NCBI RefSeq assembly: GCF_003073375.1
Contig: NZ_CP029002.1
Span: 2,652,001-2,716,000, forward strand
DNA from: Lysinibacillus sp. 2017
GTDB taxonomy: Bacteria; Bacillota; Bacilli; Bacillales_A; Planococcaceae
Direction: 5' to 3'
DNA: 64,000 bases
Part shown: piece after piece, positions 1 to 64,000 of the stretch
How positions within the stretch are numbered: position 1 is the first letter of the stretch
Layout of the letters: the number at the start of each line of letters is the position of its first letter
Translations under genes and position numbers: made by a program
Notes under the pieces: generated by a model
What the model was told of the DNA's origin: nothing
Database searches by the model: none
The model's input: only the letters and a program-made list of their open reading frames with translations

Positions 1-70
1 TTGCCATTAAGTTTGGTGCTTCTTCAATTGCTCTTTTTGCAAGTTTCCCTAAAATATCTTTAAGTCCCAT
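1..70 (-). CDS. Hypothetical protein, N-terminus only (cut by window edge)
   Basis: Only the first 23 codons are inside the window, starting MGLKDILGKLAKRAIEEAP on the minus strand. A GGAGTGAG ribosome binding site lies just upstream of the ATG at 68-70, which supports it as a real start. The visible part looks like an amphipathic helix. I do not recognise the family, and too little is present to assign a function. It lies downstream of the WYL regulator in the same direction, so the two may be cotranscribed. Confidence 0.5.
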   Translation of the reverse strand, partial: MGLKDILGKLAKRAIEEAPNLMA

Positions 71-93
71 CTCTACTCACTCCTATACATTTA

Positions 94-1083
94 TTACTTC
101 AACTGCTTTGTATGGATATACAACCCAAGCATTTTTTCTATACTCGATTGAATTTCCTCTCGAAAAGCAACCGGCTCTAGCACTTCCACATGCTCTCCCT
201 GACTAAGGAGCCACATCTTAATACCCTTACCAAATACTTCAGCTTCGTAAATCAGGCCATCGTCGCTCTTTTTTATGACTTTCGCAGTCGGTAGTCGATC
301 AAGAACCGCTTGTGGCGAAGCGCCTGTAAAACGGAATTTGATGGTTAATAATTCGCCCGTGTACATAAACTGCACACGCTTGCGGAATTCTCCTTCTTGA
401 AAACGCTCTTGGTATGGCACTGGAAACGAAATCGATGTTGGCTGAAACTGTTGAATCCGATCAATTCGGTAAATCGTTGGAAAATCAAAATCTGTCTTCA
501 CCGAATAGGCAATTAAGTAAAAATAATATTCCGAGAAAATAATACCTACTGGCTTAACCATTCGCTCATTTGCCTGCTGATCAAATTCACGTATATAATG
601 CATGGAAATGACCTTTTTCGCTTGGATTGCTAGTGAAAGCTGCCAAAGCATAGGGAACAAATCTCTTTTGTGATTCAGTTCGACATACAAATGCTTTTCA
701 TTTTGCATCATTTTCTTGATTGTTGCTTGTTCTTCCTTTTGTGCAAGCTGTGTTAGCTTTTTAATGATGAAATCCATTTCATGCTTTGGAAATGCACGCG
801 ATTCAATTAACACCTTCAAAATGGCAAAAATTTCTTCATTGCTTAACCAAGAAGGTTGTTCCGTTTCGAATACATAGGCTTTTTTGGAATAATCGTATTC
901 CAAAAATTCATTTTGTTTTTCAGTTTCTAAAAACTCTCGAATGCTTGCAATATCTCGTTGAATAGACTTTTCACTCTTTTGATAGCGATCGGCCTCTTCT
1001 TTTTTCACAAGACTTTGCCCATTTTTCAAACGATCATACATCGAAAGAATCCGACTAATTTGATCTTGTCTCTCTTCATTCAT
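94..1083 (-). CDS. WYL-domain transcriptional regulator with N-terminal HTH
   Basis: A 329-residue protein with the layout of WYL-family (DeoR/YobV-like) regulators: an N-terminal helix-turn-helix (about residues 1-60, starting MNEERQDQISRIL), a linker, a WYL-type beta-rich domain (about 140-215, with the PVGIIFSEYYFYLIAY segment) and a C-terminal WCX-like extension. Such proteins bind DNA and usually sense a ligand through the WYL domain. The reading frame extends 33 codons further upstream, but the ATG at 1083 has a good AGGTGATC ribosome binding site and begins at the conserved HTH, so I chose it. The target genes and ligand are unknown. The gene points away from the small zinc-ribbon gene at 1265. 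Confidence 0.85.
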   Translation of the reverse strand: MNEERQDQISRILSMYDRLKNGQSLVKKEEADRYQKSEKSIQRDIASIREFLETEKQNEFLEYDYSKKAYVFETEQPSWLSNEEIFAILKVLIESRAFPKHEMDFIIKKLTQLAQKEEQATIKKMMQNEKHLYVELNHKRDLFPMLWQLSLAIQAKKVISMHYIREFDQQANERMVKPVGIIFSEYYFYLIAYSVKTDFDFPTIYRIDRIQQFQPTSISFPVPYQERFQEGEFRKRVQFMYTGELLTIKFRFTGASPQAVLDRLPTAKVIKKSDDGLIYEAEVFGKGIKMWLLSQGEHVEVLEPVAFREEIQSSIEKMLGLYIHTKQLK

Positions 1084-1264
1084 TGGATCACCTCGATATA
1101 GTAATACTAGCTTTTTAATTGGACGTATAATGACCAATCGAATATGTATTATCAAACTGTGCAAACAATTAATAGTATTCATTCATCTCACAACATTATA
1201 CCACTATATGGATATTATTGGATGATAAACAGTTACTATTACGTAACTAAAAGGAGAGAACAAA

Positions 1265-1441
1265 ATGCCATTACCTCAAATTCGTTTAGTATTTTGTGAC
1301 GCTTGTGGAAAGTTAATTAAATCGGAAAAGTTCGGCGATGCCTTAACGCCGATGGAGTGGAAACGAATGCAAAATATGCAGAAGAAACACCTTTGTGGTA
1401 AGTGTAAGGTGAAAATACGATTGACAAAATTATTAAAATAA
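1265..1441 (+). CDS. Small zinc-ribbon protein (58 aa), function unknown
   Basis: A 58-codon gene with a strong AAGGAGAG ribosome binding site 7 bases before the ATG and a rho-independent terminator about 45 bases after the stop. The protein has two CxxC knuckles, CDAC at residues 11-14 and CGKC at 44-47, the spacing of a small zinc ribbon, in an otherwise very basic sequence. It could be a nucleic-acid- or protein-binding accessory factor, but I cannot name the family. The ribosome binding site, terminator and paired cysteines together make it a credible gene despite its size. Confidence 0.72.
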   Translation: MPLPQIRLVFCDACGKLIKSEKFGDALTPMEWKRMQNMQKKHLCGKCKVKIRLTKLLK

Positions 1442-1484
1442 GATGGAATGGACGAGATTTTATGGGATTTCAATCAATTAAAAC

Positions 1485-1522
1485 AAAAGGTACTACGGGA
1501 ATCGCTCGTAGTACCTTTTTTG
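1485..1522 (+). terminator. Rho-independent terminator of the zinc-ribbon gene
   Basis: Perfect 13-bp inverted repeat AAAAGGTACTACG (1485-1497) and CGTAGTACCTTTT (1507-1519), with a 9-base loop and a T run. Confidence 0.85.
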
Positions 1523-1778
1523 ATGGATGTTTTTTTCGTTCAATGAGTGAGCTTAAATGGTTGGTATGGGCAAGCTTGTTGTTTGTCAGCCACCATATTG
1601 GTTTTGACTGGTACAACTTTTTAGCACTTGAATTCTTTCGTAATGGCATCCGTCCTAATTGGAGAAGGCTATTTAACTATTTAAATCAATTAAATACTAC
1701 TTCTTGATATACTGTAGATAAGCACCCTTTTGTTGAATGAGGTTAAAATGAATTTATCGAAAGACGGGAGGAATTAAA

Positions 1779-2255
1779 TTGAAAAAATATATTCTGCTAA
1801 TGTTATTTAGCTTCACCTTAATTTTATCTGCTTGCACCCAAGCTGAGGAAGACACACAGGAATATTCAGGGATTATTAGTGATGAACAATCTTTTGGTTA
1901 TGAGTACACCGTATTAAAAGAACAAAATAATTTTTCTTGGAAGGTTGGCTACAAAGGAGATATATCTATTATCGAAGAGAGTACTGCCAATCAAGATGAT
2001 TTAGTAAATTACATGAATGCTGTAAATGATAGTAAATTGGTATCGGTAAAACTAATTACATCGGTATCATACTTATTAATAATTATTATAACAACGCTTA
2101 TCCTTTATAAGAAAAATAGAAAAATGCTTAAAGATAGCGCTATTGTTATAACTATGTTAGCAGGTATTGCACTATATATTGCCTTCAAAGCATCATTTGA
2201 TCTAAGTAGTTTATTACAAGATGTAAAATCCTACTATTTGATATTAACTAATTAA
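1779..2255 (+). CDS. Putative lipoprotein with extra membrane segments
   Basis: A 158-residue protein starting at TTG (GGGAGGAA ribosome binding site about 6 bases upstream). The N-terminus is a type II signal peptide ending in the lipobox LSAC at residues 16-19, so the mature protein should be anchored to the outer face of the membrane. After an acidic extracytoplasmic region of about 70 residues there are two further hydrophobic stretches (about residues 92-110 and 122-140) separated by a short basic loop KKNRK. A lipid anchor plus two C-terminal membrane helices is unusual. I do not recognise the family. The next gene is also a small membrane protein and may share its transcript. Confidence 0.65.
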   Translation: MKKYILLMLFSFTLILSACTQAEEDTQEYSGIISDEQSFGYEYTVLKEQNNFSWKVGYKGDISIIEESTANQDDLVNYMNAVNDSKLVSVKLITSVSYLLIIIITTLILYKKNRKMLKDSAIVITMLAGIALYIAFKASFDLSSLLQDVKSYYLILTN

Positions 2256-2378
2256 TTAAGGTAAACGGGACTTTGGCTAATTGTGTTCTCAAATGTAATT
2301 TTGATAACTTTAGCGTTATAAATAAATGATACAATGTTAAATATGAATTTGAACTGATTAGCTAGGAGGATTAAGCTC

Positions 2379-2606
2379 TTGAAGTTAATATCTTATATTT
2401 CTATAGTTTTTGCCGTTGCATTTGGTCTACATGGTGTTATTACAGGAGATTTAAAGTTCCAGCCAATCATGTATTTTTTCTTTGGGATTACATTTTTAAT
2501 GTTAGCGTATGGGTCTTATAAAAAAGGGGAGAAACGCAACGTAATTGCCTTCACTATCCCCTTTTTAGTTGGTGTTATTGCATTAATCGTTATGCTATAT
2601 AGATAG
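2379..2606 (+). CDS. Small membrane protein, DUF3953 (YczI-like)
   Basis: A 75-residue protein with three predicted transmembrane helices (about residues 3-20, 29-45 and 53-72) and a basic loop KKGEKRN before the last helix, consistent with the positive-inside rule. Length, helix pattern and the GDLKFQPIMYFFFG segment resemble DUF3953/YczI proteins of Bacillales, whose function is unknown. The start is TTG at 2379, chosen for the TAGGAGGA ribosome binding site 8 bases upstream. Confidence 0.65.
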   Translation: MKLISYISIVFAVAFGLHGVITGDLKFQPIMYFFFGITFLMLAYGSYKKGEKRNVIAFTIPFLVGVIALIVMLYR

Positions 2607-2709
2607 TATTGAGTAAGAATTAGTGCATCTTTAAAACAACATCGAGTACTATTAATACATAGATTTAATATATACAATCATATTCAAAATAACGTTCCCC
2701 CAAAAAAAG

Positions 2710-2753
2710 AAAGCGTTACGATCTTTGATAACAAAGGATTTGTAACGCTTTTC
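2710..2753. terminator. Probable bidirectional terminator
   Basis: Ten-base-pair inverted repeat AAAGCGTTAC (2710-2719) and GTAACGCTTT (2742-2751). T-rich tracts follow on both strands, stronger on the minus strand. Confidence 0.65.
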
Positions 2754-2989
2754 TATTAGTTCAAACTTCTTCTATCTGACAAAATACCGCACCAGATGTA
2801 AACATAAAGTTGAAAATAAACTGCAATTTGCACTAAAAAGTAGTGATATATAATAACAGTTTTATCAATCCTTTAAATTCCATTCAATCAATTCTATTTA
2901 TACTGGCCTTTATTATATTAAAAAGGGATATCTAAAAACGCCTCTCCAAGATAAACACCTTTAATTTGATGATTCTTCTATACTTTACA

Positions 2990-3021
2990 AAACAAAAAAC
3001 ACTTTGCATATACGCAAAGTG
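2990..3021 (-). terminator. Terminator of tRNA-Arg
   Basis: Inverted repeat CACTTTGC (3000-3007) and GCAAAGTG (3014-3021). Read on the minus strand it is followed by TTTTTT, 16 bases after the tRNA 3' end. Confidence 0.8.
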
Positions 3022-3037
3022 CTTCTCGAATTATTGA

Positions 3038-3111
<74 letters not shown>

Positions 3112-3264
3112 AATGTTTTTTACTAACTATCTGGTAGTAAAGACAATTTTTATTATATGCTAGCAGAACTTGAAAGTCAACAGCTTTTTAAATAAAAATC
3201 ATTATTTGGGTAAAATAATAATTCCAGCTAATAACCTGCTCGATTCAACTAAACAAACTATCAC

Positions 3265-3765
3265 CTATCGTTCAATGAACATTTGCTCGATCAAATCATT
3301 ATTTTCATCATAGCAATCCAAAATGAAATGTGTTTTAGAAATAGTAATCGTCACGAAAGATTTTTCTTTAATACGTCTTGGCTTCAGTAAGCTACCTGGA
3401 TTTACAAAGAAAATATCATCAATATATTCCGCGCCTAATATATGCGAATGACCAAAGCATACAATCGTTGCACCAAGTTCTTTTGCACGGTACACAAGTT
3501 TCATCGGCGACGTTTTCACCTCATACAGATGGCCATGCGTCACGTATACACGCTCTTCGCCTACTTGGAACACAATCTCCTCTAAATAGTTGCTGTCGTG
3601 ATCACAGTTGCCCTTGACGCGCTCTAAGCCTTGCATGGCAGAATGATTGTACGGTAATTCACTATCCCCGCAATGAATCATCTTAGCAGCGTCTGGATGA
3701 TAACCCTTTACACGTTCAATCACTTCCACGTCACCATGCGTATCACTCATTACTAATAGTTTCAT
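3265..3765 (-). CDS. ysnB: Metallophosphoesterase, YsnB/YfcE family
   Basis: A 166-residue calcineurin-like phosphodiesterase of the small YfcE/MJ0936 group. The metal-binding motifs are all present: DTH at residues 8-10, GD at 33-34, GNCDHD around 52-57, GH at 78-79 and GHSH at 105-108. The family hydrolyses phosphodiesters with Mn2+ or other divalent metals; the natural substrate is not established. It is the last gene of rph-rdgB-ysnB, 32 bases after rdgB, the order seen in B. subtilis. Confidence 0.9.
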   Translation of the reverse strand: MKLLVMSDTHGDVEVIERVKGYHPDAAKMIHCGDSELPYNHSAMQGLERVKGNCDHDSNYLEEIVFQVGEERVYVTHGHLYEVKTSPMKLVYRAKELGATIVCFGHSHILGAEYIDDIFFVNPGSLLKPRRIKEKSFVTITISKTHFILDCYDENNDLIEQMFIER

Positions 3766-3797
3766 ACCGTCACCTCATTCATTATTTTACTAAAAGA

Positions 3798-4391
3798 TTA
3801 CTTCAATAATTCCGCTAATTGTAACGCTAATTTACGAATGGCATTCCCACGGTGAGAAATGGCGCCTTTATCGTCAGCAGAAAGCTCTGCCATATGTTTT
3901 TCTAATGCTGGCACATAGAATACTGGGTCATAGCCGAAACCATTTGTCCCCTTCTTCTCATGTGCGATGACACCTTCGCATGTACCGAATACTGTTTTTG
4001 TTTCCATATTTGGTCCAGCGATAGCTAATGCACAGCAAAAACGTGCTGTACGCGCTTCCTCAGGCACATCTTTCATGTTTGCCAACAGTTTTACCATGTT
4101 CGCTTCATCATCATGGTCACCTGCGTAACGAGCTGAATATACGCCTGGTTCACCGTTTAATGCATCGACCATTAAACCGCTATCATCAGCGATTACGATT
4201 TTACCTAGTAAATTCGCTAAAGTTTCTGCTTTTAAAATCGCATTTTCTTCAAATGTCGTACCTGTTTCTTCGATTTCTAAATCAGGTGCCACCTCGAACA
4301 TTGTCACGACTTCATAGCCGAATGGATTGAATAATGCTTCAAAGTCTTTTGCTTTGCCTTTATTTTTCGTGGCAATGACTACTTGTTTCAT
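3798..4391 (-). CDS. rdgB: XTP/dITP diphosphatase (non-canonical purine NTP pyrophosphatase)
   Basis: A 197-residue Ham1/RdgB-family enzyme (ysnA in B. subtilis). It hydrolyses ITP, dITP and XTP to the monophosphates and so keeps deaminated purines out of nucleic acids. The substrate-binding start ATKNKGKAKDFEALF, the catalytic DDSGL around residue 70 and the C-terminal SHRGNA motif are all present, and the length is typical. Its ATG overlaps the rph stop in a TAATG junction, so the two are translationally coupled. Confidence 0.95.
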   Translation of the reverse strand: MKQVVIATKNKGKAKDFEALFNPFGYEVVTMFEVAPDLEIEETGTTFEENAILKAETLANLLGKIVIADDSGLMVDALNGEPGVYSARYAGDHDDEANMVKLLANMKDVPEEARTARFCCALAIAGPNMETKTVFGTCEGVIAHEKKGTNGFGYDPVFYVPALEKHMAELSADDKGAISHRGNAIRKLALQLAELLK

Positions 4392-5143
4392 TAGGCTTCC
4401 ACCTTTCCAACGAATGCTGCTAACTCACCTAATGCTTCTTTCTGAATGGTAATTAGCTGCGCAATACCTGCTTCACCTAAATCTAATAATTCATTGAGTT
4501 CAGCGCGTGAGAAAGTAGCTTCCTCGCCTGTCCCTTGTAATTCCACAAATTGACCAGAGCCTGTCATCACGACATTCATATCAACTTCTGCAGCAGAATC
4601 TTCAATGTAGTTTAAGTCTAATGCAGCACCAATTTCTGCTAATTTACCAACACTTGTTGCTGCTAGGAAATCAGTTACAGGGAATTTAGCGAAAGGTTTT
4701 TCTTGTGCTAATTTTGCGATTGCTTGAGTCATCGCAACGAAAGCGCCTGTAATGGAAGCAGTACGTGTACCACCATCTGCTTGAATGACATCACAGTCAA
4801 TCCACACAGTTTTTTCACCAAGTGTATCTAAATCTACTACCGCACGTAATGCACGGCCAATTAGACGTTGAATTTCCATTGTACGACCTGTTACCTTACC
4901 AGCTGATGATTCGCGGCGTGTACGCTGTTCTGTGGCACGTGGAAGCATTGAATACTCAGCTGTAATCCAACCTTTCCCTTGTCCACGTAGGAAGCCTGGT
5001 ACTCGATCTTCAATTGTTGCTGTACAAATTACCTTTGTATTCCCAACTGTAATTAATACAGAACCTTCTGGATGCATTAAATAATTATTTTCAATTTGAA
5101 CTGGACGTAATTCATTCACAGCTCGTAAGTCATGTCTAGTCAT
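4391..5143 (-). CDS. rph: Ribonuclease PH
   Basis: A 250-residue phosphorolytic 3'-5' exoribonuclease that trims tRNA 3' ends and uses inorganic phosphate. Typical motifs are visible: the RPVQIE start of the core, EYSMLPRAT near residue 86, the phosphate-binding [14 protein letters not shown] region, and [18 protein letters not shown]. Full length. It is the first gene of rph-rdgB-ysnB; a terminator at 5220-5262 separates it from racE, so it should have its own promoter in 5144-5220. The gerM gene that lies between racE and rph in B. subtilis is absent here. Confidence 0.96.
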
Positions 5144-5219
5144 AAGTGACCTCCTAAATAGTTTCGCGCACTAATCTTAACATACTTTTTTAGTCGTCTA
5201 AAGTGGAAAAGCCCATTAC

Positions 5220-5262
5220 ATAAAGAAAAGACTTGAATAGACGATTCATCTATTCAAGTCTC
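5220..5262 (-). terminator. Terminator downstream of racE
   Basis: Perfect 12-bp inverted repeat AGACTTGAATAG (5229-5240) and CTATTCAAGTCT (5250-5261), followed on the minus strand by TTTTCTTT. Confidence 0.85.
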
Positions 5263-5265
5263 CCC

Positions 5266-6066
5266 TTATTTTTCAAATGAAATTTTACGAATATCTAATT
5301 CGTTACTTTCTAACCAACGCTCCGCAATGGAACGGAAAATTGGTACAGAACCCGATGCATGAAGAATATGCTTCGGTGGCTCTGCATTCGTACGTAACTG
5401 ACCATTATAACGTAAAATGCTTTCAACATCTTTTGCTGTTTCTTCAGCGGATGATAGTACATTCACTTTTGGTCCGACAGCTGCTTCAATTTGCTTTTGT
5501 AAAATCGGATAATGTGTACAACCTAAAATGACTGTATCAAATCGTTCATTAGCAATTGGCTCTAGTCCTTTTTCAACTAGGTCAAAAGAGAACTGCCCTT
5601 CATACTCACCACTTTCTACAAGTGGAACGAATGTCGGACAAGCAAGCGGATGAATGGTTGCCTTTGTTGAAAGTGACAAAATTGCTTCTTCATAAGCACC
5701 ACTTTTAATCGTTCCCTCAGTTGCTAAAACGACGATTTCATTACGTTTTGTCTTTTTAATTGCTGCGCGCGCCCCTGCGTTTATAACACCTAAAACCGGA
5801 AATGGCATATGTTTTTGTAAACTTTCTAATGCTGCTGCTGTTGCTGTGTTACAGGCAATGACTAGCATTTTAATGTCCATTTTCTCAAGTGCTTTTGCCA
5901 TTTGCCATGTGAAATTTCGTACTTCTTGTTTTGTACGCGGCCCATAAGGACATCGCGCTGTATCTCCCATATAATAAATGGTTTCGTTTGGCAAAAGCTC
6001 CATAATTGCTTTTGCTACTGTTAAACCGCCAACTCCAGAATCGATTACACCAATTGGGGCATTCAC
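5266..6066 (-). CDS. racE: Glutamate racemase
   Basis: A 266-residue cofactor-independent racemase that makes D-glutamate for peptidoglycan. Both catalytic cysteines are in their motifs, ACNTAT (Cys72) and GCTHYP (Cys183), and the N-terminal IGVIDSGVGGLTV motif is intact. It follows the MarR-type gene ysmB by 17 bases and gerE lies further upstream, as in B. subtilis gerE-ysmB-racE. A terminator immediately follows the stop codon. Confidence 0.96.
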   Translation of the reverse strand: MNAPIGVIDSGVGGLTVAKAIMELLPNETIYYMGDTARCPYGPRTKQEVRNFTWQMAKALEKMDIKMLVIACNTATAAALESLQKHMPFPVLGVINAGARAAIKKTKRNEIVVLATEGTIKSGAYEEAILSLSTKATIHPLACPTFVPLVESGEYEGQFSFDLVEKGLEPIANERFDTVILGCTHYPILQKQIEAAVGPKVNVLSSAEETAKDVESILRYNGQLRTNAEPPKHILHASGSVPIFRSIAERWLESNELDIRKISFEK

Positions 6067-6082
6067 TTGTACCGCCTCTATC

Positions 6083-6526
6083 CTATTTCATTAATAAATG
6101 TAGCTTTTGTAAGTTCTTCGATAATTGCTCGAACTCTTTGTCATTAAATTCGCCTGTAATAGTACGTAAATAATCTTGACGCTTGATAATTACTTCTTGA
6201 ATGATACGTTCGCCTTCAGGTAATAGATGAATACGTATGACGCGACGATCATTTTCATCACGCACACGTTGAACGAGTTCATGTTTCTCCATACGATCGA
6301 CTAAATCTGTTGTCGTACTAAATGCCAAAAACATTCTTGTCGATAAATCACCAATTGTCATATCTCCAGATTCATGCAGCCATTGTAGTGCGATAAATTG
6401 TGGAGGTGTGATGGTATAATTGCTTAAAATTTCGCGACCTTTTTGCTTTATTAAGTGAGAAATATATCTTAATTCTTTTTCTAAGATTGCTATAGATTCA
6501 GAGCTATGTTTGTCTTGTTCTATCAT
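6083..6526 (-). CDS. ysmB: MarR-family transcriptional regulator (YsmB)
   Basis: A 147-residue winged-helix protein with an N-terminal dimerisation helix, the recognition region TIGDLSTRMFLAFSTTTDLVDRME (about residues 76-100) and the wing VQRVRDENDRRVIRIHL. It sits between gerE and racE as ysmB does in B. subtilis. Its ligand and targets are not known from the sequence. It may regulate its own transcript, including racE. Confidence 0.85.
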   Translation of the reverse strand: MIEQDKHSSESIAILEKELRYISHLIKQKGREILSNYTITPPQFIALQWLHESGDMTIGDLSTRMFLAFSTTTDLVDRMEKHELVQRVRDENDRRVIRIHLLPEGERIIQEVIIKRQDYLRTITGEFNDKEFEQLSKNLQKLHLLMK

Positions 6527-6599
6527 CTACTCCATTCACTCCCCGATACGTTTCATAGTTCTATTTTGAAGTTTTTTTCATAAAATAGCAAGTATCCAA

Positions 6600-6821
6600 T
6601 CAGTTTATTGACAATTCTTGCAATCGTAATAATTCAAGAATTGCTTGTGTGCGACTTGATACCCCTAGCTTTTGAATCGTATTTGAAATATGATTACGCA
6701 CAGTTTTTTCACTGATGCCTAATTCTGTCGATATTTCGCGAGTAGAATAGTCCTGAATTAATAGTTCAAAAATTTCTCGTTCTCTTTTCGTTAACAGCGA
6801 ACGATGCTGCGGACGATTCAT
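6600..6821 (-). CDS. gerE: Spore germination/coat regulator GerE
   Basis: A 73-residue protein that is almost entirely a LuxR-type helix-turn-helix: LTKREREIFELL followed by STREISTELGISEKTVRNHISNTIQKLGV. In B. subtilis GerE is the last regulator of the mother-cell cascade; it acts late in sporulation with sigma-K to switch coat genes. The length (74 in B. subtilis) and position next to ysmB-racE match. It indicates a spore-forming host. A sigma-K-like promoter lies just upstream. Confidence 0.95.
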   Translation of the reverse strand: MNRPQHRSLLTKREREIFELLIQDYSTREISTELGISEKTVRNHISNTIQKLGVSSRTQAILELLRLQELSIN

Positions 6822-6850
6822 TGAGCAACACCCTCCTATCCTCTTCCTTG

Positions 6851-6880
6851 TACATTATGTCGTACACATACGTGAGGTGA
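6851..6880 (-). promoter_or_regulatory. Candidate sigma-K promoter of gerE
   Basis: On the minus strand CATAATGTA (complement of 6851-6859) matches the sigma-K -10 pattern CATANNNTA exactly, with an AC dinucleotide 17 bases upstream as expected for the -35. It ends 30 bases before the gerE ATG. B. subtilis gerE is transcribed by sigma-K, which fits. The motif is short, so this remains a prediction. Confidence 0.5.
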
Positions 6881-6890
6881 GGGCATTTAA

Positions 6891-7334
6891 CTATTTCCCA
6901 AGCAATATTTTTTTCTGTTCTTCTAATAATGGTACACCTTTACCCGTATGCGCGTTCAATTGTACTAACGTTCCACGTGCTGTATAGCAAATTTCATCCT
7001 TGTCGTTTTTCACTAGATAATGTAGATCCATAGACGACGAACCAATCGACGCTGTTTTCACATAAACCGTTAATTCCTCATCGAAAAATACTTGGTTCAC
7101 ATAATCACATTGGATGTCTGCTACAACAAGCATATTTTTCTTGCCATCTTTGCCAAGAAAATCAAAGTTCATTGTTTTAAAATATTCAATACGTGCATAT
7201 TCAAAATACGCAAATACCTTCGTGTTGTTCACATGTCCATACATATCTGTCTCTGAAAAACGCACCCGTACCTTTGTCGAAAAGTTAAACCCGTTCATCC
7301 ATTCCTGTAAATCTTGAATATATGCTGCTCGCAT
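6891..7334 (-). CDS. ysmA: Acyl-CoA thioesterase, 4HBT family (YsmA-like)
   Basis: A 147-residue hot-dog-fold protein. The motif VRFSETDMYGHVNNTKVFAYFEYAR contains the Asp and His/Asn positions typical of YbgC/4HBT thioesterases, which hydrolyse acyl-CoA or acyl-ACP thioesters. The physiological substrate cannot be told. I chose the ATG at 7334 because of the AAAGGGGGAG ribosome binding site 6 bases upstream; the frame extends 11 codons further without one. It lies between sdhB and gerE, the position of ysmA in B. subtilis. Confidence 0.87.
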   Translation of the reverse strand: MRAAYIQDLQEWMNGFNFSTKVRVRFSETDMYGHVNNTKVFAYFEYARIEYFKTMNFDFLGKDGKKNMLVVADIQCDYVNQVFFDEELTVYVKTASIGSSSMDLHYLVKNDKDEICYTARGTLVQLNAHTGKGVPLLEEQKKILLGK

Positions 7335-7542
7335 AAAAACTCCCCCTTTAATATGAAAAATCATCATCCCCCGATAATGAATACCCGTTCATTATAGCAT
7401 TATTTTTCTAATGTAGAAATACGGAGTTATGTGCAGTAATAAAGTTTTGTGTGATTTATGCGCTGAGCCCACTAAAACACAGTACCCCTTATTCACTCCC
7501 TAATTAATGAGTCGACACACTTCGGCAATATTCCCAATACTA

Positions 7543-7577
7543 CGAAAAAAAAGGCCCCCACAAATGTGAGAGCCTTT
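7543..7577 (-). terminator. Terminator of the sdhCAB operon
   Basis: On the minus strand AAGGCTCTCACA pairs with TGTGGGGGCCTT through a two-base loop (with G-U pairs) and a run of T follows. Confidence 0.85.
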
Positions 7578-7590
7578 TGAATAGGTTAGA

Positions 7591-8367
7591 TTAGTCAACC
7601 ATGTGGTCAGAACCGAAGAAGTTCTTGAACATTTGAACTGTTGTTGCACGGTTAAGTGCTGCGATAGATGTTGTTAAAGGAATACCTTTTGGACAAGCAG
7701 CTACACAGTTTTGTGAGTTACCACAGTTAGCAAGACCACCGTCGCCCATGATTGTTTCTAAACGTTCGTCTTTATTCATCGCACCAGTTGGGTGAGTATT
7801 GAATAAACGAACTTGTGATAATGGTTGAGGTCCCATAAATGAAGATTTTTCAGATACGTTTGGACATGCTTCCATACATACACCACAAGTCATACATTTA
7901 GATAATTCATAAGCCCATTGACGTTTGCGCTCAGGCATACGTGGACCTTCACCTAAATCATAAGTACCATCAATTGGAACCCATGCTTTTACTTTCTTAA
8001 GTGCGTTGAACATACGTTGACGGTCAACTTGTAAGTCACGGATGACTGGGAAAGTTTTCATTGGTTCTAATGTAATTGGTTGAGTTAATTTGTCTACTAA
8101 TGCTGAACAAGATTGTTGTGGACGTCCGTTGATTACCATTGAACATGCACCACAAACTTCTTCTAAACAGTTCATATCCCAAGCAACTGGAGTCGTTTTT
8201 TGACCATCAGCTGTTACAGGATTTTTTTGAATATGCATTAAAGCAGAGATTACGTTCATACCAGGGCGGTAAGGAACTTCGAATTTCTCAACGCGAGTAG
8301 AACCATTCTCTGTATCTTGACGAACGATTTCTAACTTAACTGTTCTGCCAGTATTTACTGTTTCCAT
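7591..8367 (-). CDS. sdhB: Succinate dehydrogenase iron-sulfur subunit
   Basis: A 258-residue subunit carrying the electrons from SdhA to the membrane anchor. Cysteines for the [2Fe-2S] cluster are at about 67, 72, 75 and 87 (CLEEVCGAC), and the ferredoxin-like part has CMTCGVCMEACP around 158-168 and CGNSQNCVAACP for the [4Fe-4S] and [3Fe-4S] clusters. It is the last gene of sdhCAB, 17 bases after sdhA, with a terminator right behind it. Confidence 0.97.
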   Translation of the reverse strand: METVNTGRTVKLEIVRQDTENGSTRVEKFEVPYRPGMNVISALMHIQKNPVTADGQKTTPVAWDMNCLEEVCGACSMVINGRPQQSCSALVDKLTQPITLEPMKTFPVIRDLQVDRQRMFNALKKVKAWVPIDGTYDLGEGPRMPERKRQWAYELSKCMTCGVCMEACPNVSEKSSFMGPQPLSQVRLFNTHPTGAMNKDERLETIMGDGGLANCGNSQNCVAACPKGIPLTTSIAALNRATTVQMFKNFFGSDHMVD

Positions 8368-8384
8368 TGTATAGTTCTCCCTTC

Positions 8385-10130
8385 TTACGCTGAGTAGTCG
8401 CGTTTACGTGGTGGAATTAACGAAACGTCTACTTCTTGATAAGTGATAATTGGTTCGCCCGTTGCAGGGTCGAATTTTGCCATAGTTGTTTTTAAGAAGT
8501 TTTCATCATCACGTTCTGGGAAGTCTGGTTTATAGTGAGCACCACGAGATTCGTTACGTAATAATGCACCCTTAGTCATAACTTTAGCTAAATATAACAT
8601 ATTTTTTAACTGACGAGTGAAGTGAGCACCTTGGTTTGACCATTTTTGTGTGTCATTCATGTTGATGTCGTTCCAACGCTCTTGTAATTCAGTTAATTTT
8701 TTATACGTTTCTTCTAACTTGTCATTGTAACGTACAACTGTCATATTGTCAGTCATCCATTCACCAAGTTCTTTGTGAAGTAAATAAGCATTTTCTGAGC
8801 CTTCCATTTTCAGGATAGATTCCCATTTTGCTTTTTCTTCTTCTTCACGAGCAGTATAGATTGTTTCTGGTAAATCTACTGCATGTTTTTTAAGTCCTTG
8901 AACGTAATTAACAGCATTAGGACCAGCAACCATACCACCGAAAATCGCAGATAATAATGAGTTCGCACCTAAACGGTTTGCACCATGTTGTGAGAAGTCA
9001 CATTCACCAGCAGCGAATAAACCTGGAATTTCAGTCATTTGGTTGTAATCTACCCATAAACCACCCATTGAATAGTGAACCGCTGGGAAGATTTTCATTG
9101 GTAATTTACGTGGGTCATCACCTACGAATTTTTCGTAGATTTCGATGATACCACCTAATTTGATATCTAATTCATGTGGATCTTTGTGTGAAAGGTCTAA
9201 ATAAACCATGTTTTCACCATTGATACCTAATTTTTGGTTTACACATACGTCGAAGATTTCACGAGTCGCGATATCACGAGGTACTAAGTTACCGTAAGCT
9301 GGGTATTTTTCTTCTAAGAAGTACCAAGGCTTACCGTCTTTGTAAGTCCAAATACGACCACCTTCACCACGAGCAGATTCTGACATTAGACGGTTTTTGT
9401 CGTCCCCAGGAATCGCTGTTGGGTGAATTTGAATCATTTCACCGTTCGCATAAGAAGCACCTTGTTGATAAACGATAGATGCAGCAGAACCAGTGTTGAT
9501 TACTGAGTTCGTTGTTTTACCGAAGATAATACCAGGACCACCTGTTGCCATAATTACAGCATCAGAACGGAATGATTTAATTTCTTCAGAACGTAAATCT
9601 TGAGCTACGACACCGCGGCAAGAGCCTTCGTCATCGATAACTGTTCCAAGGAATTCCCAGTGTTCATATTTTGTTACTAAACCAGCTACTTCGTGAGAAC
9701 GAACTTGCTCATCTAGTGCGTATAGTAATTGTTGACCAGTTGTTGCACCAGCGAATGCTGTACGGTGCATTAACGTACCGCCGAAACGACGGAAGTCAAG
9801 TAAACCTTCTGGCGTACGGTTGAACATTACACCCATACGGTCCATTAAGTGGATGATACCAGGAGCGGCATCAGCCATAGCTTTTACTGGTGGTTGGTTC
9901 GCTAAGAAGTCCCCACCGTATACTGTATCATCAAAGTGGATCCATGGAGAATCCCCTTCACCTTTTGTATTAACTGCTCCGTTAATTCCGCCTTGTGCAC
10001 AAACAGAGTGTGAACGTTTAACTGGAACTAACGAGAATAATTCAACTGCAGTACCAGCTTCAGCAGCTTTAATCGTAGCCATTAAGCCGGCAAGACCGCC
10101 ACCAACGACGATAATTTTACTCTTTGCCAT
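8385..10130 (-). CDS. sdhA: Succinate dehydrogenase flavoprotein subunit
   Basis: A 581-residue FAD-binding subunit that oxidises succinate to fumarate in the TCA cycle at the inner face of the membrane. The Rossmann motif VVGGGLAGLMA opens the protein, and the flavinylation-site region HSVCAQGGIN lies at about residues 41-50. The active-site segment SARGEGGRIW is also visible. Second gene of sdhCAB; the length equals the Bacillus-type enzyme (586 in B. subtilis). Confidence 0.97.
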   Translation of the reverse strand: MAKSKIIVVGGGLAGLMATIKAAEAGTAVELFSLVPVKRSHSVCAQGGINGAVNTKGEGDSPWIHFDDTVYGGDFLANQPPVKAMADAAPGIIHLMDRMGVMFNRTPEGLLDFRRFGGTLMHRTAFAGATTGQQLLYALDEQVRSHEVAGLVTKYEHWEFLGTVIDDEGSCRGVVAQDLRSEEIKSFRSDAVIMATGGPGIIFGKTTNSVINTGSAASIVYQQGASYANGEMIQIHPTAIPGDDKNRLMSESARGEGGRIWTYKDGKPWYFLEEKYPAYGNLVPRDIATREIFDVCVNQKLGINGENMVYLDLSHKDPHELDIKLGGIIEIYEKFVGDDPRKLPMKIFPAVHYSMGGLWVDYNQMTEIPGLFAAGECDFSQHGANRLGANSLLSAIFGGMVAGPNAVNYVQGLKKHAVDLPETIYTAREEEEKAKWESILKMEGSENAYLLHKELGEWMTDNMTVVRYNDKLEETYKKLTELQERWNDINMNDTQKWSNQGAHFTRQLKNMLYLAKVMTKGALLRNESRGAHYKPDFPERDDENFLKTTMAKFDPATGEPIITYQEVDVSLIPPRKRDYSA

Positions 10131-10226
10131 GATTATTTCTCACTCCTTAATTAATTGCTAAATACTTTACTCACAAATTCAGCCCAATCTTGTCCCTACT
10201 AGATATTAGTGGTCAAGTAGGTAGGA

Positions 10227-10841
10227 TTATGCGAATGAAACGATTGCTGCAACACCAATAATACTTAAAATCACAAATACCACTAATGAAACATAAGTGA
10301 AGATTTGTTGAGATTTTCTAGATTGAGTGATACCCCAGCTAACGCAGAATGTCCATAAGCCGTTCGCTAAGTGGAATGTTGCAGACACGATACCAACAAT
10401 ATAAAACGCTAACATTAATGGATTGTCCACGATTTCTGCAATCATGTTCCAATCAACGTCAGCACCAAATGCTCTTTGGATACGTGTTTGGAAGATATGC
10501 CATGCAATGAAGATTACAAGGAAAATCCCTGTAAAACGTTGTAATGTAAACATCCAGTTACGGAACGTGCTGAAACGTTTCGTGTTGTGTGTAGCAGTAA
10601 ATGCAATAAACACTCCGTAGAATGCGTGGAACATAAGTGGGATATAAATAATAACCCATTCCATAACTAACAATAACCAATGTGGAACTAGATCTAAAAG
10701 TCCAATTGAATCATTGTAATTTGCTTCACCGCTAATTGCAGTAAAGTTCAAACATAAGTGGAACACCAAGAACAACCCGACAGGAACTACACCTAGTAAC
10801 GAGTGTAAGCGGCGCCATAAAAATTCGCGATCTTTCGACAA
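10227..10841 (-). CDS. sdhC: Succinate dehydrogenase cytochrome b558 subunit
   Basis: A 204-residue, five-helix di-heme membrane anchor that passes electrons to menaquinone. It aligns with B. subtilis SdhC from REFLWRRLHSLLGVVPVG to the end and keeps histidines in the helices (HSLLG, FHLCLN, FHAFYG, AWHIF, FHLANG) as heme ligands. I place the start at TTG 10841, preceded by AAGGGGGGTAAC, which gives the family's usual N-terminus; the frame is open 26 codons further but without similarity. First gene of the sdh operon, with the promoter expected in 10842-11090. Confidence 0.95.
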   Translation of the reverse strand: MSKDREFLWRRLHSLLGVVPVGLFLVFHLCLNFTAISGEANYNDSIGLLDLVPHWLLLVMEWVIIYIPLMFHAFYGVFIAFTATHNTKRFSTFRNWMFTLQRFTGIFLVIFIAWHIFQTRIQRAFGADVDWNMIAEIVDNPLMLAFYIVGIVSATFHLANGLWTFCVSWGITQSRKSQQIFTYVSLVVFVILSIIGVAAIVSFA

Positions 10842-11113
10842 AACTGTTACCCCCCTTAGTACTTGAAATTTCCAGTCACATTCGTCAAGAAATTTTAGAC
10901 GATGTTTTGTTGACTGCATATTTCATCATGGTACAATATTATGACATGTCCATTGTACTCTCAACAGATACTAGCGTCAAGGCAACACAAGATATTTTAT
11001 AATCATTTTAAAGACGGTTTTTTACTGCTTTAGTAATGGTTATTCTTTCTTATTGCGCTATTCTTTTACAATGAATCTATTTATATAAGAAAATTTATGA
11101 AAGAGGTTTTACT

Positions 11114-11530
11114 ATGGAAGGGTATAAAATGAAAACGATTCCAAGTTTTGGTTACGAAATCATTCGTGATCATCTACTTCATTCAATTTTAGGAAAGCAT
11201 GAAGAAGATGTACTATACTGGGCAGGCAAGGAATTAGCTAGAAAATTCCCATTATTCTCAATGGACGAAGTTGCTTCTTTCTTCGTTGAAGCTGGTTGGG
11301 GTCAGTTAGTACTTGAAAAAGAAGCCAAAGACGAAACACATTACATACTTACGACAGAAGAGGAAAACTCTTTGAATATCGAACAGCGTTGTTTCCGTTT
11401 AGAAGCTGGTTTTTTAGCAGAGCAAAAACAAAAGCAACTCGGCTTCTTAACGGAGTGCTATGAAGAAAAGAATGAAAAGAAAAACCTAGTTAAATTTACT
11501 TTAAAGTGGGATTTGAAGGAACAAATTTAA
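11114..11530 (+). CDS. yslB: YslB-like protein (DUF2507)
   Basis: A protein of 138 residues (or 133 if it starts at the ATG at 11129, which also has a GGAAGGG sequence upstream). It matches the YslB/DUF2507 family of Bacilli, with the typical YEIIRDHLLHSILGKHEEDVLYWAGKELARKFP start and the ENSLNIEQRCFRLEAGFLAEQ segment. The family is distantly related to V4R/BltR-type domains; its role is not established. It is divergent from sdhC and convergent with the aspartokinase subunit gene, as in B. subtilis. Confidence 0.88.
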   Translation: MEGYKMKTIPSFGYEIIRDHLLHSILGKHEEDVLYWAGKELARKFPLFSMDEVASFFVEAGWGQLVLEKEAKDETHYILTTEEENSLNIEQRCFRLEAGFLAEQKQKQLGFLTECYEEKNEKKNLVKFTLKWDLKEQI

Positions 11531-11534
11531 TGAG

Positions 11535-11567
11535 AAAAGAGCTGCACAGTTTTGTGGCAGCTCTTTT
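11535..11567. terminator. Bidirectional terminator between yslB and the aspartokinase subunit gene
   Basis: Perfect 11-bp arms AAAAGAGCTGC (11535-11545) and GCAGCTCTTTT (11557-11567), with T runs on both sides. Confidence 0.88.
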
Positions 11568-11576
11568 TTTATGCTT

Positions 11577-12074
11577 TTATCCCGCAATAACTCCTCGCAT
11601 CGCTAAATTAAATTCATCATGTAAGGCATTTGCCGCGCGTACCATATCATCTTGTGGCACGACAACTGATACGATAATTTCTGACGTACTCACCATTTTC
11701 ACGGGAATATGCTCACGGCCTAAACATGCAAACATTCGCGCTGCCACGCCTGGACTTGAAGCCATACCAGAACCAATGATTGATACTTTTGCTAAGCCCA
11801 CTTCAAAATCAGCAAAACGAAAGCCTAATGATGGCTTGCTCGTTTCTAAAACACGTAAACTTTGCGCAAACTGCTCTTTCGAAATGGTAAATGAAATCGT
11901 TGGCTTGACGTTTTCAATGACTGCCTGCACGATAATATCTACGTTAATCTTATTTTCCTCTAAAATGCTAAATACACCTGATAACGCCGCCATTTCATAT
12001 GAATCGTAACCAATTGTTAATCGAATAATATCCGATTCATAGGCTATACCATGCACAATTAAACTTTTTTCCAT
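11577..12074 (-). CDS. Stand-alone aspartokinase regulatory (ACT-domain, beta-type) subunit
   Basis: A 165-residue protein made of two ACT domains, collinear with the C-terminal regulatory half of lysine-sensitive aspartokinase II. The first half has the HGIAYESDIIRLTI and INVDIIVQ segments and the second AKVSIIGSGMASSPGVAARMF and VKMVSTSEI. In B. subtilis this part is made as the separate beta subunit from an internal start in lysC. Here no kinase domain precedes it: the 200 bases upstream hold only leader sequence. I chose the ATG at 12074 for the AAAGGGGATG ribosome binding site. It occupies the lysC locus (between yslB and uvrC) and lies behind a lysine riboswitch, so it should regulate an aspartokinase catalytic subunit encoded elsewhere. 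There is no sign of truncation within the ACT domains. Confidence 0.9.
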   Translation of the reverse strand: MEKSLIVHGIAYESDIIRLTIGYDSYEMAALSGVFSILEENKINVDIIVQAVIENVKPTISFTISKEQFAQSLRVLETSKPSLGFRFADFEVGLAKVSIIGSGMASSPGVAARMFACLGREHIPVKMVSTSEIIVSVVVPQDDMVRAANALHDEFNLAMRGVIAG

Positions 12075-12212
12075 TTCGACATCCCCTTTTATCATTGTAC
12101 CGTCTACATATGCTGTAATTCACAACCACTTAGTGTATGTGCTTTCCTGGTCTTTTAGTACTTTTCATAGCAACTATTTGCAGTTACAAATACCGCTTAC
12201 CTAACCAAATCC

Positions 12213-12250
12213 AGAACAAAAGCGACCTTCCACGTTCATGGAAAGTCGCC
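12213..12250 (-). terminator. Attenuator terminator of the lysine riboswitch
   Basis: On the minus strand GCGACTTTCCA pairs with TGGAAGGTCGC (one G-U) across a six-base loop, followed by TTTTGTT. It lies about 30 bases downstream of the riboswitch aptamer and 140 bases before the start codon, the expected position for transcription attenuation. Confidence 0.88.
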
Positions 12251-12279
12251 GTCAAGACAAATAATAGTTAAATGTAATT

Positions 12280-12452
12280 CACGGATAGCTCTCCAGAACA
12301 TTAGCTCTGACAGTCTTACATCTGTTAAATGCAACACCAGCAAATTCCGCGAACAATACGTAATTCACTTCGGCAAGCTCCCCTTTCGATTGCTGTCATC
12401 GGAATTGTTCTTCCTCAAGCAATGTACTATTGAATACTGCACCTCTATCGAT
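12280..12452 (-). promoter_or_regulatory. Lysine riboswitch (L box)
   Basis: Read on the minus strand, the segment has the conserved L-box blocks in order. P1 is GATAGAGGTGC (complement of 12439-12449) paired with GAGAGCTATC near 12284. Between them lie an AGTA block, AAAGGGGAGCTTGCCGAAG, TTTGCTGGTGTTGCATTTAA, and GACTGTCAGAGCT. Order, spacing and wording closely follow the B. subtilis lysC leader. Lysine binding should stabilise the aptamer and allow the following terminator (12213-12250) to form, shutting off the aspartokinase ACT-subunit gene. Confidence 0.93.
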
Positions 12453-12494
12453 TGAAAATATTGAATTATTTTAATAGTAACATAATGCTAGTCA

Positions 12495-14279
12495 TCATTC
12501 TAATGAAGCTTCGTGAAAATGCGTATAAATTGTTTGGGCCAACGCATGAGGAATTCCCGCTTCAAGCAATTGATCAATGGATGCCTCTCGTATTTTTTTT
12601 ACGGAACCAAAATGCTTCATGAGTTGCTGCTTACGCTTTGGTCCGACTCCTTCAATATCATCCAGCGCCGAAACAATAGCATGCGCTTGACGTTGTTGGC
12701 GTAAAAACGTAATCGCAAATCGGTGGACTTCATCTTGAATGCGCTGCAATAAATAAAACGCATCACTCGTACGTTTCAGTGCAATCGGTTCAACAGGATC
12801 ACCGAAAAGTAGTTGTGACGTATTGTGCTTATTATCTTTTGCTAGCCCTGCGATTGGAATATACAAGCCAAGCTCATCTTCAATTACTTCTCTTGCTACT
12901 TCCATTTGACCCTTACCACCATCAATAACGATTAAATCAGGCAATGGTAAATTTTCACGGAGTACGCGCGTATAACGACGTCGTATCACTTCTTGCATCG
13001 CACCGTAATCATCATGCTTTGCAGCTTGTCTTGTTTTATATTTGCGGTATTCCTTTTTCGCTGGTTTCCCGTCGACGAAAACGACCATAGCCGAAACAGG
13101 ATCCGCCCCGTGCATATGACTATTATCGAATGCTTCAATCCGTAGCGGTGCAGAAATATTTAACGCTTCCCCTAATGCTTCACACGCCCCCACCGTCCGC
13201 TCTTCTTGGCGTTCAATAAGTTGGAATTTTTCGCTAACAGCAATCGTCGCATTTTTTGTAGCCAAATCAACAAGTTCTTTTTTCTGGCCTCTTTTTGGAA
13301 TAACGATTTTAATATTTAATAACTTTTGTAATATATTTTCATCAATGCCTTGTGGAATAAAAATTTCTTTCGGCAAAAGATGATTCGGTTCATTGTAAAA
13401 GTGTCCAACAAACGTTAAAAATTCTTGTTCTGGCTCATCATAAATAGGAAAAACAGAGACATCACGTTCGATTAATTTCCCTTGGCGAACAAAAAATACT
13501 TGAACGCACATCCAACCTTTTTCAACCGCATAGCCGAATACATCGCGGTTGCTTAAATCGTCTGTAATAATCTTTTGTTTTTGCATAATACTATCAATAT
13601 GCGTCATTAAATCTCGGAATTCTTTTGCACGTTCAAACTCTAACTTTTCAGCAGCATCAAGCATTTTCGCTTCTAATTGCCGCTTAACATCCTCAACGCC
13701 ACCGTTTAAAAACTTCGAAATTTCTTCAATCATCTCGTCATACACTTTTTTCTCAATATCCTTCACACATGGTGCTAAGCATTGTCCTAAATGATAGTAC
13801 AAACAAACTTGGCTTGGCATTTGTGCACATTTACGTAATGGGTATAAGCGATCGAGTAATTTTCGTGTTTCATTTGCAGCATACGCATTTGGATAAGGGC
13901 CAAAATATCTCGCCTTATCCTTCTTAATTTTACGTGTTGTTAAAATTCGCGGATAGCGTTCATTTGTTATTTTAATATAAGGATATGTTTTATCATCAGT
14001 TAACTTAATATTGTATTTTGGATCATGAAGCTTAATAAGATTGAGCTCTAAAATAAGCGCTTCAATATCACTTGACGTCACGATATACTCGAAATCTTCA
14101 ATTTCACTTACTAAACGAGCTGTTTTACCATCATGACTACCTGTGAAATAAGAGCGTACACGATTTTTCAAAATCTTCGCCTTACCAACATAGATAATGG
14201 TCCCTTGGCGATCTTTCATTAAATAACAGCCTGATTCATCTGGTAAAATTTCAAGCTTTGCCTTAATCGTTGGATTCAT
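12495..14279 (-). CDS. uvrC: Excinuclease ABC subunit C
   Basis: A 594-residue dual-incision endonuclease of nucleotide excision repair. Domains in order: an N-terminal GIY-YIG nuclease (about residues 14-95, [27 protein letters not shown]), a cysteine cluster, the UVR motif that binds UvrB (around 195-230), an RNase H-like second nuclease (FDNSHMHG with VIDGGKGQ), and C-terminal helix-hairpin-helix repeats ([20 protein letters not shown]). I start at the ATG 14279, which has AGGTGATAAC upstream. trxA lies upstream in the same direction but is separated by a terminator. Confidence 0.96.
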
Positions 14280-14330
14280 GTTATCACCTACTGTTATGTC
14301 ATCTATCGTTAGTGTACCCGATTCAACGAC

Positions 14331-14366
14331 AAGAAAAAAGCCGTACACCTACGTGAGGTATACGGC
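14331..14366 (-). terminator. Terminator of trxA
   Basis: Inverted repeat GCCGTACACCT (14340-14350) and AGGTATACGGC (14356-14366), one G-U pair, followed on the minus strand by TTTTTTC. Confidence 0.9.
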
Positions 14367-14380
14367 CTTCAAAGTTTTAA

Positions 14381-14695
14381 TTATTTGTTGTCGTTAATGA
14401 AGTCGATTAACGCTTCTTTTGGCATGAAGCCAGCAGTTTTTGCTTTTAGTTCACCATCTACGAATAATAGTAATGATGGAATCGACATGATTTGGTATTC
14501 TGCAGCAGTAACTTGGTTGTTATCTACATCAACTTTTACGACTTTAACATCGTTGCCGATTTCTGAATCTAATTCTTCAAGAACTGGAGCTATCATTTTA
14601 CATGGACCACACCACGCTGCCCAAAAGTCTACTAAAACCACACCGTTTGAAATTTCTTGCTCGAAAGTTTGATCTGTACCGTGTACAATTGCCAT
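14381..14695 (-). CDS. trxA: Thioredoxin
   Basis: A 104-residue cytosolic thioredoxin, the general disulfide reductant for ribonucleotide reductase, peroxidases and others. The active site WCGPC is at residues 28-32 and the cis-proline at IPS (Pro73). Length is typical and an AAGGAGGC ribosome binding site precedes the ATG. It is transcribed alone, with its own terminator before uvrC. Confidence 0.98.
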   Translation of the reverse strand: MAIVHGTDQTFEQEISNGVVLVDFWAAWCGPCKMIAPVLEELDSEIGNDVKVVKVDVDNNQVTAAEYQIMSIPSLLLFVDGELKAKTAGFMPKEALIDFINDNK

Positions 14696-15086
14696 AATAA
14701 AATAGCCTCCTTATATAACGTCTGTTTGTAGTATAGCATGATTTGCCAATTTAAAAATACTAAAATGCTCGGGATTTTAAAACTGAAGCGATTGGCAAAG
14801 TGTACTCATTACCTAATAAGGAATGGTTTTAAAGTGTACTCATTTTTCGCGTATGAGGTGAACCGCTTTTTTAACCAAATTACCCTCCAAATAAATTTAT
14901 TATTCAAGAATACTTAAAGTAAACTGCTACGTCGACAAGATGGATATTTCTGATAACGTTTTGATACGCTATTTCTTTTTGAGAATAGTTAAAATGGCAT
15001 TCCTAGATAGTTCAAAAATACGCTTCTTTTCTTCTATAAGGAAGTAGAGTAAGCTATAGAAAGAGTAGATAAGGGAGGAAGTTTCA
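14696..15086. other. Intergenic region trxA / M42 peptidase, with a 14-bp direct repeat
   Basis: This divergent intergenic region should hold both promoters. AAAGTGTACTCATT occurs twice, at 14797-14810 and 14831-14844, a 34-bp period. No reading frame of note is present. Confidence 0.5.
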
Positions 15087-16124
15087 TTGATTACAATTAA
15101 TAAAGAACGAGTTCTTCAAATCGCAACGGACTTACTACAACAGCATAGTCCGACTGGCTATTGCCATGAAATTATGGATAAGGTTGAACAGTTCGTTCAG
15201 CAAACGGGTTATCAATTTGAGCGCACATTGAAAGGCGGAGGAATCATTTCCATTCCCGGAGCTAATGAAGGGAAAGTAATCGGTCTTTCTGCGCATGTTG
15301 ATACATTGGGTGCCATGGTTCGTTCGATTACTGGTCACGGCACATTAAAATTTACGCTTCTAGGTGGCCCACTCGTTCCAACTTGGGATGGCGAATATGT
15401 TTTTGTACGTACGAGAGACGGCAGAACTTATAGTGGTACTATTTTGAGCACTAGCCCATCCGTACACGTATTTGAAGACAGCAAATCAAAAAAACGCGAA
15501 CCGCAGTTTATGGAAGTGCGTCTCGATGAAAAGGTGAAAACGAAGGAAGATGTTTTGAAGCTTGGCATTGGTGTCGGTGACTTTATTTTTATTGATCCGA
15601 AAACGACTGTAACAGAAAGCGGCTTTTTGAAATCTCGGTTCATTGATGACAAAGGAAGTGTAGCGTGCTTATTGGCGCTTATTGAAATCATGCAGCAGGA
15701 GAAAATCGTACCGGCTTATCCGGTGAAAATTGTGATTTCCAACTATGAAGAGGTTGGTCATGGTTCATCGTATATTCCTGCTGATATTACTGAATACATT
15801 TCTGTTGATATGGGCTGTATCGGTGATGATTTAAGCTGTACAGAATATGATGTTTCCATTTGTGCGAAGGATTCAAGTGGACCTTACGATTACGAAATCA
15901 CATCAACCTTTATCGAATTGGCTAAAGAAAATGGCTTGCAATACGCGGTTGATATTTATCCTATGTACGGTTCGGATACAAGTGCAGCACTACGTGGCGG
16001 CAATAATATCAAAGGTGCCCTAATCGGACCTGGTGTTCACGCGTCACACGGAATGGAACGTACACATTATGAAGCATTAGAAAATACGATGAAATTACTT
16101 TACTTGTATATTACGAAGCGTTAA
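15087..16124 (+). CDS. M42-family metallopeptidase (aminopeptidase)
   Basis: A 345-residue zinc aminopeptidase of the M42 (FrvX/glutamyl aminopeptidase) family. Metal and catalytic motifs are visible: AHVDTLGAMV near residue 70, IDDKGSVACL near 190, YEEVGHGSS near 225, VDMGCIGDD near 250 and a C-terminal HASHGMERTH. The insert between the first and second motifs corresponds to the family's beta-barrel domain. The start is TTG at 15087 with AGGGAGGAA six bases upstream. A second, more YsdC-like M42 enzyme is encoded at 53534-54622. Single gene with its own terminator. Confidence 0.88.
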   Translation: MITINKERVLQIATDLLQQHSPTGYCHEIMDKVEQFVQQTGYQFERTLKGGGIISIPGANEGKVIGLSAHVDTLGAMVRSITGHGTLKFTLLGGPLVPTWDGEYVFVRTRDGRTYSGTILSTSPSVHVFEDSKSKKREPQFMEVRLDEKVKTKEDVLKLGIGVGDFIFIDPKTTVTESGFLKSRFIDDKGSVACLLALIEIMQQEKIVPAYPVKIVISNYEEVGHGSSYIPADITEYISVDMGCIGDDLSCTEYDVSICAKDSSGPYDYEITSTFIELAKENGLQYAVDIYPMYGSDTSAALRGGNNIKGALIGPGVHASHGMERTHYEALENTMKLLYLYITKR

Positions 16125-16220
16125 TGGATTGATAAAAGATACTAACGTGGTGTTTTTGTCTTGTAATAATGCAGAGTATTTAGTGTTTTAGGGTATATGG
16201 TCGTAGCACACATTCATGTA

Positions 16221-16250
16221 GGGCGCTTACTGTGGTAGGCGCCCTTTTTC
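16221..16250 (+). terminator. Terminator of the M42 peptidase gene
   Basis: GGGCGC (16221-16226) and GCGCCC (16239-16244) with a T run directly after. It is 96 bases past the stop codon. Confidence 0.8.
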
Positions 16251-16280
16251 TAAGTAAAGCTCACCCAATCTCTACATAGC

Positions 16281-16318
16281 AAAAAAACAGCTTCCCTCAA
16301 ATTTGAAGGAAGCCGTTT
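16281..16318 (-). terminator. Terminator of the fatty-acid degradation cluster after etfA
   Basis: On the minus strand CGGCTTCC pairs with GGAAGCTG, extended by a TTCAAA/TTTGAG inner helix, then TTTTTTT. Confidence 0.88.
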
Positions 16319-16322
16319 ATCA

Positions 16323-17300
16323 TTACGCGTTAACTTTTAACGCTTTAAATTCTTCGATTAGCATTGGTACAACTTCGAATAGGTCGCCTACGATACCGTA
16401 GTCCGCTACTTTGAAGATGTTTGCTTCTGGATCTTTGTTAATCGCTACGATTACTTTAGAGTTCGACATACCAGCTAAGTGTTGGATTGCTCCAGAAATA
16501 CCAGCTGCAATGTAAAGGTCAGGTGTTACAACTTTACCCGTTTGACCGATTTGTAATGAGTAATCACAGTATTCAGCGTCACATGCACCACGAGATGCAC
16601 CAACTGCACCGCCAAGTAAGTTTGCTAAATCTTTTAATGGTTCGAAACCTTCTTCAGATTTCACTCCACGGCCACCAGCTACTACTACTTTCGCTTCTGA
16701 TAGATCTACACCTTCAGTTGATTTACGAACAACTTCTTTAATCACTGTTCGTAAGTTTGTAATTTCTACTGATACCGAAGATACATCGCCTGAGCGACCT
16801 GCATCTTTAGCAAGTGGTGCAATATTGTTAGGACGGATTGTTGCAAAAATAACGCCGTCTTTTACTTTTACTTTTTCAAATGCTTTACCAGAATAGATTG
16901 GGCGGATGAATACTGTCGCATCACCTGAACCTTCAACTTCTGTTACATCTGATATTAAACCTGATTTTAAGCGAGAAGCTACTTTTGGTGATAAGTCTTT
17001 ACCTAAAGAAGTATGACCGAATACGATTGCTTCCGGTTTTTCTTGCTCAACTACTGCTAAGATTGCTTGGCTGTAGCCATCAGATGTATATGTTTTTAAA
17101 TGTGGGTGTTCTACTGTAACGACGCGGCTTGCACCATAAGCGATCATTTCTTGTGCTAAACCAGCAACAGCATCCCCTACTAATAATGCAACCACTTCAC
17201 CACCGTCAGCGATTTGAGAACCTGCTGCGATTGCTTCGAATGAAACATTACGTAAGCTTCCTTCACGAACCTCACCTAACACTAAAACCTTCTTTGACAT
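16323..17300 (-). CDS. etfA: Electron transfer flavoprotein alpha subunit
   Basis: A 325-residue subunit that holds FAD in its C-terminal domain (AGGRGVKSEEGF, then IGQTGKVVTPDLYIAAGISGA and NKDPEANIF). With EtfB it carries electrons from acyl-CoA dehydrogenases to the quinone pool. It is the last gene of lcfA-fadR-fadB-etfB-etfA, the arrangement known from B. subtilis, and is followed by a terminator. Confidence 0.97.
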   Translation of the reverse strand: MSKKVLVLGEVREGSLRNVSFEAIAAGSQIADGGEVVALLVGDAVAGLAQEMIAYGASRVVTVEHPHLKTYTSDGYSQAILAVVEQEKPEAIVFGHTSLGKDLSPKVASRLKSGLISDVTEVEGSGDATVFIRPIYSGKAFEKVKVKDGVIFATIRPNNIAPLAKDAGRSGDVSSVSVEITNLRTVIKEVVRKSTEGVDLSEAKVVVAGGRGVKSEEGFEPLKDLANLLGGAVGASRGACDAEYCDYSLQIGQTGKVVTPDLYIAAGISGAIQHLAGMSNSKVIVAINKDPEANIFKVADYGIVGDLFEVVPMLIEEFKALKVNA

Positions 17301-17360
17301 GAATATCCCTCCATTACCATCTTCGTAAAACTTTGCGTTAATTTTCGATACAATTTTTAA

Positions 17361-18134
17361 TTAGACAACTTTCGCTTCGTTGTGTAATAGGTTCACTAAT
17401 TCTTTTACCTGAGCAGATAAATCGCCTTCTAATACGCGACCTGCTGCTTTTTGCGGTGGTAAATAAATTTCAACTGTTTCTACTTTTACTTCAACATCGT
17501 CTTCATCGATATCTAAATCATCTAACTCAAGCTCTTCAAGCGGCTTTTTCTTTGCTTTCATGATCCCTGGTAAAGATGGGTAACGTGGCTCGTTTAAACC
17601 TTGTTGAGCTGTTACTAGTAATGGTAGCGACGTTTCCAAAATTTCAGAGTCACCTTCGATATCACGAATAATTTTGACATTCGTGCCTTCGATTTCAAGG
17701 CTTGTAATTGTTGTTACGTAGTTTATGCCTAATAGATCAGCTAAACGTGGACCTACTTGACCAGAACCACCATCGATTGCAACGTTACCTGCTAAAATTA
17801 AATCTGCTTCTTTGTCTTTTAAATATTCTGCTAGGATGTAAGCTGCAGAGTATTGATCTAACTCATCTAAATCATCTTCTGTATTAATTAATACTGCTTC
17901 GTCAGCGCCCATTGCTAAAGCTGTACGTAATTGCTTTTCTGCATCTTCGCCACCGATTGTCACAACTGTTACTTTACCGCCTAATGCGTCACGCTTTTGG
18001 ATTGCTTCTTCAATTGCATATTCATCGTATGGGTTGATGATGAACTCAGCACCATCTTCTTGAATCTTACCGCCAGAAACAACGATTTTTTCTTCTGTGT
18101 CAAAAGTACGTTTTACTAATACATAAATATTCAT
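17361..18134 (-). CDS. etfB: Electron transfer flavoprotein beta subunit
   Basis: A 257-residue partner of EtfA that binds AMP. The family start MNIYVLVKRTFDTEE and the GNVAIDGGSGQVGPRLADLLG signature are clear. AGGAGG precedes the ATG. Located between fadB and etfA, spaced 46 and 60 bases, consistent with one transcript. Confidence 0.97.
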   Translation of the reverse strand: MNIYVLVKRTFDTEEKIVVSGGKIQEDGAEFIINPYDEYAIEEAIQKRDALGGKVTVVTIGGEDAEKQLRTALAMGADEAVLINTEDDLDELDQYSAAYILAEYLKDKEADLILAGNVAIDGGSGQVGPRLADLLGINYVTTITSLEIEGTNVKIIRDIEGDSEILETSLPLLVTAQQGLNEPRYPSLPGIMKAKKKPLEELELDDLDIDEDDVEVKVETVEIYLPPQKAAGRVLEGDLSAQVKELVNLLHNEAKVV

Positions 18135-18180
18135 AATCTAGACCTCCTAAAAGCTTTTAATTTATCCTACATTTACAGAC

Positions 18181-18954
18181 TTACTTGCCTGTAAAGATTG
18201 GTTCACGTTTTTCAATAAATGCTTGGATGCCTTCTTTCGCATCCTGTGATACAAATACATCTCCAAAGCTTTTTGCTTCAGCGGCCACGCCTTCATAAAA
18301 TGATGGAGTTTTTGAGTAGTTTAACATTTGGATAGCTGCTTTTAATGCAATGGGTGACTTCTTCGCGATTTTTTTTGCAATTTCCAGCGTCTTTGGTAGT
18401 AGCTCTTCATCCGCGAATGCTTTGTTTGCTAATCCCCACTGAACCGCTTCTACTCCAGAAATCGGCTCGCTTGTGAACATCATTTCCGCTGCTTTTGCTG
18501 CCCCAACATAACGAGGTAAACGCTGCGTTCCTGCAAAGCCAGGAATAATACCTAACGAAAGCTCAGGCAAACCTAGTTTCGCTGACTCTGTCACAAAGCG
18601 CATATGGCATCCCATCGCAAGCTCTAATCCTCCACCAAGTGCTGCACCGTGAATCGCTGCGATGACTGGCTTCGAAAAGGTTTCTACGCGTTCGAACACG
18701 ATTTGTCCGTTATTCGCTAAACCGCCAAATTCTTCTCCTGACTGAACACTTGTAAATTCTTTAATGTCTGCGCCTGCAGAGAAAAAGCGACCTTCTCCGT
18801 GAAGTACAATCACACGTACTGAATCATCTTGTTCCACTGCATCTAATAAAGCGTTTACATCTTGAATTAAACCTTGTGATAATGCATTTGCTGGTGGTCT
18901 TGAAATTGTAGCGATTGCTACGCCTTCTTCTACTCTCCAACTTAAAAACTCCAT
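18181..18954 (-). CDS. fadB: Enoyl-CoA hydratase (fatty-acid beta-oxidation)
   Basis: A 257-residue crotonase-fold enzyme that adds water to trans-2-enoyl-CoA. The oxyanion-hole segment [10 protein letters not shown] and the two catalytic-glutamate segments [11 protein letters not shown] and [18 protein letters not shown] are intact. It corresponds to ysiB/fadB in the B. subtilis lcfA operon, where it belongs to the FadR regulon. The start follows AAGGGGATG. Confidence 0.93.
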
Positions 18955-18971
18955 TTCCCCACATCCCCTTA

Positions 18972-19553
18972 TTATGCTTTTATTGCATTTAATAATAATT
19001 GCTGAATTTTCGGAGCCTGCTCCATTAAGTCATAGCGATAATCGTTCATCACCCATGTTGTCGTAATTTCATCAATCGTACCAAACACCATTTGACGTGT
19101 AATACGGACATCCATCTCTTGATTGAACTCCCCAGCTAACATCCCTGCAATTAAAATTTGATCAAGTAATACTAAATATTCTTTTAAAATCGTATTAATC
19201 TTTAATCTTAATTCTTTATTCGATTGTCTTAACTCTAATTGCGTTACAGTTGCTAAATGGCGATCACTTGATAACACGCGAAAGTGATTTTCAATCATCT
19301 GACATAACTTTTCAGAAGAGGAATCTCCACTTTTAATTATATCCTGTAAATTTTCTACGAATATACCCATTTTTTCCTGAAATACAGAAATCAGAATATC
19401 TTCTTTGTTTTTAAAATATAAATAAATTGTCCCATCAGCTACACCAGCTTGTTTGGCAATTTTAGAAACTTGGGCTTGATGATAGCCGTTTTCTGCAATT
19501 GCTATCACTGCTGCATCTACTATTTGCATATACTTGGGTTTATTTCGTTTCAA
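18972..19553 (-). CDS. fadR: Fatty-acid degradation repressor FadR (TetR family)
   Basis: A 193-residue TetR-type repressor. The DNA-binding domain ([27 protein letters not shown]) is nearly identical to B. subtilis FadR (YsiA), and so is NDYRYDL near the C-terminus. Long-chain acyl-CoAs release FadR from its operators and induce beta-oxidation. I place the start at TTG 19553, preceded by GGTGGTGA, because it gives the B. subtilis-like [11 protein letters not shown] start. A consensus FadR operator lies 30 bases upstream, indicating autoregulation. Confidence 0.94.
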
Positions 19554-19571
19554 GCTGCTCACCACCAAAAA

Positions 19572-19613
19572 AATATGAAAACATGAATGACTATTCATTC
19601 ATGTTTTCATATT
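19572..19613. promoter_or_regulatory. FadR operator inside a 42-bp perfect palindrome
   Basis: TGAATGACTATTCATTCA at 19584-19601 fits the B. subtilis FadR consensus TGAATGAMTANTCATTCA at every position. It is the centre of a longer perfect inverted repeat: arms of 19 bp (19572-19590 and 19595-19613) around CTAT. It lies between lcfA and fadR, so it should control an internal promoter for fadR-fadB-etfB-etfA. Confidence 0.92.
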
Positions 19614-19651
19614 ATAATTTGTATAACATTCTGTCAATAATTTTCGTACAA

Positions 19652-21343
19652 TTATTTTGCAACTTGTTTGGCCATTTTCTCCTTTTCTTCTTCAACAAGC
19701 GTACGGCGTAAAATTTTACCTACCGCTGTTTTTGGAAGCTCTTCGCGGAACTCATAGAAACGTGGCACTTTATAAGCAGCTAAATTTTTGCGGCAAAACT
19801 CATTTAACTCTTTGTCTGTCACAGTATGACCTTCTTTTAAAACAACATATGCCTTAACCGTTTCCCCACGATATGGGTCTGGAATCCCTGCAACGACACA
19901 TTCTTGAATTGCTTCATGTTCGTATAAAATTTCTTCTACTTCACGTGGATAAATATTATATCCACCTGCAATAATCATATCTTTTTTACGATCGACTACA
20001 TAAAAGTAACCGTTTTCATCCATATAACCTAAGTCCCCTGTTAAGAACCAGCCATCTATAAATGTCATCGCTGTATCTTCTGGGCGATTCCAGTAGCCTT
20101 TCATAACTTGAGGACCTTTAATCGCAATTTCTCCCATCTCACCTGGAGGTAAACTTTCTGATTCACCTGAACGTAAAATGGCAGCATCTGTACTTGGCCA
20201 TGGTAATCCAATTGACCCGTTAATACGATTACCCCAAATTGGATTAGCGTGCGTTACTGGTGAAGTTTCGGTTAAACCATAACCTTCAACTACGCGTCCA
20301 CCCGATAAGGCTTCGAATTTTTCTTGTACTTCTAATGGCAGTGGTGCTGAACCACTTAAACAAGCTTTAATCGTTGATAAATCATATTTTGCTAGATCTG
20401 GATGATTTAAAAGGCCGATATACATCGTTGGAGCACCTGGGAATAAGGTTGGTTTTTGTTTATCAATTGTTTTTAATGCTTGTTCCGCTTCAAATTTTGG
20501 TAATAATACCATTTTTGACTGTTGCATAACTGATAAAATTAACACGGTCGTCATTCCATATACGTGGAAGAACGGTAAGATACCTAAAATGACTTCTTCA
20601 CGTTTCACACAACGATACATCCAAGCATCACACATCATCGTATTGGCAATTAAGTTTTTATGCGTTAACATAACACCTTTAGGGAAACCTGTTGTACCAC
20701 CTGTATATTGTAGTAATGCTAAATCATTTTCAAAGTCGAATTCTACTTCCATCGATTCAGATTTTCCAGACTTCATTATTTCTGTGAATAAGTGATTTTG
20801 CCCACTATGTTCTACTTTTACACTAAATCCGTACTGCTTTTTTTGAATAAATGGATACACTAAATTTTTGGGGAATGGTAAATAATCTTTAATCCCTGTT
20901 ACAATGACGTTTTCAAGCTTTGTTTCTTTAATAATTTTCATCGCGCGTGGATATAAAATGTCCATTACTAAAATAACTTTCGCGCCCGAATCTGCCATTT
21001 GATATTGTAATTCACGCTCGGTATAAAGTGGATTCGTTTGAACAACAATCCCACCTGCATACATCGTACCATAGTAAGCGATTACAGCTTGTGGACAGTT
21101 TGGTAACATAATTGCTACACGATCGCCCTTCTCCACCCCTAGAGAACGCAAATAATTCGCAAATTTCATAGCAGATTCATACAATTCTTTGTACGTAAGC
21201 TCTTTGCCCATAAAATGCACGGCAACATTATTCGGCACTTCTTCGTACGCTTTCGTTAAAAATTGTTGAACGGGAATTTTTGGAAGTTCCAACGTATGTG
21301 GAATTTCCTCTGGATAGCTTGCCAACCAAACTTTTTCTGTCAT
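19652..21343 (-). CDS. lcfA: Long-chain fatty-acid-CoA ligase
   Basis: A 563-residue AMP-forming acyl-CoA synthetase that activates fatty acids for beta-oxidation. The P-loop-like motif YTGGTTGFPKGVMLTH, the GYGLTET motif, the hinge TGDLGYMDENGYFYVVDRKKDMI and the C-terminal lysine in PKTAVGKILRR are all present. I start at the ATG 21343, seven bases after GGGGGAG; an upstream ATG in frame lacks a ribosome binding site. First gene of the fad cluster. A weak FadR-like site lies about 155 bases upstream. Confidence 0.95.
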   Translation of the reverse strand: MTEKVWLASYPEEIPHTLELPKIPVQQFLTKAYEEVPNNVAVHFMGKELTYKELYESAMKFANYLRSLGVEKGDRVAIMLPNCPQAVIAYYGTMYAGGIVVQTNPLYTERELQYQMADSGAKVILVMDILYPRAMKIIKETKLENVIVTGIKDYLPFPKNLVYPFIQKKQYGFSVKVEHSGQNHLFTEIMKSGKSESMEVEFDFENDLALLQYTGGTTGFPKGVMLTHKNLIANTMMCDAWMYRCVKREEVILGILPFFHVYGMTTVLILSVMQQSKMVLLPKFEAEQALKTIDKQKPTLFPGAPTMYIGLLNHPDLAKYDLSTIKACLSGSAPLPLEVQEKFEALSGGRVVEGYGLTETSPVTHANPIWGNRINGSIGLPWPSTDAAILRSGESESLPPGEMGEIAIKGPQVMKGYWNRPEDTAMTFIDGWFLTGDLGYMDENGYFYVVDRKKDMIIAGGYNIYPREVEEILYEHEAIQECVVAGIPDPYRGETVKAYVVLKEGHTVTDKELNEFCRKNLAAYKVPRFYEFREELPKTAVGKILRRTLVEEEKEKMAKQVAK

Positions 21344-21497
21344 AAAACTTCTCCCCCTTGTCAAAGCTTCATTCTTTTAATAATTATAATTAAAATAGGA
21401 AATTATTTCAAATCATTTAATCGAACTTTTGTATTTCTTCTCGCTTATGCACTTATTTTCTACCTGTATTATTATGGTATTCATAATAATCCATCAC

Positions 21498-21515
21498 TGA
21501 ATTACCATTCACTTA
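21498..21515. promoter_or_regulatory. Possible degenerate FadR site upstream of lcfA
   Basis: TGAATTACCATTCACTTA matches the FadR consensus at most but not all positions (four differences). In B. subtilis the lcfA promoter is FadR-controlled, so the position makes sense, but the match alone is weak. Confidence 0.3.
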
Positions 21516-21573
21516 ATAACTTACTTTCAAAATATACTTTTTCAATAAAACATTAATTTGAAATAAATTTTTT

Positions 21574-21620
21574 CAAAAAAAGAAGCAAACAAACTAAATT
21601 TCATTAGCTTGTTTGCTTCT
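21574..21620 (-). terminator. Terminator of the zapA-to-DUF350 gene group
   Basis: Arms AGAAGCAAACAA (21581-21592) and TTGTTTGCTTCT (21609-21620), followed on the minus strand by TTTTTTTG. It comes 4 bases after the stop of the 26-codon peptide gene, which supports that small gene being the end of the transcript. Confidence 0.9.
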
Positions 21621-21624
21621 TCGA

Positions 21625-21705
21625 CTAAATTGTCAGCATATAATAGATTCCTACTGCTAGAAATAGTACACATACCGCGATTAAAATTTTTGATAGTGTT
21701 TCCAT
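21625..21705 (-). CDS. 26-residue single-helix membrane peptide
   Basis: A 26-codon reading frame (METLSKILIAV, then CVLFLAVGIYYMLTI) with an AGGAGATA ribosome binding site 4 bases before the ATG, placed 10 bases after the DUF350 gene and 4 bases before a strong terminator. Almost the whole peptide is one hydrophobic helix. I do not recognise it. Its tight fit between the neighbouring gene and the terminator is the main argument that it is translated. It could act as a small partner of the DUF350 protein, but that is only suggested by position. Confidence 0.6.
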   Translation of the reverse strand: METLSKILIAVCVLFLAVGIYYMLTI

Positions 21706-21715
21706 CGTTTATCTC

Positions 21716-22132
21716 CTAAGATGTGATGCTTGCACCAATGACAAATGATAACCCAACTGAAATCGTAAATGAAATAAAACCTACTGATCGATTGTCTGCT
21801 GCAATTTCATCATCAACATTAAATTTCGGTGTTAAAAATTCAAATAATAAATAAGCAAATATTAATAGAATAAAGCCAAATAATCCCCAACCGAGCATGC
21901 CAATAAACGATGTGTGCTGCTCAATAGAATAGCGGAAAATATTACATATTCCCAAAATTTTACCGCCTGTTGCAAGGGCAACTGAGACATTACCATTTTT
22001 AATCTCTTCCCAGTTTTTATATTTTGTCACGATTTCAAATAAAATCATCGAAACAAAAAGACAAAGGGCGACAACGCTAAAATAACCTGCTGTTTCTACG
22101 AGCGGATGGTGCCAAAAGTCTGATCCTAGCAT
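21716..22132 (-). CDS. DUF350 (UPF0719) membrane protein, YshE-like
   Basis: A 138-residue protein with four predicted transmembrane helices (about residues 16-36, 54-68, 77-98 and 115-135). The GNVSVALATGGKILGICNIF segment is characteristic of DUF350. B. subtilis has the homologue yshE at the same place after mutS2. The function is unknown. An in-frame GTG lies three codons upstream but only 3 bases from the AAGGGAG ribosome binding site; the ATG at 22132 has normal 8-base spacing. Confidence 0.86.
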   Translation of the reverse strand: MLGSDFWHHPLVETAGYFSVVALCLFVSMILFEIVTKYKNWEEIKNGNVSVALATGGKILGICNIFRYSIEQHTSFIGMLGWGLFGFILLIFAYLLFEFLTPKFNVDDEIAADNRSVGFISFTISVGLSFVIGASITS

Positions 22133-22200
22133 TCCATACACTCCCTTCTAAAATTACTTCTTATTCCTAATATTAGCTGAAATTTTCAAAGGAGCAACTA

Positions 22201-24564
22201 TTATTTTAGCTCAACGACTGTGACACCAAAGCCGCCCTCACCCGCTTCACCATAACGATAAGATTTCACTCGCTTATGCTTTTTCAAAAAGCTTTGAATT
22301 CCTTGACGTAGTGCACCTGTCCCTTTACCGTGAATGATTGAAACGCGAGGATAGTTCGATAATAATGCATCATCTAAATATTTTTCTGTACGGATAAGTG
22401 CGTCCTCATAGCGTTCTCCGCGCAAATCTAATTCAAGTTTTACATGGCTATTGCGATTTTTCACATTCATCATCGGACGTGTTACTTGTTCTTTTTCTGG
22501 CTTGATGTATTCTAAATCGCTTTCAGGCAATTTCATTTTTAAAATACCAATTTGCACAACCCAATCTTGGCCCGCTTTTTGCAGTAGCGTGCCTTTTTGA
22601 CCATAGCTTAATACTTTAACTTCATCGCCCACTTTTAAGTTTTGCTTGCGTTCACGTGCTTCGACTGCTTTTTGTAATACTTTATTTTCTTTTGGTGCTG
22701 CTTCTTCTAGACGTTTTTTCGCATCAATTAATTCATGCTCTTTGACATTGGATGCAGCTTGTTCTTTCATTTCACGTAATTCAGCGATAATCGTTTCAGC
22801 TTCTCTTTTCGCTTCATCGACAATTTTACGTGCTTTATCTTTTGCTTTTTTCTCTAAATTTTCTTTTTTATCATCATATGTGCGGAGACGTTCTTTTAGT
22901 TCTGCACGAATTGTTTGCGCTTCTTCTAATAAAACATGTGCTTCATCTGCTTCTCGCTCTGAACGCAGACGGCTTTCTTCTAAAGAAGCAATCATTGACT
23001 CTACTTCATGACGGTCTGTGCCTGTAAATGATTTTGCGCGATCAATAACGACTGTATTTAATCCAAGACGTTTTGAAATTTCAAAGGCATTTGAACGCCC
23101 TGGAACCCCAATTAATAAACGATACGTTGGACTTAATGTTTCAACGTCAAATTCTACACTCGCATTCACAACTGATGGACGGTTGTAGCCGTATGCTTTT
23201 AGTTCCGGGTAATGGGTTGTTGCCATAACGCGTGCGCCATAACCAACAACTTCATCTAAAATCGAAATCGCTAAGGCCGCCCCTTCTTGTGGGTCAGTAC
23301 CAGCACCTAATTCATCGAATAATACTAATGATTTGTCATCGAACTTACTTAAAATATCAACTATGTTCACCATATGAGATGAGAATGTTGAAAGGGATTG
23401 TTCGATCGATTGCTCATCGCCAATATCAGCAAAAATTTGCTCGAACACGGCAAGCTCTGAACCGTCTAAAGCTGGTACTGGTAAACCAGATTGTGCCATC
23501 AACGTACATAATCCAACCGTTTTCAACGTAACTGTTTTACCACCTGTGTTTGGACCGGTAATAACGATAGCTGTAATATCACGACCAAATTCAATCGTAT
23601 TCGCTACCGCTTCTTCTATTGGTAATAACGGATGGCGCGCACGAACTAAGCGTGTATAGCCTTCCTTATTCATTTTTGGCATAGTACATTTATTTGCTTG
23701 TCCATACTTGCCTTTTGCTAAAATCACATCAATTTCACCAAGTAATTGGATAAGGACAAATATCTCATGCGCAACATCTTGTACTTGTGCGGTTAATGAC
23801 GCTAAAATACGGTCAATTTCCGTTTTTTCTTTCACTTTTAAGCGCTGTACTTCGTTATTTGATTGGATAACGGATTCTGGCTCGATGAAAAGTGTCTGAC
23901 CTGATGCCGATTGGTCATGCACAATACCGCCGTAATGAGAACGATATTCTTGTTTTACTGGAATAACGAATCGGTCATTACGAATTGTAATAATCGTATC
24001 TGAAAGCATTTTTGTTGCGTTTGAACCGCGTGTTAAACTTTCAAGTTTTTGACGAACTTTTGCTTCTTCCGAACGTAATGATTGACGAATTGAACGTAAT
24101 GTCGTGCTCGCTGAATCCAACACCGCCCCATTATCATCGATACAGGCATTAATCTCATGTTGTAACGCCGTTAAAATTGGCATTTGCTCTTTACGCTCAA
24201 TAAAATGAGGGATTTCAATCGAATTTTCAGATTCAATATCTTCAATGAAATTACGTAAAATACGGCTCGCACGAATCGTACTTGCGATTTCCATTAATTC
24301 CGTTGGGCTCAGCATACCGCCAATTTGAGAACGACGTGCATGTGGACGCACATCAAAAATCCCGCCCAGTGGCACATTACCTTTTACTCGTAAAATGGCT
24401 AGTCCTTCATCCATTTCTTCTAATAATTCAACGACTGTTTCAAAATCCGTTTCAGGGACTAGTTCATCAATGGCCTGTTTCCCGATGGAGTTTGTACAAA
24501 ATGTCGAAACTTGTTCTCGTACTTTATCAAATTCTAGTGTTTTCAATGCTCGTTTTTCAATCAT
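22201..24564 (-). CDS. mutS2: MutS2 ATPase/endonuclease
   Basis: A 787-residue protein with a MutS-like core and ATPase domain (Walker A GPNTGGKT, then VLFDELGAGTDPQEGAALA), a long charged coiled coil (about residues 515-630) and a C-terminal Smr nuclease domain (LDLRGERYEDAL and IIHGKGTGALRQGI). It is not part of classical mismatch repair. Family members suppress homologous recombination and, in B. subtilis, have been linked to rescue of collided ribosomes. It follows polX by about 55 bases, as in B. subtilis. Confidence 0.96.
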   Translation of the reverse strand: MIEKRALKTLEFDKVREQVSTFCTNSIGKQAIDELVPETDFETVVELLEEMDEGLAILRVKGNVPLGGIFDVRPHARRSQIGGMLSPTELMEIASTIRASRILRNFIEDIESENSIEIPHFIERKEQMPILTALQHEINACIDDNGAVLDSASTTLRSIRQSLRSEEAKVRQKLESLTRGSNATKMLSDTIITIRNDRFVIPVKQEYRSHYGGIVHDQSASGQTLFIEPESVIQSNNEVQRLKVKEKTEIDRILASLTAQVQDVAHEIFVLIQLLGEIDVILAKGKYGQANKCTMPKMNKEGYTRLVRARHPLLPIEEAVANTIEFGRDITAIVITGPNTGGKTVTLKTVGLCTLMAQSGLPVPALDGSELAVFEQIFADIGDEQSIEQSLSTFSSHMVNIVDILSKFDDKSLVLFDELGAGTDPQEGAALAISILDEVVGYGARVMATTHYPELKAYGYNRPSVVNASVEFDVETLSPTYRLLIGVPGRSNAFEISKRLGLNTVVIDRAKSFTGTDRHEVESMIASLEESRLRSEREADEAHVLLEEAQTIRAELKERLRTYDDKKENLEKKAKDKARKIVDEAKREAETIIAELREMKEQAASNVKEHELIDAKKRLEEAAPKENKVLQKAVEARERKQNLKVGDEVKVLSYGQKGTLLQKAGQDWVVQIGILKMKLPESDLEYIKPEKEQVTRPMMNVKNRNSHVKLELDLRGERYEDALIRTEKYLDDALLSNYPRVSIIHGKGTGALRQGIQSFLKKHKRVKSYRYGEAGEGGFGVTVVELK

Positions 24565-24619
24565 GAGAACACCTCCTGTTACTAAATTATTTATTCCGCA
24601 TTAACGGCAAAGACCCTCG

Positions 24620-26344
24620 CTATTTAAGGTTCCCTTTATTTTTCGTAATAAATGCTTCAAATTGCTCTTTTGACCATGTATTGACAATACATTCTTTTTT
24701 TAACCATGCCTTTTGCGCATATTTTGTCCCAATGTCCATAAAGCGCAATTGATCAATTGCATGCGCATCGGTATTAATTGCAATCAGCACATTTTTTTCC
24801 ATTGCCAGCTGTAAGTGCTCTACACATAAATCCAAACGATAAGGGTTCGCGTTGAGCTCTAAAATTTTGCCGTGTTGCGCTGCCCATTCGATAAGCTGCG
24901 GTACATCTGGATCATAGCCTCCACGCTGACCAACAATTCTTCCAGTTGGATGTGCAATCATATGCACATACGGATTTTCAATTGCTGTTTTTAAACGCGC
25001 CATAATTTTGTCTTGTGATTGTGTAAAGCTAGAATGAATTGATGCAATAACAAAGTCTAAATCCCTTAACACATCATCATCAAAATCAAGCGATCCATCT
25101 GGTAAAATGTCCATTTCAGTTCCACGGTATAAACGGAAGTTTGGATTGGCCTCATTGAAGGCATAAATATCAAGCTTTTGCTGCTCTAAACGTTCTGGCG
25201 TTAAGCCATTTGCTACTTTTAAATATTGTGAGTGATCAGTAATGACAGCATGTGTATAACCACGTGCGATCAAGGCCTCTCCCATTTCTGCAACTGAATG
25301 CGCCCCGTCTGACCACGTCGTATGCATATGCAAATCTGACATGATATCATCTAAATACACAAGCTGCTTAAGTTCGTCTAAACGATCTAACTCTTTGCCA
25401 CTTTCACGTACAGACGGTGGTATGAACGGTAAATCAAAGTGGGCAAAGAATGCTTCTTCTGATTCAAATGTAGCAACCGTTCCATCCTCTTGCTCGACAC
25501 CATATTCACTAATTTTTTTTCCCATTGATTTTGCTAATTGGCGCATACGGACATTGTGATCTTTAGATCCTGTAAAATGATGAAGTGCCGTTGGGTATTC
25601 AGCTAATTTCACCATACGGAAATCGACATTTACCGGCTCTTCACGGTCTAAAACAACGGAAACCTTCGTATCACCTGCAGCGATTGTTTCTAAAATGGCT
25701 AGACGCGTCAAAATCGCCTCACGTACCACTTCATAATGTTCCGTTGCTACGATGAAATCTACGTCTTTACTCGTTTCAGCAACCCGACGGAAGCTCCCTG
25801 CTACAGAGAACTTTTCAACTTCGGGTAGGCTTGCTAATAGTTCATTAATTTCCAATACAACTGGCTCTAGCTGCCAAATAGGAAGACGTTCTGCGCGTGA
25901 GCCAAAGTTTTCAAGCTCTTTTAGAATCTTCTCCTCAGTTTTCGCCGCAAAACCTGCTAATTCACGAACCTTTCCCGTTTCACAAGCGACTTTTAACGAT
26001 TCTGCATCAATAATGTTTAACTCCTGATACAACTTTGCTAATTTTTTACCACCGAGACCAGGTAACTTCATTAACGGAATCAGCCCTTTTGGAACAATAG
26101 CTTCAAGCTCATTTAAAACGCTCGATTCACCCGTTTTGATCAAGTCCAAAATCACTGCAGCTGTCCCTTTACCAATGCCTTTAATGGCTGTTACATCTTC
26201 AATTTCACTCAAGCTACGTTCATCTGCTTCTAGTGCTGTAGCTGCCTTACGAAATGCCGAGACTTTGAACGGATTTTCAGCCTGTAATTCCATATATAAG
26301 GCAATCTTTTCTAATGTACGAATGATAATTTTTTTGTTCATCAT
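24620..26344 (-). CDS. polX: DNA polymerase X family with PHP 3'-5' exonuclease domain
   Basis: A 574-residue protein (yshC in B. subtilis, 570 aa) with an N-terminal polymerase-X part (helix-hairpin-helix IKGIGKGTAAVILDLI, palm motifs around VAGSFRRVAETSKDVDFIVA) and a C-terminal PHP domain (DLHMHTTWSDGAH, then EMDILPDG, ASIHSS, TDAHAID) that supplies Mn-dependent exonuclease and AP-endonuclease activity. It fills short gaps in base-excision repair. I start at the ATG 26344, 8 bases after GAGGGG. Confidence 0.95.
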   Translation of the reverse strand: MMNKKIIIRTLEKIALYMELQAENPFKVSAFRKAATALEADERSLSEIEDVTAIKGIGKGTAAVILDLIKTGESSVLNELEAIVPKGLIPLMKLPGLGGKKLAKLYQELNIIDAESLKVACETGKVRELAGFAAKTEEKILKELENFGSRAERLPIWQLEPVVLEINELLASLPEVEKFSVAGSFRRVAETSKDVDFIVATEHYEVVREAILTRLAILETIAAGDTKVSVVLDREEPVNVDFRMVKLAEYPTALHHFTGSKDHNVRMRQLAKSMGKKISEYGVEQEDGTVATFESEEAFFAHFDLPFIPPSVRESGKELDRLDELKQLVYLDDIMSDLHMHTTWSDGAHSVAEMGEALIARGYTHAVITDHSQYLKVANGLTPERLEQQKLDIYAFNEANPNFRLYRGTEMDILPDGSLDFDDDVLRDLDFVIASIHSSFTQSQDKIMARLKTAIENPYVHMIAHPTGRIVGQRGGYDPDVPQLIEWAAQHGKILELNANPYRLDLCVEHLQLAMEKNVLIAINTDAHAIDQLRFMDIGTKYAQKAWLKKECIVNTWSKEQFEAFITKNKGNLK

Positions 26345-26360
26345 TAAGCGCACCCCTCTC

Positions 26361-26396
26361 TAAAAAAACTCCCCTCGAAAATCGAGAGAAGCTTTT
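26361..26396 (-). terminator. Terminator between cvpA and polX
   Basis: On the minus strand CTTCTCTCGA pairs with TCGAGGGGAG (G-U pairs) with a 3-base loop and TTTTTTT behind. Confidence 0.7.
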
Positions 26397-26410
26397 CGCA
26401 TGATTTTCAA

Positions 26411-26950
26411 TTATTTCACGTAAATATACCACCAATTTTGAAACATACTTGTAAGCACTGGTGTATGTTCCAACATAAGCCCTGTAATAAAAGAGCTGTC
26501 TACAATCGCTTGCACAGATTCAATCGGTAAAAGTGCAATAACATAAAGTCCAATAAATAAAAGAATATACGCTTCGATAAAACAAAGTACCGCGCCAAAT
26601 ACAAAATTCAACGAGCTAAGTATCGGTAAATACGTTAAAAAATCAAACATCGAACCAACAATTTGTAGAGCAATCTTCACCACAAAGAAAATAATTGCGA
26701 ATGCGAACACACGATAAAACGTACGATCCACATCTAATGAATCGAGCACTAACGTCATCGTAGAACCATCTGTAAAACCTGGATATGGAATCCATAAAAC
26801 AAATTTATCAGCTAACGGCTTGTAATAAACAACCGCAACAATAAGCGCCACTAAAAAGCTCCCAATATGAATTAATTGTACGATTAATCCACGTTTTGCA
26901 CCAATAATTAAACTGATAATAAATATCAAAAGAATGAATAAATCTAACAT
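26411..26950 (-). CDS. cvpA: CvpA-family membrane protein
   Basis: A 179-residue protein with four hydrophobic helices and the family start MLDLFILLIFIISLIIGAKRG. B. subtilis YshB (177 aa) sits at the same place after zapA. CvpA was named for colicin V production in E. coli; its core role is unclear. The zapA stop codon lies 6 bases upstream, so the two are coupled. The ATG at 26950 is used; a TTG three codons earlier overlaps the zapA stop. Confidence 0.87.
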   Translation of the reverse strand: MLDLFILLIFIISLIIGAKRGLIVQLIHIGSFLVALIVAVVYYKPLADKFVLWIPYPGFTDGSTMTLVLDSLDVDRTFYRVFAFAIIFFVVKIALQIVGSMFDFLTYLPILSSLNFVFGAVLCFIEAYILLFIGLYVIALLPIESVQAIVDSSFITGLMLEHTPVLTSMFQNWWYIYVK

Positions 26951-26955
26951 GTATG

Positions 26956-27216
26956 TCAACCCTTTAACTGTTTCAATTGTTCTTCTAATTTTTCGTATTG
27001 CTCTTTTAACAATAAATAATCATGAACTGAATTAACCGCTGTCAGCACTGCTAGCTTGGCACTGTCCAAAGATGGGTTATGTACACTGATTTCTTTCATT
27101 TTGTCATCAACAATTGATGCTACTAAGCGCATATGGCCTGTGGATTCAGTCCCAACCATTTTGTATGTATGACCGTAGATTTCTACAGAAATTCTATTCT
27201 TTTCCTGATCAGCCAA
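26956..27216 (-). CDS. zapA: Cell division protein ZapA
   Basis: An 86-residue protein that bundles FtsZ protofilaments at the division septum. The [16 protein letters not shown] start and a C-terminal coiled coil ([17 protein letters not shown]) match the family (85 aa in B. subtilis). I place the start at TTG 27216, after a GGGGGGATTATT ribosome binding site. The frame is open further upstream but that extension resembles no ZapA. First gene of zapA-cvpA, divergent from rnhC. Confidence 0.92.
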
Positions 27217-27493
27217 AATAATCCCCCCGTCAAAGATTGTATAAACAGTAACCGAAGTAACGTACTCACTATAAAAATCGCCTACTAATAACACGAAAAG
27301 CAATTTTGATTCCTGTTCAATGCGATACTACCATTTTCATATTGTACATCATACCATTTCCAATTTGTTCACCGCAACACAATCCCCGCATTGTTGTAAC
27401 CGAATCGTTAGAAATATATGAAATTTCCACTTTTTCCTTATAAAAGTTATACTATATACTATCGATTCCAACTCGAAAGGAACTATTCCCTTC

Positions 27494-28429
27494 ATGACAA
27501 ATATTGTTTTACAACTCACTGCAGGTGATCAACAAAAAGTGAAAGACTTTTATAAAGACCGTTTAATTGAACGAAAAGCACCAGGTGTACTATTCGCTGC
27601 GAAGCTTTTTGATACAGCTATTACCGCTTATAAATCTGGAAAAGTGATGTTCCAAGGAGCAGGTGCAGAGCGTGAAGCCGCGCGTTGGGGAGCCACTGAA
27701 CAGAAAACACCTGCCAAAGTATCCAATACAAAAGGTGATACATTACCCGCAAAATTTGCCACACTTTCCGTTATTGGCTCTGATGAAACAGGAACAGGCG
27801 ATTATTTCGGGCCAGTGACCGTTGCAGCAGTATATGTACCCGCAAGTAAAATTGCCCTCGTACAAGAACTCGGCGTCAAAGATTCCAAGCAATTAACCGA
27901 TGAGTACATGCGAAAAATCGCACCTGATTTAATGAAAGTATGTACCCATAGTATTTTGACACTGCGTAACGAAAAGTATAATGCGATCCAAGCAAAAGGT
28001 AATTCTCAAGGGAAAATAAAAGCCCTTTTACACAATCAAGCCTTGAAGCATGTGCTTGCAAAAATTGCCCCAGAAAAACCTGAATACATTTTAATCGATC
28101 AATTTGCTGAACGTGGTATTTACTATAATCACATCAAAAGTGAAAAAGAAATTGTACGAGAAAATGTTTTGTTCTCAACAAAGGCGGAAAACTTACACGT
28201 AGCCGTTGCCACCGCATCAATTTTAGCGCGCTATGCGTTTTTAAAAGAAATGGATCGTTTAGCTGAAATTACAGGCTACCCTTTACAAAAAGGGGCAAGT
28301 GGTAGAGTCGATGAAATGGCTGCAAAAATTTGGATGAAGCATGGGGAAGATGTCTTGCGTTCAATGACGAAGTGGCATTTCGCGAATACCGAAAAAGCAC
28401 GTAAGCTCATACAAAAACGAAAATCTTAA
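27494..28429 (+). CDS. rnhC: Ribonuclease HIII
   Basis: A 311-residue enzyme that cleaves the RNA strand of RNA-DNA hybrids. An N-terminal TBP-like substrate-binding domain (about residues 1-80) precedes the RNase H fold with the catalytic SDETGTGDYFGP, the KDSKQL segment and the AVATASILARY motif. It is divergent from zapA, as in B. subtilis. AAGGAAC precedes the ATG. Confidence 0.95.
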   Translation: MTNIVLQLTAGDQQKVKDFYKDRLIERKAPGVLFAAKLFDTAITAYKSGKVMFQGAGAEREAARWGATEQKTPAKVSNTKGDTLPAKFATLSVIGSDETGTGDYFGPVTVAAVYVPASKIALVQELGVKDSKQLTDEYMRKIAPDLMKVCTHSILTLRNEKYNAIQAKGNSQGKIKALLHNQALKHVLAKIAPEKPEYILIDQFAERGIYYNHIKSEKEIVRENVLFSTKAENLHVAVATASILARYAFLKEMDRLAEITGYPLQKGASGRVDEMAAKIWMKHGEDVLRSMTKWHFANTEKARKLIQKRKS

Positions 28430-28435
28430 AGTAAT

Positions 28436-28467
28436 AAAGGGTGATGGCGAAGTGGCTATCACCCTTT
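28436..28467. terminator. Terminator after rnhC
   Basis: AAGGGTGAT and ATCACCCTT arms around a 12-base loop, followed by TTCT on the plus strand. Confidence 0.85.
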
Positions 28468-28469
28468 TC

Positions 28470-28595
28470 TTACTTCTCCATTACAGCAAAATAATTTCCT
28501 TCATCATCTGCAAAGTTAAATAATTTACCAAATGGCATCGTCACAAGCTCACCAACTGTCACATCTAGTGATTTATATGTCTCATAAAGTGCATC
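28470..28595 (-). pseudogene. C-terminal remnant of a VOC/glyoxalase-like protein
   Basis: About 41 in-frame codons on the minus strand ending VTMPFGKLFNFADDEGNYFAV followed by MEK and a stop. This is the typical final strand of vicinal-oxygen-chelate (glyoxalase/bleomycin-resistance) proteins, where the Glu/Asp-Gly-Asn segment supplies a metal ligand. Such proteins have about 115-130 residues; here the upstream part is replaced by the terminator of the MFS gene and no start is available. I read it as the tail of a deleted gene. Confidence 0.6.
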
Positions 28596-28632
28596 AAAAA
28601 AACGGCAGGAGCAATTAACTCCTACCGTTTTC
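28594..28632 (-). terminator. Terminator of the MFS transporter gene
   Basis: On the minus strand AACGGTAGGAG pairs with CTCCTGCCGTT (one G-U) and TTTTTT follows. Confidence 0.88.
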
Positions 28633-28644
28633 TCTCATAAGCTA

Positions 28645-30168
28645 TTATTTTTCTTTCGTATTATCCATGAAATCTTCACGTTTTGTTATATCTACTCGTT
28701 TTAAGAATAACGCGATAATCAACGCGATAACTGTCACACCTGCTGCAATGAAGAACGAATACGTAATACCATCAAGCATTGCTTGTTGCATAATTTGTTC
28801 TTGAATTTGCTCAAGTTGTTCTGCAGAAGGTTGCGCAGCACCTGGTGTTGTATTTGCTTTCATATCTGCAACAATTTCAGCTGCACGCGTTTTTGTGTGC
28901 GAGTTGAAAATTGTTACTAATACAGCTGTACCAATTGCACCTGCTACTTGTTGAGCTGTATTATTCATCGCAGTACCATGTGGATTTAAACGGTTTGGTA
29001 ATGCATTTAAACCGTTTGTCATAATTGGCATCATTACCATTGAGATACCTAACATACGAATTGTATACATTGTAATAATAAATGTATAAGTAGAATCTAC
29101 TTCTAAGAAGCCTAAACCGATAGTTGCACCTGTTGCGATTGCTAAACCAACTACCGCTAAAATACGAGGTCCAACTTTATCGAATAATTTACCTGTTATT
29201 GGAGACATAATCCCCATTACAATGGCACCTGGTAACATCATTAAACCAGCTTCGAACGGCTCAATACCACGTACGTTTTGCACGTAAGCTGGTGTTAAAA
29301 TCATACCTGAGAACATCGCTACAGCTAATACCATCGAAACGACTGAAGCTAATGCATATGAAGGATATGTGTAAATACGTAAATCTAATAATGGTTCTTC
29401 TAATCGGAATTGACGAACGATAAACCAAACAAGTCCGATGGCACCAATACTGATTGTACCCCAAACTTCAAATGCACCCCAGCCTGCTGAACTCGCTGTA
29501 CTGAAACCATATAATAACCCACCAAAACCAATTGTTGATAATACAAGAGATAATATATCAATTTTCGCAGGACGGTTTGGTAATACATCCTCTAATTTCC
29601 AGACAGCTAATAATAAAGCAACGATAGCAATCGGAAGAATCATTTTGAACAGTACGCTCCAGTCGTAATGTTCAACAATCCAACCTGATAATGTCGGTCC
29701 AATTGCTGGTGCTAATATCATAACTAACCCGAAAATCCCCATTGCTTGCCCACGTTTTTCAACTGGGAAGCTAATTAACATAACATTCATTAAAAGTGGT
29801 GACATTGTCGCTGCACCAGCCGCTTGAATCATACGTCCTGTTACTAAAAGACCGAATGACGGTGCGAATGCTGCTAACGCTGTACCTACAACGAAAATCC
29901 CCATTGAAATAAGGAATAATGGTCGTGTTCTAAATTTAGTAATTAAATATGCAGAAGCTGGTACTAATACCCCACTTACTAACATGTAACCTGTTGCTAA
30001 CCATTGTACTGTTGAATAATCCTTAATATCGAAAGCCGTCATAATCGATGGCAACGCTACGTTTAATAATGTGTTATTTAAAAACGCTACGAATGCCCCA
30101 ACGAATAATACAGCAATCATTAAATAAGGAGGTTTTTTAAATGTTTTTACGTCTTGTATTTTTTCCAT
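28645..30168 (-). CDS. MFS drug transporter, DHA2 (EmrB/QacA) family
   Basis: A 507-residue proton-driven exporter with about 14 predicted transmembrane helices. Signatures of the drug:H+ antiporter-2 group are present: DYSTVQWLATGYMLV in helix 2, the GRMIQAAGAATMSPL segment, and motif C (ILAPAIGPTLSGWIVE) in helix 5. The closest recognisable group is LmrB/EmrB-like. Substrates cannot be told from sequence. It is divergent from a TetR regulator at 30335, the usual arrangement for a substrate-induced pump. Confidence 0.9.
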   Translation of the reverse strand: MEKIQDVKTFKKPPYLMIAVLFVGAFVAFLNNTLLNVALPSIMTAFDIKDYSTVQWLATGYMLVSGVLVPASAYLITKFRTRPLFLISMGIFVVGTALAAFAPSFGLLVTGRMIQAAGAATMSPLLMNVMLISFPVEKRGQAMGIFGLVMILAPAIGPTLSGWIVEHYDWSVLFKMILPIAIVALLLAVWKLEDVLPNRPAKIDILSLVLSTIGFGGLLYGFSTASSAGWGAFEVWGTISIGAIGLVWFIVRQFRLEEPLLDLRIYTYPSYALASVVSMVLAVAMFSGMILTPAYVQNVRGIEPFEAGLMMLPGAIVMGIMSPITGKLFDKVGPRILAVVGLAIATGATIGLGFLEVDSTYTFIITMYTIRMLGISMVMMPIMTNGLNALPNRLNPHGTAMNNTAQQVAGAIGTAVLVTIFNSHTKTRAAEIVADMKANTTPGAAQPSAEQLEQIQEQIMQQAMLDGITYSFFIAAGVTVIALIIALFLKRVDITKREDFMDNTKEK

Positions 30169-30334
30169 ATCTGAATTCCCTTCTTTTCTACGTAATGAAA
30201 TAATATTTTTATACTCGAACTATTCTATACTCATAGTCCAAAAAATTCAACATTTTTATACCACGAGTCCAAAAACATTGAAATTTAATGATTGTACCAT
30301 TAAAATTAAGCTATAAAATATTCGGGGGGACAAC

Positions 30335-31231
30335 ATGAATCAACGAAAAAGACAAGTGCTCGACTCCGCTCTACAGCTTTTTATCGAAAAAGGCTTTCAT
30401 AATACTTCAATCCAAGACATTATTTCAAAGGCAATGATTTCAAAGGGGACATTCTATAATTACTTTTCTTCTAAAAACGAATGCTTTATGGCTATTTTAG
30501 AGCAAACTCGATATGAAGCCAGTTTACGAAGACATGAAATACTTCTTGGAAAAGATCCAACAGATGAAGACGTCTTAAAAGAACAAATTATCGTTTTAAT
30601 GCAGATTAATAAACAGCAAAATTTAGTTTCTATCTTTGAAGGCATCTTCCAATCAAACGATACAGAACTTCTCAATCTTTTGACACGCTATCGATATATG
30701 GAAATCGAATGGGTTTCGAATCGTTTAATTGATGTTTTTGGAGAAGAAGCAAGACCTTATACATTAGAATTAGCCGTGGTATTTTTCGCTATGGTCCACC
30801 ATCTATCCATGACTTATCGTACAATTTATGGCACTTCCAACGAAGCCAAGACATTCGTTACTGTAGCATTTCGTAATATTAAAGCTATATTGCCCGTAAT
30901 GATGAAAAATAATGACATACTTATCACACAAGGATCCCTTCAATTGGTTGAATCCAACACAATTTATCAATCCATTACAAAAGATATGTTAATCGAAAAA
31001 TTAACCGGCTTTAAAAATGAATTGAAATATGAAGATGGTCATTCTGTAAGTATTCAATTTACAGAAAGTGTGCTTGAAGAATTCAACCGCGAAACACTTC
31101 GTATAGCAGTCATTGAAACTTTGCTAAAAGCGTTCCGCGATTCACTTATAGGTACTTCCCACGAAGCAGAATCTATTGAAATTGCGAATATGATGTGGTA
31201 CTACTTAAAAAATATACAAGAACCAAAATAA
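30335..31231 (+). CDS. TetR-family regulator, probable repressor of the divergent MFS pump
   Basis: A 298-residue TetR protein, longer than usual (about 190-210). The N-terminal HTH (IQDIISKAMISKGTFYNYFSSKNECF) is standard. The ligand domain is followed by about 90 extra residues, as in YhgD/TetR_C_33-like Bacillales proteins. A GGGGGGAC ribosome binding site precedes the ATG. The divergent position relative to the exporter suggests it represses both genes. Repeats in the shared intergenic region are described in the findings. Confidence 0.87.
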   Translation: MNQRKRQVLDSALQLFIEKGFHNTSIQDIISKAMISKGTFYNYFSSKNECFMAILEQTRYEASLRRHEILLGKDPTDEDVLKEQIIVLMQINKQQNLVSIFEGIFQSNDTELLNLLTRYRYMEIEWVSNRLIDVFGEEARPYTLELAVVFFAMVHHLSMTYRTIYGTSNEAKTFVTVAFRNIKAILPVMMKNNDILITQGSLQLVESNTIYQSITKDMLIEKLTGFKNELKYEDGHSVSIQFTESVLEEFNRETLRIAVIETLLKAFRDSLIGTSHEAESIEIANMMWYYLKNIQEPK

Positions 31232-31273
31232 AAACATTCACTTCTAATCAACCAACTAGAAGTGAATGTTTTT
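31230..31273. terminator. Bidirectional terminator between tetR and dbpA
   Basis: Perfect 17-bp arms AAAAACATTCACTTCTA (31230-31246) and TAGAAGTGAATGTTTTT (31257-31273). Confidence 0.92.
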
Positions 31274-31280
31274 ATTTTAT

Positions 31281-32723
31281 TTATTTACTTGTAGAAATAT
31301 TTACTTTCAATTGTTTGCCTTTAATTGGCGTCGTTTTCATTGCTTTTAATACAAGGTTGCCTTTGCCATTTAAAATTTCAACGAATGTCGATGCATCTAA
31401 AATTGTAATAATTCCGATATCATCAGCTGTCATCCCCGGAATTTTCGCAAGTGTTCCCACGAAATCAACCGCACGTAATTTTTTCTTTTTCCCACCATTA
31501 AAGTAGAGCTTCATAATTTTTGCGTCTACTTTTGCACTCTTTTGCTTTTTCTTTTGTGGACGAGCTTGCATCTTTTTATCGAACGCATCTGCATTTGCTT
31601 CTACTTCTTCGTGTGTAGGTATAGCCATTTGTGGAATCTTAAATCCAACAAACTCTTCTAGTCCAGCTAAAAAATCATACTCATGCGGTGTAACAAACGT
31701 GATGGCTTTTCCTTCTAAACCCGCACGACCAGTTCGACCTGTTCTGTGCACATACGCTTCTTTTTCCATTGGTAAGTCGAAATTAATAACGAGTGAAATA
31801 TTTTCGATATCAATCCCACGTGCCGCTACATCTGTTGCCACTAAATAGCGGAAATCTCCGCGTTTGAAATCATTCATAACGAGTAAACGTGTTGATTGTT
31901 CCATACCACCGTGCAGTTTGTCGACACTGTACTCACGGTCATATAAACGGTCATGTATTTCATCCACGCGGTCTTTCGTACGACAGAAAATAATACATGT
32001 GTCCGGATTTTCGACAACTACTACTTTTTCAAGCGTCGACATTTTCTCTCCATCAGGTACTTCCATTACCCCATGTTCAATTTTCGGTGCGGCTTCTTCT
32101 GTATGCACTTCAATATCCATCGGTTCTTTTAAGTAGCGTGATGATAAAGTTTTAATCGTTTCTGGAACTGTTGCAGAAAATAACATTGTTACACGTTCTT
32201 TTGGTAAATGCGATAGAATCGCTTCCACTTGTTCGATAAAGCCCATATTTAACATTTCATCCGCTTCATCTATTACGAGATAACGAATTTTCTCTAACTT
32301 CAATGTTCCTTTTTCAATATGGTCTAACACACGGCCTGGAGTCCCTACTACTACATGTGTTTTTTGCTTTAGTTCGTCCTGTTGATAACGGAAAGGCTGT
32401 TTACCATATAGTGCCGCTGCCTTAACACGTTTGTAACGGCCGATATTCGTGAATTCTTCCTTTACTTGAACCGCTAGCTCACGTGTTGGTGTTAACACAA
32501 GTGCTTGTGGCTTGTTTTCGATCCAGTCAATTTTTTCACAAATCGGAATCGCGAAAGCAGCCGTTTTCCCGCTCCCAGTTTGTGCTTTGACGATTAAATC
32601 TTTCTCTTGTAGTGCATGTGGTAATACTTTTTTCTGAACTTCTGTCGGTGCACTGTAATCTAAATCGCGTAGTGCCCCGATAATTTCTTGTGATAATTCA
32701 AATTGTTTAAACTCATTTGGCAT
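31281..32723 (-). CDS. dbpA: DEAD-box RNA helicase DbpA (YxiN-type)
   Basis: A 480-residue ATP-dependent RNA helicase. Motifs Q, I (AQTGSGKT), Ia (PTRELA), II (DEAD), III (SAT) and VI ([10 protein letters not shown]) are in order over residues 1-370. The C-terminal RNA-binding domain ([27 protein letters not shown]) is the DbpA/YxiN type, which recognises hairpin 92 of 23S rRNA during large-subunit assembly. I start at MPNEFKQF (32723), preceded by GAGGAAAA. Confidence 0.95.
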
Positions 32724-32747
32724 TTTTATTTTCCTCAATTTCTATAG

Positions 32748-33641
32748 TTAATGCACGATTGCTGGATCCACAATCATAATAAATTTCCTTGCTGCGCGTG
32801 ACAGTGGTACTGATTTCAAATGAACAATCCCGATATTTCGCTTTGGAATCGGTTCTTGTAGTTCAATTTCATATAAGATGCCCTTTTCGAGGTAATCCTT
32901 AGAAAACTCCCTCGTTACACTGCCTACACCTAAATTAATTTTCGCAAATTCTAATACTAAATCATGTGAGCCCAGTTCAAATTCAGGAGAAATCGCATAT
33001 CCTTGTTCTTTTAAATAGCTTTCCACATAAATGCGGGAATTCGCCCTTTTTTCTAAAAAAATTAGCGGCAACTTCATAAGCATCTCCAAGCGAACTGGCT
33101 TTTTCACTAAGTTTTTATATTTTTCTCCACACACAAATATATCATGAATTTCTTTACAAGGGATAACTTGAAGGTGCTCATCAACGATTGGTAAGTTGCA
33201 AATTCCTAAATCTGCTTCGCCTGCTTTAATAAACGTTAATATTTCAATAGTCGTCCCATTTAATACTTTTAACTTAATGCCTGGGTATTTCAAATGAAAT
33301 GCTTCCAAGTAAGGCAATAGGAAATAACGAGAAATAGTATCACCAACACCAATTCTAAGTAATCCCGTTTGTAAATTTCTAAATTCGGCTATTTTTTCTT
33401 CCCCAGCATCTAAAATACCAAGTGCCGAATTCACATATTCATGTAATAATTCTCCCTCATTTGTCAGCGTAACCCCTTTAGGTATACGATTGAAAAGAAG
33501 GGTTTCTAGTTCATTTTCTAATTTTGAAATAGCCTGACTGATTGCTGGCTGTGTCATATACAATTCAGCAGCTGCCCTTGAAAAACTCTTATTCCGACTG
33601 ACGACATTAAAAATTCGATACAATTCTAATTTCGCTAACAT
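32748..33641 (-). CDS. LysR-family regulator
   Basis: A 297-residue LysR protein with an N-terminal HTH (FNVVSRNKSFSRAAAELYMTQPAISQAISKLE) and a periplasmic-binding-like effector domain (about 90-290). It is divergent from the F420-ligase-like gene at 33789 with 147 bases between starts, the standard layout for a LysR activator and its target. The effector is unknown. Confidence 0.88.
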   Translation of the reverse strand: MLAKLELYRIFNVVSRNKSFSRAAAELYMTQPAISQAISKLENELETLLFNRIPKGVTLTNEGELLHEYVNSALGILDAGEEKIAEFRNLQTGLLRIGVGDTISRYFLLPYLEAFHLKYPGIKLKVLNGTTIEILTFIKAGEADLGICNLPIVDEHLQVIPCKEIHDIFVCGEKYKNLVKKPVRLEMLMKLPLIFLEKRANSRIYVESYLKEQGYAISPEFELGSHDLVLEFAKINLGVGSVTREFSKDYLEKGILYEIELQEPIPKRNIGIVHLKSVPLSRAARKFIMIVDPAIVH

Positions 33642-33788
33642 ATAACCACCACTTATACCTAGTATTAGTATTATTGATTTTACTTATATCACACAACTGC
33701 GTTATAGTAAATCTTGTGAGTTTAACCTATATAACTTATTCAACATGAATTTTATAAATATGAGCGTTATAAATAAGGAGAGATTATT

Positions 33789-34979
33789 TTGGAACGTGTA
33801 GTAGGAACAGTCGTACGTGGTCTTCGTGGCCCAATCATTAATGAAGGTGACGATATCGTACAAATCGTTGTCGATTCAGCATTAAATTCTGCAAAGGTTG
33901 AAGGCTTTGAAATTGAAGACCGTGATATCGTAACAGTAACAGAATCAGTTGTGGCACGTTCTCAAGGGAACTATGCAAAAATTACGGACATCGCTGCAGA
34001 TGTAAACGCAAAATTCGGAGATGATACAGTTGGCGTTATCTTCCCTATTTTATCTCGTAACCGTTTCTCTAACATTTTAAAAGGCATTGCAAAAGGTACG
34101 AAAAAAATCGTCCTTATGCTAAGCTACCCATCAGATGAAGTTGGGAACCACTTAGTTACTTTAGATGAATTAGACGAAAAAGGCGTAAATCCTTGGACAG
34201 ACGTTTTAACAGAATCTGAATTTCGTGGTCACTTCGGCTACAAAAAACATACATTCACTGGTGTTGACTATATCGAATACTACAAAGAATTAATCACTGA
34301 ACAAGGCACTGAAGTAGAAGTGATCTTCTCAAACAACGCAAAAACAATTTTAAACTATACGAAAAGCGTTTTAACTTGCGATATTCACTCTCGCTTCCGC
34401 ACAAAACGTATTTTAACAACTGCTGGTGCTGAAAAAGTATTCGGTTTAGATAACATTTTAACTGAATCAAATAACGGTTCTGGTTTTAACTCAAACTACG
34501 GTTTACTTGGTTCAAACAAATCAACTGAAGACAGCATTAAATTATTCCCAGAAAACTGCCAACCAATTGTTGACGACATCCAATCAAAAATCTTAGCTGC
34601 TACTGGTAAATTAGTAGAAGTCATGATTTACGGTGACGGTGCGTTCAAAGATCCAGTAGGCCAAATTTGGGAACTTGCTGACCCAGTTGTGTCACCTGCA
34701 TACACACCAGGTCTTGACGGTACACCAAATGAAATTAAATTAAAATACTTAGCGGACAATGAGTTCTCTCAATTAACAGGCGAAGAATTAAAAGCAGCAA
34801 TTAAAGAGTATATAACTAATAAGGAAGAAGATTTAACAGGTAATATGGCCGCTCAAGGTACAACACCTCGTAAATTAACTGACCTTATCGGCTCTTTATC
34901 TGACTTAACTTCTGGTTCTGGCGATAAAGGTACACCAATGATTTACATCAAAGGCTATTTTGATAACTACACAAAATAA
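33789..34979 (+). CDS. Coenzyme F420-0:L-glutamate ligase-like (CofE-type) protein
   Basis: A 396-residue protein of the CofE/F420 gamma-glutamyl ligase superfamily, the group often annotated in Firmicutes as F420-0:glutamate ligase. Family segments include GDDIVQIVVDSA, DRDIVTVTESVVARSQGNY near the N-terminus, and YGDGAFKDPVGQIWELADPVVSPAYTPG towards the C-terminus. True CofE proteins are about 250 residues; this longer form is a separate branch. Bacillales are not known to make F420 and no other cof gene is in the window, so the substrate is probably something else. The start is TTG at 33789 behind AAGGAGAG. Single gene with terminator; LysR divergent. Confidence 0.75.
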   Translation: MERVVGTVVRGLRGPIINEGDDIVQIVVDSALNSAKVEGFEIEDRDIVTVTESVVARSQGNYAKITDIAADVNAKFGDDTVGVIFPILSRNRFSNILKGIAKGTKKIVLMLSYPSDEVGNHLVTLDELDEKGVNPWTDVLTESEFRGHFGYKKHTFTGVDYIEYYKELITEQGTEVEVIFSNNAKTILNYTKSVLTCDIHSRFRTKRILTTAGAEKVFGLDNILTESNNGSGFNSNYGLLGSNKSTEDSIKLFPENCQPIVDDIQSKILAATGKLVEVMIYGDGAFKDPVGQIWELADPVVSPAYTPGLDGTPNEIKLKYLADNEFSQLTGEELKAAIKEYITNKEEDLTGNMAAQGTTPRKLTDLIGSLSDLTSGSGDKGTPMIYIKGYFDNYTK

Positions 34980-34986
34980 TCTTTCA

Positions 34987-35020
34987 AACTAGGTGCACGC
35001 AAACGCACCTAGTTTTTTTA
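34987..35020 (+). terminator. Terminator of the CofE-like gene
   Basis: Perfect 10-bp arms AACTAGGTGC (34987-34996) and GCACCTAGTT (35005-35014), then TTTTTT. Confidence 0.93.
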
Positions 35021-35178
35021 TTTCTACTTTATATATCACTTTCCCCTTATTCATTCTTCTATCTTGTCAAATTTGCACATTGCTTGTTACTTTAGTACTT
35101 CAACTCAATAAAGTTCTTTATTTTCGCACAAAATAATGATAATATTTTGATTATTGTAAAACAGAAATAGGGGTAATT

Positions 35179-36561
35179 ATGAAAAAAATATTTAGAAAAA
35201 AACCAATTCGTGACCTTTTACATAAAGAGGGACGTTTACAACTCGCTAAAACATTAGGTCCGTTTGATTTAATCTTATTGGGTGTTGGTGCAATTGTTGG
35301 TACAGGGATTTTCATCTTACCTGGTACGGTTTCTGCCCAACATGCCGGCCCTGGAATTGTATTCTCATTTGTTGTAGCAGCGATTGTTTGTGCACTAGCA
35401 GGTATGTGCTACTCAGAATTTGCCTCTACTGTTCCCGTGACAGGTAGTGCTTATTCCTATAGTTATATTGTTTTTGGTGAAATTATCGCTTGGATTGTTG
35501 GCTGGGCTCTGTTACTAGAATATGGGCTCGCTACTGCTGCAGTTGCAACAGGCTGGTCAGGTTATTTTGTCTCATTATTAGACGGATTCAATATACATTT
35601 ACCGCTAGCATTAACAGGTGCTTTTAGTCCAGAAAATGGGACATATATTAATTTACCTGCGATTTTAATTATTTTCACAATGGGCTATTTATTAATGTTT
35701 GGAATGAAAGAATCTGCACGTTTTAATACGGTAATGGTTGCCATTAAAATTAGTGTCGTTCTATTATTCATCATTGTCGGTGTGTTTTACGTAAAACCAG
35801 AAAACTGGTCGCCCTTTTTACCATTCGGCGTAAGTGGTGTGTTTAGTGGGGCCGCGCTCGTATTTTTTGCTTACCTTGGTTTTGATGCTGTGTCATCAGC
35901 AGCTGAAGAAGTAAAAAATCCACAACGCAATATGCCAATCGGAATCATAGGTTCACTCGTAATTTGTACCATTTTATATATACTTGTTTCCCTTGTATTA
36001 ACGGGTATTGTTCCTTATACACAATTGAATGTAGCGGATCCTGTAGCATTTGCGATGCAAGTGATCAATCAAGGATGGATTGCTGGAATTATTTCACTTG
36101 GAGCCGTTGTTGGAATGATGACTGTAATTTTAGTCATGATGTATGGTGGTACACGTTTGCTTCTAGCGTTCGCGCGTGATGGTCTAATGCCAAAAACGAT
36201 GTCAGAAATTAGCCCAAAACGAAAAACACCTGTCAAAAACACAGCTATTTTTACACTAATCATTTCTATTATCGCTGGATTTATTCCACTTGATACATTA
36301 GCGGAAATGGTGAATATGGGGACGTTAATCGCATTCGTTTTCGTATCGGCGGGAATCATTTATTTACGTAAAAATAAAGAGCTTCCAGAAGGCGGCTTTA
36401 AAGTACCTTTATATCCGTTATTACCCATTCTTTCGTTACTACTATGTATTTTCTTAATTAGCCAATTATCATTAAACACATGGATTGCTTGCGGTGTATG
36501 GTTTGTAATTGGTTTAATCATTTACTTTACGTACGGTAAAAAGCACTCAACATTAAACTAA
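35179..36561 (+). CDS. APC-superfamily amino-acid permease
   Basis: A 460-residue transporter with 12 predicted transmembrane helices. The first-helix signature GVGAIVGTGIFILPG and the FFAYLGFDAVSSAAEEVKNPQRNMP segment in helix 6-7 place it with the cationic-amino-acid-transporter-like (YfnA/YhdG) branch. The substrate is not certain. Single gene, plus strand, with a terminator after it. Confidence 0.9.
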   Translation: MKKIFRKKPIRDLLHKEGRLQLAKTLGPFDLILLGVGAIVGTGIFILPGTVSAQHAGPGIVFSFVVAAIVCALAGMCYSEFASTVPVTGSAYSYSYIVFGEIIAWIVGWALLLEYGLATAAVATGWSGYFVSLLDGFNIHLPLALTGAFSPENGTYINLPAILIIFTMGYLLMFGMKESARFNTVMVAIKISVVLLFIIVGVFYVKPENWSPFLPFGVSGVFSGAALVFFAYLGFDAVSSAAEEVKNPQRNMPIGIIGSLVICTILYILVSLVLTGIVPYTQLNVADPVAFAMQVINQGWIAGIISLGAVVGMMTVILVMMYGGTRLLLAFARDGLMPKTMSEISPKRKTPVKNTAIFTLIISIIAGFIPLDTLAEMVNMGTLIAFVFVSAGIIYLRKNKELPEGGFKVPLYPLLPILSLLLCIFLISQLSLNTWIACGVWFVIGLIIYFTYGKKHSTLN

Positions 36562-36586
36562 CTTTCGAATACTTTTATTCAAATTT

Positions 36587-36628
36587 AAAACACACTAATT
36601 TTGTTTTTTGAAAATTAGTGTGTTTTTT
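36587..36628. terminator. Terminator after the amino-acid permease gene
   Basis: AAAACACACTAATTTT and AAAATTAGTGTGTTTT arms, usable in both directions. Confidence 0.9.
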
Positions 36629-36649
36629 CTATTACTTGATTGTTCAATT

Positions 36650-37066
36650 TTATTCACTATCCTGCCAAGGCATATTTAGTAATTCTTTTAATTTTAAATA
36701 ATTTTCATTACCAATATTGTGCTCAATTTGCTTTACAATTTTCACTTGGATTAATGCGCTTTTATCGATGACTTCATAACCTAATGACGTAAGTGTTGCA
36801 TTTCTTTGTGTTTTAGGTGCTTTTATTAGCGCTGTTTGTACAATTCCTTTTTCTTCTAAACCATTAAAAAATTTATGTACCGCTTGTTTTGTAATATCCA
36901 TTCTTTTCATAATTTCAGGGACAGTAGAGGCTCCTTGATTAATATGATTAATCACATACCACTCTGCAGTTGTCAGCTGAATATCATTTTGTTCATTCCA
37001 GATTTTTTCTGTTTCATCGCGTAAATGTTTATATTGTCTATATAATAATTCGATTATATCTACCAT
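36650..37066 (-). CDS. MarR-family regulator
   Basis: A 138-residue winged-helix protein (TVPEIMKRMDITKQAVHKFFNGLEEKGIV is the recognition region, about residues 53-81). It is divergent from the CarD-like gene at 37187; two near-identical 15-bp palindromes lie between them, so it probably represses both genes. AAAGGGGA precedes the ATG. The ligand is unknown. Confidence 0.85.
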   Translation of the reverse strand: MVDIIELLYRQYKHLRDETEKIWNEQNDIQLTTAEWYVINHINQGASTVPEIMKRMDITKQAVHKFFNGLEEKGIVQTALIKAPKTQRNATLTSLGYEVIDKSALIQVKIVKQIEHNIGNENYLKLKELLNMPWQDSE

Positions 37067-37113
37067 CAGTAGGTCCCCTTTCGCTTAATACTATAAGGAA
37101 AACGCTCTTTAAG

Positions 37114-37128
37114 GTCAACTAGGTTGAC
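37114..37128. promoter_or_regulatory. Probable MarR operator 1
   Basis: GTCAACTAGGTTGAC is a palindrome (arms GTCAAC/GTTGAC, 3-base centre) in the divergent MarR/CarD-like intergenic region. Confidence 0.7.
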
Positions 37129-37155
37129 AAAAAAATTTATTTCTAATAAAATTAA

Positions 37156-37170
37156 GTTAACTTAGTTGAC
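37156..37170. promoter_or_regulatory. Probable MarR operator 2
   Basis: GTTAACTTAGTTGAC repeats operator 1 with three changes and keeps its symmetry. Centre-to-centre distance is 42 bp, four turns of B-DNA, and the site ends 17 bases before the CarD-like start codon. Confidence 0.7.
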
Positions 37171-37186
37171 CTAGGAGGTTAAAAAA

Positions 37187-37687
37187 ATGTATCAAGTTGG
37201 TGACGTTACATTTTATAATGTATACGGTATTTGTAAGATTGAAGGCATTGAAGAGCGTGAATTCCATGGACAAACTCAACTTTACTATGTTTTAAACTCC
37301 ACACACTATCCTACGATGAAGCTTTATCACCCCGTTGATAGTAAAAATTCAAACTTAAAAAAAGTTCTAAGCAAGGATGCCGCATTAAGTTTAATGGAAT
37401 GCTTTACGCAACCTGCTGGAGAATGGATTGAGCATTCAAATACAAGAATGCAACAGTTTAAAGTAACATTAAATTCAAACGATCATGTTCAAATTGCACA
37501 ATTACTTAATACTCTTTCTCGTAAAAAAATTCAATTAGAAACTGAAGACAAAAAGCTATCTCCTCAATACTTACAAATACTTCAAAAACACTCACCCATT
37601 TTATGTGAAGAGTTAGCGATTGCACTTCATTTATCTAAAGAAGTCGTTCAAAAGAAAATCGATACCTTTACTAGACAAGCTGTATAA
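37187..37687 (+). CDS. CarD/TRCF-domain protein
   Basis: A 166-residue protein whose first 70 residues (YQVGDVTFYNVYGICKIEGI, then LYYVLNSTHYPTMKLYHPV) form a CarD/TRCF RNA-polymerase-interacting domain. The C-terminal part is helical (about 75-165). CarD-like proteins bind the beta subunit of RNA polymerase and modulate initiation; B. subtilis YdeB is a related example. This copy is divergent from a MarR gene with two operators overlapping its promoter, so its level is probably switched by a signal. AGGAGG precedes the ATG. Confidence 0.8.
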   Translation: MYQVGDVTFYNVYGICKIEGIEEREFHGQTQLYYVLNSTHYPTMKLYHPVDSKNSNLKKVLSKDAALSLMECFTQPAGEWIEHSNTRMQQFKVTLNSNDHVQIAQLLNTLSRKKIQLETEDKKLSPQYLQILQKHSPILCEELAIALHLSKEVVQKKIDTFTRQAV

Positions 37688-37713
37688 TTGTAGGCAATCA
37701 ATATTTTCCAAAT

Positions 37714-37757
37714 AAAAATCGAGGTTGGCAAGTGTATTCCTGCTAACCTCGATTTTT
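37714..37757. terminator. Bidirectional terminator between the CarD-like and isochorismatase-like genes
   Basis: AAAAATCGAGGTTGGCA pairs with TGCTAACCTCGATTTTT (one mismatch). Confidence 0.88.
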
Positions 37758-38296
37758 TATTTTACAAATTTACTAATCAATTTAAATGTATCGCCTTTTG
37801 CTATTTGTTGCATTTCAAATAAGGCCATTTCAACACTTGTAATCGATGCACCAATCTGGAGCATTTTTTGAATACCCACTTCACGATCACCTGCAGTTCT
37901 TGATGATACACAGTCGGCTAATACTTCGACTTCATAGCCATTTTCTAATAAGTCTGCGGCAGTTTGATACACACAAATATGTGTTTCGATTCCTGCTAGT
38001 AATACCTTTTTACGACCGGTTTGCTCTAATGCCTGCACGAATTCCTCCGTCTGATAGGCACTAAACGTAATCTTTTCAATAGGTGCTTGATCGGTTAAAT
38101 GCTGCGCAATTTCCTCCACAGTAACCCCTAACCCCTTTGGATACTGCTCCAACCATAAAATCGGTAATTCTAACGCTTTTGCTCCTTGCACAACAGTCGC
38201 AATATTTCCGATAACAAATTCACTCTCATCAACTATTTGCGCTAACTTCCCTTGAACATCAATTAATACGACTACAGTTTCTTCTTTGTTAAGCAT
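37757..38296 (-). CDS. Isochorismatase-family hydrolase
   Basis: A 179-residue cysteine hydrolase of the isochorismatase fold. The catalytic triad is recognisable: Asp in VVLIDVQGKL near residue 14, the following Lys around residue 85, and the Cys in LAGIETHICVYQTAADLLENGYEV near residue 117. The group includes nicotinamidases, isochorismatases and YcaC-like enzymes; the THICV form fits the YcaC-like hydrolases of unknown substrate. Start at ATG 38296 with GGGGAGGAA; the frame runs further upstream without one. Confidence 0.87.
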   Translation of the reverse strand: MLNKEETVVVLIDVQGKLAQIVDESEFVIGNIATVVQGAKALELPILWLEQYPKGLGVTVEEIAQHLTDQAPIEKITFSAYQTEEFVQALEQTGRKKVLLAGIETHICVYQTAADLLENGYEVEVLADCVSSRTAGDREVGIQKMLQIGASITSVEMALFEMQQIAKGDTFKLISKFVK

Positions 38297-38421
38297 ACAA
38301 TTCCTCCCCAATGTCACTTTCTATTTCATTATACTGAAATATCCTATAAAAAGAATGCCTATCTTTCATTGAAACGTAGAGGTTGACCCTGTATAGTTTA
38401 AAAGAGAAACGGAGGATTAAC

Positions 38422-38919
38422 ATGTTACGACTTAGTTGGCTCATAAGTATGGGCATTAGTTTATTTGGAGTCATGCTTATACAATACTTTTTTAAATTGA
38501 AACCTGAGGAAACGGCTGAGGTAGGTAATCTTGGTGCACTTGGATTAGCACTAGTTATACCCTTCCTTATATTAAGCATATTTATTACGTATCGCTTTTT
38601 TGTTGAAAGTGCTCGTCATGCACACGATCAATTGATGCGTATGATTTATTTGATTTTCGGTGTCGCATTACTTGTTGCATTCATTTATTATGCAAATGAT
38701 TTTAAAAATGAAGTATACACGTCGCTAGGTGGCAATACGAAAACACTTGGCTCTCAAATATACGGTTTTCCAGTACTAAATGAGTATACAAACCATGTAT
38801 TTGTTAACTTCTATACATTCGGGATCATACATACGATAAGTGGTTTAATAGGTGCGCTTGTCGGAATCATAAAACCTTCTAAAAAGGACTTAATTGAATC
38901 CGAAGAAACTGAACAATAA
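38422..38919 (+). CDS. Four-helix membrane protein, function unknown
   Basis: A 165-residue protein with four predicted transmembrane helices (about residues 4-22, 34-56, 73-92 and 129-151), an extracytoplasmic loop rich in polar residues between helices 3 and 4, and a charged C-terminal tail. GGAGG precedes the ATG at 38422. I do not recognise the family. It is convergent with pheT and shares a terminator with it. Confidence 0.7.
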   Translation: MLRLSWLISMGISLFGVMLIQYFFKLKPEETAEVGNLGALGLALVIPFLILSIFITYRFFVESARHAHDQLMRMIYLIFGVALLVAFIYYANDFKNEVYTSLGGNTKTLGSQIYGFPVLNEYTNHVFVNFYTFGIIHTISGLIGALVGIIKPSKKDLIESEETEQ

Positions 38920-38920
38920 A

Positions 38921-38967
38921 AAAGCAGGTAGCGAATCACTTTTAAGTGAAACACTACCTGCTTTTTT
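38921..38967. terminator. Bidirectional terminator between the membrane-protein gene and pheT
   Basis: AAAGCAGGTAG (38921-38931) and CTACCTGCTTT (38954-38964), with A/T runs on both flanks. Confidence 0.9.
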
Positions 38968-38969
38968 TA

Positions 38970-41375
38970 TTAACGTACTTCTGCGCCAGCTGTTGCTAAT
39001 GCTTTTAGTACTTTATTATGTGCTGCTACTACTTCATCATCTGTTAACGTACGCTCTGGATCGAAGTATGTTAATGAGAAGGCTACTGATTTTTTACCTG
39101 CTGCCATTTTCTCACCTGCATAAACGTCGAATACTTTTACGTCTTTTAGTAAAGAAGTGCCCGCACCTTTAATGATGTCTACGATTTCACCCGCTGGCGT
39201 TGCGATATCAAGTTCTAATGCGATATCACGAGACATAGCTGGGAAGCGTGGAATAATTGAATAAACTAGCTCTTCTTTTGTTGCTTTAAGAATTGCTTGT
39301 AAGTTTAATTCTGCTACATACGTTTCTTTTACATTGAACGTTTTTTGTTCTTGTGGGTGTAGTTGAGCGATAACCCCAACTTTTTCACCGTCTAATAAAA
39401 TCTCAGCCGTACGACCTGGGTGTAAACCGTCGAACTGCGCTTTCGCGTAAGATACACGAGCTGTTAAACCAAGCTTTGTAAATACGGCTTCAATGATGCC
39501 TTTTGCTACGAAGAAATCAACTGTTTTCTTCTCACCTTGCCATGTGTTGTCGATCCATTTACCCGTTAATACAAGTGCTAAATGCTCTTCTTCAAAAGGT
39601 AATTCTTCCGCTGTTTGACCAAGGAATACAGAACCGATTTCATATAATGCAACTGTTTCTGCTTGACGTGCTACGTTATAGCTTGCTGCTTCTACTAAGT
39701 GAGGAATTAAGCTTTGACGTAATGTTGAACGTTCTTCAGACATTGGCATTAATAATTTCGTTGTTTCTTCTGCTTTTAATGCGAATTTTTGAGAAAAAGC
39801 AGCAGAAGTTAATGAATACGTTACTGCTTGATATAGCCCTGCACCTTCCATGACGTTACGTACAACACGACGACCTGCTTGATAGGCTGTTAGACTACCA
39901 ATTTGTTCGCTTGCTGGTAAGCTTACTGGAATTTCATCGTAGCCATACATACGCGCAATTTCTTCTACGATATCTTCAGGAATTTTAATATCTTGGCGAC
40001 GTGTTGGCGCATCAATCACTAATTTACCATTTACTGCTTCTACTTCGAATTTTAAGCGATCTAAAATTGACAGCATATCTTCTAAAGAAATTTTCATACC
40101 TAAACGACCGTTAATGAAATCAGGTGATACTACAACACGTGCTGGCGCTTTATCTAATTCATCAACTAATACAGTGCCTTCTAATACTTCGCCACCTGTA
40201 AGCTCTGCAAGTAATTGTGCTGCACGTTCAGCAGCAGGAAGCACACGATTCGGATCTACGCCTTTTTCAAAGCGAGCTGAAGAATCTGAACGTAAACCGA
40301 TTTCTCTTGATGTAAGACGAACTGAAGCTGCATTAAAGTATGCTGATTCAATTACGACCGTTGTTGTTGAATCTGATACTTCAGATTTTGCCCCACCCAT
40401 TACACCTGCAAGTGCTTCAGCTTCTTGACCGTTTGTAATTACAAGGTTGTGGCTAACTAATTTACGCTCTTGATCATCAAGAGTAGTCATCACTTCGCCG
40501 TCACGAGCTAAACGAGTAACAATTTCACCAGTAGCTAGTTTGTCGTAATCAAATGCATGAAGCGGTTGACCGTATTCCATTAATACATAGTTTGTAACAT
40601 CGACTACATTATTATGTGGACGTACACCAGCAGCCATTAAGTAATGTTGTAACCATAAAGGAGATTCCTTTACTTCAATGTTCTTGATAACTTTCGCTGC
40701 ATACATTGGGTTCGCTTCTTTATCTTCAACCGTTAATTTTAAAACATCTTCTGCTTTTTCAGCTGAAGTTGTATATGAAATTTCAGGAAGTTTTACATCT
40801 TGGCTTAAAATTGCCGCTACTTCATAAGCAACACCTAACATGCTCATGGCATCTGAACGGTTTGGTGTTAAACCAAGTTCTAAAACTGTATCACGTAGGC
40901 CTAATACCTCTAACGCATCTGCACCTGGAGTGACGTCTTGTGGTAAGACATAAATGCCTTCAGCGTAAGCTTTTGGTACAAGACGACCTTCAATGCCTAG
41001 CTCTTGAAGTGAGCAAATCATACCGTTTGATTCTTGGCCACGTAATTTTGCTTTTTTAATTTTAATGCCGCCTGGTAATTTTGCACCTGGACGCGCAACG
41101 ATTACCTTTTGACCTGCATCAACATTTGGTGCACCACAAACGATTTGTTGAAGTTCTTCTTCGCCAACATCTACTTGGCACACATTTAATTTATCTGCTT
41201 CTGGGTGTTTTTCTTTTGATACAACATGGCCGACAACGACATTTTTCATGCCTTGTGAACGATCGATAACTGCATCAACCTCGATACCCGCGCGTGTAAT
41301 TTTTTCTGCTAAATCCTCAGCCGTTAATGACGAAATATCTACATATTGGCTTAACCATTTTAATGAAACTAACAT
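38970..41375 (-). CDS. pheT: Phenylalanine-tRNA ligase beta subunit
   Basis: An 801-residue subunit with the bacterial domain order: N-terminal EMAP/tRNA-binding domain (about 40-150, VVGHVVSKEKHPEADKLNVCQVD), B3/B4 editing domain (about 210-400), B5 (HxDxDK-like) and a C-terminal anticodon-binding FDX domain (YSIIPRFPAMSRDIAL). With PheS it forms the heterotetramer that charges tRNA-Phe. It follows pheS by 14 bases in one operon controlled by the T-box upstream. Confidence 0.97.
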   Translation of the reverse strand: MLVSLKWLSQYVDISSLTAEDLAEKITRAGIEVDAVIDRSQGMKNVVVGHVVSKEKHPEADKLNVCQVDVGEEELQQIVCGAPNVDAGQKVIVARPGAKLPGGIKIKKAKLRGQESNGMICSLQELGIEGRLVPKAYAEGIYVLPQDVTPGADALEVLGLRDTVLELGLTPNRSDAMSMLGVAYEVAAILSQDVKLPEISYTTSAEKAEDVLKLTVEDKEANPMYAAKVIKNIEVKESPLWLQHYLMAAGVRPHNNVVDVTNYVLMEYGQPLHAFDYDKLATGEIVTRLARDGEVMTTLDDQERKLVSHNLVITNGQEAEALAGVMGGAKSEVSDSTTTVVIESAYFNAASVRLTSREIGLRSDSSARFEKGVDPNRVLPAAERAAQLLAELTGGEVLEGTVLVDELDKAPARVVVSPDFINGRLGMKISLEDMLSILDRLKFEVEAVNGKLVIDAPTRRQDIKIPEDIVEEIARMYGYDEIPVSLPASEQIGSLTAYQAGRRVVRNVMEGAGLYQAVTYSLTSAAFSQKFALKAEETTKLLMPMSEERSTLRQSLIPHLVEAASYNVARQAETVALYEIGSVFLGQTAEELPFEEEHLALVLTGKWIDNTWQGEKKTVDFFVAKGIIEAVFTKLGLTARVSYAKAQFDGLHPGRTAEILLDGEKVGVIAQLHPQEQKTFNVKETYVAELNLQAILKATKEELVYSIIPRFPAMSRDIALELDIATPAGEIVDIIKGAGTSLLKDVKVFDVYAGEKMAAGKKSVAFSLTYFDPERTLTDDEVVAAHNKVLKALATAGAEVR

Positions 41376-41389
41376 TGATTTTCTCCCCC

Positions 41390-42427
41390 TTACACTTCAG
41401 CTTGGTGGAATTGTGATAAGAAGCGTGTGTCATTTGTATAGAAATGACGAATATCATCCACACCATATTTTAACATTGCGATACGCTCTGCACCGATACC
41501 GAATGCGAAGCCTGATAACTTAGTCGAATCATAACCAGCCATTTCAAGTACGTTTGGATGTACCATACCAGCTCCTAAAATTTCGATCCAACCTGTTTGT
41601 TTACATACATTACAGCCAGATCCTCCGCATTTGTGACAAGAAACGTCTACTTCAACAGATGGTTCAGTGAATGGGAAGAATGATGGACGTAGACGAATTT
41701 CACGTTCTGCACCGAACATTTTTTTCGCTAATGCATCAAGTGTTCCTTTAAGATCCGACATACGGATGTTTTCACCGATCACTAATCCTTCGATTTGCAT
41801 GAATTGGTGTGAGTGTGTTGCATCATCTGTATCACGACGGAATACTTTACCTGGGCAAATTACGCGAATTGGTTCGCCTTTTTTTGCTTCCATTGTACGT
41901 GCTTGTACTGGTGAAGTATGTGTACGTAATAATGTTTCTTCAGAAATGTAGAATGAATCTTGCATGTCACGAGCTGGATGACCTTTAGGTAAGTTCATCG
42001 CTTCGAAGTTATAATAGTCTTTTTCAACTTCTGGACCTTCTACGATTTCATAACCCATTCCTAAGAATAAGTCTTCTATTTCTTCAATAACACGTGTTAA
42101 TGGGTGACGGTTTCCTACACGTACCGCAGCACCTGGTAAAGTCACGTCGATTGATTCACTTTCAAGCTGTGCAAGAATAGCTGCTTCTTCTAATGCAGCT
42201 ACCTTCTTCTCTAACTCAGCAGTTACGTTTTCACGTACTGTATTCACTAAAGCACCCATTTTTGGACGTTCTTCAGCAGAAAGCTTTCCCATTCCCTTTA
42301 GAAGGTCCGTGATAGGTCCTTTTTTACCTAAGTACGCAACACGAACTTCGTTTAATGCTTTTAAATCAGCAGCTTCAGTAATTTTTGCTAAAGCTTCTTG
42401 TTCTAATTGCTTTAATTGTTGTTCCAT
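41390..42427 (-). CDS. pheS: Phenylalanine-tRNA ligase alpha subunit
   Basis: A 345-residue catalytic subunit. An N-terminal coiled coil (about 1-95) precedes the class II core with motif 1 ([26 protein letters not shown] region), motif 2 ([22 protein letters not shown]) and motif 3 ([17 protein letters not shown]). [13 protein letters not shown] cysteine cluster near residue 275 is typical of bacterial PheS. Start preceded by AGGAGG. Its leader RNA holds a T-box and, between the T-box and the ribosome binding site, a dispersed repeat. Confidence 0.97.
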
Positions 42428-42477
42428 TTACAAATTCCTCCTACTTAAAATTTTACAGATAAAGTCTGGCTCAAATA

Positions 42478-42600
42478 CCGTTGATTTCCGTTACGGTTAC
42501 GCTTTCCGCGGGCACGGCTCCAACTAAATTCAATCGAAAAAAATCTCGATTGAATTGGATTTTCCGCTCGTGCTGTTCCCGCAGGAGTCGAACCTCCACT
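42478..42600. repeat. Dispersed structured repeat, copy 1 (in the pheST leader)
   Basis: GC-rich outer arms flank a variable AT-rich hairpin. The left arm is ACGCTTTCC-GCGGGCACGGC-TCCAACTAA (from 42500). The core is a perfect 11-bp hairpin, AATTCAATCGA (42527-42537) with TCGATTGAATT (42546-42556). The right arm begins GGATTTTCCGCTCGTGCT. Both arms align with the copy at 55801-55940, whose core hairpin is unrelated. It sits between the T-box terminator and pheS, so it is part of the mRNA leader. Confidence 0.75.
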
Positions 42601-42666
42601 TCAATCAACTAGATAACCACTAATAAAATGTAAGCATTCTAAATCCATATCCATATTTTCTGAAAA

Positions 42667-42930
42667 ACAAAAAAATCCTCGCCCCCTAAAAAAGGGACGA
42701 GGACGAGTTTCGCGGTACCACCCTAGTTATTGTAGACGAGTCTACAATCACTTCATTTGAGCTAACGACTATCTCTAGCCGGCAATCCTTTCACCACTCT
42801 TGGCTCCCGGATGCTGCTCGCAGGGTGAACTTCATTATGCAATTTGTATAGAAGCTTTCAGTCAAGGCTTCTACTCCCTAAAACAAATACGTCATAATTA
42901 CTCTTCCCGGTCAAAGCATTTAGTAAGTTA
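42667..42930 (-). promoter_or_regulatory. T-box leader of pheST (Phe)
   Basis: On the minus strand the T-box AGGGTGGTACCGCG (complement of 42711-42724) is followed by a terminator (CCTCGTCCC with GGGGGCGAGG and TTTTTTT, 42667-42705). Upstream are Stem I elements including GGGAGTAGAAGCC and AGAGTAATTATGACG. The likely specifier is UUC (complement of 42827-42829), a Phe codon, followed by ACC as in the thrS leader. Uncharged tRNA-Phe should stabilise the antiterminator and turn on pheST. Confidence 0.94.
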
Positions 42931-42991
42931 TTCTTCAACTAGTCTAATCTATTTTTTCATTATTTTCAACTAGAAGAACAATTACTTGGAA

Positions 42992-43273
42992 TTACATATC
43001 CCAGCGTAGGATTAATAATGTACCAAGAATTGTAACGATTACTAAACCAAGACCGTAAAGAATGTTTGAGTAAATACCCCATTTATCTTCTGTTTCACCA
43101 GAGTGCATGAATACAACGAATTGTAGACCTGCTTGGATGAATGCTGTAACTAAAAGAACGATCATTCCTGTACTAAATGACATGTCTGTAAAGTACACAA
43201 GCATTGCAATTACAGTAAGAACTAATGAGAATATAAAGCCCATTACTTGGCCTATAGGAAAGAACTTAGCCAT
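42992..43273 (-). CDS. qoxD: Cytochrome aa3 quinol oxidase subunit IV
   Basis: A 93-residue subunit with three transmembrane helices, typical of COX4_pro/QoxD. It stabilises the oxidase complex. Last gene of qoxABCD, 3 bases after qoxC. The sequence FVVFMHSGETEDKWG between helices 2 and 3 matches the family. Confidence 0.95.
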   Translation of the reverse strand: MAKFFPIGQVMGFIFSLVLTVIAMLVYFTDMSFSTGMIVLLVTAFIQAGLQFVVFMHSGETEDKWGIYSNILYGLGLVIVTILGTLLILRWDM

Positions 43274-43276
43274 AAT

Positions 43277-43876
43277 TTACATCATTCCTTTCAAGTAAAT
43301 GAAACTGAAGATGAAGATCCAAACAACATCTAAGAAGTGCCAGTATAAAGAGAATATGAACGTTTTACCTGCTGTAGTAGCATTTAAACCACGTTTAGCA
43401 ATTTGGATGAAGATTGATACACCCCATAAGAAACCGAATGTTACGTGAGCACCATGCGTTCCTAGAGTTGTTAATAGAGTCGATGTGAAGGCACTCACTG
43501 TAATGCCAGCACCGATGTGTACATAGTGAATGAATTCTAATACTTCATAAGTTAAGAATCCAGCACCTAAAAGTAATGTTACAGCCAAGAATGATAATGT
43601 CGCTTTTTTACTACCTAAACGCATCGCATGAATGGCTAAACCAATTGTAAAACTTGATGTTAAAAGGATGAAAGTCTCCATTAATACTGGAGTGATTTCA
43701 AAAATTTCTGCACCAGTTGGGCCGCTACCTGTACGACCTGATAGTGTAAAGTACGATGCGAATAATGTACCGAATAACATAATCTCCGCACCTAGGAATG
43801 TCCAGAAACCAAAGATTTTAAGACTGTTTTCCTCAGTAGAATACTCTAATGGAACGTTGTTATTTACTTTACTCAT
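43277..43876 (-). CDS. qoxC: Cytochrome aa3 quinol oxidase subunit III
   Basis: A 199-residue subunit with five predicted transmembrane helices, belonging to the heme-copper oxidase subunit III family (NSLKIFGFWTFLGAEIMLFGTLFASYF, then WHFLDVVWIFIFSFIYL). The start ATG overlaps the qoxB stop (TAATG), so the two are translationally coupled. Confidence 0.96.
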   Translation of the reverse strand: MSKVNNNVPLEYSTEENSLKIFGFWTFLGAEIMLFGTLFASYFTLSGRTGSGPTGAEIFEITPVLMETFILLTSSFTIGLAIHAMRLGSKKATLSFLAVTLLLGAGFLTYEVLEFIHYVHIGAGITVSAFTSTLLTTLGTHGAHVTFGFLWGVSIFIQIAKRGLNATTAGKTFIFSLYWHFLDVVWIFIFSFIYLKGMM

Positions 43877-45840
43877 TATTTCGCACCTCCTTTTTTAGCA
43901 TAATTTTTTTCGTCTTCTTCTACTTCGTGTGCATGAATGTGGTAACCGTGGTCATCTTCTAACGAACGGTAAGCCATACAAGCAAATACGCCGATACCCG
44001 CAATAATCGCAACTGTAAACATGCTGAATACTAATGCGAAACCTGCGATGAAGATGAATACTGAAAGAATAAATGTTTGACCTGAGTTATTTGGCATATG
44101 AATGTCTTCAATTTTGCCTTTGAATAACTGCACGCCATTTTTCTTAGAATCCCAGAAAGCTTCTGATGTTGCATCAGTAACATCTGGAGTAATAGCAAAG
44201 TTGTAATGTGGAACTGGTGTATGTGTTGACCACTCAAGACCACGAGCATCCCAAGGATCACTACCAATATCACGTGGTGAGTTTTTGAAACTATACCAAA
44301 TGTTCCAAACGATCATTAAGAATGAAACAGCCATAATACCAGCACCGATGAACGCTACCATGTTTAATACGCTGAATCCTGTTGATTCTGAATAAGTGTA
44401 CATACGACGTGCTTGACCATCTAAACCAGTGATATACATTGGAATGAATGAAAGTACGAAACCAGTAGACATTACCCAAACTGTTGCTTTACCGATACGT
44501 TCGTTAAGCATGAAGCCAAACATTTTTGGCCAGTAGAATGTTAAACCTGCTAACATCGCGTAAACAACACCTGGGATGATTACGTTATGGAAGTGGGCTA
44601 CTAAGAACATTGTGTTGTGGTATTGGTAGTCTGCTGCTGACATCGCAAGCATAACCCCTGTTACACCACCAAGTGTGAATAAAGGAATGAAATGCATTGT
44701 ATACAACATTGGTGTTGTCATAACAATTTTCCCTTTGTAAAGCGTGAATAGCCAGTTGAAAATCTTAACCCCAGTTGGGATTGCGATTGCCATTGTTGTA
44801 ATAGAGAAGATTGAGTTCGTCATTGCGCCTTGACCCATTGTGAAGAAATGGTGAGTCCATACAGCGAATGAGAATACTGAAATTACAAGCATTGACCAAA
44901 CCATTGAGTTATAGCCATATAAGTTACGACGAGCAAACGTCGAGATAATCTCAGAGTAAATACCGAATGCCGGTAAAATTAAGATATAAACTTCAGGGTG
45001 ACCCCAAACCCAGAACAGGTTGGCCCAAAGCATGTCCATACCACCGTTACCCATTGTGAAGAATTGTGTACCGAATAGACGGTCCATCGTACCCATTGCA
45101 AGTGCTACTGTTAATACTGGGAATGCGAATACGATGATTAAGTTTGCAATAAGTGCTGACCAAGTGAACATTGGCATTTTGAATAATGTCATACCTGGAG
45201 CACGCATTTTAAAGATTGTCGTAATGAAGTTAATACCTGTCATTAACGTACCAAGACCCGCAATTTGAAGCGAAATCATATAGTAGTTTGTACCAACTGA
45301 TGAACTGAACTCGTTACTTGCTAATGGGAAGTAAGAAGTCCATCCTGCATCTGGAGATCCACCAATTACGAATGATAGGTTGAATAAACCCATACCCATG
45401 AAGAATAACCAGAACGCTAAGTTGTTTAAACGTGGGAACGCAACGTCACGTGCCCCGATTTGTAATGGTACTAAATAGTTAAAGAAGAATGTAATAAATG
45501 GCATTGCCATGAATAAGATCATGACTACCCCGTGTGTTGTAAATACTTCATTGTAATGCTGTGCGTCTAAGAATGTGTTATCTGGAACAGCTAGTTGCAT
45601 ACGCATCATAATCGCATCAACACCGCCGCGGAATAACATTAATAACGCAGTGATTAAATACATGATACCGATTTTTTTATGGTCAACAGTAGTGATCCAC
45701 TCACGCCATAAGTAGCCCCACAATTTAAAGTACGTAACGATTGCTACTAAAGCAACTGCGCCAAGTACAATAGAAGCCCCTGCAATATAAATTAATATAC
45801 TTGGGTTCGGGATCGCAAACTGTGCAAAAAATTCCTTCAT
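43876..45840 (-). CDS. qoxB: Cytochrome aa3 quinol oxidase subunit I
   Basis: A 654-residue catalytic subunit with about 14-15 helices. Heme and CuB ligands are visible: [11 protein letters not shown] for low-spin heme a, [15 protein letters not shown] with the His-Tyr cross-link pair, THHFFTMG for CuB and [11 protein letters not shown] for heme a3. It reduces O2 to water and pumps protons. The C-terminal extension with [13 protein letters not shown] is usual for QoxB. Confidence 0.97.
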
Positions 45841-45873
45841 AGTAGTACTCCTTTCAAAAGTTCTAACTTTAAA

Positions 45874-46773
45874 TTAGTGTGAACTGTGTGAAGAGTGATC
45901 CTCTTCGTTTTCTTTGCCGTCGCCAGTAGTAGCTGATTCATGATAGCTTGGTGCTGGTGAGAACTCAAGGTGTGTACCTGTGTAAGTAGAACGACCTAAA
46001 TGTCCTGGCACTAATAATTCATTGAATTTATCTTCTGTAAGCGGTTCAGCTGTATTATTAACATCTGTAATCCACTCTTCAAAGTCTTCTTGTGTCATAG
46101 CAGTTACATCAAATGTATTTTTTGCTGTACCTTCACCTGAGAAGTTTGCGTTACGTCCCCAGAATTCGCCTGGTTTATCAGCAGCTAAATGTAATGTTGT
46201 AACCATGTTTGACATTGCATATTTTTGACCACCAAGTTGTGGAATCCAGAAACTTGTAATTGGACCGTAAGAATATAATTTAAATTCAACTGCACGTCCT
46301 GCTGGAATGTTTACGTAGTTTACTGTTTCAATTCCTTGTTCTGGATAGCTGAAATGCCATTTCCAGTTAGAAGATGATGCGTAAATTACTAATGGTTCCT
46401 GATCTTCATATCCTGCTGGAGTACTTTCAACAATGTAGTTACTTTTAACAGAAACTACTGATAAGACAATTACAATAATGACAGGAATACCAATCATAAT
46501 TGTTTCTACAAGCCAGTGACCATGGATATGTGGTGGCTCGTAATCTGTACTTTGTTTTGAAGCACGGTATTTCACTAACATAAATACCATAATTGCTAAT
46601 ACGACAAGTACAATGGCACCCATGATGTAAATTGATAACATAATGTCATCTGCTTGTCTTTGTGCTTGAGGACCTTTAGGATCTAGAACTGTTAATTTAT
46701 CACTACATCCTGATAATAAAACAGCACCTAAACCTAATAAAGAGAGTAATGTTCCCTTCATATTTGCTTTCAT
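45874..46773 (-). CDS. qoxA: Cytochrome aa3 quinol oxidase subunit II
   Basis: A 299-residue lipoprotein (signal peptide with lipobox LLSGC near residue 21) with two transmembrane helices and a cupredoxin-fold domain outside the membrane. Apart from the lipobox it has no cysteine, so the CuA site of cytochrome c oxidases is absent; this and the SFWIPQLGGQKYAM segment identify a quinol oxidase. A histidine-rich tail (HSSHSSH) ends the protein. Start ATG 46773 has AAAGGAG upstream. First gene of qoxABCD. Confidence 0.96.
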   Translation of the reverse strand: MKANMKGTLLSLLGLGAVLLSGCSDKLTVLDPKGPQAQRQADDIMLSIYIMGAIVLVVLAIMVFMLVKYRASKQSTDYEPPHIHGHWLVETIMIGIPVIIVIVLSVVSVKSNYIVESTPAGYEDQEPLVIYASSSNWKWHFSYPEQGIETVNYVNIPAGRAVEFKLYSYGPITSFWIPQLGGQKYAMSNMVTTLHLAADKPGEFWGRNANFSGEGTAKNTFDVTAMTQEDFEEWITDVNNTAEPLTEDKFNELLVPGHLGRSTYTGTHLEFSPAPSYHESATTGDGKENEEDHSSHSSH

Positions 46774-47310
46774 AGTTGGACTCCTTTCCAATAAATAGAG
46801 CTTGTTAGATTTTTCTTAAGCGCTTTAAAAGTAGAGCTTAAAATAAAAGAATTAAATTAGTGCATGTACAATTAAATAAAATATATTTTACAAACTTTCC
46901 ACTGTGTATATAGTAGAAAGTAATTAAATGATTTCCTTAATACATACACAAGAGATGTTGTTTGTATTTTAAACAAGGAAACTATTATTACGTTTAATAT
47001 ATCTTTCATGCACATCACTTAAGTTATTTATCTAACCTTCTTTGATTTTAGTTAAACATCAAATAAGTGTCAAAACATCAATTTGGAAAAAAACCTTATT
47101 TCTTACTTTTTAATTTCACTATTCACTTATCAATTCGGAATAAAGCCTTCAAAAGTAGTAAATAAGTGCGCTAACGAGAATTAGAAAAACACTTTATAAA
47201 AATGACATTTCTATGACAAAGTTAAATTTGTTTTTTTAGATTTATCTGAATTAGACACCTATTGTATTTGGTGGTTATTTATGGAAATATATAACTTCCT
47301 GACTACCAAA
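46774..47310. other. Long AT-rich region upstream of qoxA
   Basis: About 540 bases without a credible gene on either strand. The qox promoter must lie here. I see no riboswitch, tRNA or convincing operator. Confidence 0.5.
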
Positions 47311-47353
47311 AAAAGAGGGAGTTAGTTAGTATTTACTAACCCACTCCCTCTTA
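47311..47353 (-). terminator. Terminator of ysgA
   Basis: AAGAGGGAGT and ACTCCCTCTT arms with an inner GTTAGT/ACTAAC helix; TTTTTTT follows on the minus strand. Confidence 0.9.
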
Positions 47354-47363
47354 ATAAATTTAA

Positions 47364-48125
47364 CTATTTTACAAATGCATACAATAAAATGCCTGTTGCT
47401 ACAGCTACATTTAATGATTCTGCCCCACCTAAAATAGGGATGATGACGTTTTGATCTGTTTTCGCTAAAAGTTGTGGATTAATGCCACTACCTTCATTAC
47501 CTACCATTAGTGCAAATGCTTCACTTGGTTCGACTGCTTTATATGAAATGGATTCTTCTAAAGAGGTTCCGTAAACACGAACACCATCTTGCTGTAAGTT
47601 TTCGATCCATTCCATTAAATCACCACGTACGACTGGAATGTGGAAATGTGATCCTTGTGCAGAGCGAAGTGTTTTCGGATTAAATGCATCCACGCTGCCT
47701 TTACCTAGAACGACTGCATCGATACCAGCTGCATCTGCTGTACGAATCATTGTTCCAATATTCCCTGGATCTTGTACAGCATCCACCAATAATACTTTGC
47801 GCCAATCATACTTCTCATCTTCTGAAACCACACGTTGCTTACAATGTGCAAATACACCTTGTGAAGTTTCTGTTTCAGCAATCTCTTTTGCCACCGCATC
47901 ATTAACATACACAATGACTAGTTCGTCTATTGGCCAGAGCATGGGTAAATCAACACCTTCACGTACAATCATTTGTACGATTTGGTCTTTATGCTTTAGT
48001 GCCTCTTCTACTAAGTGGAAACCTTCTACAAGATATTCCCCAGTTTTTTCACGTTCTTTACGTTGTGTTGCAAGCTTTTTCCAATGTTTAACGAGTGCAT
48101 TTTGTGTTGATTCGATTCGTTTCAT
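47364..48125 (-). CDS. ysgA: SPOUT-family RNA 2'-O-methyltransferase (YsgA/TrmH type)
   Basis: A 253-residue SpoU/TrmH-type methyltransferase with an N-terminal substrate-binding domain (about 1-95) and a knotted catalytic domain with the motifs VQDPGNIGTMIRTADAAGI, MVGNEGSGI and IPILGGAESLNVAVATGILLYAF. It probably methylates rRNA or tRNA ribose using S-adenosylmethionine. In B. subtilis ysgA also lies close to pheST and sspI. Confidence 0.92.
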   Translation of the reverse strand: MKRIESTQNALVKHWKKLATQRKEREKTGEYLVEGFHLVEEALKHKDQIVQMIVREGVDLPMLWPIDELVIVYVNDAVAKEIAETETSQGVFAHCKQRVVSEDEKYDWRKVLLVDAVQDPGNIGTMIRTADAAGIDAVVLGKGSVDAFNPKTLRSAQGSHFHIPVVRGDLMEWIENLQQDGVRVYGTSLEESISYKAVEPSEAFALMVGNEGSGINPQLLAKTDQNVIIPILGGAESLNVAVATGILLYAFVK

Positions 48126-48345
48126 AATTACCGTCCTTTATTTACCTCGCAATAACGGGAAGTAATACACCCACCTCAAGGCTTAAGTACATCAAGAAGC
48201 ATAGGTGCGAGATCAACTCCCGTAATAGCCCGATTGGTTAAACTAACAATCCGTGGTACCAAAACATCCCACAGATTGAAGTTTCACTTTATATTCAGTT
48301 ATTAATTCTACCATAAACATTAAGTGATTCCATAATGAGAACGTA

Positions 48346-48375
48346 TGCATAATTCCATCGTTATTGTACATAGTA
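48346..48375 (+). promoter_or_regulatory. Candidate sigma-G promoter of sspI
   Basis: TGCATA (48346-48351) and CATAGTA (48369-48375), spaced 17 bases, fit the sigma-G consensus for forespore genes. The -10 ends 20 bases before the sspI ATG, leaving a short leader that begins near the ribosome binding site. ssp genes are sigma-G targets in B. subtilis. Confidence 0.6.
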
Positions 48376-48395
48376 AGCAAAAAGGAGGAAATGAT

Positions 48396-48605
48396 ATGGA
48401 CTTTCAAATTCGACAAGCGATTACAACAAATGTAACTGGATCAGATGCACATGAATTTCAGGACATTGTAAATGATGCAATTTCACGTGGAGAGGAACAT
48501 TTACTGCCTGGTCTTGGTGTGTTTTTAGAAAAATGGTGGAATGCTGCGAATGAATCAGAGCGCAATGACTTTTCACAAAAGCTAGCTACTCAATTTTCTG
48601 CATGA
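48396..48605 (+). CDS. sspI: Small acid-soluble spore protein I
   Basis: A 69-residue minor spore protein (71 in B. subtilis), starting MDFQIRQAITTNVTGS and containing GRGEE-like and LPGLGVFLEKWW segments typical of SspI. It is made in the forespore. The ATG at 48396 follows AAAGGAGGAA; an in-frame ATG 17 codons upstream lacks a ribosome binding site and falls within the predicted promoter. It is divergent from ysgA, the same neighbourhood as in B. subtilis. Confidence 0.95.
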   Translation: MDFQIRQAITTNVTGSDAHEFQDIVNDAISRGEEHLLPGLGVFLEKWWNAANESERNDFSQKLATQFSA

Positions 48606-48615
48606 ACTAAATAGG

Positions 48616-48650
48616 GCTGCCAAAAGTCGATTCCCCTTTTGGCAGCTTTT
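48616..48650 (+). terminator. Terminator of sspI
   Basis: Perfect 11-bp arms GCTGCCAAAAG (48616-48626) and CTTTTGGCAGC (48636-48646), then TTTT. Confidence 0.92.
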
Positions 48651-48850
48651 TATTATCAAATTTTGCAATAAAATTAATATGACCATTTTTTCTATGTCAA
48701 TTCATCAATTTTCTACATAATTCATCAATATAAAAAATAAGGTCCAAATACTCTAAATTTTCAGAATTTTCTATATTGATAGTTTTTTATTTAAGGTTTA
48801 CACTGTAAAACATCAACTAAGAGAACATGATTCAGAAGGGATATGAGTTT

Positions 48851-49876
48851 ATGAAAAATTTTATTAACAATGTACTAACCGGAATGAGCATGGGGATTGT
48901 CGTTTGTTTAATTCCTAATGCACTTGTAGGAGAAATTTTAAAACTCATTATTCCATACGTGCCTCAATTACAAATTATTTTAGATACATCAATTATTGCT
49001 ATGAGTTTGTTACCAGTTGTCATTGGTGTGATGACAGGAATTTGCTTTAAGCTTACACCAATTCAAACGTGCAGTGTTGGACTTGCCGCATTTATTGGCA
49101 GTGGGGTTTATACGATGCAAGAAGGTGTTTTAACACTAGCGGGTATTGGTGTAGTTATTAATATAGGAATTACAGCAGCACTTGCTGTTTTATTTGTCCA
49201 ATTTTTAGGCAACCATTTAAAAGACTTCACATTAATCGGGATGCCCGCATTATCAATGTTCGTTCCAGGTCTTGTTGGTGCAGCAATTCTACCTTATGTT
49301 AAAACAGCTTCTGGCTGGGTGGGTGAAGTGATTATGTATGCAACTGCACTTCAACCAGTATTCATGGGTGCAATTATTGCTGTGATTTTCTCACTTTTAA
49401 TTATTTCGCCCATCTCAACAATTGGTGTAGCTACAGTTATTATGCTTTCTGGTATTGGAGCTGGTACTGCAAATTTAGGAGTATGTGCCTCAGGTGTCGG
49501 CATGTGTATTGCTAGTTACCGCGCGAATAATTTTGGGACAGCGATTGCACATGTGGTTTCTGCGAAAATTCAAATGCGTAACTTCTTCATGAAGCCGACG
49601 ATTGCATTTCCGATGATCATTACTGCCGCGATTTTAGGCGCACTTGGTGGCTATTTTGAAATCGTCGGGACACCATATAGTGCAGGATTCGGTCTTGGAG
49701 GATTCGTTGGACCACTTAAATATCTTGATTTAGTTGGTTGGAATACAACATCAATTACATTATCCGTTACATTATTTATCGTTCTACCTATTATTTTAAA
49801 CTTGTTCTTCTTAAAATTATTCGAGCTGAAATTTAAATGGATTAAATCAAACGATTACGCTGTAAATTATGAATGA
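48851..49876 (+). CDS. PTS EIIC-like membrane protein (orphan)
   Basis: A 341-residue protein with about ten hydrophobic helices matching the PTS_EIIC_2 group, annotated as PTS sugar transporter IIC (segments MGIVVCLIPNALVGEILK, GAGTANLGVCASGVGMCIASYR, PYSAGFGLGGFVGPLKYLDLVGW). No EIIA, EIIB, sugar kinase or regulator flanks it, so transport partners and substrate are unknown and PTS coupling is uncertain. Start chosen at ATG 48851, about 10 bases after AGAAGGG. Confidence 0.8.
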   Translation: MKNFINNVLTGMSMGIVVCLIPNALVGEILKLIIPYVPQLQIILDTSIIAMSLLPVVIGVMTGICFKLTPIQTCSVGLAAFIGSGVYTMQEGVLTLAGIGVVINIGITAALAVLFVQFLGNHLKDFTLIGMPALSMFVPGLVGAAILPYVKTASGWVGEVIMYATALQPVFMGAIIAVIFSLLIISPISTIGVATVIMLSGIGAGTANLGVCASGVGMCIASYRANNFGTAIAHVVSAKIQMRNFFMKPTIAFPMIITAAILGALGGYFEIVGTPYSAGFGLGGFVGPLKYLDLVGWNTTSITLSVTLFIVLPIILNLFFLKLFELKFKWIKSNDYAVNYE

Positions 49877-49882
49877 TTCAAT

Positions 49883-49913
49883 AAACCCGGTAGCTTTTAT
49901 AGCTATCGGGTTT
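49883..49913. terminator. Terminator shared by the EIIC-like and TetR genes
   Basis: AAACCCGGTAGCT (49883-49895) and AGCTATCGGGTTT (49901-49913). It overlaps the 3' end of the convergent tetR gene. Confidence 0.85.
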
Positions 49914-50466
49914 CATTCATTTGTGGATATTTTAGCAGCATTAATAACGGAGCGGCCGCATTTTTAGCGAAGGCTTCTGCAGGTTCTCTCTTTTGCTTGT
50001 CCCACTCTACATAACTTCCATACAAACCCCAACTAAATAATACAGCCTGTAATTTTGCCGTTTCTGGTAACCTTAGCTCCATATTTCTTTCTAAATACAC
50101 TTTTACTTTGTCATCAATCATTTGGGTAAAAGCCGAGTAGCCTCTTCGGCAATTTGAGAACATTTGATCATGAATACGCACGATTCCTAAAAATAACTGC
50201 ACAACAAGCTGTTCCGAAACTTCCTTATCCCCCAATTCCGTAAGACTATCTTGCATAATGTCCTCGATTAATTCGGTCAAAACCTCTTCAAGCAATGCGT
50301 ACTTATCGATAAAATGCGCGTAAAATGTTGCACGATTTATGGTTGCTAATTCCGTAATATCCTTCACGGTCATATGCTCAAAACCTTTTGAAACTAATAA
50401 TTGATTAAACGCGCTAACAATTAATTTGCGTGTTCGAATCGTACGTGGATCTATTGCTTTACTCAT
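49903..50466 (-). CDS. TetR-family regulator
   Basis: A 187-residue TetR protein of the YxbF/AcrR-like group (HTH: MTVKDITELATINRATFYAHFIDKYALLEEV, about residues 28-58). The ATG at 50466 has AAAGGGGTG upstream; the frame extends a further 34 codons without one. It is divergent from the pirin gene, with an inverted repeat between them, and so probably regulates it. Confidence 0.87.
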   Translation of the reverse strand: MSKAIDPRTIRTRKLIVSAFNQLLVSKGFEHMTVKDITELATINRATFYAHFIDKYALLEEVLTELIEDIMQDSLTELGDKEVSEQLVVQLFLGIVRIHDQMFSNCRRGYSAFTQMIDDKVKVYLERNMELRLPETAKLQAVLFSWGLYGSYVEWDKQKREPAEAFAKNAAAPLLMLLKYPQMNETR

Positions 50467-50510
50467 ATAAGACACCCCTTTTCCCAACAATTTTGCATTT
50501 CTGTTGCTTA

Positions 50511-50533
50511 GACAACAAGCTAGGTTAGTTGTC
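50511..50533. promoter_or_regulatory. Candidate TetR operator in the tetR/pirin intergenic region
   Basis: GACAAC (50511-50516) and GTTGTC (50528-50533) form an inverted repeat 45 bases upstream of tetR. A second palindrome, AACACGTGTT, lies near 50575. Either could be the operator; assignment rests only on symmetry and place. Confidence 0.4.
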
Positions 50534-50622
50534 AATTGCGAATCGTTTCTAAACATACTATAGTACAAGTATACAACACGTGTTGATTTTGTAACAAATT
50601 ATTCACAAAGGTGGAGATAATC

Positions 50623-51444
50623 ATGTTAGCAATCAAAAAAATCCAACAAATTTCACTACAAAATGGGGACGGCCGTCATTTACGTTACGTCTTACAACCA
50701 TTAGATTTAATGGACAATGATCCATTTATAATTTTAGCGGATGATAAATTCGCACATAACACATTTGCGGATCACCCTCACGCGGGGATTCAAACCGTTA
50801 CGTATGTACTTGAAGGAAGCTTGGAGCATTATGATAGCCGTACGGGCGGTGGGGGGCGCTTAGAAGAAGGCGATTTTCAAATTATGACGGCTGGTCGCGG
50901 CATTATTCACAACGAAAATCCAGACCGTGGTGAAGATGTTCGTGTACTACAACTTTGGGTTAACTTATCATCAGAGCATAAAAAAGTAGATGGACAATAT
51001 GAGGATTTAAAACATGCAGACGTACCCGTAATTAACATCGAAGGCGGAAAAATCGAAGTGTTCTCAGGTGAAGTAAAAGGCATTCATTCGCCACTTAAGA
51101 ATTTCACACCCTTTATGTATGCAGCCATTACAATTGAAAACAATGAAAATGAATTCACGATTCCCGCAGGATACAATAGCTATTTATATGTGCTAGAAGG
51201 TGATGTCGAAATCCAACAACAAGCGGTTAAGCCATTCGATGTTATTCATTTTGATATTCCTGAAACAGATGAAGAAATTCACTTCAAAGCAACTGGTAAA
51301 TCAAAATTCGTTATTTTTGCGGGGCTCCCTATTAAAGAGCCAGTCGTAGCACGTGGACCATTCGTAATGAATACAAACGAGGAAATTTTAGAGAAATTTG
51401 AAAACTACAGGAATGGTACGTTTTTAGATGGTAAACCGTATTAA
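50623..51444 (+). CDS. Pirin-family protein
   Basis: A 273-residue bicupin. The N-terminal metal-binding motif FADHPHAGIQTVTYVLEGSLEH and the downstream TAGRGIIHNENP are those of pirin/YhhW proteins, some of which act as quercetin 2,3-dioxygenases or redox sensors. The substrate is unknown. GGTGGAGATA precedes the ATG at 50623. It lies opposite a TetR gene that probably controls it. Confidence 0.88.
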   Translation: MLAIKKIQQISLQNGDGRHLRYVLQPLDLMDNDPFIILADDKFAHNTFADHPHAGIQTVTYVLEGSLEHYDSRTGGGGRLEEGDFQIMTAGRGIIHNENPDRGEDVRVLQLWVNLSSEHKKVDGQYEDLKHADVPVINIEGGKIEVFSGEVKGIHSPLKNFTPFMYAAITIENNENEFTIPAGYNSYLYVLEGDVEIQQQAVKPFDVIHFDIPETDEEIHFKATGKSKFVIFAGLPIKEPVVARGPFVMNTNEEILEKFENYRNGTFLDGKPY

Positions 51445-51456
51445 AGTGCAAAATAA

Positions 51457-51489
51457 AAAGCAATCCAGCGTCTCCCGGATTGCTTTTTC
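51457..51489 (+). terminator. Terminator of the pirin gene
   Basis: AAAAGCAATCC and GGATTGCTTTT arms around an 8-base loop. Confidence 0.88.
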
Positions 51490-51681
51490 TATGTAGTGAT
51501 GAGGTACTCCATCTTGACTACGTTCATCACATTGTAGCGATTTGATGTGTTCACAGCGTCTCCCGTTCCGACATCAAAGGAACTACTACAGTACTTGTTT
51601 GCCCTTCCTGCTTGCAAATACTGTATTGTTACGAAAGAGTAGATACGACTTGCGACCCGCAATTTGCACATCTACCAAATG

Positions 51682-52647
51682 TTACGCTAATAATGATACT
51701 AAAACTGCTTTTTGTGCATGAAGACGATTTTCTGCTTGCTCAAAAATATATGAATTTGGTCCATCAATTACAGATGTAGCAACCTCTTCTTCACGGTGTG
51801 CTGGTAAGCAGTGCAGGAACAAATAATCTGGTTTTGCATGCGCAACAAGTGCATCGTTAATTTGATAGCCTTCGAAATCCTTTAAGCGTTGCGCTGTTTC
51901 ATCTTCTTGCCCCATTGAAGTCCACACATCTGCATAAATCGCATCTGCGTTTTGAACAGCCTCTACAGGATCATTCGTCACAAATACCGTGCTTCCGTTC
52001 TCCTCAGCAATCATTTGTGCTTTTTCGATAATTGTTGCGTCACATTCATAGCCCTTTGGCGTTGCAACTGTCACATGCATTCCTACATGTGCTGCTGCAA
52101 CGACTAATGCATGTGCTACATTGTTTCCATCACCAACATATGCAATTTTTAATCCTTTTAACTCACCTTTGTTTTCAGCGATTGTTTCAAGGTCTGCTAA
52201 TGCCTGACATGGATGATCGATATCTGTTAAGCCGTTAATGACTGGAATGGAAGCATTTTCAGCAAGCTCTTCTACCATTGCATGTGAGTTAGCACGAATC
52301 ATAATACCGTCCAGATAACCTGATAATACTTTCCCCGTGTCTGAAATAGGTTCGCCACGTCCGATTTGCATATCACGTGCATTCATATACATGCCGTAAC
52401 CACCTAGTTGTTGCATTCCCACTTCAAACGATACACGTGTACGCGTCGAGCTTTTTTCGAAAATCATGCCAAGCGTTTTACCTTCTAGTAAACGTGGACA
52501 TTTGCCCGCTTTCGTAATGATTTTTAGCTGTGTTGCTAATTGAATTAATTGTGTTACTTCTTCACTTGTATAATCAAGTAGCGTAAGTAAGTCTTTTCCT
52601 TTAAGACTTGTTACGGGCTTTAATTGCACTTCTTCTAATAATTTCAT
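51682..52647 (-). CDS. argF: Ornithine carbamoyltransferase
   Basis: A 321-residue enzyme that forms citrulline from ornithine and carbamoyl phosphate. The carbamoyl-phosphate motif STRTR is at 67-71, followed by [10 protein letters not shown] and the ornithine-loop HCLP near residue 275. It is alone, without the argCJBD-carAB genes that flank it in B. subtilis, so it may work in arginine synthesis or be catabolic (arcB-like); candidate ARG boxes upstream favour a role under ArgR control. AGAGGTG precedes the ATG. Confidence 0.94.
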
Positions 52648-52692
52648 GTCTTAAACACCTCTGTTACCTTTATGTTGTCTTTATTATACATA

Positions 52693-52736
52693 TGCATAAA
52701 TATTAAATCAAGCGAATTATTATGAATTTTTATATT
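52693..52736. promoter_or_regulatory. Two candidate ARG boxes upstream of argF
   Basis: TGCATAAATATTAA (52693-52706) and TGAATTTTTATATT (52723-52736) resemble the Bacillus ArgR/AhrC box core TGAATWWWWATTCA with three or four mismatches each. The pair is spaced 30 bp, close to three helical turns. The region is very AT-rich, so chance matches are possible. Confidence 0.4.
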
Positions 52737-52949
52737 TATTTAAATTATTCGATATTTATACATGTGTTTTCCAATTAAGTAATTAGTTAATTATTGATTT
52801 ATATAGAATTTTAATGTTTATTTGAGAGTTTTTACGTTTTATATTGAATTATCATTCATTTTTTTAGATAATAAGGGAAATGGCTTTAATATGGAAATAT
52901 TCTCTAAAATAAAGTCATTCATAAAGCGATCTAGAGGGAGGAATTATTA

Positions 52950-53402
52950 ATGCCACAAGCATTGCATAATGTAGAAATTTCTTTAAACAATGAGGTTGTA
53001 TGGGATTTTTTAAAAGACTATAACAATTGGGCGCCTTTAGTTCCTGGTTACATTGGACATGAAGTTCAGAGCGATTCTCAGTTCACATGGATTTTTTTAG
53101 CGGACTTAGGATTTACCAAGAAGACAATTAAGCTACAAGTTAACGTGTCAGAACTAGCTGCACCAACTGATGTGTTGTTCCAGCTTAAGGGATTATCGGA
53201 TAATTTCAATGGTAGCGGTTATTTCAAATTAGAAGCAAAAGACGGGGATTCAACAGAAATTAAGGGAAGCTTAGATCTTTCCGCAGGCGGTATGATGGGT
53301 ATGATGATTAATTCAGTGTTAGAAAGCTTTGTACCAAAAATGACGAAAGAATTAATGGAATCCATTTCAGTGAAGCTAGCAGAATTACATTTAATAAAAT
53401 AA
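52950..53402 (+). CDS. CoxG/SRPBCC-family protein
   Basis: A 150-residue START-like protein resembling carbon monoxide dehydrogenase subunit G (CoxG), with EVVWDFLKDYNNWAPLVPGY near the N-terminus and a C-terminal amphipathic helix. CoxG-like proteins bind hydrophobic ligands and some act in membrane anchoring of molybdoenzymes. No CO dehydrogenase gene is nearby, so that role is unlikely here. GGGAGGAA precedes the ATG. Confidence 0.78.
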   Translation: MPQALHNVEISLNNEVVWDFLKDYNNWAPLVPGYIGHEVQSDSQFTWIFLADLGFTKKTIKLQVNVSELAAPTDVLFQLKGLSDNFNGSGYFKLEAKDGDSTEIKGSLDLSAGGMMGMMINSVLESFVPKMTKELMESISVKLAELHLIK

Positions 53403-53409
53403 TTTAAAT

Positions 53410-53453
53410 GCGTATGATGGCACTGTAATTATTGTTCATCATGCGCTTTTTTT
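53410..53453 (+). terminator. Terminator of the CoxG-like gene
   Basis: GCGTATGATG (53410-53419) and CATCATGCGC (53437-53446, one mismatch), then TTTTTTT. Confidence 0.88.
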
Positions 53454-53465
53454 GTATAAATAGTA

Positions 53466-53510
53466 AATAAAAAAGGTAGATTCATTCTATTTAAAGAACA
53501 AATCTACCTC
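53466..53510 (-). terminator. Terminator of ysdC
   Basis: GGTAGATT (53475-53482) and AATCTACC (53501-53508), followed on the minus strand by TTTTTTATT. Confidence 0.85.
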
Positions 53511-53533
53511 AAATTCTGGAAATTTATTAATAA

Positions 53534-54622
53534 TTATTCAAATGTAATTTTATTTACTGCATCACGGTCTAAACGTTTGATAACTTCAACGATTAATTTC
53601 ACCGCATTGTCGTAGTCATCACGGTGCAGGATACCTGCATGTGAGTGAATGTAACGTGTTGCTACACAGATTGCTAGTGCTGGTACACCGTTTTGTGTGA
53701 TGTGGATGGAACCTGCATCAGTACCGCCACCTGAAATAGCTTCGAATTGGTAAGGGATGCCTGCTTCTTCTGCAACATCTAGTACGAATTCACGTAAGCC
53801 TGTGTGAGATACCATTGATGCATCATAAACAACAATTTGTGGACCTGCGCCCATTTTAGAAGTTGATTCTTTAGGTGTTACTCCTGGAGTGTCCCCTGCT
53901 ACACCAACGTCAACTGAGAAACCGATATCTGGTTGTATTTTGAATGTAGAAGTTTTCGCACCACGTAAGCCGACTTCTTCTTGTACGTTCCCAACTCCAT
54001 ATACGATGTTCGGGTGGTTTTCGTCTTTTAATGCTTTTAATACATCGATTGCAATCGCACAACCAATACGGTTATCCCATGCTTTTGCTAATAAATGTTT
54101 TTCATTTTTCATTACGTTGAATTCGAAGTATGGTGTGATCATGTCGCCAGGACGTACGCCCCACTCCATTGCTTCTTCTTTTGAAGTTGCACCGATATCA
54201 ACGAACATTGCTTTTACATCAACAACTTTGTTACGCACCTCAGCTGGTAAAATATGAGGTGGTTTTGAACCGATTACCCCAATAATTTCTTCGCCTGCAC
54301 GAGTCGTAATTGTCACGCGTTGTGCTAGCATTACTTGGCTCCACCAACCACCAACAGTTTGGAAGAATACAAAACCTTTTTCATCGATGCGTGTTACCAT
54401 GAAGCCAACTTCATCTAAATGACCGGCAACCATAATTTTCGGACCGTTTTCATCGCCTACTTTTTTCGCGATTAAGCTACCTAAGTTGTCCATTTCTACT
54501 TCATCTGCATAAGGCGCGATGTATTTTCTCATCACTTCACGAGGAGCGCGTTCGTTCCCTGGAATTCCGTTTGCATCTGTTAAATCTTTGAACATTTGTA
54601 ATGTTGGATCAAGCTTTGTCAT
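53534..54622 (-). CDS. ysdC: M42-family aminopeptidase (YsdC)
   Basis: A 362-residue metalloaminopeptidase (361 in B. subtilis YsdC), which forms large tetrahedral oligomers in this family. Metal ligands and catalytic residues are visible in [44 protein letters not shown] and [17 protein letters not shown]. Start at ATG 54622 with TAGGAGGCT. It lies in the ysdC-ysdB-ysdA-rplT neighbourhood shared with B. subtilis. Confidence 0.94.
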
Positions 54623-54691
54623 GTAATAGCCTCCTAAATAATTGCTCCATTCCATTATAGCGATATTATTTCGAAATGTGAAATAATTTCG

Positions 54692-55174
54692 TCAATACCC
54701 TGTGCGTTGACGCTCATAATTTTTTTCGTTTTTCAATTTGTATGCTTCGATAATATCCGCTACGGTAAATCCTAGGTTGTAGGCTAAAATGCTATAGTGC
54801 CGCCAAACTTCTTTGTAATGCACTTCTGTCTGTTGTTTTAAAAATTCTAATACCGCTTGTGTCGTATTGATAAAGCCTTGTGTTAAATCGGCACTTTGCT
54901 CCATATTTGGCCATTCTGTTAAAAGATAACCACGCATATTCCCTAGTGACAGCATAAAGTGAATCGAATCTACAAATTCCTCTAAAATTATAGGACGTTC
55001 AGATGGACCCTTCGTTGACCAAAATTTAAAGCAACGTGTTTCATTTGCTAATTCTGCAAGCTCCACTAATAATGCTAATCCCTTTTCTTCAAAAACATCT
55101 TTGTCGACGTTTTGGTTTTGTTCGATAAAGTAATCAAGTTCTCGTTGCATTTCAAATAATTGTTTGAATTCCAT
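54692..55174 (-). CDS. All-alpha dUTP diphosphatase (dUTPase_2 family)
   Basis: A 160-residue enzyme of the dimeric, all-helical dUTPase/MazG-like group. The Mg-binding motifs ELAELANETRCFKFW (about residues 35-50) and EEFVDSIHFMLSLG (about 64-78) are present. It removes dUTP (and dUDP) and supplies dUMP for thymidylate. It is unrelated to trimeric Dut and has been inserted between ysdC and ysdB relative to B. subtilis. Confidence 0.88.
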   Translation of the reverse strand: MEFKQLFEMQRELDYFIEQNQNVDKDVFEEKGLALLVELAELANETRCFKFWSTKGPSERPIILEEFVDSIHFMLSLGNMRGYLLTEWPNMEQSADLTQGFINTTQAVLEFLKQQTEVHYKEVWRHYSILAYNLGFTVADIIEAYKLKNEKNYERQRTGY

Positions 55175-55263
55175 AAATTTTTCCCTCTTTTACTAAAAAA
55201 ACGAATCTTTTTATGCTACTTAATCGTATAGCATGAAAACACCGTAATCAAGGAGGAAGTTAC

Positions 55264-55644
55264 ATGGCTCTACTTTTACGTATCGCCATCATCATCCTTA
55301 TCATTTACATATTTTATAAAGGTATTCGTTATTTAACGGACCCGAAGCGTAAACTCGATGAGGCCTATGAAAATGGACAGTATTATTTTTATGATGATGT
55401 AAAAAATATTCGCAAAAACTTTTTCGTTACTTATAAAGGAGCATTATTTGAAGGAGAAAAATATTTAGGCACGACAGATAATGCGTTTGAAGTAATCAGT
55501 ATTTTTGTTTTCGTCCATGATGCAATGAAACTTCAAGGGTTTACGAAAGAAGACTTCTTATATTTACAAGAAGAGATTTTAATGAATTACCCTAACGCAA
55601 AAATCAATTGGAAAAATCCGATTGAGCAATTGATGAAGGAGTAA
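55264..55644 (+). CDS. ysdB: YsdB-like protein
   Basis: A 126-residue protein with one N-terminal transmembrane helix (residues 3-22) and a cytosolic domain (KLDEAYENGQYYFYDDVKNIRKNFFVTYKGALFEGEKYLG). It matches YsdB of B. subtilis in length and place. B. subtilis ysdB belongs to the sigma-W envelope-stress regulon; I do not see a convincing sigma-W promoter here. The function is unknown. AAGGAGGAAG precedes the ATG. Confidence 0.88.
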   Translation: MALLLRIAIIILIIYIFYKGIRYLTDPKRKLDEAYENGQYYFYDDVKNIRKNFFVTYKGALFEGEKYLGTTDNAFEVISIFVFVHDAMKLQGFTKEDFLYLQEEILMNYPNAKINWKNPIEQLMKE

Positions 55645-55652
55645 GCTGGAGT

Positions 55653-55690
55653 AATGTGAATCGACTAGATGTTGATTCACATTTTTATTT
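55653..55690 (+). terminator. Terminator of ysdB
   Basis: Perfect 10-bp arms AATGTGAATC (55653-55662) and GATTCACATT (55674-55683) with TTTATTTT behind. Confidence 0.9.
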
Positions 55691-55800
55691 TGCTTACAAA
55701 ACGAATCTTTTTTTACAGAAGAACGTATTAAAGTGGCTCATCACCATAAGTTGGGGATGACATAATTTTAGGATTCAAAGTGATTCCTTTTTAATCTAGT

Positions 55801-55940
55801 CCGTTCTGCTACGCTTCGGGGGACGCTTTCCTGGGGGCGTGGCTCCATCTAACTTGTTACTTGCCTCTACGGCGGCAAGCAACAAGTGGATATTCCGCGC
55901 ACGCTTAATCCCCAAGGGGTCGCCCCCTGCGCTTCGCGGC
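55801..55940. repeat. Dispersed structured repeat, copy 2
   Basis: Outer arms match copy 1 at 42478-42600. The left arm ACGCTTTCC-TGGGGGCGTGGC-TCCATCTAA starts at 55823, and the right arm is GGATATTCCGCGCACGCT then CCCCAAGGGGTCG. The core is a different hairpin: ACTTGTTACTTGCC (55852-55865) with GGCAAGCAACAAGT (55874-55887), one mismatch. It lies in the non-coding gap between ysdB and the ecsB remnant. Confidence 0.75.
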
Positions 55941-56129
55941 ACTCTATTTTGGAATAAAATTTTTTTCTAATAAGGTGTTTTAGATAAGGCTTATTCGATA
56001 AAGTATCTTTTATAAACGTGAAAATAGTTTAAATGAAAGAGTGTTCATCATAACTGAAACCATGGCATTCACTTTCATTTCAATAACGAAATAGGATTCA
56101 AAATTCACTTAGAATAGAGGATAAACTTG

Positions 56130-56286
56130 ATCAATCCCCGCCGCCTCGCGATAGCGCAAGCGGCATTATCAGACGCATTTAACTAAGTTAAAAGTACGAT
56201 ACTTTGTATTGGCGGGCCTTGCATGCGGTATTAAAGACAGTAGTATGGACACGTACCACGTGGCCATAATGCGGTCTTAATCGACC
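56130..56286. other. Structured, GC-richer non-coding segment with a thrice-repeated motif
   Basis: Three hairpins in a row: GCCGC/GCGGC (56140-56164) with an inner CGC-GATA-GCG, AAAGT/ACTTT (56191-56205), and ATGGACACGT/ACGTGGCCAT (56245-56267, one mismatch). The motif GCGGCATTATCAGAC recurs as GCGGTATTAAAGAC and GCGGTCTTAATCGAC (starting 56160, 56225 and 56271). There is no reading frame. The segment ends at the point where the ecsB-like coding sequence begins abruptly. Confidence 0.5.
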
Positions 56287-56294
56287 CCACTATA

Positions 56295-57194
56295 TTGCTA
56301 ATCGTTTTCTTAATTATTAGCTTTTTTGTTTCAAAATCAACTATTCGATTTTTTATTTACGAAGCGGATCTTTTGTTTTTTCAACAGAATGTGAAAAAAA
56401 TGATAAATTTAAAACGAACTGCCGTACTATATTCATTTGGATTTTATAACTTCTTAATTATATTAATACTTGGATTTGCTACTCCCTTCTTATTTTCAAT
56501 AGATTTAACATTTATTGATATTATGAAAATCATTTTAGTGCTAAATATATTTAGTATGATTCATGTTTCATTGAACTACTTATATAAAAGTTGGTATGTG
56601 CGATTACCAATTCTATTAGTAATTCATACGTTTTTAATACTTAATTTCTTTTCCATTCATTTTGGCATTTATTTGATCCTTTTTATCATTAGTGCAGTTA
56701 TTTTATTCAGAAAAATATTTTCCAATCGATATTGGGTAACAGAAGTTTTGTGGGAATATGAGGGGTTTTACAAATGGATGAAAATTATTTTTCAATTTAG
56801 TATGGAAATGAGTTATTATTTACCAGCAAAAATAAGGCCGCCCATTTTCATTTTTGCAAAACGTCGTAAGTTAAGTGATCATCGAATTGATAATCTTATT
56901 TATAAATCATTGTTAAGAAAATCAAGCTTTTTCTCCTTACCGCTACGCCTGATTTTATTATGTATAGGATTATTTATTATTTTACCAAACTGGGCAAAGG
57001 TGGTTGTACTTATTATTACGATTTTAGGATTATTTACTTCCTTTGATTCGATCTTAAAAGAGATAAAAAGAGCTTCCTTCTTTCAATTAATAACGCCTTC
57101 AGAGGATGAGTGGATTTCGTCAAAATTACGGGTTCAAAAGCGAATAATTTATCCGTTAATCATCGCACTTCTGCTATTATTTTTTATACTATAA
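56295..57194 (+). pseudogene. EcsB-like ABC transporter permease, 5'-truncated
   Basis: About 299 codons of a membrane protein resembling the ABC permease EcsB from its second or third helix onward: STIRFFIYEADLLFFQQ corresponds to the SPIRTFL-EAD-VFL region that lies near residue 75-90 in EcsB (about 400 aa). Seven or more hydrophobic helices follow. The first reading-frame start is a TTG at 56295 without any ribosome binding site, and the N-terminal ~90 residues are missing. No EcsA ATPase gene is adjacent. I interpret it as a remnant cut at its 5' end, next to the repeat-rich segment 55801-56286. The remaining frame is open to its stop, so the loss is recent or the product is still made from an unrecognised start. 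Confidence 0.6.
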
Positions 57195-57201
57195 GAAAAA
57201 G

Positions 57202-57228
57202 ACGGGTTGTTATATACAACCCGTTCTT
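57202..57228. terminator. Terminator between the ecsB remnant and ysdA
   Basis: Perfect 9-bp arms ACGGGTTGT (57202-57210) and ACAACCCGT (57216-57224); the better T run is on the minus strand, serving ysdA. Confidence 0.82.
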
Positions 57229-57243
57229 ACTTCCGCAATATTT

Positions 57244-57504
57244 TTAAAATAACTGAACGAGCAAAAAAATATGAATCGCTGCCATTAGTGGAAAACCAAA
57301 GGCAAATTTGTTGTGCTTTGTTTTGTGGCGAAATAAATACATGCCCAATACGCCACCCATTGCTCCACCGAATAAGCCTAATGTTAACAATGTCTTTTCA
57401 GAAATACGCCATTCTTTCTTTTTGGCACGCTCTTTGTCGATATACATGTAAATACATAAAATAAGTGAAATAATCCCGACATATGTAAGTGCTGCTAATT
57501 CCAT
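57244..57504 (-). CDS. ysdA: DUF1294 membrane protein (YsdA)
   Basis: An 86-residue protein with three hydrophobic helices and the DUF1294 signature (KERAKKKEWRISEKTLLTLGLFGGAMGGVLGMYLFRHKTKHNKF). It follows rplT in the same order as in B. subtilis (ysdA, 89 aa). The function is unknown. GGGGGATAA precedes the ATG. Confidence 0.92.
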   Translation of the reverse strand: MELAALTYVGIISLILCIYMYIDKERAKKKEWRISEKTLLTLGLFGGAMGGVLGMYLFRHKTKHNKFAFGFPLMAAIHIFLLVQLF

Positions 57505-57523
57505 TTATTATCCCCCTTAATCT

Positions 57524-57567
57524 GAAAAAAAGACTGATAAGGAGCGATTCCCTATCAGTCTTTTTAT
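57524..57567. terminator. Terminator after rplT / upstream of ysdA
   Basis: AAAAAGACTGATA and TATCAGTCTTTTT arms (13 bp) around a 13-base loop. It ends the infC-rpmI-rplT transcript; ysdA must then have its own promoter or rely on read-through. Confidence 0.9.
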
Positions 57568-57578
57568 TATAAACTAAA

Positions 57579-57707
57579 TATTATTTAGCTTGTGCAGTTT
57601 TTGCATCTGTCGCTTACGCTTTCGATGCAGAAATCAAAGCATATTAGCTAATTTAGAGTAAATCCTATCTTTCAAGAATTTAATTATTATTTAGCTTGTG
57701 CAGTTTT
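57579..57707. repeat. Duplicated 3' tail of rplT
   Basis: The 23-base sequence covering the last codons and stop of rplT (57685-57707) is repeated exactly at 57579-57601. The match continues for three more bases after one mismatch. In the downstream copy the same frame would read AKTAQAK-stop with a synonymous Ala codon. The two copies are 106 bp apart. Confidence 0.85.
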
Positions 57708-58046
57708 AGCAGCTTCTGCTAATTGTGCGAATGCTGCTGTATCAGTTACAGCTAGGTCAGCTAACATTTTACGGTTAACTTCGATACCAGCTAATTTTAA
57801 ACCGTGCATTAAACGGCTATAAGATAAACCGTGTAAACGTGCTGCTGCATTGATACGTGTAATCCATAAACGACGGAAATTACGTTTTGTTTGACGACGG
57901 TCACGGTATGCATATTGACCCGATTTCATTACTGCTTGGTTAGCTACTTTGTATAATGTGTGTTTAGAACCGTAGTAACCTTTAGCTAATTTTAATACTT
58001 TTTTGCGACGAGCGCGTGTTACTGTTCCGCCTTTTACGCGTGGCAT
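57687..58046 (-). CDS. rplT: 50S ribosomal protein L20
   Basis: A 119-residue L20, an early assembly protein of the large subunit with a very basic N-terminus ([23 protein letters not shown]). In Bacillus L20 also represses its own operon by binding the leader upstream of infC. Last gene of infC-rpmI-rplT. The tail of the gene is duplicated downstream. Confidence 0.98.
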
Positions 58047-58112
58047 ATAATTACCTCCTGCTAATTCTTTCGAATGTTTGATTTTTTTTGTTGAACCTGT
58101 ATGTTCAAATGA

Positions 58113-58313
58113 TTACTTCATGTAAGTTAATAAAGTACGGATGCGTTTGAAATCACCAGAAGTAGCGATTTTCGCTTTACGAAGTTTACGTTTCGCTTTA
58201 GTTGATTTGTTAGCGAATAAGTGGCTACCATAAGCACGGTCAAATTTTAATTTACCTGAACCTGTTTTTTTGAAACGCTTTGCAGCACCACGGTGTGTTT
58301 TCATTTTTGGCAT
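58113..58313 (-). CDS. rpmI: 50S ribosomal protein L35
   Basis: A 66-residue L35 with the conserved start [20 protein letters not shown] and a basic composition. Located between infC and rplT, as in nearly all bacteria. AGGAGG precedes the ATG. Confidence 0.98.
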
Positions 58314-58347
58314 GTCGATTTCCTCCTAAACTGATCAATTGAAAAAA

Positions 58348-58863
58348 TTATTTCTCATTCTTCGGTTGAAGAACTAAGAACATGCTACGGCCTTCCATCT
58401 TCGGTTTTTGTTCAACCGTAGACACTTCAGCACAAGCTTCAGCAAAACGATCTAACACACGTTGACCAATTTCTTTGTGTGTAATTGCACGACCTTTAAA
58501 ACGAATACTCGCTTTAACTTTGTCACCTTTTTCAAGGAACTTGATGCCGTTACGTAATTTCGTTTGGAAATCATGTTCATCGATTGTTGGGCTCAGACGA
58601 ACCTCTTTCATAACGATGACTTTAGAATTTTTGCGAATATCACGGTCTTTTTTTTGCTGTTCGAACTTAAATTTACCATAGTCCATAATACGAGCGACTG
58701 GTGGTTTGGCTTGAGGGGCCACAAGGACAAGATCCAAGTTAACACGGGTAGCAATCTCAAGCGCTTCGGTACGTGTTTTAAGACCTAGCTGATCACCATT
58801 ATGGTCGATTAGACGAAGTTCACGTGCGCGAATGCCTTCGTTTACATACATGTCTTTGCTAAT
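58348..58863 (-). CDS. infC: Translation initiation factor IF-3 (AUU start)
   Basis: A 171-residue IF-3 that proofreads start-codon/fMet-tRNA pairing and keeps subunits apart. N-domain ([32 protein letters not shown]) and C-domain ([32 protein letters not shown]) are complete. The first codon that fits the family start ([12 protein letters not shown]) is ATT at 58861-58863, 7 bases after GGAGGTG; the ATG four codons later is too far from it. An AUU start is used by infC in several bacteria, where IF-3 discriminates against it and so limits its own synthesis. The transcript also carries an L20-binding leader. Confidence 0.95.
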
Positions 58864-58974
58864 AATAATCCACCTCCAAGAGTGTGTCGCGAATACATGC
58901 TTTGGTGTAAAGTATAACCCGGTCGAACGGTACAACTCAGCGTTATGTCCATACTTTCTTTTCGTTTTATACAA

Positions 58975-59115
58975 ACAAAAAGGACGGACATTTGAGATGT
59001 CCGCCCGCTATATGTGCATACGCGTACAAGCGTAAAACAATTCAACGTGTCTATACCTGGTCGTAACTTATAAAAGCACTTGTCAGGTGAGAAGCGGGCA
59101 GCCTCTACTTTCAAA
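58975..59115 (-). promoter_or_regulatory. Ribosomal protein L20 leader (autoregulation of infC-rpmI-rplT)
   Basis: On the minus strand the leader has AGGTATAGACACGTTGAATTG, ACGCTTGTACGCGTATGC and GCGGGCGGACATCTC, the blocks I know from Bacillus L20 leaders, then a terminator (GGCGGACAT with ATGTCCGTCC, complement of 58982-59005) and TTTTTGTTT. L20 binding should favour the terminator. The terminator ends about 110 bases before the infC start. Confidence 0.8.
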
Positions 59116-59220
59116 ATTTGTATTCATAACTTAAATAATCTTAACACGTCTTATATAAACCGTCAACTGTTTTATTTACTTTTTAAACTTAAAAGATACA
59201 TAGTTTTATTTCGTAACAAA

Positions 59221-59265
59221 CAAATCCTCTATTCAGTAACTATATACTGAATAGAGGATTTGTTC
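59221..59265 (-). terminator. Terminator of thrS
   Basis: Perfect 18-bp arms CAAATCCTCTATTCAGTA (59221-59238) and TACTGAATAGAGGATTTG (59245-59262). The T run is interrupted, but the stem is long and lies just after the thrS stop. Confidence 0.85.
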
Positions 59266-59271
59266 TTTATA

Positions 59272-61203
59272 TTACTTAGTAGCTTCTGCTTTGATGTTCG
59301 CTAAGAATTCATCGAAGCTAATTGTTTCTGAATCTTTAGAGCCATAACGACGAATATTTACGCTTGCCTCTGCAACTTCTTTGTCCCCTAAAACTAACAT
59401 GTAAGGAATTTTTTGCATTTGTGCTTCGCGGATTTTATAACCTAATTTTTCTTCACGGTCATCCATTTCTACACGAATACCAGCTGCAACTAATTTTTCT
59501 TGTACTTCACGCGCATAATCGTAGTGCACTGAATTTGATACTGGAATAATAGTCGCTTGAACTGGTGCTAACCAAGTTGGGAAGGCACCTTTATATTCTT
59601 CGATTAAGAAGGCTACAAAACGTTCCATTGTTGATACAACACCGCGGTGAATTACTACTGGGCGTTGCGGTTGACCATCTTCACCAATGTAAGAAAGGTC
59701 AAAGCGTTGTGGTAATAAGAAATCAAGTTGAGCAGTTGATAAAGTTTCTTCTTTACCAATTGCAGTTTTCACTTGTACATCTAATTTCGGTCCGTAGAAC
59801 GCTGCTTCATCTTCTGCTTCGAAGTAGTCTAAGCCAAGCTCATCCATTGCTTCTTTTAGCATGCGTTGTGCAGTTTCCCACATTTCATCATCATCGAAGT
59901 ATTTCTCTTTGTTGTTCGGGTCACGGTAAGATAAACGGAATGAGTAGTCTGTTAAATCAAAGTCTTTGTATACATCTAAAATTAATTCTACTACTTTTTT
60001 GAATTCCGATTTAATTTGGTCTGGGCGTACGAAAATATGTGCGTCATTTAGAGTCATCCCACGTACACGTTGTAACCCTGAAACTGCTCCAGACATTTCG
60101 TAACGGTGCATTGTACCAAGTTCTGCGATACGTAATGGTAAATGACGATAAGAGTGTAAGCCGTTTTTGAATACCATCATATGGTGAGGACAGTTCATTG
60201 GACGTAATACTAATGTTTCGTTGTCCATTTCCATTGGAGGGAACATGCCGTCTTGATAATGATCCCAGTGACCAGAAGTTTCATATAATTTTTTAGAACC
60301 AAGTACTGGTGTGTAAACGTGTTTGTAACCTAAAGCTAATTCTTTATCTACGATATAACGCTCAATAGTACGACGGATTGTTGCACCGTTTGGTAACCAT
60401 AATGGTAAACCTTGACCTACAGTTTGAGAAGTCATGAAAAGTTCTAATTCTTTACCGATTTTTCGGTGATCACGCTCTTTTGCTTCTTCAAGCATTTGAA
60501 TATGGTGTTTTAATTCATCTTTAGTGAAGAAGGCTGTACCGTAAATACGTTGTAACATTTTATTGTCTGAGTTCCCGCGCCAGTAAGCACCCGCTAAAGA
60601 TAATAGTTTAAACTCTTTTAATTTACCTGTAGATGGTACGTGTACCCCACGGCAAAGGTCGAAGAAATCACCTTGATAGTAGATTGACACTTGGTCATCT
60701 GCTGGGATGGCTTCAAGTAGTTCTAATTTGTACTCGTCGCCCACTTCTTCGTAAATTTTTTGTGCTTCATCACGAGAAACATTTTTACGATCGATTTCGA
60801 TGTTTTCAGCAATGATTTTTTTCATTTCTTTTTCGATTGCTGGTAAATCTTCCGCTGTAATTGGTGTTGGCGAATCGATATCATAGTAGAAACCTGAATC
60901 GATTACTGGACCGATACCTAATTTTACATCTGGGTATAGACGTTTTACTGCTTGTGCTGTTAAGTGAGCAGTTGAGTGACGTAGAATTTCTAAGCCCTCA
61001 GGAGATTTATTTGTAATAATCTCGATAGCACCGTCTTCTTCGATACCTGTTTTTGCATCGATTAAAGTGCCGTTAATTTTACCAGCTAATGTTGATTTTT
61101 TAAGACCTGGGCTAATTGAACCTGCAACATCTAAAGTTGAAGTTCCTTTAGCAAATTCCTTTACTGCGCCATCTGGGAATGTTAATTGAATCATTTCTGA
61201 CAT
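59272..61203 (-). CDS. thrS: Threonine-tRNA ligase
   Basis: A 643-residue enzyme: TGS domain (about 1-63), SAD/editing domain with the HSTAH and HVPSTG regions (about 65-240), class II catalytic core with [12 protein letters not shown] and [15 protein letters not shown], and a C-terminal anticodon-binding domain ([17 protein letters not shown]). Length equals B. subtilis ThrS. Its leader contains a Thr T-box. AAAGGAGGA precedes the ATG. Confidence 0.98.
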
Positions 61204-61244
61204 GTTGTTTTCCTCCTTTTATTTTTGGTGGGCAATTTCAGGCA

Positions 61245-61500
61245 AAATAAAAAGCACCGTCCCTACAAAGGGACGATGCTGTATGCTCGTGGTGCCACCC
61301 TTCTTCCTTCTCACAAATGTGAAATAGAAGCTCTAGGTCAGTTAACGTACTGAGAAACGATGATGGATTCGCCCCATCACTGCTCCAAGGTAGTAAAGTT
61401 GAACGCTTATGCTAGGAAGCTTGCAGCCATGACTTCCCTCTCTAAAAAGCTAGTTCGTTAAACTTGTTATCCTCTTCAAAGCATTTACATTTAAATTGTT
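61245..61500 (-). promoter_or_regulatory. T-box leader of thrS (Thr)
   Basis: On the minus strand the T-box AGGGTGGCACCACGAG (around 61286-61301) precedes a terminator with perfect-to-near arms AGCATCGTCCC and GGGACGGTGCT and TTTTTATTTT. Stem I elements lie upstream, near 61400-61495. The likely specifier is ACU (complement of 61392-61394), a Thr codon, followed by ACC exactly as the UUC specifier in the pheST leader. Confidence 0.93.
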
Positions 61501-61572
61501 GTAATTACGTTCAAAGTATACGCTCGTTTTTTATGAAATGCAACTATGAATAAAAGAAATTTTTTTCATAAT

Positions 61573-62514
61573 TTAATTTCGGCGGTTAACTCCGTCCAAT
61601 TGAACCGGAGTCGTTACCGCTTTAATACGTTCCATAATTCGAGCAGCCTTCATCGGTTCATTATCGCCTTTTTGCGATTGCTTTAAATGATTTTCTAATC
61701 CATTATATTCAAAATTCGATGTTATAAATGTCGGTAACTCTTCACTCATACGGTAGTGTAAAATCGTACCTAAAATTTCATCACGTGTCCATGATGACAT
61801 CGTTTCAGCACCAATATCATCGAGCATCAGTACAGGTGCTTTTTTTACATAATCGATTTTTTCATTTAATGTATTATCACCAATCGCATTTTTCATTTCA
61901 CGTAAAAATTCAGGTACAAATACAACAACAGAACGAACTTTTAAGCTAGCCAATTCATTTGCAATTGCACCCAATACAAAAGATTTTCCTACCCCGAATT
62001 CTCCATAAATATAAAAACCTTTTTTAGGTAGCTCACCCGTCAGTTTATATTCAGCAACAAATTCAGCAGCTAAATTTGCAATTTTAATTCGTGAACTTGT
62101 ATTAATCGATAAATCTTTAATAGTAGCTTTTAATACGTCTTTCGGCATATGCATACTTGAAATCATATTCGCCACTTCACGGCGCTCATCTTCACGCATT
62201 TTTTGTTCACAAGGCACGTAGGAAATATCAATTACGTTTCGTGTAATATAAAGTGTCGGAACATAGCCTTTTAATAAATTCGTACACGATTTCGTATTAC
62301 CACATCCACAACAACTTGTAGCTTGATTGATATATTCATAAAGCTTCGGCAAACTAATATCGACCATCTCTTTTGTTACTTGATCCTCATGCTCTTTTAA
62401 AAATTGCTGTACTTTTGGATGCTCGATTGTTTCACGGCGCATCTTTTCAAAACGTTCTTCAAACGAAGGCATTCTTTTTTTTATTTCATTTAATTGATTG
62501 TTAATCGGTTCGAT
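61573..62514 (-). CDS. dnaI: Primosomal helicase loader DnaI (apparent AUC start)
   Basis: A 313-residue AAA+ loader of the DnaC helicase. It has an N-terminal zinc-binding domain (CCGCGNTKSC cluster, about residues 68-77), Walker A GEFGVGKS (about 171-178), Walker B VLMLDDIGAE and a C-terminal RLDGENRR-like QLDGVNRRN. The first ATG (62472) has no ribosome binding site and leaves the protein 14 residues short. The in-frame codons before it read IEPINNQLNEIKKR, aligning with the MEPI start of B. subtilis DnaI (311 aa), and the first of them, ATC at 62512-62514, lies 6 bases after AGGTGA. I therefore place the start at ATC, 2 bases after the dnaB stop. If this is wrong the gene begins at 62472. 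Confidence 0.9.
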   Translation of the reverse strand: MEPINNQLNEIKKRMPSFEERFEKMRRETIEHPKVQQFLKEHEDQVTKEMVDISLPKLYEYINQATSCCGCGNTKSCTNLLKGYVPTLYITRNVIDISYVPCEQKMREDERREVANMISSMHMPKDVLKATIKDLSINTSSRIKIANLAAEFVAEYKLTGELPKKGFYIYGEFGVGKSFVLGAIANELASLKVRSVVVFVPEFLREMKNAIGDNTLNEKIDYVKKAPVLMLDDIGAETMSSWTRDEILGTILHYRMSEELPTFITSNFEYNGLENHLKQSQKGDNEPMKAARIMERIKAVTTPVQLDGVNRRN

Positions 62515-62516
62515 TG

Positions 62517-63893
62517 TTATTCACCTACCCCATCATGTTGTCCAAGTTTTTTTAAGATTTTTAAGCGTTCCTTTTCAAAATCGATACCTTCTTCTGGTTC
62601 AGGCTCTTTTTTTTCATGTCGTTTATAAAACCAATCTGGTACTTGTTCATCTCGCCCATTTTTCCGGTTGTATGAAGACTTTTTCGTCGGCTGTGTCGTA
62701 TTTGGTTGTTTTACTGTTGTACTTTCTTGCTTCCACTGTGCATATTTATCGCGTTCTTGTCGCGCTAAATCCATTGCCTCTTTTGCTGTATTTAACTGCT
62801 TACGATTCCAGTGGTCTGCAATTCTTTCAACATAATTTTTAGGCAATTTCATGTCTGTTGATAGCATCACGTATTCTAATAAAACATTGACTACCCCAAT
62901 TGGCATACTATATTTCACCACTAAATCTTCGGCAATTTGAATTGTTGAGGGAATCGGTTCTTTCCCGTTATTTACATCACGTAATACTTGGACAGGTGGT
63001 GTCGTTTCTAAATATTGAAGCAACTCCTGCTCTTTTGTTAAATTCTCTTTCGTGATAATATGCTGCTTTGGTTCAAATGTTTTCTGTAATGTTGGAGCCT
63101 CAGTAGAAATCGTTAATTTATAATAATCTGCAGCTGCTTTTTTTAAACGCTCTGTCGTTAACTTATTGTGGTCATCCAGTGCTGAAATAACAACCTTTTG
63201 CATTTGCAAAGGTGTTAATTGATACATGAATGCAAGCTTCGCAATTGTTTCTTTCGCTTGAATCGTTAAAGCCGCACTTGGTATTAATTGTTCGGAAAGA
63301 CCCGCTTTTAATAAGTTGAAATCAAATTGTTCAAAATAAAACGGATAATCCGATGTTTTCTTATGTGTTTCATCATAGTCATCGGTTGGTAAGCTCATAT
63401 TCACTGGGCGATAGACATCGACAAATGAGCGTGTCACTTCTTCAAAGTTCTCTTTACTTTTCTTAGTTAAAAAGCGTTGACGGAGTTTACGATAAGAAGC
63501 CTCCCCAATTTTACTAAATAAAAACATCGATAATAGCGGATCTTTAAAAAATTGCGGTGCATCCAGTGGTCGAACAAGCTCATAAATAAAGTGGCGGCTC
63601 GTATTTTCGTCTTTTCGCCATGTGCTTAATAAGCCAATTGCCTCGAGTGCAATACGTGCTTCAAACACTTTTTTTAATGGCATCGACAGCACATTCATCA
63701 AATAATAATGCGTTAATTGCTGTGGTGAATGACTTTCCGCTTCGGCCCATAATGTTAAATAAAGACTAATTGGCTCTGGACCTGTTAATGGCTGATAAAA
63801 AAGCGTTATTAATTGACGTTCATTTGTAGATAAGGCATGAGGGAGCGTTATTTCAAAATGATCCGTAGGCTGTAATTCATTAAAGTGAACCAT
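62517..63893 (-). CDS. dnaB: Replication initiation and membrane attachment protein DnaB
   Basis: A 458-residue Firmicute-specific primosome protein (472 in B. subtilis), unrelated to the E. coli DnaB helicase. It helps load the replicative helicase at oriC and at restart sites with DnaD and DnaI. It has an N-terminal winged-helix dimerisation domain and a C-terminal DnaB/DnaD-like (DDBH2) domain ending in YAQWKQES and DWFYKRHEKK. Gene order nrdR-dnaB-dnaI is that of B. subtilis. GAGGGGAG precedes the ATG. Confidence 0.95.
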   Translation of the reverse strand: MVHFNELQPTDHFEITLPHALSTNERQLITLFYQPLTGPEPISLYLTLWAEAESHSPQQLTHYYLMNVLSMPLKKVFEARIALEAIGLLSTWRKDENTSRHFIYELVRPLDAPQFFKDPLLSMFLFSKIGEASYRKLRQRFLTKKSKENFEEVTRSFVDVYRPVNMSLPTDDYDETHKKTSDYPFYFEQFDFNLLKAGLSEQLIPSAALTIQAKETIAKLAFMYQLTPLQMQKVVISALDDHNKLTTERLKKAAADYYKLTISTEAPTLQKTFEPKQHIITKENLTKEQELLQYLETTPPVQVLRDVNNGKEPIPSTIQIAEDLVVKYSMPIGVVNVLLEYVMLSTDMKLPKNYVERIADHWNRKQLNTAKEAMDLARQERDKYAQWKQESTTVKQPNTTQPTKKSSYNRKNGRDEQVPDWFYKRHEKKEPEPEEGIDFEKERLKILKKLGQHDGVGE

Positions 63894-63912
63894 TTTTTAT
63901 CTCCCCTCCTTG

Positions 63913-64000
63913 TTATTTTTCATTTGATTGACGGGTCATAATTTCTTTTAACTCTTCAATAAATACCGTAATGTCTTTAAATTGACGGTAAACAGATGCA
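63913..64000 (-). CDS. nrdR: Transcriptional repressor NrdR, C-terminal end (cut by window edge)
   Basis: The last 28 codons visible, ending ASVYRQFKDITVFIEELKE and a short tail, match the C-terminus of the ATP-cone domain of NrdR, the repressor of ribonucleotide reductase genes. It stands upstream of dnaB, as in B. subtilis. The zinc ribbon and most of the ATP cone lie outside the window. Confidence 0.9.
   Translation of the reverse strand, partial: ASVYRQFKDITVFIEELKEIMTRQSNEK

Follow-up and report, generated by a model that had tools for sequence, protein, structure and literature searches.

In some bacteria, the β subunit of aspartokinase is the product of an internal start; what it contributes in addition to the identical domains of α is not known to be settled. 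In Bacillus subtilis, the β subunit of LysC (aspartokinase II) arises from an internal start, as Chen, Hu and Paulus are said to have described in 1987. The B. subtilis system has the same domain content of β, the same leader type and the same yslB-uvrC neighborhood as the locus described here; it differs in that β is the only product of the present locus, from which the α/kinase part is deleted. A two-ACT regulatory chain like the present β is also part of the aspartokinases represented by PDB entries 2dtj/3aaw/3ab4 and 5yei, which we take to be the α2β2 enzymes of Corynebacterium glutamicum and Pseudomonas aeruginosa, while the present β has no α partner. Isolated two-ACT chains of relatives form dimers, and such chains are among the PDB entries matched by the present β. 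Another comparison is IlvN, which regulates acetohydroxyacid synthase as a free ACT subunit. Like β, it is small, and its gene is separate from that of the catalytic subunit. The genome studied here contains an ORF that is presumably IlvN-like (L116:1787-2302) and lies directly behind an ORF resembling a catalytic subunit, whereas the orphan β has no kinase gene alongside. In a Ribo-seq study of Campylobacter jejuni (PMC11955535), a putative internal start for LysC-β is described; as described there, this β is translated on its own, as here, but it is an isoform inside the lysC gene. Internal β starts are already known; a free-standing, riboswitch-controlled β gene without α may be new. No report of such a gene was found among the listed titles and abstract openings of the open-licence literature, which covers a minority of the older aspartokinase papers and thus gives weak evidence that none exists.

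The locus is part of a 64,000-nucleotide stretch of Lysinibacillus sp. 2017 DNA, referred to here as the window. The genome (G000) has 3,737,915 bases on a single contig. The features of the locus, in window coordinates, are:

11114..11530, plus strand: yslB (DUF2507), convergent downstream neighbor and synteny marker, identified by domain match
11577..12074, minus strand: free-standing LysC β subunit of 165 aa that starts with ATG and contains two ACT domains, identified as an ORF with profile matches
12075..12109, minus strand: relic of the kinase 3' end with the internal Shine-Dalgarno sequence of the β start, from alignment to relatives
12121..12165, minus strand: frameshifted relic of the part of lysC that coded for the kinase (codons about 25-39), from alignment to relatives
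12221..12250, minus strand: predicted intrinsic terminator of the expression platform, -19.8 kcal/mol, with an interrupted T tail (TTTTGTT)
12278..12455, minus strand: full-length lysine riboswitch aptamer (RF00168), 120.8 bits, model positions 1-182 of 182
12284..12295, minus strand: predicted P1 3' strand (TGGAGAG...), which can pair with the terminator 5' arm as antiterminator
12495..14348, minus strand: upstream neighbor and synteny marker, presumably uvrC (name from the earlier note and general knowledge)

When compared with aspartokinase models, the 165-aa ORF aligns solely to their C-terminal ACT region (E = 3.6e-53 for NF005156, covering positions 246-404 of 411), and its Pfam matches are ACT_9 and ACT_7. 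Against TIGR00657, it scores 108 bits over profile positions 289-441 only (115 bits in the genome-set scoring) at a cut-off of 208.7; lacking the kinase domain and scoring under the cut-off, it is not a member of the aspartate kinases defined by this model. Alignments to regulatory chains of known structure cover almost the entire protein (5yei_D, E = 1.3e-23; 2dtj_A, E = 1.2e-18). Its tandem ACT domains are homologs of the LysC C-terminal region, it occupies the uvrC-lysC-yslB position, and it starts at the internal start site of its full-length relatives, as is the case for LysC-type β subunits; a LysC α with which it might assemble was searched for in G000, and no LysC-type kinase was found. 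The order uvrC, lysC or β, yslB is the same in the 24 loci examined. It is constant in the 18 relatives with a long gene (17 intact frames and the frameshifted G049), with yslB ~2 kb further away in G049 and G027. In G159 (L078), the end of uvrC lies 2,931 nt before the β start, which is ~1.9 kb more than in close relatives and therefore points to an insertion between uvrC and lysC.

In the leader, the aptamer (E = 9.6e-32) scores above the gathering threshold of 30 bits, and every model position is covered. According to predicted folds only, the platform consists of mutually exclusive P1, antiterminator and terminator structures, and the antiterminator window folds at -15.0 kcal/mol compared to the -19.8 kcal/mol of the terminator. 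Scanning both strands of positions 11500-12560 gave 4 terminator-like sites versus a shuffle mean of 0.8. Promoter-like sites were not in excess over shuffles (3 versus 3.2; 2 versus 3.1 in a second scan). Thus, the claims of the earlier note that a lysine riboswitch precedes an ORF of just two ACT domains, and that riboswitch and attenuator stand between yslB and uvrC, were borne out. G000 has three lysine riboswitches, which are located ahead of the β gene, an amino acid permease gene (riboswitch at G000:C1:251196-251376) and an ABC importer gene set (riboswitch at G000:C1:1828757-1828943), the last two genes or sets being named from a reading of their translations. Apart from β, only uptake genes stand behind lysine riboswitches in this genome.

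The earlier note had also seen no trace of a kinase domain between the attenuator and the start of β. We found two such traces. The relic at 12165-12121 aligns over 46 nt with 78-80% identity to kinase codons about 25-39 of G150, G151 and G162, and it is hard to spot by eye because it is short and frameshifted. The sequence at 12109-12072 (38 nt, up to 87% identity) is the old kinase tail running into the β start, and it includes the internal Shine-Dalgarno sequence AAAAGGGG at 12083-12090 on the minus strand. In a second genome, G164, the spacer matches G150 kinase codons about 17-41 (77 nt, 79%) and then skips ~560 nt to the kinase tail; the G000 spacer has the same pattern in a more eroded form (codons about 25-39, 46 nt, 78%). 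Since the relics in both genomes flank a large gap, the kinase was lost through a deletion inside the gene. At the level of sequence alignment, these data show that this deletion took the kinase out of a Bacillus-type lysC and left the riboswitch leader, the internal Shine-Dalgarno sequence and the whole β frame in place. The ribosome-binding site that was kept is one that already served β. The deletions in G000 (spacer 12075-12165) and G164 (L070), which are not sister genomes, have nearly identical ends; exchange of the deleted allele would account for this, and so would a hotspot for deletion. In the spacers of G157 and G160, a search for kinase relics found no clear one.

An artefact, in which kinase codons are missing through sequencing error or misassembly, is a very improbable explanation for this arrangement. 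Some draft genomes of the family, namely G049 and G024, do have a broken lysC frame, but G000 is a single-contig assembly, the stretch missing between the relics amounts to several hundred base pairs and is not a frameshift, and a short distance between uvrC and β is found in six genomes, three of which (G000, G157 and G164) consist of one contig. This distance is 339-475 nt in the 6 short loci versus 1,041-1,458 nt in 17 long loci, in addition to the longer interval in G159 given above. The broken frames themselves (107 and 320 aa in G049, locus L087; two overlapping frames in G024) possibly represent early stages in the loss of the kinase, or else errors in draft sequence.

Among 261 genomes of the family, 199 match the window protein and 62 have no match. 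Based on open-frame length, the matches comprise 190 full-length proteins (at least 402 aa), six free β proteins, two broken frames (G024 and G049) and one genome (G148) in which the match is to another aspartokinase only (AKIII; see below). The distinction between free and full-length proteins rests on frame length in the 199 genomes, and 24 genomes were scored directly for the kinase domain. The free β genomes are G000, G157, G160 and G164 in genus g1 (Solibacillus) and G059 and G061 in genus g9. Two of the 190 full-length proteins (G016 and G017) are only 34-36% identical to the window protein and may represent another LysC-type paralogue. In contrast to the six genomes that kept β, those without a LysC-β match include g2, g11 and much of g17. 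A further scan of contigs identified seven lysC loci, all with long frames (410-432 aa). In a class-wide sample of 398 genomes, of which 366 matched, there was no other frame shorter than 400 aa among the best-scoring matches listed, and the free β arrangement is therefore rare.

A species tree was built from UvrC, AKIII and YslB, leaving out UvrC of G159; there were 1-3 stops in seven of the UvrC translations, none of them beyond residue 19. In this tree, G164 falls within a group of full-length relatives and the full-length G060 is the sister of G059/G061, both with 100% support. A single loss in a clade of the four Solibacillus free β genomes was rejected (AU test, P = 0.0001), as was a grouping of G000 with G164 (P = 0.0025), while G000 as the sister of G157/G160 is compatible with the data (P = 0.26). 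Because of the latter result, the six free β genes would imply three to four losses, rather than a fixed number, under vertical descent. A possible alternative is that there were fewer losses together with exchange of the deleted allele, two histories that the β protein tree does not separate. The spacers of G157 and G160 are homologous (37 of 44 aligned sites identical), and these genomes therefore share one deletion. The G059 and G061 spacers are mostly unalignable (28 matches, 33 mismatches and 117 gaps), and one shared deletion is here suggested by parsimony.

Selection on the free β was analyzed using our own implementation of a codon branch model with 50-120 optimizer iterations. The four post-loss tips (G157/G160 and G059/G061) had an ω of 0.148, compared to 0.039 for the background and 0.073 for branches possibly spanning the loss, i.e., constraint on the tips is ~4-fold weaker than in the background. 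Neutral evolution (ω = 1) on these tips was rejected on the species tree (2ΔlnL = 114.7) as well as on the β tree (2ΔlnL = 113.9). It was also rejected for the G157/G160 tips (ω = 0.13, 2ΔlnL = 58.7), the G059/G061 tips (ω = 0.17, 2ΔlnL = 54.6) and the G000 branch, which may include time before the loss (ω = 0.11, 2ΔlnL = 22.5), and it was not rejected for the G164 branch (ω = 0.20, 2ΔlnL = 2.9). Two stem branches had background-like ω values (0.02 and 0.04). In pairwise comparisons, the G157 and G160 β genes have a dN/dS of 0.13 at a dS of 0.68, with both frames intact and 13 mismatches in 232 leader sites (5.6%); for G059 and G061, dN/dS is 0.19 at a dS of 0.97, with 26 differences and 5 gaps in 233 leader sites. 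Of 95 columns invariant in 18 long-gene β sequences (including that of the frameshifted G049), 55 are unchanged in all six free β proteins. Individual free β proteins are altered at 6-22 of these columns versus 0-7 for the long-gene sequences in a leave-one-out comparison, and in G059 the PG turn of ACT2 no longer has its glycine. Several free β proteins are changed at the otherwise invariant positions I47, A51, I53, N107, M114 and T130; these may reflect release of one and the same interface or ligand site, or they may merely be mutable. In G164, the aptamer (L070 3525-3727, minus strand) scores 72 bits and has lost its 3' part, the terminator is kept, and the P1 3' strand motif was searched for in the leader and not found; therefore, β should always be attenuated in this genome unless another promoter serves it. 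Together, these data suggest that the free β is relaxed but under purifying selection. The evidence for such selection on sequence and leader is strongest for G157/G160, where such selection is established, and it supports selection in G000 and G059/G061 and does not extend to G164.

The relaxation fits the possibility that β is a decaying remnant, i.e., that LysC became superfluous owing to AKIII, its kinase was then deleted and β persists because too little time has passed or because a small ACT protein does no harm. Along these lines, ω is above the background in all four tip classes (0.11-0.20 versus 0.04), separate ω classes outperform a single ω (2ΔlnL = 32.8), and G164 combines a broken riboswitch with nonsignificant constraint. 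Moreover, β looks dispensable when the kinase is absent because the 62 genomes mentioned above have no match. However, ω = 1 is rejected for G157/G160, G059/G061 and G000, and G157 and G160 have kept intact frames and a leader that is 94% conserved over the divergence accumulated since their shared deletion. On balance, we regard decay as unlikely. We favor the explanation that, after the deletion of the kinase, the free LysC-β is probably a functional regulatory protein under lysine control whose role lies outside LysC. By this explanation, β would be made via the riboswitch leader when lysine is low, would most likely be a small ACT dimer that binds lysine, and would adjust a partner other than LysC-α. 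The evolutionary side is missing from the earlier note: β is a deletion derivative, present in six genomes of the family and constrained in most of them.

The first candidate partner would be the sole remaining aspartokinase, another protein of the lysine pathway or of lysine import being possible as well. G000 has amino acid kinase domains at four places, only one of which is an aspartokinase. This protein, which we take to be AKIII (named after that of B. subtilis), is a full-length protein of 453 aa of the NF006540/PRK09034 type (619 bits), and no other protein of the genome passes the aspartokinase cut-off; the other three are presumably ProB-, PyrH- and ArgB-like, judging from frame length and general knowledge. 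A split α subunit encoded elsewhere in G000 is ruled out by this census. None of the three lysine riboswitches in G000 adjoins the AKIII gene. AKIII was present in all 24 genomes scored, and in the six free β genomes no further aspartokinase passes the cut-off; in the family, 252 of 261 genomes pass the NF006540 cut-off. The earlier note had stated that β is a free-standing gene whose catalytic partner would have to come from another locus, and this is supported, AKIII being the only aspartokinase of the genome. The same note had named as evidence against its reading a sole aspartokinase that is full length and does not bind β, and the full-length part of this statement holds for AKIII. The genome-wide search it proposed returned one full-length AKIII with an ACT end and no LysC-type kinase.

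In its specific form, the model of the earlier note, which is a version of the explanation favored here, is that free β and AKIII form a mixed complex in which β adds lysine control and the riboswitch sets the ratio of regulator to catalyst. The wide occurrence of AKIII and its status as sole aspartokinase agree with this model, as does the existence of free ACT regulatory subunits of other enzymes, such as the IlvN-like protein of G000, a name given from general knowledge. On the other hand, AKIII belongs to another aspartokinase class than LysC, and it matches aspartokinase models via their ACT end and therefore has its own regulatory region. Also, its ω on free β branches is 0.02-0.07 versus a background of 0.06, and there is therefore no sign of coevolution with the free β. 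We consider such a complex doubtful. As for lysine biosynthesis, its loss is ruled out as the cause of the kinase deletion, as lysA and dapA score over the cut-off in 14 of 14 genomes, including the six with a free β.

A broader form of the favored explanation, that of a regulatory protein acting outside LysC, is that LysC-β is an independent lysine-responsive regulator even beside the full enzyme. Loss of the kinase would then expose a function in trans, under its own riboswitch, on AKIII or on another lysine pathway or transport protein, and this would be the reason that three to four lineages kept β. We advance this idea tentatively, as a conjecture with slightly less than even chances. That the sensor half was kept as its own gene, apparently under selection, suggests a role without its enzyme. 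The genomes in which the kinase is deleted and β is retained with its lysine leader under selection amount to a natural experiment on β; in them, β can be knocked out or expressed without confounding by the LysC kinase, and its partner can be fished for. Residues for lysine insensitivity, taken from a review (PMC10464499), were mapped by motif only and are not used as evidence.

Three further RNA matches were observed. The window contains a T-box leader at 42690-42923 (minus strand, 116 bits) and a tRNA gene at 3038-3111 (minus strand, 68.1 bits), and a Bacillaceae-1 RNA match (L087 2858-2924, plus strand, 42.7 bits) is located near the lysC locus of G049.
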